Virus record (IMG/VR): IMGVR_UViG_3300027836_000389
Location: 1-34,849 of that record
DNA from: a virus
Length of the DNA stretch: 34,849 nt
Reading direction: 5' to 3' (one strand)
The translations under genes were made by a program, and so were the position numbers. Under the pieces are notes generated by a model. It ran no database searches and was not told where the DNA came from. It saw only the letters and a list, made by a program, of their open reading frames with translations. Within the stretch, counting starts at the first letter, position 1, and every line of letters starts with the position of its first letter. Below, piece after piece: positions 1 through 34,849 of this stretch.

Positions 1-1121
1 GCAGAACCTTCTGGTGTGGTTAACTTGTCTTGTAAGTGTGCGGCGGCTTTTTGATAAGCCATTCCAGTTAGTCTATAAACTTGATCTAATGCAGCGTCCC
101 AGAGCCCATCAGCTTTAAGTTGTTTTACTGCTTTCTTGTTATCCATATCAGGCCAACCTTCGCCTGTTTCAGGAGTCCAAGGAATAGGTTCGCCGTCACG
201 CATATACAAGCCTGATAAATCTAAGTCAGGAATAAAACGTTGGAAGAATGTTGTAATGACTGTGCCGCTTGAACCGCTGTCTTGGCCGAACTGTTTAATG
301 TCATTGACTTTAAGACTTAGTAGTTGTTGCCAGTTTCCAATGTCGATTTGTAAGTCAGCTTTAGTACCTTTTTGATCACCTACACCATCTGTTTTAATAT
401 TAATTGGTGCGCCTGGATTAGCATCAGCTTCTTCTAATGCTTTTAGCACTTTACTTGATTCGTTTACGTATGCGGCACACGCAACAACTTTTTGTTCTAA
501 TGCCTCAACCCCTTCAGGATACTGTTTCTTTAGTTCTGCTCTATTGTGTATAAGTTTATCGATAACTTGATTGTTTAAAGGCTTGTTAATAGCCCGCATA
601 TTAATTGGACTTTTCTTATTTCTTTTCGTTCCAGAAATTTCAAATCCGCCTGGTACTACGTTGTTTGTAAACATTCTTAGAGCAGACCATACTTCTTCCG
701 GCCCAACTTTTTTCTTGCTAAAAAATCTAGCATACAACGCGGCACCCAATATTGTCTCTGCCACTTCACCTTCATTCCAAGGCTTCTTTTCTTTGCCTGA
801 TTCTGCTGCACTTCCTTTAATTTCAGCACTCTTGTGTAGGTACTTAAGAGGTACTTGTTTTTTGCTAGGTAGTAGCGTTACCACAGTTTCTTCAATCTGT
901 TGGGCAAACTGGATTTTATTCTCAGCAGATGCAAATCCTTTAATTAGGGATTTAATTAGATCTTTTGAATTAGAATCTAAATGTTGACCGCTAAGTTTTT
1001 CACCTTGCGGACCTATACCGATATCTTTAGCCGTAAGTAGGTTTTTAAGATAGTCAGGCCAGCTGGTTGAAGATGTACGCTGAAGCGTAGATTCTGTTAA
1101 TTTAAACTCAATAAATCGCAT
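1..1121 (-). CDS. Internal virion protein candidate with PD-(D/E)XK-like motif, 3' end cut by window
   Basis: A single open frame runs from an ATG at 1121 off the left edge (373 codons visible, no stop). The N-terminus MRFIEFKLTES resembles the T4 capsid-targeting peptide with a possible prohead-protease site LTE|S. Residues about 116-137 form a helix rich in E and A, and residues about 253-280 read KADLQID, then SLKVND and QFGQDSG. This is the order of a PD-(D/E)XK nuclease core (Asp, then x-K, then Q), with D256 and K271 as candidate catalytic residues. Nuclease activity is inference from this pattern only. A late-type box CATAAATA lies 7 bases before the ATG and no Shine-Dalgarno is visible. 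It follows the bilin reductase gene by 10 bases. Confidence 0.75.
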   Translation of the reverse strand, partial: MRFIEFKLTESTLQRTSSTSWPDYLKNLLTAKDIGIGPQGEKLSGQHLDSNSKDLIKSLIKGFASAENKIQFAQQIEETVVTLLPSKKQVPLKYLHKSAEIKGSAAESGKEKKPWNEGEVAETILGAALYARFFSKKKVGPEEVWSALRMFTNNVVPGGFEISGTKRNKKSPINMRAINKPLNNQVIDKLIHNRAELKKQYPEGVEALEQKVVACAAYVNESSKVLKALEEADANPGAPINIKTDGVGDQKGTKADLQIDIGNWQQLLSLKVNDIKQFGQDSGSSGTVITTFFQRFIPDLDLSGLYMRDGEPIPWTPETGEGWPDMDNKKAVKQLKADGLWDAALDQVYRLTGMAYQKAAAHLQDKLTTPEGS

Positions 1122-1128
1122 AGTACAA

Positions 1129-1136
1129 TATTTATG
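1129..1136 (-). promoter_or_regulatory. T4-type late promoter box CATAAATA
   Basis: Minus-strand CATAAATA lies 7 bases upstream of the start codon at 1121. By T4 geometry transcription would begin about 2 bases before the ATG, so it would give an almost leaderless message, or else the match is fortuitous. Confidence 0.4.
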
Positions 1137-1812
1137 CGATCTCCGGGAACAGGCATTCCTGTATGAAATGTTTAACATCTTCTTCAGAAAGCCCTAAACT
1201 AACCATTACACGCGGTGTATGAGGGTTACATTTTTGATTTTGTGCGTAGTAGTTCTGTGCTTCTGTAGTGTTGATAGCTGTATTGTTTGTTTCAGCTACT
1301 GCGCTTAGATAGTGTGATACTGTAGTTTTAGCAAGTTGGGTAATTTGCTCTAGTTCTTCTTCATCTTGTACATTGGCCGCGGCTACCATACTTTTGCTGA
1401 ATATGTTAGTTGCCCACTCGGGAAGGGCTCGTTCTCTTCGCCATTCTAATTTAGCTACTTCGCTGGCAAACCATTCCATCATAGGATGATCAGCATCGCC
1501 TGCTTTGCTGTAATCGTGGAAACAGCCAGTAATTTTATTCTTACCAGCTATAACATCAAATCCGTAAATTGGGGCCGGATTGTGCGTATGTGGAAAGATA
1601 CAACAGTGCATCATCCAAAGCCCTTTGCTTTCGCGAGCATCTACTACATCAACGTGTGCTCTGCGATATGATTCACTAGTCCATACACGATTGACCCAGC
1701 CAGGCTGATTAAAGCGATCCATGCCAGGTTCAAATACTTCTTTGCCAGTGGCATCAAAACTATCTTCTAATAAGTGCTGTATCTCAATAAGAGTATCCCA
1801 AACTTTACTCAT
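1132..1812 (-). CDS. pcyX: Ferredoxin-dependent bilin reductase, PcyX-like
   Basis: This is a ferredoxin-dependent bilin reductase, which reduces biliverdin IXalpha. Phage members of the PcyX type make phycoerythrobilin. The 226-residue length fits the family. Residues 82-90 read IYGFDVIAG and 98-102 FHDYS, the central family motifs. D86 and H69 are 17 residues apart, exactly as PcyA H88 and D105, so the catalytic Asp and His appear present. It overlaps the heme oxygenase gene by 8 bases, consistent with coupled translation and with biliverdin being passed from one enzyme to the next. Assignment to PcyX rather than PcyA or PebS rests on phage context and length, and needs a tree. No signal peptide; cytoplasmic. 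Confidence 0.8.
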   Translation of the reverse strand: MSKVWDTLIEIQHLLEDSFDATGKEVFEPGMDRFNQPGWVNRVWTSESYRRAHVDVVDARESKGLWMMHCCIFPHTHNPAPIYGFDVIAGKNKITGCFHDYSKAGDADHPMMEWFASEVAKLEWRRERALPEWATNIFSKSMVAAANVQDEEELEQITQLAKTTVSHYLSAVAETNNTAINTTEAQNYYAQNQKCNPHTPRVMVSLGLSEEDVKHFIQECLFPEIA

Positions 1813-2353
1813 TAGGCACCAATGTCATCATTTCTTCAAACAACTCACCCGCAAACTTAAAACATATTTTAGCTTCGTCGGCCATATCATCGCTAAGTTT
1901 TTCACGAATGATTGCTTTGAGCGCATCGGCATTTTCAAATTGATACATGCGACCTGAGCCAGGTACACGTTTGGCAATCATCTGCCCGCCTGCCATATCA
2001 CCAAAATGTCTTACATAGATATGTGCTAGTAATTTTTTAGGATCGTCCTTAATGGACATAATATAATCAATGTAGCGTTTTACTACCGGTAGAATAGTAG
2101 GTTCTCCGTCTACATCCTTATCCCATAATTCCTGAAAGTCTGAGTTAATAGCAGGAGCACGACGAGCGTCCGGCCCCCCTAATAAACCTGGATACATCAT
2201 AGCGCACACTTCTAGTATTTCGTAACAAGGATGTTGATTCTTCAAGTACAATGCGTAAAGTTTAGGATCAATCTTTCCTGAAAACAGGACCTTTACAAAA
2301 GGTTTAGTTTCTGCTTCTTTGTGTGCGTCATGTGTTAGATCTTTTAGGCTCAT
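1805..2353 (-). CDS. ho1: Heme oxygenase
   Basis: Heme oxygenase opens heme to biliverdin, Fe(II) and CO using O2 and reduced ferredoxin. The 182-residue protein is short for the family, as is usual in phages. H11 in DAHKEAE is the expected proximal heme ligand, and GDMAGGQ at 118-124 is the distal-helix glycine motif (usually GDxSGGQ, here with Ala for Ser). The start ATG overlaps the clpS stop (ATGA), and the 3' end overlaps the bilin reductase, so the three genes form one translational unit. The iron released could also serve the class I ribonucleotide reductase encoded further along, which is inference. Confidence 0.9.
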   Translation of the reverse strand: MSLKDLTHDAHKEAETKPFVKVLFSGKIDPKLYALYLKNQHPCYEILEVCAMMYPGLLGGPDARRAPAINSDFQELWDKDVDGEPTILPVVKRYIDYIMSIKDDPKKLLAHIYVRHFGDMAGGQMIAKRVPGSGRMYQFENADALKAIIREKLSDDMADEAKICFKFAGELFEEMMTLVPNE

Positions 2354-2652
2354 TCTTCTTCCAGTTTAATTTGTAATGGATAACCGTTTTCTCTTGCTTT
2401 ATTAGTTGCCTCTACTGCTTTAGCTTCGGCAATTTCAAAACTATATGTTCCAGCAACACCACTACCTGTTTCATGTACTTGTAGCATAATGTCTCTAGAA
2501 CTTTCAACGGTATGTTTAAAAATTTCCACTAGGATCGAAATGACAAACTCCATAGGAGTGGCGTCATCATTAAGTAAAATAACCTTCCAATTTTTAGGTT
2601 CGGAAACTTTTACTTTAATTTTTTCATCTAGTTGGATATCGGTACTAGCCAT
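2350..2652 (-). CDS. clpS: ClpS adaptor of the ClpAP protease
   Basis: ClpS delivers N-degron substrates to ClpAP. The 100-residue protein has the full conserved core: WKVILLNDDATPMEFV (N28, D29, D30, M34, V37), the HETGSGVAGTYSFEIAE segment with H60, and the C-terminal PLQIKLEEE. These are the residues that form the N-degron pocket and the ClpA contact. The start is preceded by AAGAGAA. It sits just downstream of hsp20 behind a hairpin and its stop overlaps the ho1 start. A phage ClpS could redirect host proteolysis or the supply of substrates to ClpA; that role is inference. Confidence 0.93.
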   Translation of the reverse strand: MASTDIQLDEKIKVKVSEPKNWKVILLNDDATPMEFVISILVEIFKHTVESSRDIMLQVHETGSGVAGTYSFEIAEAKAVEATNKARENGYPLQIKLEEE

Positions 2653-2671
2653 ATTATTCTCTTTTTAAAAG

Positions 2672-2691
2672 TGGGGAAGTTTCCTTCCCCA
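2672..2691 (-). terminator. Hairpin between hsp20 and clpS, probable (attenuating) terminator
   Basis: An 8-bp perfect stem TGGGGAAG / CTTCCCCA with a GAAA tetraloop on the minus strand is followed by CTTTT. The T run is short, so read-through into clpS-ho1-pcyX is likely. It may also be an RNA-processing or stability element. Confidence 0.55.
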
Positions 2692-2703
2692 GTGGTTACA
2701 TTA

Positions 2704-3126
2704 TTATTTAACTTCGATTTGACGTGGCTTCAACGCTTCTGGTATGATTCGTTGAATATCAATTTGTAGCATACCATTATCAACTTTTGCTCCGCTAACA
2801 ATCATGTACTCAGCTAAGGTATATGATTGTTCAAAGTCGCGAGCTGCCAATCCTCGATGTAAGTACTCTACTGTACCTTCATCTGTACGATTTTTAACGC
2901 CTCGAATTGTCAGCTGGTCTTGATCTACTTCTACAGTAACTTCTTCTTTGGTGAAGCCTGCTACTGCTACTTCAATACCATAATGTGTATCGTTATACTT
3001 CACAATGTTATGTGGAGGGTAGTTACCATTTTGGTGGTGTGGCGCTGTAAAATAGCGATCAAATCCTACTAGTGCTTTGCTCAGTTGTGCTAGAGCGGCT
3101 GTGTCGATAGTTCTTAATTGGTTCAT
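2704..3126 (-). CDS. hsp20: Small heat-shock protein, Hsp20/IbpA type
   Basis: An ATP-independent holdase of the alpha-crystallin family, 140 residues. The order is: YPPHNIVKYNDTHYGIEVAV at about 36-55, AGFTKEE, TIRGVK, YLHRGLAARDFEQSY and a final RIIPEALKPRQIEVK, all typical of IbpA-class proteins including the C-terminal I-x-I/V-like tail. T4-like marine phages often carry hsp20. It lies directly downstream of dnaK and has its own sigma70-type promoter inside the dnaK 3' end plus a structured leader that can occlude the AGGAG ribosome site, which suggests heat-responsive translation. Confidence 0.93.
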   Translation of the reverse strand: MNQLRTIDTAALAQLSKALVGFDRYFTAPHHQNGNYPPHNIVKYNDTHYGIEVAVAGFTKEEVTVEVDQDQLTIRGVKNRTDEGTVEYLHRGLAARDFEQSYTLAEYMIVSGAKVDNGMLQIDIQRIIPEALKPRQIEVK

Positions 3127-3177
3127 GTTTATCTCCTTATTAGCAAGAACAGTTGTAGGGCCCCGAAGGCACCCTAC
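3127..3177 (-). promoter_or_regulatory. hsp20 5' leader, ROSE-like RNA thermometer candidate
   Basis: The predicted transcript starts at a hairpin (3155-3177) whose arms are GTAGGG and CCCTAC, with inner CC/GG pairs, one bulged G and a TTCG tetraloop. A second hairpin follows: TTGCT (3146-3142), loop AATA, AGGAG (3137-3133), which is the ribosome site 6 bases from the ATG. UUGCU opposite AGGAG gives U-G, U-A, G-G, C-G and U-A pairs, the pairing described for ROSE thermometers (UYGCU motif). The same architecture occurs before dnaK. Confidence 0.55.
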
Positions 3178-3183
3178 GTTTAC

Positions 3184-3212
3184 ATTATATTACTTTTTCT
3201 CTGTAGGGTCAA
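3184..3212 (-). promoter_or_regulatory. Sigma70-type promoter of hsp20
   Basis: TTGACC (3212-3207), 17-base spacer, TATAAT (3189-3184), on the minus strand inside the dnaK 3' end and its stop codon. The expected start near 3177 coincides with the first base of the leader hairpin. Confidence 0.75.
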
Positions 3213-5091
3213 CTTCTGTGAAGCTCGCATCTACAGTATCGCCTTTCTTTTCGGCTTCTTCAGCTTTGGCTTTTTCAGCATTTTGTTTAGCTGTCATAAC
3301 TGGGCCCGACTTTTCAAACAATGTTTGAGTAGCTTTTTGAATAGCCTCGGCATCTTCACTGGTCATTGCAGTTTCAATTTCAGAAACTGCTGTTTCAAAT
3401 GCTGCCTTATCTTCCTCAGTCAGTGTAGCCTTATGCTCCTCAAAGTCTTTCTTAATGCTGTGTACAGCACCTTCAGCTTGATTACGTGCTTCGATTAATT
3501 CTTTGGCTTTTTTATCTGACTCAGCATTTTCTTCAGCTTCTTGTACCATGCGTTGGATTTCAGCTTCAGTAAGTCCACTGTCACTCTTAATAGTGATTTT
3601 GTTTTCCTTACCTGTTGTTTTATCTTTAGCACTGATGTTCATAATACCGTTGGCATCAATATCAAAGGTAACTTCGATTTGTGGCATTCCGCGTGGTGAT
3701 GGGTTAATACCATCTAACTTAAACTCTCCAAGTGTTTTATTGTACTTGAATAGTTCACGTTCGCCTTGTGCTACTTTAATATCAACAGCTGGCTGATTGT
3801 CTTCTGCTGTACTAAATGTTTGACTGGCTTTAGTTGGAATAGTTGTATTCTTTTGAATCAACTTGGTAAACACACCTCCCATTGTTTCAATACCTAGTGA
3901 CAATGGTGTAACGTCTAACAATAGAACGTCAGTCTTATCGCCTGCTAGTACGGCGCCTTGGATTGCAGCACCTGCGGCAACTGCCTCGTCTGGGTTAACA
4001 TCTTTACGTGGTGCTTTGCCAAACAATGCTTCAACTGCTTCTTGTACCTTAGGCATACGTGTTTGTCCGCCAACTAAGATGACTTCGTCAATATCTGCGG
4101 CAGATACTTTAGCGTCCTTCATGGCAACTTTACATGGCTCTATTGAACGCTTGATTAAATCTTCAACCATACCTTCAAATTTAGCACGACTGATAGTTAC
4201 GTTCATGTGCTTTGGGCCGCTTGCGTCTGCTGTGATATAAGGCAAGTTGACGCTAGTACTTGCGGCACTAGACAATTCAATCTTGGCTTTTTCAGCTGAT
4301 TCTTTTAGGCGTTGTAGTGCCAGCATGTCTTTCTTAAGATCGACACCGTTGTCTTTCTTAAACTCGTCTACCAAGTAGTCCATGATGACTTGGTCAAAGT
4401 CTTCACCGCCTAGGAATGTATCTCCATTTGTACTCAACACTTCAATTTGCTTGTCGCCGTCGATGTTGGCAATTTCAATAATGGAAATATCAAATGTACC
4501 ACCACCCAAGTCGTATACAGCAATCTTGCGATCTTTCTTGTCTTGCTTGTCTACACCATATGCTAGTGCGGCCGCTGTCGGTTCGTTGATAATACGTAGA
4601 ACTTCTAGTCCGGCAATACGTCCAGCATCTTTAGTTGCTTGACGTTGACTATCATTGAAGTAAGCAGGTACTGTAATAACAGCCTGTGTTACCGCATGTC
4701 CGAGATAGTCTTCCGCAGTCTTTTTCATTTTGCGCAATACTTCAGCAGACACTTGTTGTGGAGCAAGTTTCTCTCCATTAGCTTCAATCCAAGCATCACC
4801 GTTGTCTGCTTTGACAATGCCGTAAGGCATCAAGTCAATGTCTTTCTGTACTTCTTTCTCGTCAAACTTACGTCCAATAAGACGCTTGCTTGCGTAGATA
4901 GTATTTTTTGGGTTTGTGACTGCTTGTCGTTTTGCTGTTGCGCCAACTAATACTTCGTTGTTAGCATAAGCTACGATTGATGGTGTTGTTCTAGCACCCT
5001 CGCTGTTTTCAATTACTTTAGCAACTCCGTTTTCTAGAATTGCTACACAGCTATTTGTTGTACCTAAATCGATACCGATGATTTTGCTCAT
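3190..5091 (-). CDS. dnaK: Hsp70 chaperone DnaK, full length
   Basis: Full-length bacterial-type DnaK, 633 residues. The ATPase domain has [15 protein letters not shown] (8-22), the phosphate-2 loop [12 protein letters not shown], and the GGEDFD and VGGQTRMP adenosine-pocket segments. The linker [19 protein letters not shown] precedes a complete substrate-binding domain and helical lid, and the tail ends EVDPTEKK. No inactivating change is visible. The start has AAGGAG 6-7 bases upstream. A complete DnaK is unusual in a phage. It may aid virion folding, or act on IscU (also encoded here, with the LPPVK chaperone-recognition motif); both roles are inference. No DnaJ, HscB or GrpE gene is in the window, so host co-chaperones would be needed. 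Confidence 0.97.
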
Positions 5092-5143
5092 ATTGTTCTC
5101 CTTTAATTAAGCAAGAATATGTAGGCCCTTGCGGCGCTCTACA
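5092..5143 (-). promoter_or_regulatory. dnaK 5' leader, ROSE-like RNA thermometer candidate
   Basis: The first hairpin (5143-5120) has outer arms TGTAG and CTACA, inner GC pairs with a bulged A and G, and a GCAA loop. The second pairs TTGCT (5114-5110) with AGGAG (5102-5098), which is 6 bases from the ATG, across a 7-base loop. Both the UUGCU/AGGAG element and its preceding TTC match the hsp20 leader, so the two leaders look related. Confidence 0.5.
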
Positions 5144-5147
5144 AATT

Positions 5148-5155
5148 TATTTATC
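5148..5155 (-). promoter_or_regulatory. Late-type promoter box GATAAATA before dnaK
   Basis: GATAAATA directly after the stop of the MazG-like gene, placed so that transcription would begin close to the first leader hairpin. No good -35 is seen, so a phage late-type promoter is more likely than a sigma70 promoter. Confidence 0.45.
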
Positions 5156-5440
5156 TCAGATATTCTCTGTTTTAAAGATATTGGACCAAATTTTAAGTTT
5201 TTCACGTTTAGCTTCAGCTGCACGTTCAATATTGCTAAAACTTACAATATCAAGCTCTTGTAGAATTTCTACCATTGCTTGTAAATCGCCCAATTCTTCT
5301 TCCAAGTGTTCCCTGTTAGTTTTAGGTTTTCCTGGCTTTAAATTATCCAATCCAAAGCGACTAATTTTACTTACCGCTTGAATTACTTCAGCACATTCTT
5401 CTTGGAGAATGTCCATTACTTCTTTAGTTTGATTGTCCAT
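5156..5440 (-). CDS. MazG-like nucleoside triphosphate pyrophosphohydrolase
   Basis: A 94-residue all-alpha NTP-PPase of the MazG/dUTPase-like superfamily, which hydrolyses (d)NTPs or related nucleotides to the monophosphate. It shows the metal-binding pattern ILQEECAEVIQAVSK followed by HLEEELGDLQAMVEIL, i.e. ExxE then ExxD. An upstream in-frame ATG exists, but the start chosen at 5440 lies 4 bases after the stop of the preceding exonuclease gene and has AAAGGTAA as ribosome site. MazG-type genes are common in aquatic phages, where a role in nucleotide pools or (p)ppGpp levels has been proposed. The substrate cannot be read from the sequence. Confidence 0.8.
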   Translation of the reverse strand: MDNQTKEVMDILQEECAEVIQAVSKISRFGLDNLKPGKPKTNREHLEEELGDLQAMVEILQELDIVSFSNIERAAEAKREKLKIWSNIFKTENI

Positions 5441-5444
5441 GATA

Positions 5445-6029
5445 TTACCTTTGATTTGCAAATGGTGCGATGTAATCGCCATCTTTGGTTGTGCTAGTTC
5501 GCAATGTGTTATATACATTTTGGATGCCAACTGCTTGATTCCAAGCATCTTCTAATGCGTGGTGTGCTGTGACTGGAGGACGTTGTGGGTTGATACCTAA
5601 ATCAAATGCTGTACGTACATCGCGTACTTCCCAAAACTTCCAAGGAATTGCTCGATTGATTTTGCGGAAAACGTGTTCACATATAATAATATCAAATGTA
5701 GAACCGTTTGACCATACACGCTTTGCTCCCCAGCAGAATTTATAAAGACGAGCAAATGCTTCTTCAATGTCTATTCTGTCTTCTGGATCAAAAGCGGCAG
5801 CTTGAGCTTCTTTGCTTTGATTGGCCCACCAAGCGATAGTATCATCGTTAGTAGTTAGTCCAATACGATCACAACTATCTAAGTCTACCTTGCAGTAAAA
5901 ACTATCCATGTCTGGTTCTTTTACTTCAGAACCAAATGGATCAAATTTTACTGCGCCTATTGTTAGGATTGTAGAATCTGGAGTAGTATTAAGTGTCTCC
6001 AAATCTATCATTATGTCTGTTCTAGCCAT
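5445..6029 (-). CDS. DEDDh 3'-5' exonuclease
   Basis: A 194-residue single-domain exonuclease of the DnaQ-like (RNase T) superfamily. Motif Exo I is MIDLET (D9, E11), Exo II is VWSNGSTFD and Exo III is HHALEDAWNQA, giving the DEDDh set (H-x4-D). T4 DexA and related phage exonucleases have this build; whether DNA or RNA is the substrate is not clear. The gene has its own consensus sigma70 promoter with nested inverted repeats, and so probably belongs to the early class. The MazG-like gene follows by 4 bases. Confidence 0.85.
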   Translation of the reverse strand: MARTDIMIDLETLNTTPDSTILTIGAVKFDPFGSEVKEPDMDSFYCKVDLDSCDRIGLTTNDDTIAWWANQSKEAQAAAFDPEDRIDIEEAFARLYKFCWGAKRVWSNGSTFDIIICEHVFRKINRAIPWKFWEVRDVRTAFDLGINPQRPPVTAHHALEDAWNQAVGIQNVYNTLRTSTTKDGDYIAPFANQR

Positions 6030-6059
6030 TTAAGTTCTTTCTTTATTATGAACTTAAAT
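6028..6059 (-). repeat. Inverted repeat around the transcription start of the exonuclease gene
   Basis: Ten-base perfect arms ATTTAAGTTC and GAACTTAAAT are separated by 12 bases. They span from the -10 edge to the ATG at 6029. Because the predicted start lies inside one arm, it is more likely a DNA operator than an RNA hairpin. Confidence 0.55.
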
Positions 6060-6086
6060 TATAACACAGAGTAATTACTGTGTCAA
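6058..6086 (-). promoter_or_regulatory. Consensus sigma70 promoter of the exonuclease-MazG operon
   Basis: TTGACA (6086-6081), 17-base spacer, TATAAT (6063-6058): a full 12/12 match. The spacer contains the palindrome AGTAATTACT, a possible repressor site. Confidence 0.85.
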
Positions 6087-6316
6087 TACATTTTCTTTGG
6101 TAGTTGCTCTTTTTCCAGCTTTTTACGCCAACGTGCTTTTGCGGCACCTTTGGCTTTTTTACGAGCAGTAGTTGGCTTTTCGTAAAATTCTTTAGCACGT
6201 AAGTCATCCAAAATGCCAGCATCTTCCACTTTACGTTTAAAACGTCTTAGTGCTTGATTGATGTTTTCGTTATCTCTAACGGTAACACCTGTTCCTTTAC
6301 TCTTGTGATTCATCAT
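6083..6316 (-). CDS. rpsU: Ribosomal protein bS21
   Basis: A 77-residue homologue of small-subunit protein bS21. The family core is [20 protein letters not shown], then [17 protein letters not shown] and a long Arg/Lys-rich tail ([18 protein letters not shown]). bS21 sits near the anti-Shine-Dalgarno end of 16S rRNA and influences initiation. Phage-encoded bS21 is known in aquatic and huge phages, where exchange into host ribosomes has been proposed. The start (ATGATG at 6316) overlaps the end of the upstream gene by 20 bases; the -35 of the next promoter lies at its 3' end. Confidence 0.93.
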
Positions 6317-6713
6317 CGTCTTCTTCTTCTTCCGGGTTAAGTAATTGGTCTACAATAAAATCTAAATCCCAAATTCGATTCTTGGAAATTAAATTATATG
6401 GAGTAGTCTCGTCCATAGTTATATAGTGCGAGTTTGGTTGTGCTAACATAAATGTGACAAATTGTTTAGTAATCGGATCACAACTGTCTACATCAATAAT
6501 AACACAATCTACTTGTTGGGCTATACTTAGCATCCAACTAGTATCCGTTTCTTGTTCGTCATATATAAAAACATTTAAATCATCAATGCTTTTACTTAAA
6601 ATGGTTTGAAATTGCTGTTTAACATAAGTAGACGGCTTAACCAATAGATAACTCAAACTCAAATTGAATAGTTTATCCGGTGGCGTGATTACTGTTATTT
6701 TTCCTAAGTTCAT
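6297..6713 (-). CDS. Uncharacterised protein with acidic tail
   Basis: A 138-residue protein not recognised by family. It reads as an alpha/beta fold with alternating hydrophobic strands ([35 protein letters not shown]) and ends in a strongly acidic tail of 15 residues ([11 protein letters not shown]). The strand pattern and DVDSCD resemble a Rossmann or receiver-like fold, but no nucleotide-binding motif is visible. It overlaps both neighbours: 20 bases with bS21 downstream and 41 bases with the -1 frame upstream. Coupling to bS21 suggests joint expression. Confidence 0.7.
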
Positions 6714-7008
6714 AAATCCTACTTACAAAGTATTCTATTTTTTCGGGGGAGTAGTTGGCAAATTTTGGACCACGTAATTTAGTCTCTTCAACAAATTTGA
6801 ATAATTCAGGATCTGTTGCTTTGTCTATTTCTAAATCCGCAAATTGATTTTCTCCGTACAATCTATAAAGCTCGTCTTTAGACTTAATTCCCATTCGTTT
6901 GCTAATGCTTGACCAAATGGTTCCTTCGCCTTGCTCTGCGTTTTGTACGTAGCCTACTCCCTGTTCTTGATCTGTATTTGACCGCCCTGATCCTTGATCA
7001 TGTAAGTC
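6673..7008 (-). CDS. -1 frame extension of the coiled-coil membrane protein (frameshift product)
   Basis: An open frame of 111 codons starts directly at the A9 tract near the end of the membrane-protein gene and continues in the -1 frame to a stop at 6673. Within it the first ATG is at 6894 and has no ribosome site. The 38 codons before it (including VGYVQNAEQGEGTIWSSISK) are open and protein-like, and contain no ATG, GTG or TTG. Slippage at A_AAA_AAG would give a 513-residue fusion (402 + 111). If only the ATG at 6894 is used, the product is 73 residues. Function unknown; the C-terminal part is helical ([18 protein letters not shown]). Confidence 0.6.
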   Translation of the reverse strand, partial: DLHDQGSGRSNTDQEQGVGYVQNAEQGEGTIWSSISKRMGIKSKDELYRLYGENQFADLEIDKATDPELFKFVEETKLRGPKFANYSPEKIEYFVSRIYELRKNNSNHATG

Positions 7009-8213
7009 TTTTTTTTTGAGTCTGCTGTTTCGGGTTCGATAACTTCTGTCAAGTCCGGTTTAATCCGACCTTGGTCAAGAGCTGATTCAGGATGATACTT
7101 ACGTGCTTCTTCCTGGACCAGTTCTCGTTTCTCATCTTCGACAGCCTTTTCAGCTTCTTCGATCATTTTATTCCACTGGTCAATAGAAGTACCTTCTACT
7201 GTTTCCTCCGGCGCTGTTATATCACCTCCTAGTGCAGTCGACAGTGTTGGTGGAATTGTTTCTGTGTGTGTTTCTGCTAGCTGTTCAATTTTCTCAGCTA
7301 GATCAGGTTTAACTGTTTTAACAGCTTGAGCTATTTGATGTAGTTGCTCGTTAGTTAACGGTCCGTCATCCGGTTCGTATTTTGGGTCGTTATCTTTAGG
7401 AATATATTCTTGCGGCTGGGCCACAACATCGTTAATGCTTACAGGTGCTGGCTCGACCTTTTCTTTACGCCAGCCAAATGTCATCTGTGCGGCTAACAAC
7501 ATAATAACTGCTAGCGGATCAAACACTACAATAATTGTAATGATTACCCAAGTAACTGCTTTCTCTAAAAGTGTTTCATCTGTTGCGCCATAAACAAAAG
7601 CCGCAATATATTTTAAGGGGCCAACTTCTGCTTCCACTTTTCTGACTTCAGCACGTATGGGAGCGGCTTGGTCATTGAGTTGAGAAATGTTCTTTTGTTC
7701 CGCAACAATCTCTGCTTGAAGTCTAGCTCTTTCTTTAGCCTGACCTCTGCGTATCGCAACGGCTTTATCGGCACCTTTTTCATCAGCAGAGCGTGCCATA
7801 CTTTGATCGACAGCCTCATCCATTTGTTTAAGTGCTTTACGGTTTGCATCAATATTTTCCTTGCTTGTCTTAATCTTCTCGTCATAGATACTAATACGAC
7901 TTAGGACATCACCTGAGACTAAACTTTGGTCGCTGTGTGCTTTGGAAAGGAAACCAAAGATACCCATTGATGTGATAATCATCAATACAATGACTGCGGT
8001 AGTCATGTAGACTTTCATCAAGCGTGGAGCTTGTTCCCAATTGGCCTTAAGCCATGAGGCACATACTAACTTGGCTACTTCTAAAGCAGAACCCATAACT
8101 ATGATGGGAATAACTGCCGCAGAGAAGATAGCGGCCAAACCTACTACTGAGTAGTAGATTGCGACCGCCGAAATTGTTAAACCAGTTAAGAGTAGTAACC
8201 AGGCTAAAATCAT
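6954..8213 (-). CDS. Membrane protein with coiled coil, zero-frame product
   Basis: A 419-residue membrane protein. Three hydrophobic segments lie at about 1-22, 23-50 and 69-90, then a charged heptad-rich coiled coil at about 95-200, a fourth hydrophobic pair at about 219-246, and a long hydrophilic, Glu/Pro-rich C-terminal region. No enzymatic motif was seen. The architecture suggests a membrane-anchored scaffold or host-envelope protein. Near the 3' end the codons TCA AAA AAA AAG form a slippery site; in the zero frame 17 more codons follow to the stop at 6954. It starts 8 bases after the stop of the upstream gene. Confidence 0.8.
   Translation of the reverse strand: MILAWLLLLTGLTISAVAIYYSVVGLAAIFSAAVIPIIVMGSALEVAKLVCASWLKANWEQAPRLMKVYMTTAVIVLMIITSMGIFGFLSKAHSDQSLVSGDVLSRISIYDEKIKTSKENIDANRKALKQMDEAVDQSMARSADEKGADKAVAIRRGQAKERARLQAEIVAEQKNISQLNDQAAPIRAEVRKVEAEVGPLKYIAAFVYGATDETLLEKAVTWVIITIIVVFDPLAVIMLLAAQMTFGWRKEKVEPAPVSINDVVAQPQEYIPKDNDPKYEPDDGPLTNEQLHQIAQAVKTVKPDLAEKIEQLAETHTETIPPTLSTALGGDITAPEETVEGTSIDQWNKMIEEAEKAVEDEKRELVQEEARKYHPESALDQGRIKPDLTEVIEPETADSKKKTYMIKDQGGQIQIKNRE
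7008..7018 (-). other. Slippery A9 tract, candidate -1 frameshift or transcriptional slippage site
   Basis: Minus-strand TCAAAAAAAAAG reads tcA AAA AAA AAG in the zero frame, containing A_AAA_AAG (the dnaX-type heptamer). Seven bases downstream TGATC-AAG-GATCA can form a small 5-bp stem. The identical 12-mer occurs at the end of the gene at 22404. Confidence 0.6.
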
Positions 8214-8221
8214 TAATTGCC

Positions 8222-8863
8222 TTATTCTGCCGCGTCAGCTTCGTCAGCAGTAACTAACTCGGTGCCGTCGATTAATGCTACTGTTATGTCAGCTAATACG
8301 TTAGCGGCTGTGTCTGGTGCGGCTACTGTGACAGATAACATGTTATCTGTGCCTGCGGTTCCATTGTAAACGCGAGCATTTGCTGTTGTTGCGTCACGAA
8401 CACCGCGAACTACTAACTCTTCCAATCCTAAAAGGATAGTTGTAATAGCTACCGAACCGGCGTTGTTGTAAGAAGCAGATTCGGCATAGATAGCTGTTCT
8501 TATTGTGTTTAGCAAATCTTGTGCACGCTCGTATCTAACAGTAAATGCCAAACTAGTTGCTTGGCTATCGCCGGTTGTTTGACCGCCAACTTCAACGTCT
8601 AAAATCTGGCAGTCGCCCACGCCTGTTAAACGGTTGATGATATTGCGAAAACGCATATTACCACGTGCTCTGGCTGTACCTAGTGCTAGTGTAGTTGGTT
8701 TAGCTGTAATTTGGTTTACGCCTGTGCCTACGTTATCCGAGCTAGTTGGAGTAACGGCTCCGTTAGTTGTAGTATCTGCTGTTGGGTAACCTGACAAGTC
8801 AATAACAACTCTGTATAGACTTGGGCTTAATTGGTTAATATCTTGTACGAATCCTGATGGCAT
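8222..8863 (-). CDS. Probable virion structural protein
   Basis: A 213-residue protein of unknown family. It is rich in Thr, Ala, Val and Gly, has no hydrophobic segment, and mixes beta-type strands (YRVVIDLSGYPT, CQILDVEVGGQTT, SLAFTVRYERAQ) with one helix. Such composition is common in phage tail or head-decoration proteins. It has its own late box, a strong AAGGAG ribosome site, and a terminator just upstream that isolates it from the lysis genes, so strong late expression is likely. No homologue was recognised. Confidence 0.7.
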   Translation of the reverse strand: MPSGFVQDINQLSPSLYRVVIDLSGYPTADTTTNGAVTPTSSDNVGTGVNQITAKPTTLALGTARARGNMRFRNIINRLTGVGDCQILDVEVGGQTTGDSQATSLAFTVRYERAQDLLNTIRTAIYAESASYNNAGSVAITTILLGLEELVVRGVRDATTANARVYNGTAGTDNMLSVTVAAPDTAANVLADITVALIDGTELVTADEADAAE

Positions 8864-8888
8864 TTTGTATGCTCCTTAATGTATCTTA

Positions 8889-8896
8889 TATTTAGC
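8889..8896 (-). promoter_or_regulatory. Late promoter box GCTAAATA
   Basis: Lies 25 bases upstream of the ATG at 8863, with AAGGAG between them. It is directly downstream of the lysis-gene terminator. Confidence 0.6.
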
Positions 8897-8899
8897 GTG

Positions 8900-8937
8900 A
8901 AAACGCCTCTAAAGCAATTATACGTTAGAGACGTTTT
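8900..8937 (-). terminator. Intrinsic terminator after the holin-like gene
   Basis: A 12- to 13-bp stem (plus-strand arms AAACGCCTCTAA and TTAGAGACGTTT, one G-U wobble) with a 12-base loop. On the minus strand it is followed by a T run. It separates the endolysin-holin pair from the next late gene. Confidence 0.75.
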
Positions 8938-8946
8938 ATAAGCAAG

Positions 8947-9282
8947 TTATTTGAAAATAATCAATGCCATTATTGCGGCTTGTATAAAGAACCCAAAACC
9001 AATAGTAACTATGTTAAGTAAATCTTTCTGGATAGTAGCTTTGATAAACAAAGCAAATAAACCAGCCCAAACAAACAATACCAAGTCCACAGGTGGCATT
9101 TTGTCCGTTAGCCCTGTTAATATTGCTAGCATTGTTGGAATCGATGCCAAGTGTAATATGACAACAGCTATCCATCCCATTGTTTCGGCACTAAGATGTG
9201 GTGCGTGTTCTTTTAAATTTTTAACCCACATATCTAAATCGAAAATATCGTGAGCAATTTTCTTAATTTGACTTGAATTCAT
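8947..9282 (-). CDS. Small three-TM membrane protein, holin candidate
   Basis: A 111-residue protein with an amphipathic N-terminal part (1-33) and three hydrophobic segments at about 35-58, 65-83 and 90-110. It lies 8 bases after the cell-wall hydrolase gene, has a good AGGAG site, and is followed by a terminator. Position next to an endolysin and size make holin the best guess. No family motif was recognised, so the role is inference. Confidence 0.65.
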   Translation of the reverse strand: MNSSQIKKIAHDIFDLDMWVKNLKEHAPHLSAETMGWIAVVILHLASIPTMLAILTGLTDKMPPVDLVLFVWAGLFALFIKATIQKDLLNIVTIGFGFFIQAAIMALIIFK

Positions 9283-9290
9283 GTTGTCTC

Positions 9291-9821
9291 CTAGTTATAA
9301 AAAATATGACGGCCAATTTTTGCCACGGGCGGCTTACCCCATTTTGGATTAACATAATCGCCATGGAAATATAAAGCATTTTTAATTGATGGTAATCTAA
9401 ATCCTTCTAGTAGAACCTTTTTGGCTACTTCCATTGATTCAGTATACACCGGGCCGTTCATTGGCTTTTTAAGCGAAGCTGAACTACAATACCAACTGAA
9501 TTGGCAAAGTACCTTTTCGTACACTACATTCTTTTGATATACTACTTGGCAGATATCTGATGGAAATTCTCCACTCTCTGCCCTGTTGATTGTAACTTGT
9601 GCCACTGCGACCTTGCCTTCAAAAGGTTCGCCACCGGCTTCATGGTATATGTTACGAGCTAGACAGTCTAGTTGTTTCTGTCTTAATTGTGCTGTAACTG
9701 GGCTCGCTTGTTCGCGAACTGATTTAAGGGTTTCCAGTTTATAATTAACTGCCTTATACCCTGCTGTTGTAACTACTAGTATTGCTAGTAAAAACATTAC
9801 TATTTTGATAATGCGTATCAT
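9291..9821 (-). CDS. SleB/CwlJ-type cell wall hydrolase, signal-anchored endolysin
   Basis: A 176-residue Hydrolase_2 (SleB/CwlJ) domain protein. The core reads CLARNIYHEAGGEPFEGKVA (catalytic Glu candidate E61), VAQVTINRAESGEFPSDICQ, CQFSWYC and a C-terminal YFHGDYVNPKW with IGRHIFYN. This family cleaves peptidoglycan. Residues 5-24 form a single hydrophobic N-terminal segment without a clear signal-peptidase site, which fits a signal-arrest-release endolysin. AAAGGAG precedes the ATG. The holin candidate follows by 8 bases. Confidence 0.88.
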   Translation of the reverse strand: MIRIIKIVMFLLAILVVTTAGYKAVNYKLETLKSVREQASPVTAQLRQKQLDCLARNIYHEAGGEPFEGKVAVAQVTINRAESGEFPSDICQVVYQKNVVYEKVLCQFSWYCSSASLKKPMNGPVYTESMEVAKKVLLEGFRLPSIKNALYFHGDYVNPKWGKPPVAKIGRHIFYN

Positions 9822-9834
9822 TATGATTTCTCCT

Positions 9835-9963
9835 TTACGCTGGATCAGGAATCGCTAATTCCGTCATTTTAAAATGGCTCTGATACATCTCCTTGTGCGT
9901 TAAAAGCCTACTGCTTGTTTGTACACTCAAACCTTTTAAGGTACAATATATAGTTATCCTCAT
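9835..9963 (-). CDS. Possible 42-residue ORF in the gap before the endolysin
   Basis: An ATG at 9963 opens a 42-codon frame ending 13 bases before the endolysin start; an in-frame internal ATG at 9888 directly abuts AAGGAG. The product has no hydrophobic segment or known motif, and no strong ribosome site precedes the first ATG. It could be a small leader gene or simply an open leader. Low confidence. Confidence 0.2.
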   Translation of the reverse strand: MRITIYCTLKGLSVQTSSRLLTHKEMYQSHFKMTELAIPDPA

Positions 9964-10000
9964 ACAAATATGGTTAACAACTATTATAATGAAAAGCAGA

Positions 10001-10008
10001 TATTTATC
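10001..10008 (-). promoter_or_regulatory. Late promoter box GATAAATA upstream of the lysis genes
   Basis: GATAAATA overlaps the stop of the upstream gene and faces the endolysin, leaving a leader of about 170 bases. A TATAAT lies 21 bases further downstream but without a recognisable -35. Confidence 0.4.
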
Positions 10009-10399
10009 TTCTCATTCGAGAAATATCTACTGCCTGTTCATCACTAAACACAGGTACTGCGTTGCTCTTATGCATAGTAGCAATACCTTTAACCATGGTG
10101 CCTGTGTAAACTTTTGAAGGCTTAAGAACAGCATTGCCACCAGTGTCTACACTCTTAATATGAGCGGTAGTGTTGCGGCCTTCAGGAATTTTTAAACTGT
10201 AAGAACTGCTCAAAGAGGGCGCAGACAATGCCCGCTTCTTCTTTTTATCTTCAGCGTCTATAGCCCATCGCTTTTGTAGTTCCTTCCAACTTTCTTCCTG
10301 CTCACGTGCCTTTCTTGCGTGTTCTGCCGAAGCGAATTTCTTTTTACCTTTTTTCTTGCCAGTGGTACTTAGCCACGGACCTTCTAAATGCATACTCAA
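10004..10399 (-). CDS. Conserved basic phage protein of unknown function
   Basis: A 131-residue, Lys-rich hydrophilic protein beginning MSMHLEGPWLSTTGKKKGKK. The N-terminal motif HLEGPWLSTTGK is one I associate with hypothetical proteins of other phages; no function is known to me. A helical charged stretch follows (HARKAREQEESWKELQKRW), then a loose Ser/Lys region. The start is probably the TTG at 10399, placed 7 bases after GGAG; ATG at 10393 is the alternative. It has its own full-consensus promoter, suggesting early expression. Confidence 0.75.
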   Translation of the reverse strand: MSMHLEGPWLSTTGKKKGKKKFASAEHARKAREQEESWKELQKRWAIDAEDKKKKRALSAPSLSSSYSLKIPEGRNTTAHIKSVDTGGNAVLKPSKVYTGTMVKGIATMHKSNAVPVFSDEQAVDISRMRR

Positions 10400-10431
10400 A
10401 ATAAATCTCCAAAAGTAATAACAATACTAAT

Positions 10432-10460
10432 ATTATACTAGTAAAATCGAACTATGTCAA
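10432..10460 (-). promoter_or_regulatory. Consensus sigma70 promoter
   Basis: TTGACA (10460-10455), 17-base spacer, TATAAT (10437-10432) on the minus strand, directing the gene at 10004-10399. Full 12/12 match; expected start near 10425. Confidence 0.85.
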
Positions 10461-10466
10461 ATGTTG

Positions 10467-10793
10467 TTATACTCGAAAACTTTCTCCGCAACCGCATCGG
10501 TCACGTTCGTTTGGATTGATAAAATCAAATCCTTCATTAAGTCCATTGCGGACCCAATCCATTGTTACGCCATTTAAGTAGGCTAGACTTTTAGCGTCAA
10601 CTAACACTATAAAATCTGGATGCCCAAAATTTGTAACTCCTACTTCTGCGGTGTATTCGTCTACATATTCGATAGTATAAGCCAATCCACTACAACCGGT
10701 AGTTCTTACGCCCACTCGAATACCCACGCCCTTACCACGTTTTGCTAAATTCTGTTTGATTCGTTTACTGGCTGTGTCGGTTACGGTAATCAT
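10467..10793 (-). CDS. iscA: A-type Fe-S carrier protein IscA
   Basis: A 108-residue A-type carrier that accepts and transfers Fe-S clusters or iron. The three ligand cysteines are present: C34 in TTGCSGLAY, and C100 and C102 in DRCGCGESF. Length equals the bacterial family. The gene overlaps the 3' end of iscU by 29 bases in another frame, so the two are translated together. Possible clients are ferredoxin for heme oxygenase and bilin reductase; this is inference. Confidence 0.95.
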   Translation of the reverse strand: MITVTDTASKRIKQNLAKRGKGVGIRVGVRTTGCSGLAYTIEYVDEYTAEVGVTNFGHPDFIVLVDAKSLAYLNGVTMDWVRNGLNEGFDFINPNERDRCGCGESFRV

Positions 10794-11151
10794 TTACGGC
10801 CGCCTTAATAGCATCTTCTGCTAGAATTGAACAATGTATCTTAACTGGGGGTAAAGCTAGTTCTGTGGCGATTTCGGAGTTTTTGATTGTTCCTGCTTCG
10901 TCGAGTGTTTTACCTTTGAGCCATTCTGTAACGAGGCTCGAGCTTGCGATAGCCGATCCGCAGCCATACGTTTTAAATTTTGCATCTGTAATAATACCTG
11001 TATCATGATCCACCTTTATCTGTAGTTTCATAACATCACCGCAAGCAGGAGCACCTACCATGCCTGTGCCCACCGTTGGATCGTCCTTTTCAAACGATCC
11101 TACATTGCGTGGATTTTCGTAGTGATCAATAACTTTATCTGAATATGCCAT
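10765..11151 (-). CDS. iscU: Fe-S cluster scaffold IscU
   Basis: The 128-residue scaffold on which IscS assembles [2Fe-2S] clusters. C37 and D39 (APACGD), C63 (YGCGSAIAS) and H106-C107 (KIHCS) are all present, as is the chaperone-recognition motif LPPVK (100-104) bound by HscA-type Hsp70. The start MAYSDKVIDHYENPRN matches the family N-terminus, so the longer upstream ATG was rejected. No IscS, HscA/B or ferredoxin gene is in the window; the phage DnaK might substitute for HscA. A late-type box sits 4 bases before the ATG; no Shine-Dalgarno is seen. Confidence 0.95.
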   Translation of the reverse strand: MAYSDKVIDHYENPRNVGSFEKDDPTVGTGMVGAPACGDVMKLQIKVDHDTGIITDAKFKTYGCGSAIASSSLVTEWLKGKTLDEAGTIKNSEIATELALPPVKIHCSILAEDAIKAAVNDYRNRHSQ

Positions 11152-11155
11152 ACTA

Positions 11156-11163
11156 TATTTATT
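11156..11163 (-). promoter_or_regulatory. Late-type box AATAAATA abutting the iscU start
   Basis: AATAAATA overlaps the stop codon of the glycosyltransferase gene and ends 4 bases before the iscU ATG. It may be fortuitous AT-rich sequence, or a start site for a leaderless message. Confidence 0.25.
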
Positions 11164-11824
11164 TAAAAAAACCGGCCAATTTAAATTCAGTATGCCAATG
11201 TTCTGACATTGGAGTATTGGCAAACTCTTCAAAACAGGGTGTACCTAGTGTGTAGTGTATTAACTTGGCATCATTGTTTACACCGTATTCATCTGCTAGC
11301 CAATTCCATTCAACAGGTAACTCTCCAATATCATTATCCGTTAGCCAACTAAATCTATGTAAGTATTGCCCTGTTGAATTTTGTACAAATGCTGGGGACA
11401 ATATTTTGTGTGCTGGATGATTACAGTTCCATAATATAACACTTGACCAATTTTTACGTGGGTAATCTTCGTTCTTCGCATTAAGATATTTGGTGGACAT
11501 TTTAGTCTTGTAGTCGTGTTTAACAACCATTACAGCTTTTGAGTTGTCTTTTAAATTCCAAAGATTAATAATGTCGTCTTGTAAAATCATATCGCCATCG
11601 ATAAAGATTGCCCATCCGTTATAATTCATTAAGTGCGGTACAAGGAATCGTGTGTATACAAATTCGTTACTAGTGTCGGTATGAGTTTCAGTATAATCAT
11701 CTAACAAGTTCAATGCCAATGGTATAATACTTACAGGTTGTGTAGATTTTCTAATTATACTATTGGCACACACATGATAGGCAATAGTTTCTTTAACATC
11801 ATATCCAACAAACACTGGAATCAT
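11159..11824 (-). CDS. Glycosyltransferase (GT-A fold, GT8-like)
   Basis: A 221-residue putative glycosyltransferase. The N-terminal IPVFVGYDVKETIAYHVCAN resembles GT8-like and hypothetical phage transferases; FIDGDMILQDDI supplies the DxD metal/nucleotide-sugar motif; a late HYTLGTPCFEEF contributes a His typical of the metal site. No membrane segment. It overlaps the upstream gene by 4 bases (ATGA). Likely targets are phage DNA, virion proteins or host surface sugars; the sequence does not decide. Confidence 0.75.
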   Translation of the reverse strand: MIPVFVGYDVKETIAYHVCANSIIRKSTQPVSIIPLALNLLDDYTETHTDTSNEFVYTRFLVPHLMNYNGWAIFIDGDMILQDDIINLWNLKDNSKAVMVVKHDYKTKMSTKYLNAKNEDYPRKNWSSVILWNCNHPAHKILSPAFVQNSTGQYLHRFSWLTDNDIGELPVEWNWLADEYGVNNDAKLIHYTLGTPCFEEFANTPMSEHWHTEFKLAGFFK

Positions 11825-12666
11825 CCCGGAGTCTCAAAAGAATTTTTATGTATTACTGTTAATGTGTCCGAGTCGTATGATTTACCAATCATTGCTAAGA
11901 TTACAGCTTTACATATTATCCCCGACCAATCATCAATCAGTTGTTCGTTCTTAATATAGATTTGGATGTTAGCATCCTGTTCGCTAGCATACCAAGGTTT
12001 AAGTAAACTAATGTTAGAAAAAATGCTAAAGGAAGAACTAATCACTCGTCTGTAGATAAAGTATTGCCACTTTGTTATGTTAGGCTTAACTGATACAACA
12101 TCGAGATTAACGTGTGGAATTATCGAACCGTGATCCGCCACTAGTTCAATCTCCATATCATCCTTACGTGCTAGCAACTCGTCTTGAGTAACTACTTTCA
12201 TGGCTTTCATAAAATCAAACTCAGCGCCACCTGTGTTAAAATATAAACATTTCACATCCAATGTTTCTTGAAATAGTTTTATAACACGATTGCGTATTGA
12301 TCCAGGATGTACTACTTGTTGTTGTATTCTGGGATTATAATGAACTGCTAACGGATGCTTGAATCCATATTTAAAAAATGAATCAACTAGCCAACATACT
12401 TTAGGAAAGGTACGATGAATCAACTCAACAGGCAAATGCTCGTTAAGATGTTGTTTGCTTCGAAAGTATTTGTTAATTGGATCTAGTAAAGGATCAGAAG
12501 TGTTTAATACTAATTGAGTTTTATCAATGTTGCCCAGATATAAATTCTCTGTAGGGCGTTTGTATTTGTAAAAAAAATCTATCCTTTCAGTAGTACCAAA
12601 AATAGGAATAGTTTCAAGATGAAACGGAACCTTATCTGGTAATGTGTAAGGATAGAAATTTCTCAT
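11821..12666 (-). CDS. Uncharacterised protein coupled to the glycosyltransferase
   Basis: A 281-residue soluble protein with no recognised domain. Noticeable segments are ERIDFFYKYKRPTENLYLG, VHPGSIRNRVIKLF and a C-terminal VILAMIGKSYDSDTLTVIHK. The four-base overlap with the glycosyltransferase gene suggests the two act together, perhaps in sugar-nucleotide or acceptor handling. It begins 7 bases after the histone H1-like gene. Confidence 0.7.
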   Translation of the reverse strand: MRNFYPYTLPDKVPFHLETIPIFGTTERIDFFYKYKRPTENLYLGNIDKTQLVLNTSDPLLDPINKYFRSKQHLNEHLPVELIHRTFPKVCWLVDSFFKYGFKHPLAVHYNPRIQQQVVHPGSIRNRVIKLFQETLDVKCLYFNTGGAEFDFMKAMKVVTQDELLARKDDMEIELVADHGSIIPHVNLDVVSVKPNITKWQYFIYRRVISSSFSIFSNISLLKPWYASEQDANIQIYIKNEQLIDDWSGIICKAVILAMIGKSYDSDTLTVIHKNSFETPG

Positions 12667-12673
12667 AAGCCAT

Positions 12674-12871
12674 TTACTTGGCCGCTGGTTTACGTTCGTT
12701 CTTAACTGCGGTCACATCGTTACGTGTTTCTTTGCATAACTTTGCTAATTCTTGTAAGTGTTTGCGGACACGAGTTCCTGCCGCGCCAACTTCTTTGTCG
12801 TAGAATTTTTCGAAGTCGCCTTCCATTGCTTCTACTAATGCTGTAAATTCTGAATATTTGTTTGTAGCCAT
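12674..12871 (-). CDS. Histone H1-like (Hc1-type) DNA-binding protein
   Basis: A 65-residue helical basic protein matching the pattern of bacterial histone H1-like/Hc1 proteins: FTALVEAMEGDFEKFYDKEV, then GAAGTRVRKHLQELAKLCKETRNDV and a Lys-rich end. Such proteins bind DNA non-specifically and could help compact phage or host DNA. It has its own sigma70-type promoter, and the transcript would start with a small hairpin. Confidence 0.8.
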   Translation of the reverse strand: MATNKYSEFTALVEAMEGDFEKFYDKEVGAAGTRVRKHLQELAKLCKETRNDVTAVKNERKPAAK

Positions 12872-12890
12872 TTTATTAATCCTTTATATG

Positions 12891-12905
12891 AAGTACAGAG
12901 TACTT
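12891..12905 (-). repeat. Palindrome at the transcription start of the histone H1-like gene
   Basis: AAGTAC-TCT-GTACTT, 6-bp arms and a 3-base loop, beginning at the predicted +1 (near 12905). It is either an operator or a 5'-terminal RNA hairpin. Confidence 0.5.
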
Positions 12906-12911
12906 ATATCT

Positions 12912-12940
12912 ACTGTAACAGGGTGGAAAATAAATGTCAA
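12912..12940 (-). promoter_or_regulatory. Sigma70-type promoter of the histone H1-like gene
   Basis: TTGACA (12940-12935), 17-base spacer, TACAGT (12917-12912). The -35 is perfect and the -10 is weaker (4/6). Confidence 0.65.
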
Positions 12941-12949
12941 CAGTTTTGA

Positions 12950-13207
12950 TTAATCATCAGGCTGATTAACAAAGACATTTGAACTGCCCGTAGCAATAAC
13001 TTGGCCTTTGTTTGTACTGTCAGCTTTTCGTGCTACGCCTAAGTTTTCGGCAAATACAGTAGTCGATGCTCCAATTACTATTGCTCCTTGAGAAGTTTTA
13101 GAAACTGTTTGTATTGCTAAATTTTGATTGTTAACAAAAACGGTATTGGCTCCGGTAATTATTGGAACCCCTCCCGCAACATCTAAATTGACCCGGGCCG
13201 CTCTCAT
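12950..13207 (-). CDS. PAAR-like protein
   Basis: An 85-residue protein with PAAR-like repeats: IITGANTVFVNNQNLAI, IVIGASTTVFAENLGVARK and VIATGSSNVFVNQPD. PAAR proteins cap the tail spike of contractile injection machines such as myovirus baseplates. The start chosen (ATG 13207) falls one base after the stop of the preceding gene and gives MRAARVNLD, close to usual PAAR starts; longer in-frame starts overlap the upstream gene. It has few of the His/Cys zinc ligands seen in classic PAAR tips. Confidence 0.7.
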   Translation of the reverse strand: MRAARVNLDVAGGVPIITGANTVFVNNQNLAIQTVSKTSQGAIVIGASTTVFAENLGVARKADSTNKGQVIATGSSNVFVNQPDD

Positions 13208-13208
13208 G

Positions 13209-13979
13209 TTAGCCAACATTGCCTGGTATTGTTGCATTACCGGACATGATGATGTTTTGATCAGCAGCCGCATCAATTGCTACAGCAACCACCTTCTCTT
13301 TGATAAAGAATCCTTCCACATACAGTTTAACATCTCCGTAAGCAGTTTTAAACCAATTGCCAATTGCTGATTCAGCAACCCAACCCAATACCGCCGTCGA
13401 CCCGTAACTAAGAGCTTTGGCACCAACTTCTTCGATGGCACCAATTGCTACTACTTGGCCGTTAATCATGCTATAATCTGCTAGATTTGCTTTGATAGTT
13501 TCAAAGGTAACCTCAGGTGTTACTACAGTTTTCTTAAGGCCCGCGGCCTCTTGTGCTGCCTCAGTAGTCAGCTGACTATGTTTATTATTTTTAGCTTGAT
13601 CCGCAAATGCCATCTTTGTAGTAACTGACATTGAGCCTGCGTGACTTGATATGCTGGCTAATCCTCGAGCAACTACTTCCATTTTGTTAGCTAGCACGCC
13701 TACATTACCGTTTAATGTTTTTAATAATTCGTTAGTGGACCCAAGCTGTTTAACCAGTAATCCAGTGCTACCAGCTGCAGACGACAAACTGGCTGCTGCA
13801 GACCCGGGTTCCTTACAAGCTAGGCTAGAAAATTGATACTGTAATCCGTTAATTTCTTCTGCAATTGCGTTTAATTCTAAGTTATAACCTTGCTGGTAGA
13901 AAAATCCGTTAGTATAACCTGTTACTGAGCCTGCGGCATACTGTACTGGAGCAACAGGGACAAATGGAATGTATGGCAT
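13209..13979 (-). CDS. Probable virion protein upstream of the PAAR-like protein
   Basis: A 256-residue protein, N-terminus MPYIPFVPVAPVQYAAGSVT, then a long Ala/Ser/Gly-rich helical region (about 50-130) and a C-terminal part with repeated hydrophobic helices. No signal peptide or catalytic motif. The TATAAATA late promoter, AAGGAAA ribosome site and coupling to the PAAR-like gene suggest a baseplate or spike-associated protein. Family not recognised. Confidence 0.7.
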   Translation of the reverse strand: MPYIPFVPVAPVQYAAGSVTGYTNGFFYQQGYNLELNAIAEEINGLQYQFSSLACKEPGSAAASLSSAAGSTGLLVKQLGSTNELLKTLNGNVGVLANKMEVVARGLASISSHAGSMSVTTKMAFADQAKNNKHSQLTTEAAQEAAGLKKTVVTPEVTFETIKANLADYSMINGQVVAIGAIEEVGAKALSYGSTAVLGWVAESAIGNWFKTAYGDVKLYVEGFFIKEKVVAVAIDAAADQNIIMSGNATIPGNVG

Positions 13980-14003
13980 AATAATTTCCTTAAACTATAG
14001 CTA

Positions 14004-14011
14004 TATTTATA
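14004..14011 (-). promoter_or_regulatory. Consensus late promoter TATAAATA
   Basis: Exact TATAAATA on the minus strand, overlapping the stop of the preceding gene. Expected start near 13998, giving a short leader with AAGGAAA before the ATG at 13979. Confidence 0.75.
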
Positions 14012-14297
14012 CTAGTTTAATGCCCGTAGTTGATTCTAAAAACTGTTTGGCAAATGTTTGATCTGTTGGTTCGGCAACTGTCACAGTAGTTTTAAGTAAC
14101 TTAATGTCGGCCTCTGGGCTAACAGTAAACAAATACGGCATTAGACCAGGCCCACTTGGACCCATGCCGATAACCATGGGCTTTGATAGCTTATAATAGC
14201 TGTCAGTTTCTTCTGATAGTTTAGCAACAATTTCTTCGCCGCTGGTTAGTTTTAAGGTGATTACTTCACCTGCTGATACGCCTTTTGAAATTAACAT
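14007..14297 (-). CDS. Small Sm/Hfq-like phage protein
   Basis: A 96-residue protein. The segment VITLKLTSGEEIVAKLSEE followed by YYKLSKPMVIGM resembles the Sm1-like beta strands of LSm/Hfq-type proteins that recur in T4-like marine phages. A later segment ends with DQTFAKQFLESTTGI. An RNA-binding role is suggested by fold only. It lies 1 base after the glutaredoxin gene and is the last gene of the nrd operon before the late promoter. Confidence 0.65.
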   Translation of the reverse strand: MLISKGVSAGEVITLKLTSGEEIVAKLSEETDSYYKLSKPMVIGMGPSGPGLMPYLFTVSPEADIKLLKTTVTVAEPTDQTFAKQFLESTTGIKLV

Positions 14298-14298
14298 A

Positions 14299-14541
14299 TT
14301 ATCCTTTGAGTGTGTTAAAAAATTCTTCGTCTTTGCCAGCTAGGCCTTGAAAGCCGCCTGGTAGGAGAACGCCATCCTTGAAAATTTGTGGAACTGAACG
14401 TAACCCTTGCTCCATTAAGAATTCACGGGCACTGGGTTCGTCCTCCATTTTAATAACTTTAAATGGAATGTCTTTGCTTTCTAACAATGCCTTTGCTCTA
14501 TCGCAAAATGGGCAGTTGTTTTTTGAATATACTGTAATCAT
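14299..14541 (-). CDS. grx: Glutaredoxin
   Basis: An 80-residue dithiol glutaredoxin: CPFC at 10-13, cis-proline motif SVPQIF at 49-54, and GGFQGL for glutathione binding. It probably re-reduces the C-terminal CESC pair of the phage ribonucleotide reductase, encoded in the same operon. Start preceded by TAGGACGATAG. Confidence 0.95.
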   Translation of the reverse strand: MITVYSKNNCPFCDRAKALLESKDIPFKVIKMEDEPSAREFLMEQGLRSVPQIFKDGVLLPGGFQGLAGKDEEFFNTLKG

Positions 14542-14560
14542 CTATCGTCCTAAAATACTA

Positions 14561-15661
14561 TTATAACGCAGGAAGGGCATCATAGTCAATACCTTCTCCC
14601 ATCACACCGATTACATAATTAGTGCTTTCGCTTTCTTGTAATGCTGTTTGTTTATTACTTGTGTTAACGTGTTTGTTAAACCAAGGAATAGGAGTAGACT
14701 TTGGTGCTGGGCTATTGTATTTGATTCCAATATCTTTCAACGCACCAACTGCTGTGTAGTCTACAAAGTCACGTAAGATATTTGCATTAAGTCCAATAAC
14801 TGGACCTTTGTTGAACAAGTATACTGCCCATTCTTTTTCTTCGCGAATAACATCCATATACAATGAGTATACTTCAGCTTCACATTCTATCTTAGCTTGA
14901 GCAAACCGTGAATCTTCTTTGATTACTTGATTAATCAAATATGCTGTCCAGCCCTTGTGTAACAATTCATCTTGTAGGATCAATTGGATAATATTTCCAT
15001 TACCCATAAAGATTTTATTTTCAACCATTGCTAAACTTGTAGCAAAGCTAACCATAAATCTGAATGCTTCTAAAGCATAGCTGGCATGTAGTGCCATCCA
15101 AATTGCTTTAATGTATTCCTTTTCTGGAATTGTTTCGCCTAATTGTTTACGACAGTTAATAACGTGTAATGCTTCGTAGTAATTACCTACACTGCTAGCC
15201 ATGTCTACAATTTCTTTAGTGTCGTGGATTGTATTGAATACATCCTTTGGCACGTTGTAAATGTTACGGATAATATGACTGTAACTCTTGCTGTGAATAT
15301 TAGTTTCAAAGAATGTCCAGTTGTATACTAGTGCTTCCAACTCCGGCAATGATATCACAGGCATAAAGATTTGGCTTGGGCCTCGGCCTTGTAAACTATC
15401 AAGAGCAGTTTGCCTAAGCAAGTTACTAGTGAAGATATGTTTGACAGCTTCGCTTGCGTCTTTAAAATCATTACTGTCTTTGCTTAGACTAATCTCTTCT
15501 GGTTGCCAAAAGAAGCCACGTGCTGTTGCTTCAAAGTCTGCAATCTTTTTATATTTTACTTCTTCAAAGCGTTGAATGGTTACAGGACCTGCTGGATCCA
15601 GAAACATCTTACGATTGAGATAATCTGTCTTTGTGTTTAAATTATATTGTTGTTTGCTCAT
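14561..15661 (-). CDS. nrdB: Class Ia ribonucleotide reductase beta subunit NrdB
   Basis: A 366-residue R2 subunit carrying the diiron-tyrosyl radical cofactor. The Tyr-bearing helix reads FFETNIHSKSYSHIIRNI, with HSKSY matching E. coli H118-x3-Y122. The second Glu is in EAFRFMVSFATS, and DELLH matches E238-x2-H241. The first Glu-His spacing is one residue longer (E-T-N-I-H) than E. coli ETIH. The C-terminal tail that docks on NrdA is present. The start at MSKQQYNLN was chosen because AGGAAAA precedes it and a longer start would overlap the aldolase gene. Confidence 0.96.
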   Translation of the reverse strand: MSKQQYNLNTKTDYLNRKMFLDPAGPVTIQRFEEVKYKKIADFEATARGFFWQPEEISLSKDSNDFKDASEAVKHIFTSNLLRQTALDSLQGRGPSQIFMPVISLPELEALVYNWTFFETNIHSKSYSHIIRNIYNVPKDVFNTIHDTKEIVDMASSVGNYYEALHVINCRKQLGETIPEKEYIKAIWMALHASYALEAFRFMVSFATSLAMVENKIFMGNGNIIQLILQDELLHKGWTAYLINQVIKEDSRFAQAKIECEAEVYSLYMDVIREEKEWAVYLFNKGPVIGLNANILRDFVDYTAVGALKDIGIKYNSPAPKSTPIPWFNKHVNTSNKQTALQESESTNYVIGVMGEGIDYDALPAL

Positions 15662-15662
15662 T

Positions 15663-16319
15663 TTAATATTTTCCTGATGCAAGTACTATCTTGCAAATAT
15701 GTTCTAATCTTTCTATATGCTCGTATGCTCGCCATGGAGTGTTGCCAATGGCTACTACGCCGTGTCCTTTGATTCCTACTATGTCAAACTTGATGTTGCC
15801 TTCACGATCCAGCCCTAAATTGCGATGACACGCTTCGCCTAATTCTTCGCTGATAGGAGCAACATCACCTACGTTATGTGCCACCTTGGTATAACGATTG
15901 AGTTCAGGAAAACTATCACTAACAGTTGCTAGATCAATGCCGGCATGCATAGCCGCAATACAGTAAGTTGGATGAACGTGTACAACTACACGCACATCAT
16001 CCTTATGTTGGCCCAATTCTTTTTGTAGGCCAAAGTGTAAGGGCATTTCGCCGCTAGGTTCCAAGTTGCCCGACAAGTCTGTTTGTTCAATGACTTCCCA
16101 AGTATAGTTAAAAGCACTACTGCCCACACCACTGTTAATGCTTCTCCAGATTTTAATCTTCTTGAACATCTCTGGTTGCATGTTTTGTTTACGCACACCA
16201 CTAGGTGTTACATAAAAATGATCACGGTCGTGATGTCGAATAGAAATGTTACCATCTCTACTGGTAATCCAATTACGCTTATAAGCGTCTACTAATATAT
16301 CGCAACAAGTTTCTAACAT
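15663..16319 (-). CDS. Class II aldolase/adducin-family protein
   Basis: A 218-residue zinc-dependent class II aldolase family protein (fuculose-phosphate aldolase or methylthioribulose-phosphate dehydratase type). The metal-binding HVHPTY, the distal GHGVVAIG and EHIERLEHICKI, a Glu in PSGEMPLHF and the N-terminal DGNISIR are all family features. It sits between nrdA and nrdB with a 1-base overlap (TAATG) to nrdA. The substrate is not predictable; a link to sugar phosphate or deoxynucleotide-derived metabolites is only inference from position. Confidence 0.85.
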   Translation of the reverse strand: MLETCCDILVDAYKRNWITSRDGNISIRHHDRDHFYVTPSGVRKQNMQPEMFKKIKIWRSINSGVGSSAFNYTWEVIEQTDLSGNLEPSGEMPLHFGLQKELGQHKDDVRVVVHVHPTYCIAAMHAGIDLATVSDSFPELNRYTKVAHNVGDVAPISEELGEACHRNLGLDREGNIKFDIVGIKGHGVVAIGNTPWRAYEHIERLEHICKIVLASGKY

Positions 16320-18640
16320 TATAGTTTACACGACTCGCAATCGTCCTCATTATCAAAATCTATTACTTCTAACATAGCAGGTGCTTCCTCTGCTTTCATC
16401 TTACTGCCTGCTTTATTAATCAAACTGTAGTAGAATGTTTTCAATCCCCACATGTGTGCTTGCATTAAATTCTTAGCAATTAATGTAGTTGGAACTTTAC
16501 GATCCGCAAAATGTGCTGGATTGTAAAATGTATTAGTGCTAATCGATTGGTCAGTATAGGCCGCAATAACTGCCGCTGTCTTGATGTAACCTTCACAGTC
16601 TTTCTGTTCCCACATCAGTTGATACTTGTTCTTCAACTTGTGATATTCAGGTACAACTTGTACAAACGATCCTGCTTTGCTTTCCTTAACTGAGATAAGC
16701 GACATAGGCATCTCAATGCCATTGGTACTATTGATGACTACACTACTTGATTCAACAGGAGCAACCGCTCCGTTAGTAGCATTGCGTACTCCATATGTAA
16801 TCATTTCCTTACGTAGTGCTTCCCAGTCTAATTCAGGAGCAAAGTTTGCTAATTCGTTCACACCTTTAGCACGTAGTTCCCAAGGAAATACACCTTGGCC
16901 GTAACGTGTTTGATCGCTGCCTAAACACTTGCCACGTTCCTTGGCTAGTTCAACTGACATCTCTGTAAGGTAAAAACTTTGATGTTCTTGCCAGCTTTTA
17001 ACTTCAGCTAGCGCATCCTTATCTCCATACTTGAGGCCACGCTTGGCGTGCCAGTATGCTAAGTTAGTAATACCAATGCCCAGTGGACGAATTTCGTCGT
17101 TGCTTAGTTTAGATTGGATAGAAAGAAAATCTTGGTAATCAAGAATATTGTTAAGACTGCGGTGAAGGATACGGCAAGCCCTACGCATGTCTTCTGGGTT
17201 ACGGAAAGCTCCCCAGTTGATGCTACCAAGTGTACATAAAGCGATACGACCATCGGGATCGTCGAGACGCTTAAAAGACTTAGTAGGTAAAAGTATTTCA
17301 CAGCAAAGGTTACTCTGATAAATGGTATGGTATTCTGGGTCGAACGGACCCTGGTTCATCACGTTGTCAATGAACACTAGATAGATGCGTCCTGTATCAG
17401 TACGCTCTTTCAATATGCCTGACTTGAATACTTCTTCAGCTGACATTGTCTTTGTACGCAAATCTTTACGTTTTTCGTATTTTACATACAGCTCTTCGAA
17501 CAAGGCCGTATTTTTATAGAAGGCTTCATACAAGTCAGGAACTTCGTTAGGATCAAAGAACGTTATGTCTTCCTTGTTCTTGAAACGTCTCCAAAAGAAT
17601 GCCGACAGTACGACTCCATAGTCCATGTGGCGGACTCTTGTTTCCTCTGTTCCTTGATTATTCTTGAGAACAATAAGATCATCAAACTGGTGATGCCAAA
17701 TAGGATAAAACACAGTAGCACTAGCATTACGAATGCCTCCTTGTGAACAACTACGTAAATCGCCAAACCATTTCTTCAAGAAAGGAATCATGCCAGTGTG
17801 CATGATCTCTCCGCCACGTATTGGACTGCCGAGCGGGCGGAGGCGACCAATTTCTAAACCGATGCCAGCACGTTTGCTCGCATACTTGGCCATCATCTCT
17901 CCAGAAGCAAATATGCTATCCAGATCGTCGTCACTGCGGATAAGCACACAACTAGAAAACTGTTTAGTAGGAGTGCCAAGCCCAGCCAACACAGGTGTAG
18001 CAAGAGTAAACAGGCCATCGGATGCCGCGTTATAGTATTCTTTAATGTAACGCATTCTTGCACTATTCGGTTCTTCTTTATGGAAGACAGTTGCTGCCGC
18101 AACCATGTATCTAATTTGTGGAGTTTCATAAGTTTCTTTTGTCGCTCTATTTTTAACAAGGTACTTCTCAATTAACTGCTCAATAGCCGCATAACTATAC
18201 TGTTCATCTTTTTCATGATCCAGCATGTCATTCATTTTGTTCCAATCTTCTTCAGTATACCACTCTAACAGTTCACTAGTATATAAACCAGTAGCAACAT
18301 TTTTTTGTATGATTTCATAAAGATGGGGAACTTTGTAGTCTCCGTACACATCTTTTCTTAGCATACTCAATCGCTGTTTACCCGCTACATATTGATAGTT
18401 AGTGTGCCCAACGTCTGGATTATTTTCAACGTCAATTAAATCTACTATAGCACGTAAAGTTATACTGTCAATTTCTTGTGTGGTGATGCCGTCATAGAAG
18501 TGTGGCTGGCTTTTGATTTCAATCATAGACTGACTAACGTCAGCTATACCACTACACACCTTTGCAATCTGCGCTTGCCACTTTTCTACCGCTAGTAATT
18601 CTTTTTTTCCTGATCTTTTTATAACTGTAATATTGTTCAT
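16319..18640 (-). CDS. nrdA: Class Ia ribonucleotide reductase alpha subunit NrdA
   Basis: A 773-residue catalytic subunit reducing ribonucleoside diphosphates. An N-terminal ATP-cone-like region spans about 1-90 (VIKRSGKKE onwards). The active-site segments are QFSSCVLI and NLCCEILLPT, with a Cys in each, and there is a GSINWGAF segment. The C-terminus DDCESCKL carries the swinging redox pair. Together with NrdB and glutaredoxin it makes a complete class Ia system for dNTP synthesis. The gene starts about 165 bases after a sigma70-type promoter. Confidence 0.97.
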   Translation of the reverse strand: MNNITVIKRSGKKELLAVEKWQAQIAKVCSGIADVSQSMIEIKSQPHFYDGITTQEIDSITLRAIVDLIDVENNPDVGHTNYQYVAGKQRLSMLRKDVYGDYKVPHLYEIIQKNVATGLYTSELLEWYTEEDWNKMNDMLDHEKDEQYSYAAIEQLIEKYLVKNRATKETYETPQIRYMVAAATVFHKEEPNSARMRYIKEYYNAASDGLFTLATPVLAGLGTPTKQFSSCVLIRSDDDLDSIFASGEMMAKYASKRAGIGLEIGRLRPLGSPIRGGEIMHTGMIPFLKKWFGDLRSCSQGGIRNASATVFYPIWHHQFDDLIVLKNNQGTEETRVRHMDYGVVLSAFFWRRFKNKEDITFFDPNEVPDLYEAFYKNTALFEELYVKYEKRKDLRTKTMSAEEVFKSGILKERTDTGRIYLVFIDNVMNQGPFDPEYHTIYQSNLCCEILLPTKSFKRLDDPDGRIALCTLGSINWGAFRNPEDMRRACRILHRSLNNILDYQDFLSIQSKLSNDEIRPLGIGITNLAYWHAKRGLKYGDKDALAEVKSWQEHQSFYLTEMSVELAKERGKCLGSDQTRYGQGVFPWELRAKGVNELANFAPELDWEALRKEMITYGVRNATNGAVAPVESSSVVINSTNGIEMPMSLISVKESKAGSFVQVVPEYHKLKNKYQLMWEQKDCEGYIKTAAVIAAYTDQSISTNTFYNPAHFADRKVPTTLIAKNLMQAHMWGLKTFYYSLINKAGSKMKAEEAPAMLEVIDFDNEDDCESCKL

Positions 18641-18690
18641 CTCTTCATGGCTCTTTATTGATAAGGGTTTCTTTGTTATTGTTTAGGAAG

Positions 18691-18698
18691 TATTTAGT
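18691..18698 (-). promoter_or_regulatory. Late-type box ACTAAATA upstream of nrdA
   Basis: Minus-strand ACTAAATA about 50 bases before the nrdA ATG. A second, late promoter for the nrd operon is possible. Confidence 0.35.
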
Positions 18699-18810
18699 GA
18701 CCATAGGCAAACCAAACAACCATATTAGAAGATGGTGGTTTTCACATTGATTTTGAATGGATTTGGAACGGATGTATAAACGGAATAACCTTATCATAGT
18801 AACATATAGA

Positions 18811-18839
18811 ATAATATACGTATTTTACGATAAGGTCAA
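18811..18839 (-). promoter_or_regulatory. Sigma70-type promoter of the nrd operon
   Basis: TTGACC (18839-18834), 17-base spacer, TATTAT (18816-18811) on the minus strand. Inverted 7-mers CCTTATC and GATAAGG (18789-18795, 18829-18835) flank the -10, a possible operator. Confidence 0.7.
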
Positions 18840-18847
18840 CTGTATCG

Positions 18848-18863
18848 GCAATGTTTATTGCCA
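18848..18863 (-). terminator. Hairpin after the tailspike gene
   Basis: A perfect 6-bp stem GGCAAT / ATTGCC with a 4-base loop, 2 bases after the stop codon. There is no T run, so it may be a 3'-stabilising hairpin rather than an efficient terminator. Confidence 0.35.
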
Positions 18864-18865
18864 AA

Positions 18866-21304
18866 TTATAATATTGCGGTATATGAGTAGGTAAACGTAC
18901 CGGTATCTGTACTCAGCGATGTTGCTGAGAATGTGATTGCGCCAGTAGTGTGAGCAGACGATGCTCTTATAGTAATTTGGCTAACACTATCTACGCTATA
19001 AATTATAGCACCAGTACCAAAGCTACCAACGTTAGTACCAGTTTCTGTTAATACCTGTCCAGCGGCTAAACTACTAACAGATGGCATTCCAGTGACAGTA
19101 CTTTGGTAGAAGTTTCCAGATACACCTGCGGCAGATATAGTTCCCGACTTGCCTGTGTATGTGGTTGTTCCTAACGATAGTGTATTAGAATATCTTAAAG
19201 CAACCGAATAAGGAGTATCGCCGGAGCCAGTAAATTCAGATCCAGTTTCGTTTAATAGTGCTACTGTTAAGTCTAACTTTAAAGAATCTTCTTCACCGAG
19301 CCCAGCTATATTATAATCGTCGCTTAGTTGTGCTACTGTAGTGCCTTCGGCAATACTAGCATCAACGTCCACTATTAATGTTAGTGTTCCTCTACGGCTG
19401 AAATCAAACACATTACTTTTATAAACATAGTTAAGTTGGTAGCTAATTGATCTGCTTGGGTTTCCGTTAGGCCCAGTTGATATTGGTAATATTGCCAGCA
19501 ACGATGGACTTGTAATGTATCCGATTAGTACTGGACGAGTACCGTATGATGTATAGGTAACATAACCGGCAACTTCTGGAATATACGGCACCATAGTTAA
19601 GGTGCCAACTAAGGTTGGGTGCGATGTTGCTCTAAACGAAGCTGTCATAGTCCCACTTGAAACTGTTAGTGGGCGTTGACTGCCGCCTAATGAATTAGCA
19701 ATTGAAAAATGTGTGCTGTCGCTAATGTTTTGTACATAATAAGTTGTACTAGCTACTACACCACCTAATGTACTTTGGAAACTAATAGCACTACCAATAG
19801 TTAATTCGTCTGTAGTATCGCTTGTTACAAATTCAGTCGTGCTCGAATCAGTAATAGTAATGGTTGTGACATCGCCAGGAGTTAAACTAGTACCAATATT
19901 TAAATTACTAAAATTATTAAAAGGAGTTGTATAACGTGTTACAACTGTAATACTAGTAGCAGAGTCATAATCTTGTTTTAATGTACCTTGGACATTAGAT
20001 GTGCTTTGAATTACTAAATCGCCTTTGCTGGCTGTAATAGGTGCGCTCAGGGTTAAGTCAACTGTGTAAGATAACGCTGATAGTGCGCTTTCTCTATCGG
20101 ACTGATCATTTTGACTAGTGTTACCTGGAGCATCAAAGAATATCTGCGGGTACTCAGCAAAGAATACGCCAGAACCGTTGTTGCCCACGTTAACTAGTTT
20201 GCAATCTCTAGTCATGTTGCCAGTTCCACGTTCTACATAGACGGCATGACGTTTTACATCATCAAACTTACAACGCATAATTTGTGTTTCACGTGGGCCA
20301 TACTGTTCGCCTACGGTGTTACCATCTGCTGTTTCGCCTAAGACAAAACCTTGGCGTACATCTCTAATATAGCAATCTGAAAAAGCATTATTGATAATGT
20401 CATGTTTAGAATATACGGCGTAACTAAATCCAGAAATATAAATGTTGTTAAACACATTGTCGCTACAGGTTACTAATGCCGATACTGCTTCTAAGCTAAT
20501 GGCTATACTGTTGGCATTATAAGTTCCGCCCCAGTCTCCCGCGATTACTAAATCATCAAAATAGCTATTACGAACTGCGTCAAGTTTTAACGCAGTCTGA
20601 TTAACAGTATTAGCTTGGATTGTAAATCCTTTTAATATAATATGTCTAGGTTGTGTGTTTGCTAATGTGTTGTCGACAGTACTTGGATTACCAATAGTAC
20701 TAGTATCATTAATAAATCGGATTGCTGGGCCAACGCCTGTGTAAGAAATAATAGTTTTATCAGATCCAGCGCCTACGATTGTAGCAAAGCTAGGAATGTA
20801 TAAAGTATTAGTTGTTTTATAAACGCCTGGAGCAAGCTCTAATATGATACGAGTTTGTTTGCCATCGGCAGTGTCAGCAGACGCTTTTGTTGTAGGATTT
20901 AAAAATAGTTGATCTATTGCCCGTTGTAGTGCCGCGGTATCGTCTATCACGCCGTTGGCAGTTGTTCCGAAGTCTGCGCCTGTTACACGGTCGTCTAGTC
21001 GATCCTGTGTGCGTCTTGAAACAGGACTGTTTGGTGTTGGGCCTGTTTGAATTCCAGGATCGTCTGTTTTATAGGTATGCTGAATTAACGCAAGTAAGTT
21101 ACCTTGAACTGTTAAGTCTCGCTCTGTTAGTACCTTAGTATTGCCTACAGCAGGAGAACCTTCTGAGACAGAACCGTTACCAATAAATAATTCTTGGGTA
21201 TCTAGCGACCATGCTAACTCGCCCGAAGCTAGCTGGGGTAAACCTGTTCCAGCAAGTGATTTTCCTCTGCGTACCTGAATACGGCTAATTTGCACTACGG
21301 CCAT
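18866..21304 (-). CDS. Tailspike/tail fibre with pectate-lyase-type beta-helix
   Basis: An 812-residue receptor-binding protein candidate. The N-terminal 1-65 region (ISRIQVRRGKSLAGTG, ASGELAWSLDTQELFIGNG) is the virion-anchoring module seen in many phage fibres. RVTGADFGTTANGVIDDTAA (about 87-106) starts a Pectate_lyase_3-type right-handed beta-helix, with repeated short strands to about residue 390. The C-terminal half is Thr/Ser-rich beta repeats (TSDTTDELTIGSA and similar). It may cleave or bind host surface polysaccharide; specificity is unknown. A late box GATAAATA and AGAGGAT precede it. Confidence 0.85.
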   Translation of the reverse strand: MAVVQISRIQVRRGKSLAGTGLPQLASGELAWSLDTQELFIGNGSVSEGSPAVGNTKVLTERDLTVQGNLLALIQHTYKTDDPGIQTGPTPNSPVSRRTQDRLDDRVTGADFGTTANGVIDDTAALQRAIDQLFLNPTTKASADTADGKQTRIILELAPGVYKTTNTLYIPSFATIVGAGSDKTIISYTGVGPAIRFINDTSTIGNPSTVDNTLANTQPRHIILKGFTIQANTVNQTALKLDAVRNSYFDDLVIAGDWGGTYNANSIAISLEAVSALVTCSDNVFNNIYISGFSYAVYSKHDIINNAFSDCYIRDVRQGFVLGETADGNTVGEQYGPRETQIMRCKFDDVKRHAVYVERGTGNMTRDCKLVNVGNNGSGVFFAEYPQIFFDAPGNTSQNDQSDRESALSALSYTVDLTLSAPITASKGDLVIQSTSNVQGTLKQDYDSATSITVVTRYTTPFNNFSNLNIGTSLTPGDVTTITITDSSTTEFVTSDTTDELTIGSAISFQSTLGGVVASTTYYVQNISDSTHFSIANSLGGSQRPLTVSSGTMTASFRATSHPTLVGTLTMVPYIPEVAGYVTYTSYGTRPVLIGYITSPSLLAILPISTGPNGNPSRSISYQLNYVYKSNVFDFSRRGTLTLIVDVDASIAEGTTVAQLSDDYNIAGLGEEDSLKLDLTVALLNETGSEFTGSGDTPYSVALRYSNTLSLGTTTYTGKSGTISAAGVSGNFYQSTVTGMPSVSSLAAGQVLTETGTNVGSFGTGAIIYSVDSVSQITIRASSAHTTGAITFSATSLSTDTGTFTYSYTAIL

Positions 21305-21324
21305 AATAATATCCTCTTATTGGA

Positions 21325-21332
21325 TATTTATC
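21325..21332 (-). promoter_or_regulatory. Late promoter box GATAAATA of the tailspike gene
   Basis: GATAAATA 20 bases before the ATG at 21304, with AGAGGAT between, matching the layout of the other late genes. It overlaps the stop of the nuclease gene. Confidence 0.65.
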
Positions 21333-22050
21333 AGTTTTGATTGTAGTACTGTTCCACTCTATTCCACCACTGTTTTTCCCAGTAGTCAAACTTGTCCGGA
21401 GTAAGGATAAACTCTTGATACGCTGGATCTCCCCAAGTCATTGTTTTACCAATTTCAGGAGGTTTTACACACATAAACACAACACCTTTACGAATGTCTG
21501 TTCCATGTACTTTGTTATGTGCTAGAGCATAGGCTACCATTTGTAAGTAGTAGTCTTCAATCCACTCATCTTTCTTGGGCTTGTTTGTTTGCTTATGGTC
21601 CATGATTGCGCCGTCACCTAAGTGTACTCCTACACAATCAGTAGTTCCCGCATATAGTTCAGGATAGTATAACCCAACTTCTACACCCCACACTTCGTCA
21701 ACGTTTTTAAGTCCGTGTTCGATAATATGCTTGGCCATCTTGTGGCTTTGTATACTGTAGGGATTTGAACCAGGGTCGTTTAGTGTGCCTTGTACAATGT
21801 AATCTTCCAAGTACTTGTGCATTCTTGTGCCACGACTTGCGGCCTCTGTAACAATCTCAGTAGCTTTCTTTTCACCTACAGCTCTGCGCCATGCTTGTAG
21901 TGCGGCAACTTTTTCTGCTGGTTTAGTTTTGTCTAGGATTGTTGTAACGGATGGCAGTTTGTTGCCGTCGGGTGTTGCGTATAAACGCTTGCCATCTACA
22001 CTTGCCCTGTCTAAAGGAGTGTAGTCATATCTTTCGATTAATAGAGTCAT
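21331..22050 (-). CDS. RecB/Cas4-like PD-(D/E)XK nuclease
   Basis: A 239-residue nuclease of the PD-(D/E)XK superfamily (RecB/Cas4/MGME1-like). The motifs are in order: LPSVTTILDKTKP, GTRMHKYLEDYI (helix with conserved H), ELYAGTTDCVGV (Asp), AIMDHKQTNK (D-x-K) and DYYLQMVAYALAHN (motif with Q). Likely role is exonuclease in phage DNA processing or host DNA breakdown. The ATG at 22050 is used because the promoter would start transcription there; a longer ATG at 22068 lies inside the promoter. Confidence 0.85.
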   Translation of the reverse strand: MTLLIERYDYTPLDRASVDGKRLYATPDGNKLPSVTTILDKTKPAEKVAALQAWRRAVGEKKATEIVTEAASRGTRMHKYLEDYIVQGTLNDPGSNPYSIQSHKMAKHIIEHGLKNVDEVWGVEVGLYYPELYAGTTDCVGVHLGDGAIMDHKQTNKPKKDEWIEDYYLQMVAYALAHNKVHGTDIRKGVVFMCVKPPEIGKTMTWGDPAYQEFILTPDKFDYWEKQWWNRVEQYYNQN

Positions 22051-22077
22051 AGGACAAGTATATAACACTTGCCCTAT
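22049..22077 (-). repeat. Inverted repeat overlapping the nuclease promoter and start codon
   Basis: Eleven-base arms ATAGGGCAAGT and ACTTGTCCTAT (one mismatch, G-T) with a 7-base loop. It covers the -10 and +1 region and the ATG, so it is a good operator candidate. Confidence 0.6.
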
Positions 22078-22085
22078 GATGTCAA
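22057..22085 (-). promoter_or_regulatory. Sigma70-type promoter of the nuclease gene
   Basis: TTGACA (22085-22080), 17-base spacer, TATACT (22062-22057). The expected start is near 22050, at the A of the ATG, so the message may be leaderless. Confidence 0.7.
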
Positions 22086-22092
22086 CATATTA

Positions 22093-22407
22093 TTAAGCCA
22101 AATCGCCTCGTTTGGTGGCGCTCATTGCCATTTTACTAACTTCACTTGGAGCCGTGTCATTTTCTTGGCCTGGTTGAGAATCTTGAGTGCGTAGTGTTAA
22201 ACCACCGCCATCAAATTTTTGAACTAATTGTTTTAGGATTGGGCCTTCTTGTTCGCTATCCCAACGAGCGGCGAACGCATCATAAGAAATTGGGACGCCC
22301 ATATTGCTAAGGGCATCCCATGTTAGTGGACCTGTACTGTGTTTTGCTTTTGCTGTAAACTGAGAACTTCTTAAGAGCCTAATTAAAGGATCAATAGTTT
22401 CTATTAC
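22093..22407 (-). CDS. -1 frame extension of the late protein at 22404 (frameshift product)
   Basis: An open frame of 104 codons begins at the A9 tract that ends the upstream gene and continues in the -1 frame to a stop at 22093. The only ATG (22302) is 35 codons in and has no ribosome site, yet the codons before it (VIETIDPLIRLLRSSQFTAK and on) read as normal protein with no ATG, GTG or TTG start. Slippage on AAA AAG just before the TAA would give a 437-residue fusion. Using only ATG 22302 gives a 69-residue product. The tail is Gly/Gln-rich and hydrophilic. Confidence 0.6.
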   Translation of the reverse strand, partial: VIETIDPLIRLLRSSQFTAKAKHSTGPLTWDALSNMGVPISYDAFAARWDSEQEGPILKQLVQKFDGGGLTLRTQDSQPGQENDTAPSEVSKMAMSATKRGDLA

Positions 22408-23405
22408 TTTTTTTTTGATGCTAACAACATGCCTAACTTGCGGCTGTAATCAACGCTTTCACGTTTCTCACGACCTATTTCGGCTGCTGGCGGCACTGGT
22501 TCTTCTGCTGGTAATCCAGCTGTTGGTGGAGCCATTGCGCCTAATTCTACGCCCATGTCTTCTGCGCCTGCGTCCATTCCACCCATTGCGCCACCTGGTG
22601 CGCCCATTGTGTCCGGTGCTTTACCAGATACAATGCCTAGAGCGTTTGATAAACCGCCACGGGCTTGTTCTAGTGTTGTATAAACTGATTCCAATGCTGG
22701 CTTAACGGCGTCAACGTACTGTTGAGCAACATCGCTGCCTTGTGTTTCTCTTATAGAGTCTTGTAATTCCAAGAGTTGTTCTGCCTTCATAGCGGCAACA
22801 TCTTCTAACCAACCAGTGATACGGTCAACCATATCCTTAGTTGCCATGATTGTTTCGGCTTTGTCTTCTTCGCCTTCTAATAACATCCAGCTGGCTTGTG
22901 ATTCATTTAAGTCATAACGAATTTGTAATTCTGCCTTTAATTCTTCACGGTCTACACCTTCGCCTAAATTGATTTGAGCAATGGTTTTATTGATCCAGCT
23001 TTCTGGAACTGATAATTGTCGAGCACGATTACGTACTGTATTAACAATATAACCTTCGTCTGTTTTTTCTTTTTTCATATCTTTAGAGGCCTTTTTCATA
23101 TCTTCTTCTTCATCACCGTCATCGTCGATATCGGCAAAGTCAGGCTTGGCATCTTCACGTTCCATGATCTCTTGATTGATACAATCAAGCATTAAACGTG
23201 TCTTTTGATAAGTTGGGCTTTCAAGTACAGAATCATAACTCTCTGATAGCTCCAACTGGCTTAGTTTAGTGCGTAGCTTGTTACGAGCATCTTCTAATTG
23301 GACGTCGTTGAACTGTTTGAAGTTGATGGTATATCCAAACTTCTTAGCTAGGCTTTCATTAAGCTGTTTGCTTGTTACGGGTTTTGAAAATTCTCTAATT
23401 TGCAT
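22404..23405 (-). CDS. Late internal/scaffold-type protein with targeting-like N-terminus
   Basis: A 333-residue zero-frame protein. The N-terminus MQIREFSKPVTSKQLNES has a prohead-protease-like site LNE|S. An acidic stretch (DIDDDGDEEED, about 94-105) and long helices with Glu/Lys follow, then a Gly/Met/Ala/Pro-rich region (about 265-310) and SRKLGMLLASKKK at the end. The helical, acidic, low-complexity build resembles head scaffold or internal core proteins; that is inference. Consensus late promoter TATAAATA and AGGAAAG precede it. The last codons are a slippery site followed at once by TAA. Confidence 0.75.
   Translation of the reverse strand: MQIREFSKPVTSKQLNESLAKKFGYTINFKQFNDVQLEDARNKLRTKLSQLELSESYDSVLESPTYQKTRLMLDCINQEIMEREDAKPDFADIDDDGDEEEDMKKASKDMKKEKTDEGYIVNTVRNRARQLSVPESWINKTIAQINLGEGVDREELKAELQIRYDLNESQASWMLLEGEEDKAETIMATKDMVDRITGWLEDVAAMKAEQLLELQDSIRETQGSDVAQQYVDAVKPALESVYTTLEQARGGLSNALGIVSGKAPDTMGAPGGAMGGMDAGAEDMGVELGAMAPPTAGLPAEEPVPPAAEIGREKRESVDYSRKLGMLLASKKK
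22407..22417 (-). other. Slippery A9 tract, second copy, directly before a stop codon
   Basis: Minus-strand TCAAAAAAAAAG followed by TAATAG: tcA AAA AAA AAG TAA. It is the same 12-mer as at 7008-7018, again with a start-less frame open in -1. AATAG-AAA-CTATT can form a small stem just downstream. Confidence 0.6.
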
Positions 23406-23431
23406 GATTCTTTCCTAGAAATCTTATTATG

Positions 23432-23439
23432 TATTTATA
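23432..23439 (-). promoter_or_regulatory. Consensus late promoter TATAAATA
   Basis: Exact TATAAATA in front of the gene starting at 23405, overlapping the end of the upstream gene; the leader is about 20 bases and holds AGGAAAG. Confidence 0.75.
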
Positions 23440-23890
23440 CGAAACACCACTTAAACATCTTGGAAATTTCGTCTTTGTAAAACGTCTCTTTAGACTGACT
23501 GTCTTCTAGCTTATTTAACAGAATCAAATATCGCTCATAGTCTTTAGTTATTTTAATATTTTGTTTATATATCATCAAATCACAGTGACTAGCCCAGTAG
23601 CTGTTATCTAAACGTTTGATTTCAAAGAATTTCTCAAGATGTGTGCTGTTGTATGCTTTTGCGGCCATTAAGGCACATGTTTTAAGGAAGAAATGGTCCA
23701 CTTTGCTCTTGTGCTTGTAATTGTACAATGCCCAGTTTCCCTCTTTATTTTGTTTGACTAGGTAGTTTTCATAAACAATGCCGCCATCAGGTAATACCGT
23801 TACAGGTAACTTGGTATCTAGCTCGTGCTGAAAATGCTCAGCAAGCTCTTTTATTCTAACTTTTTGTGATTTACGATTTTGTTTTTTCAT
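23435..23890 (-). CDS. Uncharacterised basic protein
   Basis: A 151-residue Lys-rich protein (MKKQNRKSQKVRIKELAEHF onwards) with a beta-type middle (VTVLPDGGIVYENYLVKQ, WALYNYKHKSKVDHFFL) and helical ends. The pattern resembles small phage proteins with an RNA- or DNA-binding character, but no family was recognised. The ATG at 23890 is preferred to a TTG two codons earlier. It overlaps the upstream gene by 20 bases. Confidence 0.65.
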   Translation of the reverse strand: MKKQNRKSQKVRIKELAEHFQHELDTKLPVTVLPDGGIVYENYLVKQNKEGNWALYNYKHKSKVDHFFLKTCALMAAKAYNSTHLEKFFEIKRLDNSYWASHCDLMIYKQNIKITKDYERYLILLNKLEDSQSKETFYKDEISKMFKWCFV

Positions 23891-24128
23891 TGGCAACTAC
23901 ACTAGGATCTTCCATTCCTATTTTAGTTATCAAACTCTTACGGATCATGACTTGAACTCTGAATTGTTCTTGCTCAGTCAAGCTGGCTAGTTTAACTGGA
24001 CGCTTTAATTTTTCAAGCAACTGAGCTTCTTCGTTAGTAGTCCATATTTCAAAGCCGTCTAAGATATCGTAAACTTTTTCGTTCTTAGGGCTATGTTCAA
24101 AGCCGTCCAGTAATTCTATAATTTTCAT
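23871..24128 (-). CDS. Uncharacterised small protein
   Basis: An 85-residue protein with an internal repeat: LLDGFEHSPKNEKVY and ILDGFEIWTTNEEAQ. The second half is helical and basic-acidic mixed. Its start overlaps the upstream stop (ATGA) and its end overlaps the next gene, so it is part of the late operon from 25.5 to 23.4 kb. No known domain. Confidence 0.65.
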   Translation of the reverse strand: MKIIELLDGFEHSPKNEKVYDILDGFEIWTTNEEAQLLEKLKRPVKLASLTEQEQFRVQVMIRKSLITKIGMEDPSVVANEKTKS

Positions 24129-24826
24129 TTGAGTCCAGCAATGCGAAGCACCGCAGAAAGTTCGGCACTTTCCATTGCTTGTGAGCCTTGAGTTACTGGG
24201 CCAGCAATTACTTTTGCGCCAGGCGGGACTGCTTGCGTGGGCATTTGGAATGTGCCAGCTTGTTGTCCAGGTTGTAACATTTGTTGATTAATCATTGCTG
24301 TACTACCGTCTTGTTTCTTAACAGTTACTTCACCTTGGCTGTTAGGTTGGCCTACTACAGTTCCAATTTCTTGGCCTGGAGTTTGGCCTGGTTCTTCTTG
24401 GACTGGTAGTGCTTTGTACTTTTGGAGGGTTTTAGCAATTTCGCCCCACACCATTGTATTATGTTTTTGAGCTTCTGGTCCAATGCCGCGTATTAAAGGT
24501 GGTAGCTTTGCTACCTCGGCTGCGTATTGTGGATTCTTTTCGCGCATCTCTTGGTGTGCGTTATATACTTGCTGTTGAGACGCTGGGTTTTCTTCAATCA
24601 TAGAGTCCCAGTCTTTTTCGCGTTCAGCATCGTCCCGCTTGTCCCATGCTTTAACTTCGCCTGTATCCTTATTGTACATGCCAGGGCGATGACCAGTCTT
24701 CCAAGTACGCGGATGACGAGCGTGTGATTTAGTGGAGTCATCATTGTGTGATTTTTCGTCACCAAAGTCTCCCCAGCTCTTAATTCCTTCCGATACCGCC
24801 TTTGCCGTAATTTGTTTAACTTTCAT
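24125..24826 (-). CDS. Late protein with targeting-like N-terminus and Gln/Pro-rich tail
   Basis: A 233-residue hydrophilic protein. The N-terminus MKVKQITAKAVSEGIKSWGD has a protease-like site VSE|G. Residues 20-75 are charged (HARHPRTWKTGHRPGMYN), the middle is helical, and the second half is rich in Gln, Pro and Gly (VQEEPGQTPGQEIGTVV). It resembles internal or scaffold proteins of T4-like heads; this is inference. GGAG precedes the ATG at 24826, inside the 3' end of the nucleotidyltransferase gene; the longer start at 24853 is less likely. Confidence 0.7.
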   Translation of the reverse strand: MKVKQITAKAVSEGIKSWGDFGDEKSHNDDSTKSHARHPRTWKTGHRPGMYNKDTGEVKAWDKRDDAEREKDWDSMIEENPASQQQVYNAHQEMREKNPQYAAEVAKLPPLIRGIGPEAQKHNTMVWGEIAKTLQKYKALPVQEEPGQTPGQEIGTVVGQPNSQGEVTVKKQDGSTAMINQQMLQPGQQAGTFQMPTQAVPPGAKVIAGPVTQGSQAMESAELSAVLRIAGLK

Positions 24827-25520
24827 TGTGTTCTCCAATGCTAAGACTAGCACTCTCCAATTTGTTTATATGTTTTACTAACTTGTCTATTTGTCCCCTA
24901 GCACGTAATAGTTTAAATGCTAGATTTTCCACGCTGTATTCTCCGCCTTGCTCTAATCCTGCTTGACGTAATCTGCGTATGTTAGACATAGTATCTCTTG
25001 CTGTATTTAAGTCGTTTGACTTCAACGCTTGATTAATGCGCCCTGCGTAATTGCGGGCTTTGCCCTTAACTTCTTTATGGCTAACTTGTGGAGCACCATC
25101 ATTGGGCTGACTAATCCATTTGTTAGTTAATACACTATAAATGCCAGCAGAGTAATGCCGCTGTTTTGAATCCTGTACGTATAATTCTACATCTATGTTT
25201 TTAATCTTAATATTATACTTGCTATTATATACATTTTTCTTAGCATCGTATAGTTCTACTTGTTCCGGACTTACTACACATACCAAGTGTAAATCTAAAT
25301 CACTACTGTCACTGTAACCATAACTGGCATTTGATCCGCTAATTGTAATGTCTTTTAAATTGAGCTTTTCTACTTTAAGGAAGTCAGCAAAGTGACGGGC
25401 TATTTTCATCAGTTGAAAACGTATCTCTGGCACAAGACTATCACCGTCCCATAATTTAGGATTAAGCGTTGTATTATATGCTACTGGATCAATAGCTTCA
25501 ATGAATTCATTTAGATGCAT
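24816..25520 (-). CDS. Nucleotidyltransferase-fold protein with capsid-targeting-like N-terminus
   Basis: A 234-residue protein of the polymerase-beta-type nucleotidyltransferase superfamily. The core is ITISGSNASYGYSDSSDLDLHLV: G62-S63, then D74 and D76, with a third acidic residue at D110 or E112 (NIDVELYV). All catalytic positions of the minimal domain are present. A helical C-terminal region follows. The N-terminus MHLNEFIEAIDP resembles T4 MKTYQEFIAEA, with a possible cut FIE|A. If packaged and injected, it could transfer a nucleotide to a host RNA or protein early in infection. A late-type box lies 6 bases before the ATG. Confidence 0.78.
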   Translation of the reverse strand: MHLNEFIEAIDPVAYNTTLNPKLWDGDSLVPEIRFQLMKIARHFADFLKVEKLNLKDITISGSNASYGYSDSSDLDLHLVCVVSPEQVELYDAKKNVYNSKYNIKIKNIDVELYVQDSKQRHYSAGIYSVLTNKWISQPNDGAPQVSHKEVKGKARNYAGRINQALKSNDLNTARDTMSNIRRLRQAGLEQGGEYSVENLAFKLLRARGQIDKLVKHINKLESASLSIGEHNES

Positions 25521-25526
25521 AAATCA

Positions 25527-25534
25527 TATTTATC
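25527..25534 (-). promoter_or_regulatory. Late-type box GATAAATA at the nucleotidyltransferase start
   Basis: GATAAATA ends 6 bases before the ATG at 25520; transcription would start within 1-2 bases of the ATG. It overlaps the upstream stop codon. Confidence 0.4.
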
Positions 25535-26225
25535 TGTAGTTCTCTGGCGGATACTCAGAACAGTACAGGTTAAGTCCGCTATGGTGGAAACTGTACCATC
25601 TATCATTATTATACCATGCCCAAAGTTCTACATCAGAGCGATACATTGGATGTGGGATATCATACTGCGCCACAAACCCTACTTGGCTGGGTAACTTTAA
25701 AGGTTTAGCCCGACGTAGGAAACTGCTAGTATACCAGCACTGATTACCTTCGTAGAATGTAGGCAGTCCGTCATCGCGAGATTTCCGCTGTACTCCGCAA
25801 GTATCGTATTCGCCAGTATCTAACAATGCGATACAGTCTTGCCAACGTTCTATATTAAAATAGTCCAAGTACCAACGCCAGTGTTTAGCCTGGGTAGTAG
25901 TATGAGTTATACCTTTTTGGTGTATGTACAGTGCGTAGTATTCTCTGTTTGAATTAGCAAGAGCGTGTTCTTGCATGAGAATGTAAGTTGGGTGTTCAAA
26001 CTCTGCCGAGCTTGCTGTACTGTTGTGCCACACAATATTAGTGTGATTGTATTTGTTTTTGAGTTGTTGCCAGTTAGCGTAATTGTAATGGCAATTTATA
26101 TGTAAGTCACAAGCATCTATTAATCCGCTTGCTATTATTTTATCTAGTTGTTCTTGGGTAATGTCTTGCCAATTAGCTGTGCTATCTATCGCATGGTAAT
26201 ATACCTGCGGCCGATAGTTGGTCAT
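25530..26225 (-). CDS. Putative glycosyltransferase-related protein
   Basis: A 231-residue soluble protein. YYALYIHQKGITHTTTQAKH followed by HWRWYLDYF, a TGEYDTCGV strand and YEGNQCWYTSSFLRRAKPL resemble the region of rhamnan-synthesis-F/GT-type proteins in which a His-x-Lys-Gly element precedes a G-N-x-W-W/Y-x-S strand. No clear DxD is seen. The assignment is by motif order only. It starts 1 base before the stop region of the coiled-coil/TM gene and runs into the nucleotidyltransferase gene. Confidence 0.5.
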   Translation of the reverse strand: MTNYRPQVYYHAIDSTANWQDITQEQLDKIIASGLIDACDLHINCHYNYANWQQLKNKYNHTNIVWHNSTASSAEFEHPTYILMQEHALANSNREYYALYIHQKGITHTTTQAKHWRWYLDYFNIERWQDCIALLDTGEYDTCGVQRKSRDDGLPTFYEGNQCWYTSSFLRRAKPLKLPSQVGFVAQYDIPHPMYRSDVELWAWYNNDRWYSFHHSGLNLYCSEYPPENYR

Positions 26226-26226
26226 T

Positions 26227-26526
26227 TTACAAGCCGATAAATTTTAGAAGAGTTGCCATGTTAGGATTACCGATCCATCCTGCTCCGGCGGCAAATGCTA
26301 GGCCAATCATTCCATATCTGATCCACTTGTCTTTCAGTGTCTGTAGGTCTTTGATCTTGCCAGCCATCTCGGCATGCTGTGTAGTTGATGCTTCACGCAT
26401 GTCTTTTAACGTATCAAGTAAGGAGGCTTGATTGGAAGTAATATCCAGTTTGATGTCATCAAACTTTTCGTTAAAATTCTCAACTTTCGTCTCTAGTACG
26501 CTTACTCTCTCTGCTACTGTAGCCAT
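26227..26526 (-). CDS. Coiled coil protein with C-terminal membrane segment
   Basis: A 99-residue protein: a heptad-rich coiled coil at about 1-70 (RVSVLETKVENFNEKFDDIK onwards) and one hydrophobic C-terminal segment (YGMIGLAFAAGAGWIGN). The layout resembles the XhlA-type holin-associated proteins, although no specific motif proves it. It has its own exact TATAAATA promoter and a leader with a 7-bp hairpin, so it is a strongly regulated late gene. Confidence 0.65.
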   Translation of the reverse strand: MATVAERVSVLETKVENFNEKFDDIKLDITSNQASLLDTLKDMREASTTQHAEMAGKIKDLQTLKDKWIRYGMIGLAFAAGAGWIGNPNMATLLKFIGL

Positions 26527-26549
26527 TAGGGCATCCTCGATTAATGTGT

Positions 26550-26566
26550 CTAGGCACGTTGCCTAG
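26550..26566 (-). repeat. Hairpin in the leader of the coiled-coil/TM gene
   Basis: Perfect 7-bp arms CTAGGCA and TGCCTAG with a 3-base loop, in the 5' leader between the late promoter and the ATG at 26526. No T run follows. Confidence 0.5.
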
Positions 26567-26606
26567 TGTATGATTAATTGCCTATAATGATTGAGCCTTC
26601 TACGAG

Positions 26607-26614
26607 TATTTATA
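26607..26614 (-). promoter_or_regulatory. Consensus late promoter TATAAATA
   Basis: Exact TATAAATA upstream of the gene at 26227-26526; predicted leader about 75 bases. Confidence 0.7.
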
Positions 26615-27014
26615 ACTTTTCGGCAAAAATAATGTTGCGACTTGGGCCTTCTGTAACAAACACATCGTAGTTTTGTTCCATGCTTTCGTCTAAGCCTGCT
26701 ATGTATGGAATACCGTCAAAGTCTTCTATTAAATTGCCAACAGGGTCAGCTTCTTTTTCAAAAAAGTTAGCTCTTTCTGTATTAAAATCAAATTGCCAAA
26801 CACGAATAATATTACTGGTATTGAATCCTAATATATGGCCACTAATTTCCATAATCTTTGGACTTTTTGTATAGCTTACGTTTGCTCGCATGCCTAGTGT
26901 TTGTATAACCGTTTGGAAGTTTTGTTCCCTCCAACGGTCTGATTCTTTGCCAATCTCGTGCCTATACTGTCCGGTATTTGTTATGTCAACTGTTGTGTAT
27001 AGTTTATATTCCAT
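26610..27014 (-). CDS. Conserved T4-like marine phage protein
   Basis: A 134-residue protein whose segments YKLYTTVDITNTGQYRHE, NFQTVIQTLGMRANVSY, GFNTSNIIRVWQFDF and FVTEGPSRNIIF recall a protein conserved in T4-like cyanophages and related phages; its role is unknown to me. It is a beta-rich soluble protein. A late-type box ends 5 bases before the ATG, which would put the predicted +1 on the ATG. Confidence 0.75.
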   Translation of the reverse strand: MEYKLYTTVDITNTGQYRHEIGKESDRWREQNFQTVIQTLGMRANVSYTKSPKIMEISGHILGFNTSNIIRVWQFDFNTERANFFEKEADPVGNLIEDFDGIPYIAGLDESMEQNYDVFVTEGPSRNIIFAEKL

Positions 27015-27019
27015 GCCTA

Positions 27020-27027
27020 TATTTAAC
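27020..27027 (-). promoter_or_regulatory. Late-type box GTTAAATA
   Basis: Ends 5 bases before the ATG at 27014, immediately downstream of the terminator of the preceding gene. This position makes transcriptional use plausible despite the tiny leader. Confidence 0.45.
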
Positions 27028-27033
27028 AGTCGT

Positions 27034-27060
27034 AAAAAAGCCTACTATGAAAGTAGGCTT
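27034..27060 (-). terminator. Intrinsic terminator after the small late protein gene
   Basis: Minus-strand stem AAGCCTAC / GTAGGCTT, 8 bp with a 7-base loop, followed by six T. A textbook intrinsic terminator. Confidence 0.88.
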
Positions 27061-27089
27061 AGTCTTCCCATCCCTGAGAAATTTAACTA

Positions 27090-27446
27090 TTATTGATAGT
27101 TTTGATCGAAAATAGCTTCAACAGTAATTGTTAAACCACTGATAGCCATGTCAGCTGTTGCAACTGTAATGTCGCCTGTACCTTGGATAGCCAAGTATAC
27201 AGTGTCAGTTGTACCGCTTACAAATGCTGCACCAGATGCTCCAGATAAACCAGCTACAACAAATGCGCTGTCACCGGATCCGTTCGAACCATGTGATGTT
27301 GTAACATAATTGATAACTGAATTTAAATCGTCATTTGTTAAGTCTGTTCCTGCTAATTTTAAAATCAATGTGCGTGGGCCTAAACCGTTAGCACGGACAT
27401 TTTTTAAGTAGTTTGCCGCTACTGTGGTTGCTGTTAATGATGGCAT
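27090..27446 (-). CDS. Small abundant-type virion protein candidate
   Basis: A 118-residue protein, beta-rich and Gly/Ala/Thr-rich (VVAGLSGASGAAFVSGTT, VYLAIQGTGDITVATADM), without membrane segment or enzyme motif. It is a single-gene unit: its own late box, a 5' hairpin, a strong AGAGGAG ribosome site and a strong terminator. Such isolation is typical of very highly expressed structural proteins such as head-decoration proteins; the specific role is inference. Confidence 0.75.
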   Translation of the reverse strand: MPSLTATTVAANYLKNVRANGLGPRTLILKLAGTDLTNDDLNSVINYVTTSHGSNGSGDSAFVVAGLSGASGAAFVSGTTDTVYLAIQGTGDITVATADMAISGLTITVEAIFDQNYQ

Positions 27447-27479
27447 AATAATCTCCTCTGAATATGCTTAATCAAATAC

Positions 27480-27494
27480 TCACACTCTGTGAGC
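27480..27494 (-). repeat. 5' leader hairpin of the small late protein gene
   Basis: CTCACA-GAG-TGTGAG, 6-bp arms, about 6 bases from the predicted transcription start; possible mRNA-stabilising element. Confidence 0.5.
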
Positions 27495-27504
27495 TTTGTA
27501 TATG

Positions 27505-27512
27505 TATTTAGT
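27505..27512 (-). promoter_or_regulatory. Late promoter box ACTAAATA
   Basis: Upstream of the gene at 27446, giving a leader of about 50 bases that holds the 5' hairpin and AGAGGAG. Confidence 0.6.
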
Positions 27513-27520
27513 ATTGGTGT

Positions 27521-27549
27521 AAAAAAAGTAGCTTATAGGGCTATTTTTT
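27521..27549 (-). terminator. Probable intrinsic terminator overlapping the end of the NTase-like gene
   Basis: TAGC / GCTA core stem with flanking A-T pairs and seven T on the minus strand, overlapping the stop codon at 27533. The core stem is short, so efficiency is uncertain. Confidence 0.5.
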
Positions 27550-28459
27550 GGGAGATAAGACGGAACCAGTCTGCGCTACCTTCTTTAAGGAAACGATCTG
27601 GATACTTCTTCTGCATATCGCCCTTAAACTGTGCTAAACGTGGGTTGTCGATGCCTTGTGGCAAGTGTTGTAGTATACGATCCACTGTGGCTAACCAGTC
27701 TTGATTAGCATTAGGGTCTTTAAACAAGCGTTGGGCAATTTTATTAATGTCACGTTCTAATACTTCACCGTTGGCACGAGTTTTTAACGACCCGCCCATA
27801 CCATAGTATAAAAACGCTTTTTCCAAGTTATCCGGAATTGTGTTAGCTAGACTGGCTAGAGCAAACTGTTGATCTTGTCCATCCCATTGATAGTCTTTGG
27901 CATAGTCGTGCTCGTGATGTTTAACTGTAGTAGCCGCATTTTCTGTAGTTGGAAAGTCTACTTGATAGTATGCTGGTAGCTTTGTACCCAGTGCCGGCAC
28001 GTCTACTGTAACTCCTGCTGGAATACCTAAGTGTACTTGTTCGCCTGTTTGGGTAACTGCGTCAAAACTCTGTTTAAGATACTGTGCTAGAGCAACTCTA
28101 ATTTGGCTGTCATCAGCGTCTGCTTCTAAACCTAACTTGGGAGCAATTTCTTTACTGCTGATATGAATATCTATATCGCCGGCTGTAGTTTTAACACTGC
28201 CCATTTTATAGTATGGGTGGCTAGGATGCCAACTTCCAGCTGAGCCGCTAGTCCAATGCCCTTTTGTTCCCAGGGCATCTAGTACAGGCTGTACTTGTTT
28301 GACGATAGCATTGTAGGATTCGCGTGGAATACGTACAATAATACCTTTAATGTTCTGTGGATCTATTTTCTTCTTTGGTTTAGCAGTTGCGCCTAAACGG
28401 GTATCGTTGATTTCTTCAATACCATACAGTCCAGCTGGTTCTAATGCGTAACCGCTCAT
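27533..28459 (-). CDS. Nucleotidyltransferase-like protein (second copy of the fold)
   Basis: A 308-residue protein. The segment YYKMGSVKTTAGDIDIHIS has the G-S ... D-x-D layout of nucleotidyltransferases, and YYQVDF about 90 residues later provides a third acidic candidate. A helical C-terminal half includes a conserved-looking YYGMGGSLKTR. The fold assignment is from motif order and is weaker than for the 24816 gene. It starts on the stop of the upstream gene (ATGA) and ends within a terminator hairpin. Confidence 0.6.
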   Translation of the reverse strand: MSGYALEPAGLYGIEEINDTRLGATAKPKKKIDPQNIKGIIVRIPRESYNAIVKQVQPVLDALGTKGHWTSGSAGSWHPSHPYYKMGSVKTTAGDIDIHISSKEIAPKLGLEADADDSQIRVALAQYLKQSFDAVTQTGEQVHLGIPAGVTVDVPALGTKLPAYYQVDFPTTENAATTVKHHEHDYAKDYQWDGQDQQFALASLANTIPDNLEKAFLYYGMGGSLKTRANGEVLERDINKIAQRLFKDPNANQDWLATVDRILQHLPQGIDNPRLAQFKGDMQKKYPDRFLKEGSADWFRLISQKIAL

Positions 28460-28710
28460 TGATCTTTACTCTCTTGTATACGCTTGATGCCGCGTTTGAA
28501 TTTGGTGCTGTCGCCAGATTTGATACTGTTGATGAAACGGCGTTCTAATTCGGCCGCTGTTTCAAGGTCGTAGTTCTCTCTAATCAAAGAGAGCAGGTTA
28601 ATAGCACTTTGAATTAAGTTACTGCCGCGACTTTCGATTACCAAATCGGTGTCACGACTGATACCTAAGTCACTGAGTTCCTGTAGTATTGATCGGGTGC
28701 TCTTTCGCAT
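28456..28710 (-). CDS. Small helical protein upstream of the NTase-like gene
   Basis: An 84-residue, fully helical charged protein (MRKSTRSILQELSDLGISRD onwards) without a known domain. LQE|L could be a prohead-protease site but the match is weak. The ATG at 28710 is preferred; an in-frame GTG at 28725 would lie almost at the transcription start of the late box. Four-base overlap with the next gene. Confidence 0.6.
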   Translation of the reverse strand: MRKSTRSILQELSDLGISRDTDLVIESRGSNLIQSAINLLSLIRENYDLETAAELERRFINSIKSGDSTKFKRGIKRIQESKDQ

Positions 28711-28728
28711 ATTATTGTTTTCCACATG

Positions 28729-28736
28729 TATTTATT
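28729..28736 (-). promoter_or_regulatory. Late-type box AATAAATA
   Basis: About 18 bases before the ATG at 28710, facing left; it forms a divergent region with the plus-strand box at 28813. Confidence 0.45.
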
Positions 28737-28762
28737 TGATTATACATTCTGTACTTAGCAAA

Positions 28763-28777
28763 ATCAAGCCGCTTGAT
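28763..28777. repeat. Palindrome in the divergent intergenic region
   Basis: ATCAAG-CCG-CTTGAT, perfect 6-bp arms midway between two divergent late-type boxes. It may be an operator or a boundary hairpin. Confidence 0.4.
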
Positions 28778-28812
28778 AAATTCCAACTCTTATCATGGTT
28801 TCTACTGAGTAC

Positions 28813-28820
28813 ACTAAATA
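28813..28820 (+). promoter_or_regulatory. Late-type box ACTAAATA
   Basis: Plus strand, about 40 bases before the ATG at 28865, with AGAGGAAAG in the leader. Confidence 0.5.
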
Positions 28821-28864
28821 CATGGTAGGACACAATTCTACACACACTTACAGAGGAAAGTACA

Positions 28865-29041
28865 ATGAAATTCTTATCAAACCGTATGTTAGCCATTATG
28901 GAACGTTTAGCAGAAATGTTTCCTGGTTCATCATATCAATCAAGCCTAGATGCTTATCTAGCAGACAAAGGCATTACTGATGCCGCTCAATTAGAAAACT
29001 ATATCCGTCAGTTTAACTATAAAAAGGAACAGTACCTATGA
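28865..29041 (+). CDS. Small DUF3563-like protein
   Basis: A 58-residue protein: MKFLSNRMLAIMERLAEMFP, then SSYQSSLDAYLADKGITDAA and QLENYIRQFNYKKEQYL. The 'short helix, YLA-x-n-D-x-x-LE-x-x-x-R' layout resembles DUF3563-type proteins of unknown role. AGAGGAAAG lies 6 bases before the ATG. The stop overlaps the start of the next small gene (ATGA). First gene of the plus-strand island. Confidence 0.65.
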   Translation: MKFLSNRMLAIMERLAEMFPGSSYQSSLDAYLADKGITDAAQLENYIRQFNYKKEQYL

Positions 29042-29157
29042 AAAACTTTTTAAACACCGTATACAATATTTGTCTATCAATTGGACAAACAAGAGCGGCA
29101 TGTGCATTGGCTCGCGTGGGCCGATACGAAGAAGCCAAAGCCTTAATGACCAAGTAA
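29038..29157 (+). CDS. 39-residue protein
   Basis: A 39-codon frame coupled by ATGA to the DUF3563-like gene: MKNFLNTVYNICLSIGQTRA then ACALARVGRYEEAKALMTK. It is an amphipathic helical peptide with a basic face, of unknown function. AAAAAGGAACAG lies upstream as ribosome site. Confidence 0.5.
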   Translation: MKNFLNTVYNICLSIGQTRAACALARVGRYEEAKALMTK

Positions 29158-29186
29158 GCTGTTGCGGCGCAAGAGATATATACACT

Positions 29187-29762
29187 ATGAATTTAGTTTA
29201 TATACACGGGGCCAATGCCACAAGCGAAAGCTTCAACTATATTAAAAGTAAGCTGGGCACGGGCTTGGACCTTAATTACGACAGTCGAAATGGGTTTGAA
29301 AACAACTTAAAAGACATGAAGTCGACGTTGCAAAATTATAAGAACCTAGTGTTTGTTGCTCACAGTCTAGGCGGAATTTATAGTTTACATTTAGCTAACT
29401 CGATGCCCGAGTCTATTAAGGGTGCTGTTACCCTAAGCACACCTTATGGTGGTGCTGAAGTTGCGGACTATGCTCAATACTTCTTACCATTCAGTAGACT
29501 AATGCGTGATATCGGGCCTAGTTCGTGGGTAATGAAGCAGGCAAGAAACATTAAGATACAGCATCCGTGGACTAATATTGTAACAGTCAAAGGACAAAGC
29601 CCTTTTATGCATGAGCCCAACGACGGTGTGGTAACTATTGCTAGTCAGAAACATCATGAAGATATGGAATTAGTAGAAGTGGATTGTAACCACTATGAAG
29701 TTGTGCTGAGTGATGCGGTTGTTAAACTTGTAGAAGAAAGAGTAAACAAGTTTAAGAAATAA
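29187..29762 (+). CDS. Alpha/beta hydrolase (lipase/esterase type)
   Basis: A 191-residue alpha/beta hydrolase. NLVYIHGANATSESF supplies the oxyanion-hole HG; LVFVAHSLGGIYSLHLA carries the nucleophile S60; EPNDGVVTIAS gives the Asp and VDCNHYEVV the His of the triad. TLSTPYGG is typical of lipase-like members. The longer frame from 29070 is rejected because the fold begins at MNLVYIHG. A substrate cannot be inferred; phage lipases may act on host membrane or capsule esters. Confidence 0.85.
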   Translation: MNLVYIHGANATSESFNYIKSKLGTGLDLNYDSRNGFENNLKDMKSTLQNYKNLVFVAHSLGGIYSLHLANSMPESIKGAVTLSTPYGGAEVADYAQYFLPFSRLMRDIGPSSWVMKQARNIKIQHPWTNIVTVKGQSPFMHEPNDGVVTIASQKHHEDMELVEVDCNHYEVVLSDAVVKLVEERVNKFKK

Positions 29763-29772
29763 GTCATTCAGC

Positions 29773-29801
29773 TTTACAAACAGTTTGTAATACTGTATAA
29801 T
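29773..29801 (+). promoter_or_regulatory. Sigma70-type promoter with operator-like palindrome
   Basis: TTTACA (29773-29778), 17-base spacer, TATAAT (29796-29801). The spacer holds the palindrome TACAAA-CAG-TTTGTA (29775-29789). A late-type box overlaps the -10. Confidence 0.75.
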
Positions 29802-29806
29802 AAATA
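29799..29806 (+). promoter_or_regulatory. Late-type box AATAAATA overlapping the sigma70 -10
   Basis: The two elements overlap by 3 bases; both predict a start near 29808-29812, so the gene at 29859 may be expressed in more than one phase. Confidence 0.45.
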
Positions 29807-29810
29807 CATA

Positions 29811-29828
29811 GACAGCAAAGTTGCTGTC
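29811..29828 (+). repeat. 5'-terminal hairpin
   Basis: GACAGCA-AAGT-TGCTGTC, 7-bp perfect stem (8 with the inner A-T), at the predicted transcription start of the gene at 29859. Confidence 0.6.
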
Positions 29829-29858
29829 AATACAGACATTAACACACAGGAGATTATT

Positions 29859-30125
29859 ATGTCATTTGAAACACCAAAACTACCAGAAGTTAAATTCAGC
29901 AAAAACGGTTACGAGATCCGTACAGACGTGTTGGCCATGGCCAAAGACGCTGTTATGGAAGAATACCACTCAAAATTCCGCGGCTGGGAAATGTCAGTGG
30001 CCAAAGATGCAAAGACTGGACAAGTTGTCACTAAAATTGACATGCCAGAGTTTCCAGGTCTAGATAAGATCATGGAAGCGGCTGAAAAGTTCTATGGGTT
30101 CGTAAATACGGGCACTAAGAAGTAA
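29859..30125 (+). CDS. Conserved small phage protein of unknown function
   Basis: An 88-residue protein: YEIRTDVLAMAKDAVMEEYH, KFRGWEMSVAKD, DMPEFPGLDKIMEAAEKFYG. I associate this segment order with small proteins of T4-like marine phages but know no function. Strong CAGGAG site 7 bases before the ATG, double promoter, 5' hairpin and a strong terminator behind it point to high expression. The overlapping frame beginning at 29821 is rejected as a shadow. Confidence 0.8.
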   Translation: MSFETPKLPEVKFSKNGYEIRTDVLAMAKDAVMEEYHSKFRGWEMSVAKDAKTGQVVTKIDMPEFPGLDKIMEAAEKFYGFVNTGTKK

Positions 30126-30158
30126 GCATAGCTTTTAGTAGGCTGATACTATAAAAGC

Positions 30159-30184
30159 AAAAAAGGACCTCTGGGTCCTTTTTT
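30159..30184. terminator. Bidirectional intrinsic terminator
   Basis: AAAAAAGGACC / GGTCCTTTTTT with a TCTG loop, flanked by A and T runs. It lies between convergent genes and serves both strands. Confidence 0.9.
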
Positions 30185-30595
30185 TTATGATATGCTTTCT
30201 TTGCCAAACATGTCTGGAAACGCTTTTCCAAAGTTCCGCATAATAACTGCGGCTCTAGCATTAGCATCATTCTCTTGCGGTGATCCTGTAGACCCTGCTT
30301 CGTCGTCTTCTAGCTCGTTGTCTAAGTCTTGTTTGTAATGAACAAGCTCGTGTGCTAGTGTGCGGCACACATCCATAATGTGACGATTGGTAACTGTAAT
30401 AGTAATGTGTTCGTTGCCTGGTTGGTATCCGCCAAAGCTTCTACGTTCCATAGACTCCTTGCTATCAAATACAAAGTCAAACTTAGGCAAGCTCTTTAGC
30501 TCTAAGTCCTTGGCAGCAAAACGGATAAAGTCCAATAGTATTGGATAGGTATCCTTCTTTTCTAAGCCTTCAGTTAGTAATTCACGGACTTTCAT
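30185..30595 (-). CDS. HExxH zinc protease-like protein with capsid-targeting-like N-terminus
   Basis: A 136-residue putative gluzincin. VCRTLAHELVHYKQD contains HELVH (82-86), and E108-N-D-A-N-A-R-A gives the downstream Glu typical of ImmA/M48-like zincins. The N-terminus MKVRELLTEGLE has LTE|G, a near-ideal T4 prohead-protease site preceded by a T4-like targeting peptide. Thus it may be packaged and injected, then act on host proteins; that role is inference. The start overlaps the preceding stop (ATGA). Confidence 0.8.
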   Translation of the reverse strand: MKVRELLTEGLEKKDTYPILLDFIRFAAKDLELKSLPKFDFVFDSKESMERRSFGGYQPGNEHITITVTNRHIMDVCRTLAHELVHYKQDLDNELEDDEAGSTGSPQENDANARAAVIMRNFGKAFPDMFGKESIS

Positions 30596-31029
30596 TTCTT
30601 ACCTGTTGGCACACAGTTGTCCACTGTCTTGCCACCTTTCTTCTTGGTGCCCATGCGTTTGTAGCCATCCCAACAGGCTTTGCCATCAACGCCTTTTTGT
30701 TTAGCCTCGCCAATGTTCTTATCAATGCCACGACTAGCAACACCGCCTTGCTTACGCTTGGCAGCTAGTTGTTCAATACCATGGCGAATTTGTTCTAAGT
30801 TTTGTTCCAAACCCATAAACATTCCGCCTTTGGCTAGACGTGTAATCTTTTCCCAAGCAATTAAATCATCGCTTTCTGCTAACTGTGCTAGTTCTTTAAG
30901 CTGATTACGTGCTTGAACAATGCGTCCTTTAAGACTCATTGGATTGGCTTTTTCGTGTCCGTACACAACAGGATCGTTAGGATCGCCTGTCATGTCGATT
31001 GGAGTTTCTAGTAGTTGATTAATCTTCAT
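30592..31029 (-). CDS. Targeting-like N-terminus and Cys/Gly/Lys-rich C-terminal motif protein
   Basis: A 145-residue protein. N-terminus MKINQLLETPID with LLE|T as possible cut; central helices; C-terminus GKACWDGYKRMGTKKKGGK followed by TVDNC. The CW-x-GYK-x-x-GTKKKGGK-x-x-x-x-C motif recurs, from my memory, in other T4-like phage proteins of unknown role; the basic stretch and two Cys suggest nucleic-acid or metal binding. It is coupled to the protease gene. Confidence 0.65.
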   Translation of the reverse strand: MKINQLLETPIDMTGDPNDPVVYGHEKANPMSLKGRIVQARNQLKELAQLAESDDLIAWEKITRLAKGGMFMGLEQNLEQIRHGIEQLAAKRKQGGVASRGIDKNIGEAKQKGVDGKACWDGYKRMGTKKKGGKTVDNCVPTGKK

Positions 31030-31037
31030 ATACTTAC

Positions 31038-32384
31038 TTATCTCTGTTCAATCCAACTTAGACTGGCCACGGCTTTTTTGTTGGCATTTTTAGCGGCTAT
31101 GGCGATTGTTACGGTATCGCTGACTGTGCCCATACTGCCTCGTCCTAACTGTAGATCTGCGTCTTTACTCAGTTCAACTCTAACGGCAGCGCCAGCAGTG
31201 ATGAATCCAGAGTCAATTTGATTGCCGTCTGTGACAGCACCTGTTGAAGTGTAGTTGTATTGTGTAAATGCGTTGGCATCTGGCATGTCTGTCCAAGTAC
31301 CGTTGAGTGTAGCGTTGCGTAGAACTTTATAATAGATGTCAGTGTTGTCCAGTGTGTTGGCTATAAAGTTTGACAGTAGAATAATACCTTCTAGAGCAGT
31401 GGGTTTCATACGCACACTGACCACAGGATAAAATGTCAATGCTGTATCTAATGTGATACCAGTCAGCGGAGTCAATATGTTTGACGGGATGCCCTGCTTG
31501 ACCAATCGTCCTTCTACTAACAAACTGTTTGATCCTTGATATAAATGATGTGTGCCTGCGGCACCACCAAAGTTTTCAAGTTCTAGTCTAATGGGTAAGA
31601 ATGGAGTTCTGCTCCACGGCAATAACAATATATTGCCAGTGTTGAATGTGTGTATGACACGGGGCAATCCGTTCATAATGAAACTGAATGATATCTGTCC
31701 TGCGCCGTACCATTCGTAATCCATGGATATCATCTGCTGTGCTAACGGATTTGCTGTGAAGCCGCTAGGGCCAGTGCCGTCAAGTTTATCACCATTCCAG
31801 TTATTGCGAGTAACCCTTTGTGTAGTTTGTACTCCTGATGCTGTACTAGTTAGTACAACAGCATATTCTGGTTGTCCATTAGCATCTAGTGTGCCGCTGT
31901 CTTCAAAATAAAATCCATCCGAGCCGTTAAACAGACCAAATCTACGACGAACTCCTACTACAGGCATTTCTAATCTAACTGAGAAAGTCAGTGTGTTCTG
32001 ACGGCCTGAAGTATATCGCATAACTTGTCTGGTTTGTCTTACAACTTTAGAACCCAGGGTAGATGTTACGGACATATCAACAAGACCTTGATTGGTGTTG
32101 AATGAAGCTGATGCTCCGTTAGCAGTGGTCTCATCCCACACATCAGTTTCCTTACCGTATTGGAATGTGTTAAAGAATAATGACTCTTGTGTTTGTACTT
32201 TTAGACGACCCTTGCTGTCTATACTGGAACTAACTCCAGAACCTTCTCCCGATCCTACTAGGTTAACATTGGCACGAAGCACTGGTTGGCCAACATTATT
32301 GTACTCCATCGCATTGTGTAAGTCTAATAAATTAGGCTCATGTGAATGCTGGTAGTTGGTTGAATTAGGTAGTTGTACGCCCAT
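31038..32384 (-). CDS. Virion fibre or baseplate-associated protein
   Basis: A 448-residue beta-rich protein. N-terminal HSHEPNLLDLHNAMEYNNVG, then a lectin-like region at about 75-300 (TFSVRLEMPVVGVRRRFGLF, GFYFEDSG, ISFSFIMNGLPRVIHTF) reminiscent of concanavalin-like sandwich domains, and a second beta region to the end. No enzyme motif. It follows the PA14/GLEYA-like fibre gene by 6 bases, so both probably belong to one adhesion structure. Confidence 0.7.
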   Translation of the reverse strand: MGVQLPNSTNYQHSHEPNLLDLHNAMEYNNVGQPVLRANVNLVGSGEGSGVSSSIDSKGRLKVQTQESLFFNTFQYGKETDVWDETTANGASASFNTNQGLVDMSVTSTLGSKVVRQTRQVMRYTSGRQNTLTFSVRLEMPVVGVRRRFGLFNGSDGFYFEDSGTLDANGQPEYAVVLTSTASGVQTTQRVTRNNWNGDKLDGTGPSGFTANPLAQQMISMDYEWYGAGQISFSFIMNGLPRVIHTFNTGNILLLPWSRTPFLPIRLELENFGGAAGTHHLYQGSNSLLVEGRLVKQGIPSNILTPLTGITLDTALTFYPVVSVRMKPTALEGIILLSNFIANTLDNTDIYYKVLRNATLNGTWTDMPDANAFTQYNYTSTGAVTDGNQIDSGFITAGAAVRVELSKDADLQLGRGSMGTVSDTVTIAIAAKNANKKAVASLSWIEQR

Positions 32385-32390
32385 GATATA

Positions 32391-33401
32391 TTAAGGTACC
32401 GCTGGGTAGTTAGTTGTCTTAATGTATGTGGCTGTTATCTTAGCGGCTCTGTATGACCCAGTCCACGTAGCTTGCCAAGGAGAATCAGCGGCGGTACCTA
32501 CACTGATAACACCTAGATTTACATTTTCATACAACCAATTTGCTCCATCCCACCGCACAGATTCGTCTACGTATTGATAAGTTTCTCTACCGTAAGGAAA
32601 GTATCCAATAGGAGCCATCTTGCGCCAACTTTGGCCACCGTAAAAACCGTTCTCGTCACCAAACGGACCATCCATAAGCACCCAAGCAGTAGCATTGGGT
32701 TCAGCGGCATTAGCAGGATCATCTATACCAATGCCAGTCCAAGGACGGCCAACTACTAGACTTGCTCTAGGACTGAATAGTTTGCCAGTAAAGTCGTTAG
32801 TTGCTGTTTGCCCAGTATGAGCGTATGTTAAGTTTAAGTTGCCGCTTGCTGGCCCGTTGCCATACAACAATCTAACGGGATAGTATTCGCCAGCAGTTAA
32901 GCTGATAGTTCCTGTGCCAGGGCCTGCCCAACTAGCACCAGCTAGTTCATTGCTAGTAGTGTATCCTGTAACTGCTGTGTTACCAATCCATAAGTATGAA
33001 GCATCATCGCTAGTAATAGTAAATGTCCAAGTGCCAGTGTAAGTGGCTAACAAATATCCTGTGTATAGTACCGTAGTGTTTTCTGCTATAGATGCTATGA
33101 CAAAATTATTTGCTGTTGTGGAGGCTGTTACTGTGGCAGTATCAGTAAAAGCAACATCGTCATTGTGATATCCTGTGTAAGTTACTTTACGAATTCCTGC
33201 TTGTGTAACTCCAGGAGTTAGTGTAAATTCATAGTTGGGATTGTCAATTATATTATTATCATCAAATTGTGTAGGTAACTGTGTAATATCGTAGATTGCT
33301 CTTGGATTCCCGTCAGCGGCTCTGTTTGTTGCGGCCAAATCTAGTTTAGCCTTTTGTCTTAATTCTCTTGTAGCTAAATGTGCTATTCCGTTTGCTGACA
33401 T
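32391..33401 (-). CDS. Fibre protein with PA14/GLEYA-like domain
   Basis: A 336-residue protein starting MSANGIAHLATRELRQKAKL. Residues about 95-205 form a PA14/GLEYA-like carbohydrate-binding domain: TGTWTFTITSDDASYLWIG, then TISLTAGEYYPVRLLYGNGP and LNLTYAHTG. The C-terminal part has FGDENGFYGGQSWRKMAPIG. The ATG at 33401 is used because it lies just after the preceding stop with GGAGAG; the longer frame to 33482 overlaps the upstream gene. Likely host-surface glycan binding. Confidence 0.78.
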   Translation of the reverse strand: MSANGIAHLATRELRQKAKLDLAATNRAADGNPRAIYDITQLPTQFDDNNIIDNPNYEFTLTPGVTQAGIRKVTYTGYHNDDVAFTDTATVTASTTANNFVIASIAENTTVLYTGYLLATYTGTWTFTITSDDASYLWIGNTAVTGYTTSNELAGASWAGPGTGTISLTAGEYYPVRLLYGNGPASGNLNLTYAHTGQTATNDFTGKLFSPRASLVVGRPWTGIGIDDPANAAEPNATAWVLMDGPFGDENGFYGGQSWRKMAPIGYFPYGRETYQYVDESVRWDGANWLYENVNLGVISVGTAADSPWQATWTGSYRAAKITATYIKTTNYPAVP

Positions 33402-33402
33402 A

Positions 33403-33756
33403 TTACTCTCCAAATCCTGCCTGATACGCCGGGTACATACTTGGATGCTCTCCACGGATATCTGCCGGGTGTTTAGGACCATTAACTCCGCCGCCTGCGT
33501 CTTTAGTTACACTATCAATATCTGCGTACATTTCTTGTGGTTCATTAGCATATTCTGTTTCAGCTTCAACAGGTAACAATCCAGCAATTTGCTTCATACG
33601 AGCTAATTCTTCGTCATCATCACTGCTGTTAGCCATACTCAATGGGCTTAGTTCGCCTTCTGGTTCGTGAGCAATGACAATAGTTGTTGTAGGTTCGGGC
33701 TGTTGAATTGTATCTAACTTAGTTAGTAACCCTCTTATAATGTCGCTGATATTCAT
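33403..33756 (-). CDS. Acidic late protein of unknown function
   Basis: A 117-residue acidic protein. N-terminal amphipathic helix MNISDIIRGLLTKLDTIQ, then SSDDDEELARMKQIAGLL and a Pro/Gly-rich C-terminal part. It probably belongs with the fibre genes that follow. The leader has GAGGGA 7 bases from the ATG and a late box CATAAATA just upstream. No known family. Confidence 0.65.
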   Translation of the reverse strand: MNISDIIRGLLTKLDTIQQPEPTTTIVIAHEPEGELSPLSMANSSDDDEELARMKQIAGLLPVEAETEYANEPQEMYADIDSVTKDAGGGVNGPKHPADIRGEHPSMYPAYQAGFGE

Positions 33757-33774
33757 GTTTTATCCCTCATGCTA

Positions 33775-33782
33775 TATTTATG
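33775..33782 (-). promoter_or_regulatory. Late promoter box CATAAATA
   Basis: Faces left to the gene at 33756, with a short leader containing GAGGGA. It directly abuts an opposite-facing box at 33783-33790. Confidence 0.55.
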
Positions 33783-33790
33783 ATTAAATA
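33783..33790 (+). promoter_or_regulatory. Late-type box ATTAAATA before the ALA synthase gene
   Basis: Plus strand, 7 bases before the ATG at 33798; no Shine-Dalgarno lies between, so a nearly leaderless message is predicted. Confidence 0.4.
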
Positions 33791-33797
33791 GTTCACT

Positions 33798-34849
33798 ATG
33801 ATAAACATTGAACCATTCGAAAAACTAATAACAGACTTAAAAGCCAACGGCAAATATCGTGTATTCAACGATATTCTACGTGAAAATGGCAAATTTCCCC
33901 GAGCAATTTGGTACGGCCCGTACAATATTAAAAACATTGTAAACTGGTGTAGCAATGACTACTTGGGCATGGGCCAGCATAAGGTTGTTTTAGATGCTAT
34001 GCACACAGCCTTAGATATGACTGGAGCTGGTTCTGGCGGTACTCGCAACATTGCTGGTACTAGTCATTATCACGTGGCATTGGAGCACGAGCTAGCACAG
34101 CTACACAAAAAGGAAAAAGCCTTGTTGTTTAGTTCAGCTTATGTGGCCAACGAATGGACGCTAATTGCTCTAGCTAAGATTATTCCTAACATCGAATTTA
34201 TCAGCGACGAGAACAATCACAACAGTATCATTGTAGGCATCCAACACAGTAAGGCTAAAAAAGTTGTGTTTAAACACAACGACTTAGAAGATCTAGAACA
34301 GAAACTTAAGATTAGTTTTGCTCAAGGCAATGTTCCTTGTGTAGTATTTGAATCAGTTTACAGTATGGATGGCGATTGCGGACACATTAAAGAGATATGT
34401 GATCTAGCCAAGAAGTACAAAGCTATTACTTACATTGACGAAGTACATGCTGTGGGCCTATATGGCGAAAATGGCGCAGGTAAATTAGAGCAACTTGGAC
34501 TACAGGACAAGGTTGATATAGTCAACGGTACCTTGGGAAAGGCCTTTGGAGTCCAGGGCGGATACATTGCTTGTAAGGCCGTTGTAGCAGATGCTATCCG
34601 TAGTGTTGCCGCTGGCTTTATCTTTACAACGTCAATGAGTCCTGTTACTTGTGCTGGCGCATTGGCAGCTATCAAGTACTTGAAAGACCACAACGAGATT
34701 CGTGAAAAGCATCAAGAACGTGCTCGTAAGTTAAAGCACAGATTAACTGTAGCTGGTATTACGGTTATGGATTGTGCTACAGAACATATTGTGCCTGTAC
34801 TAGTAGGCGATGCTAAAAGATGTAAAGCTATGAGTGACGCATTGTTAAA
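33798..34849 (+). CDS. alaS: 5-aminolevulinate synthase, 3' end cut by window
   Basis: A PLP enzyme of the Shemin pathway that condenses glycine and succinyl-CoA to 5-aminolevulinate, the first committed heme precursor (often named hemA in alphaproteobacteria). 350 codons are visible, with no stop. Motifs: [60 protein letters not shown] (D214, H217) and [12 protein letters not shown] with K248, the lysine that binds PLP, at the same number as in Rhodobacter [13 protein letters not shown] replaces the usual SGYxxN. It is not split and looks functional. Together with heme oxygenase and the bilin reductase it forms a viral tetrapyrrole module. This gene is on the strand opposite to most genes. 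Confidence 0.96.

Follow-up and report, generated by a model that had tools for sequence, protein, structure and literature searches.

Two genes on one strand of a 34,849-nt virus sequence (positions 1 to 34,849 of IMG/VR record IMGVR_UViG_3300027836_000389; hereafter the window) contain the same 12-mer, TCAAAAAAAAAG, at a point where the frame being read could be exchanged for an open -1 frame. The question raised by this locus is whether the copy at the end of the first of them (gene 1) is a site of recoding that produces a short and a long protein, a strategy shared with the other gene (gene 2), or whether both junctions reflect a common type of sequencing error. Judged by its conservation among relatives, the gene 1 tract is a genuine recoding site of deep conservation and belongs to an already known type of signal. 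We consider it likely that gene 1 is a programmed -1 recoding gene, in which ribosomal slippage yields a 437-aa minority fusion, and that gene 2 probably relies more on slippage by RNA polymerase.

The layout of the locus agrees with the original prediction (Table 1). The frame-0 product of gene 1 reads SKKK up to TAATAG, and the -1 frame continues from KKK for 104 residues to a stop at 22093, with 35 protein-like codons ahead of its first ATG. Site 2, in gene 2, reads TCA AAA AAA AAG ACT; here frame 0 continues for 17 codons before its stop, and the -1 frame stays open for 111. A search of the window returned exactly two copies of the 12-mer, and the only other A or T runs of at least eight are two of length 8 (12570-12577 and 30179-30186), in line with the earlier statement that no other run is as long.

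Table 1. Coordinates of features at the two slippery sites and of neighboring genes in the window.
Feature	Position	Strand	Description
Gene 1, overall	22093-23405	minus	Short form plus -1-frame C-part
Gene 1 short form, frame 0	22404..23405	minus	333-aa all-helical virion-type protein (AlphaFold, phrog_14154); ends SKKK-TAA
Slippery site 1	22407..22418	minus	TCA AAA AAA AAG; overlapping heptamers A_AAA_AAA and A_AAA_AAG
Frame-0 stop TAA	22404..22406	minus	Directly 3' of slippery site 1
3' stem-loop position conserved in relatives	22362..22395	minus	Starts 11 nt past the slippery site; window copy degenerate, weak
Gene 1 C-part, -1 frame	22093..22407	minus	104 aa, VIETIDPL...KRGDLA; predicted fusion 437 aa
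Exonuclease (phrog_298)	21331..22068	minus	Synteny marker; next gene 3' of gene 1, an arrangement shared by PA5oct and SCTP-2
Pectate-lyase-like tail fibre/spike	18866..21304	minus	Mtd_N-like start; synteny marker
Ribonucleotide reductase large subunit	16319..18640	minus	Synteny marker
Gene 2 short form	6954..8213	minus	419 aa; N-terminal hydrophobic segments, coiled coil, acidic tail; frame-0 tail TYMIKDQGGQIQIKNRE
Slippery site 2	7008..7019	minus	Same 12-mer as site 1
Gene 2 C-part, -1 frame	6673..7008	minus	111 aa, DLHDQG...YVQNAEQ...NNSNHATG

By count alone, two A9 tracts are not surprising given the composition of the window: a dinucleotide model predicts about 1.7 A runs of at least 9 on its two strands, and 23 of 100 shuffles contained the 12-mer, with at most one mismatch, two or more times. 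The feature is significant because it is conserved, not because of the number of tracts. Among relatives, A runs of at least 9 are nearly absent away from the two sites; 23 of the 27 such tracts in 12 related records (2.04 Mb) lie at these sites, and 10 of the 12 records have them nowhere else.

Three scans of viral contigs, together with a pattern search of the 12 large records, gave 87 distinct gene 1 loci with N-part identities from about 72% down to about 32%. An A9 or A10 tract in the same phase is present in 86 of them, as TCA9G (58), CCA9G (12), TCA10T (8), TCA9C (6), or CCA10T (2); in the A9C and A10T forms the final base is substituted, with no indel. In all 86 loci the slippery heptamer lies in frame-0 phase (A_AAA_AAA and A_AAA_AAG/A/C), TAA follows immediately 3' of the tract, and the -1 frame remains open for 101-153 codons past it. 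The A preceding AAA AAA is likewise invariant (TCA or CCA), even where Ser is replaced by Pro, and both overlapping heptamers are thereby kept; TCA accounts for 67% of TCN codons in gene 1. The sole exception (L376) has no tract: its N-terminal reading frame ends in ATGA, whose ATG opens the C-part as a gene of its own. As a separate observation, one 85.9-kb record (G009, the source of L038/L099) carries gene 1 slippery sites at 6994 (+) and 54498 (-), and these opposite orientations reflect either two gene copies or a chimeric assembly.

Purifying selection acts right after the gene 1 tract in the -1 frame only. Over the first 20 codons, dN/dS in this frame is 0.31 and no stops are met, compared with 0.97 and 2.02 and hundreds of stops when the same DNA is read in the two other frames; for codons 20-60 of the -1 frame the value is 0.19. 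The first ATG of this frame is scattered between codons 1 and 107, no in-frame ATG position is conserved, and in some loci 80 or more codons pass without an ATG; internal initiation therefore cannot serve as the general route. At gene 2, selection on the 16-codon overlap mainly maintains the short frame-0 tail (dN/dS 0.18), and past the overlap it maintains the -1-frame protein (0.31).

The two sites differ in the RNA that follows them. Against a null of protein-preserving synonymous codon resampling, the 54 nt 3' of site 1 have a mean z of -3.15, with 78% of loci below -1.64, and the effect wanes farther 3' (mean z -0.89 at 60 nt and -0.40 at 120 nt). At site 2, no excess 3' stability was found relative to the synonymous null (z +0.79). 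The proposal of a shared strategy therefore holds for the 12-mer and the direction of the shift, which are common to both sites, but not for 3' RNA structure, which is found only at gene 1; the two sites may thus use different machinery, the ribosome in one case and RNA polymerase in the other. The window's own gene 1 stem-loop is weak (z -0.38), as it is in its nearest kin, and the 14 of 86 loci with z above -1 are mainly the window, close kin, and part of the CCA group. The window may therefore rely on a weaker or different stimulator.

RNAalifold on the pooled gene 1 hairpins returned no common structure because stem sequences are quite different in some lineages, while the position of the stem is roughly constant. 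We instead counted pairs at the common stem position, alongside the synonymous-codon nulls. There, 73% of cells are paired, compared with 28-47% when the partners are slid and 66% on average (69% maximum) when the 3' letters are shuffled across the sequences; 49 cells have changes on both sides, compared with an average of 20 and a maximum of 34 in 300 shuffles. The spacer between site 1 and the common stem is 11-14 nt in 56 of 69 loci and reaches 23 nt, exceeding the 5-9 nt that are usual, although not strictly defining, for -1 frameshift sites. No convincing Shine-Dalgarno-like stimulator was found upstream of site 1 among the 86 loci; AGG stands at -18 or -21 in 60 of them, and is also explained by the encoded Leu-Gly. 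Overall, gene 1 combines the heptamer in phase, the conserved -1 protein, and the 3' RNA structure across relatives that characterize -1 programmed ribosomal frameshifting.

Gene 2 shows dual-frame coding at a conserved site 2 in 82 distinct loci, and the same 12-mer would there give a short and a long form, each with its own conserved tail. Its tract varies from A8 to A11 among relatives, with only A8 in five loci. In four lineages (L101-103, L114/L282, L318, and L287), few as these cases are, the frames are swapped: the long frame is encoded in phase, and an A9 or A10 tract is retained together with a short tail in the +1 frame that stops 17-18 codons on. Swapped phase is seen in 5 of 87 gene 2 loci and 0 of 86 gene 1 loci (Fisher p 0.06), a contrast that is suggestive only. 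Some gene 2 relatives have one extra A and an in-frame fusion, and L344 encodes an in-frame 523-aa fusion with a YVQNEEQ motif and no A tract; in this lineage, recoding would have been lost or never gained and the long form would still be made. According to the original prediction, a fused gene without an A tract among relatives would speak against recoding. This was never seen for gene 1, whereas for gene 2 it occurs in at least one lineage, L344. At the level of sequence, such in-frame fusions are evidence that the long form is a real product and no refutation of recoding in other lineages. The features of the gene 2 protein given in Table 1 were judged from sequence; the gene lies three genes downstream of a cell-wall hydrolase (9291-9821), and its homologue in Pelagibacter phage Mosig adjoins a putative glucosaminidase.

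Conservation in 86 distinct loci for gene 1 and 82 for gene 2 gives strong support to recoding with short and long forms. The alternative of a sequencing or assembly error, or of a population polymorphism, in which a true A10 was read as A9, could appeal to the error-prone nature of homopolymers and to the origin of the window in a metagenome assembly. It is contradicted by the many separate metagenome assemblies in which A9G, A9C, and A10T, differing by a last-base substitution, keep one phase, by the TAA that comes next in all 86 gene 1 loci, and by the selected RNA structure, and we give it practically no weight. Replication slippage that toggles the fusion on and off at the DNA level is scarcely more credible: homopolymers can vary, and the gene 2 relatives with an extra A and an in-frame fusion would fit, but such a switch would give a mixture of phases, and gene 1 has one phase in 86 of 86 distinct loci. 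That the C-part is a separate gene, expressed from its own internal start by reinitiation or coupling, is what SCTP-2, PA5oct, and L376 suggest, where the downstream protein has its own start codon beside the upstream stop. For the A9 clade, however, we consider this very improbable, as selection preserves the protein encoded between the stop and any start (dN/dS 0.31), start positions are not conserved, and the slippery phase never varies.

Transcriptional slippage at both sites, with the polymerase adding or dropping an A on A9 so that mixed mRNA encodes both forms, has more in its favor, although we still think it unlikely. A9 is long enough for RNA-polymerase slippage, the fixed A before AAA AAA (TCA/CCA/CTA) holds the tract at 9 or more at both sites, and there is a precedent in Citrobacter rodentium tssM, where A11 is followed by a stop (PMC4256274). 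However, A9 also makes two overlapping ribosomal heptamers, so its length does not discriminate, and five gene 2 loci have only A8. The absence of swapped phase at gene 1 also speaks against the polymerase there, as does the selected 3' stem-loop, a ribosomal rather than a polymerase feature; together with the phase-locked A_AAA_AAA/A_AAA_AAG, this stem-loop points to -1 ribosomal frameshifting. Gene 2 is different in this respect: a homopolymer of A8-A11 without detected ribosomal stimulators is what characterizes transcriptional slippage, and the lack of 3' structure, the tolerance of tract length, and the four swapped lineages that keep the homopolymer and both tails all fit it. In our preferred reading of gene 1, most ribosomes would halt at the TAA after SKKK and release the 333-aa helical virion-type protein. 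Some would shift back by a single base at the lysine codons (A_AAA_AAA / A_AAA_AAG), aided in most lineages by the stem-loop about 11-14 nt downstream, and would append the 104-aa C-terminal domain. That the slip occurs in the ribosome rather than in RNA polymerase, its efficiency, and the presence of both forms in the virion are what we infer from these patterns. More tentatively, one 12-mer could be read by two machines, namely ribosomes with a 3' stem-loop in the virion gene and RNA polymerase without a stem-loop in the membrane/coiled-coil gene, with recoding at gene 1 having replaced an ancestral separate pair.

Gene 1 most likely encodes a virion protein and a minority form with a C-terminal domain, the expression of which we infer. 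The AlphaFold model of the N-part is all helix (mean pLDDT 75), and residues 171-267 only match phrog_14154, "virion structural protein" (E 2.2e-8); the N-part profile had no match among PDB chains. For the C-part, a small alpha/beta domain, fold searches yielded nothing significant in the PDB (best E 1.9) and no more than borderline viral hits. With P0001 and P0002, tblastn returned no match in 50,697 phage records, and none was found in GTDB genomes. Pseudomonas jumbo phage PA5oct (Arenbergviridae) shows the gene order of the window: past the structural genes EST35_0237, 0238, and 0239 come an exonuclease, a further structural protein, and ribonucleotide reductase. The N-part profile detects EST35_0237 (E 2.3e-7), and both this protein and EST35_0238 are annotated as structural by ESI-MS/MS in the PA5oct record. 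The match of EST35_0238 (104 aa) to the C-part is collinear but weak (E 0.0065); it is a probable homologue, weak by profile alone and argued partly from gene order. SCTP-2 gp7 is not significantly similar to the C-part profile (E 0.25) but clearly matches EST35_0238 (E 1e-11), through which alone it is tied to the C-part. Most simply, recoding in the window's clade would have joined two neighboring virion-protein genes. A prohead scaffold gp22, suggested by the helical fold, was rejected: such a scaffold gene sits between portal gp20 and capsid gp23, and the T4-type portal and capsid genes of large relatives (G001 and G002) are, by contig coordinates, over 200 kb away from gene 1. A tail assembly chaperone G/GT was also rejected, as the neighbors of gene 1 are an exonuclease, a tail fibre, and ribonucleotide reductase, not major tail or tape-measure genes.

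The window's phages are an uncultured T4-related family, often very large; genomes carrying the two sites span 100-370 kb, with several over 200 kb. In one relative (L060:14475-17768), the gene for the ribonucleotide reductase large subunit is in two pieces, reading frames of 509 aa and 320 aa separated by one of 258 aa, and the insertion resembles an intron or intein that carries an endonuclease of its own. Elsewhere in the window are a 633-aa protein matching phrog_22485 (3190-5091, E 4e-271), an Rv2179c-like 3'-5' exoribonuclease (5445-6029, E 1e-38), and a virion structural protein (phrog_1645, 31038-32384) with about 53% identity to Synechococcus/Prochlorococcus phages and 60% to the 54.8-kb podovirus MW202701.

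These results add a deeply conserved recoding gene pair to the large T4-related phages. The pair stands out because both genes use one 12-mer and because some relatives have split or fused versions instead. Standard gene prediction would cut gene 1 off at the A tract and gene 2 shortly past it, so that about 100 residues of each protein would be missed or appear as a short gene of their own. The relatives form a natural series of separate genes, recoded fusion, and in-frame fusion that bears on why two forms are kept, and identical slip sites with and without a stem-loop could help tell ribosomal from polymerase slippage.

A literature search (open-licence papers) found no published description of these two sites, and among the closest counterparts of gene 1 are EST35_0237/0238 of PA5oct and gp8/gp7 of Salicola phage SCTP-2. 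They share the order protein, small protein, exonuclease (PA5oct also the structural protein and ribonucleotide reductase, as in the window) and a central helical domain homologous to gene 1 (E 2.3e-7 and 5.7e-7, respectively). Unlike gene 1, however, they have no A tract, and the two parts are separate genes. Frameshifts that add C-terminal extensions have been reviewed for T7 10A/10B, T3, Listeria A118/A500/PSA, and Lactobacillus A2 (PMC5009743). As proposed for gene 1, the slip in these capsid and tail genes lies near the end of a structural gene and gives a minority form with a C-terminal domain, and A2 and PSA have two such genes each, a likeness to the pair of slip sites described here. 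The T7, T3, Listeria, and A2 proteins have no detected similarity to gene 1, whose site is distinguished by A9 with an immediate TAA and by sister phages (PA5oct and SCTP-2) that encode the extension separately.

The gpG/gpGT system of lambda and other long-tailed phages likewise uses a conserved slip to make a short protein and a C-domain fusion in a ratio. However, the gene 1 N-part is 333 aa, with no lambda-like major tail or tape-measure neighbors seen, and gpG/gpGT are absent from mature virions (PMC5009743), whereas the PA5oct counterparts of gene 1 are annotated virion proteins; T4 itself lacks G-T frameshifting (PMC5009743). With the A_AAA_AAG -1 frameshifting of E. coli dnaX and IS-type elements, gene 1 shares the slippery heptamer and 3' stem-loop, but it has a longer spacer, no clear upstream Shine-Dalgarno, and an immediate stop codon. 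In C. rodentium tssM, a poly-A tract also lies beside a stop, and both forms and their ratio matter; its tract is A11 rather than A9, and it is reported without the 3' stem-loop signal that is selected at gene 1 (PMC4256274). By analogy, tssM would be a good model for gene 2.
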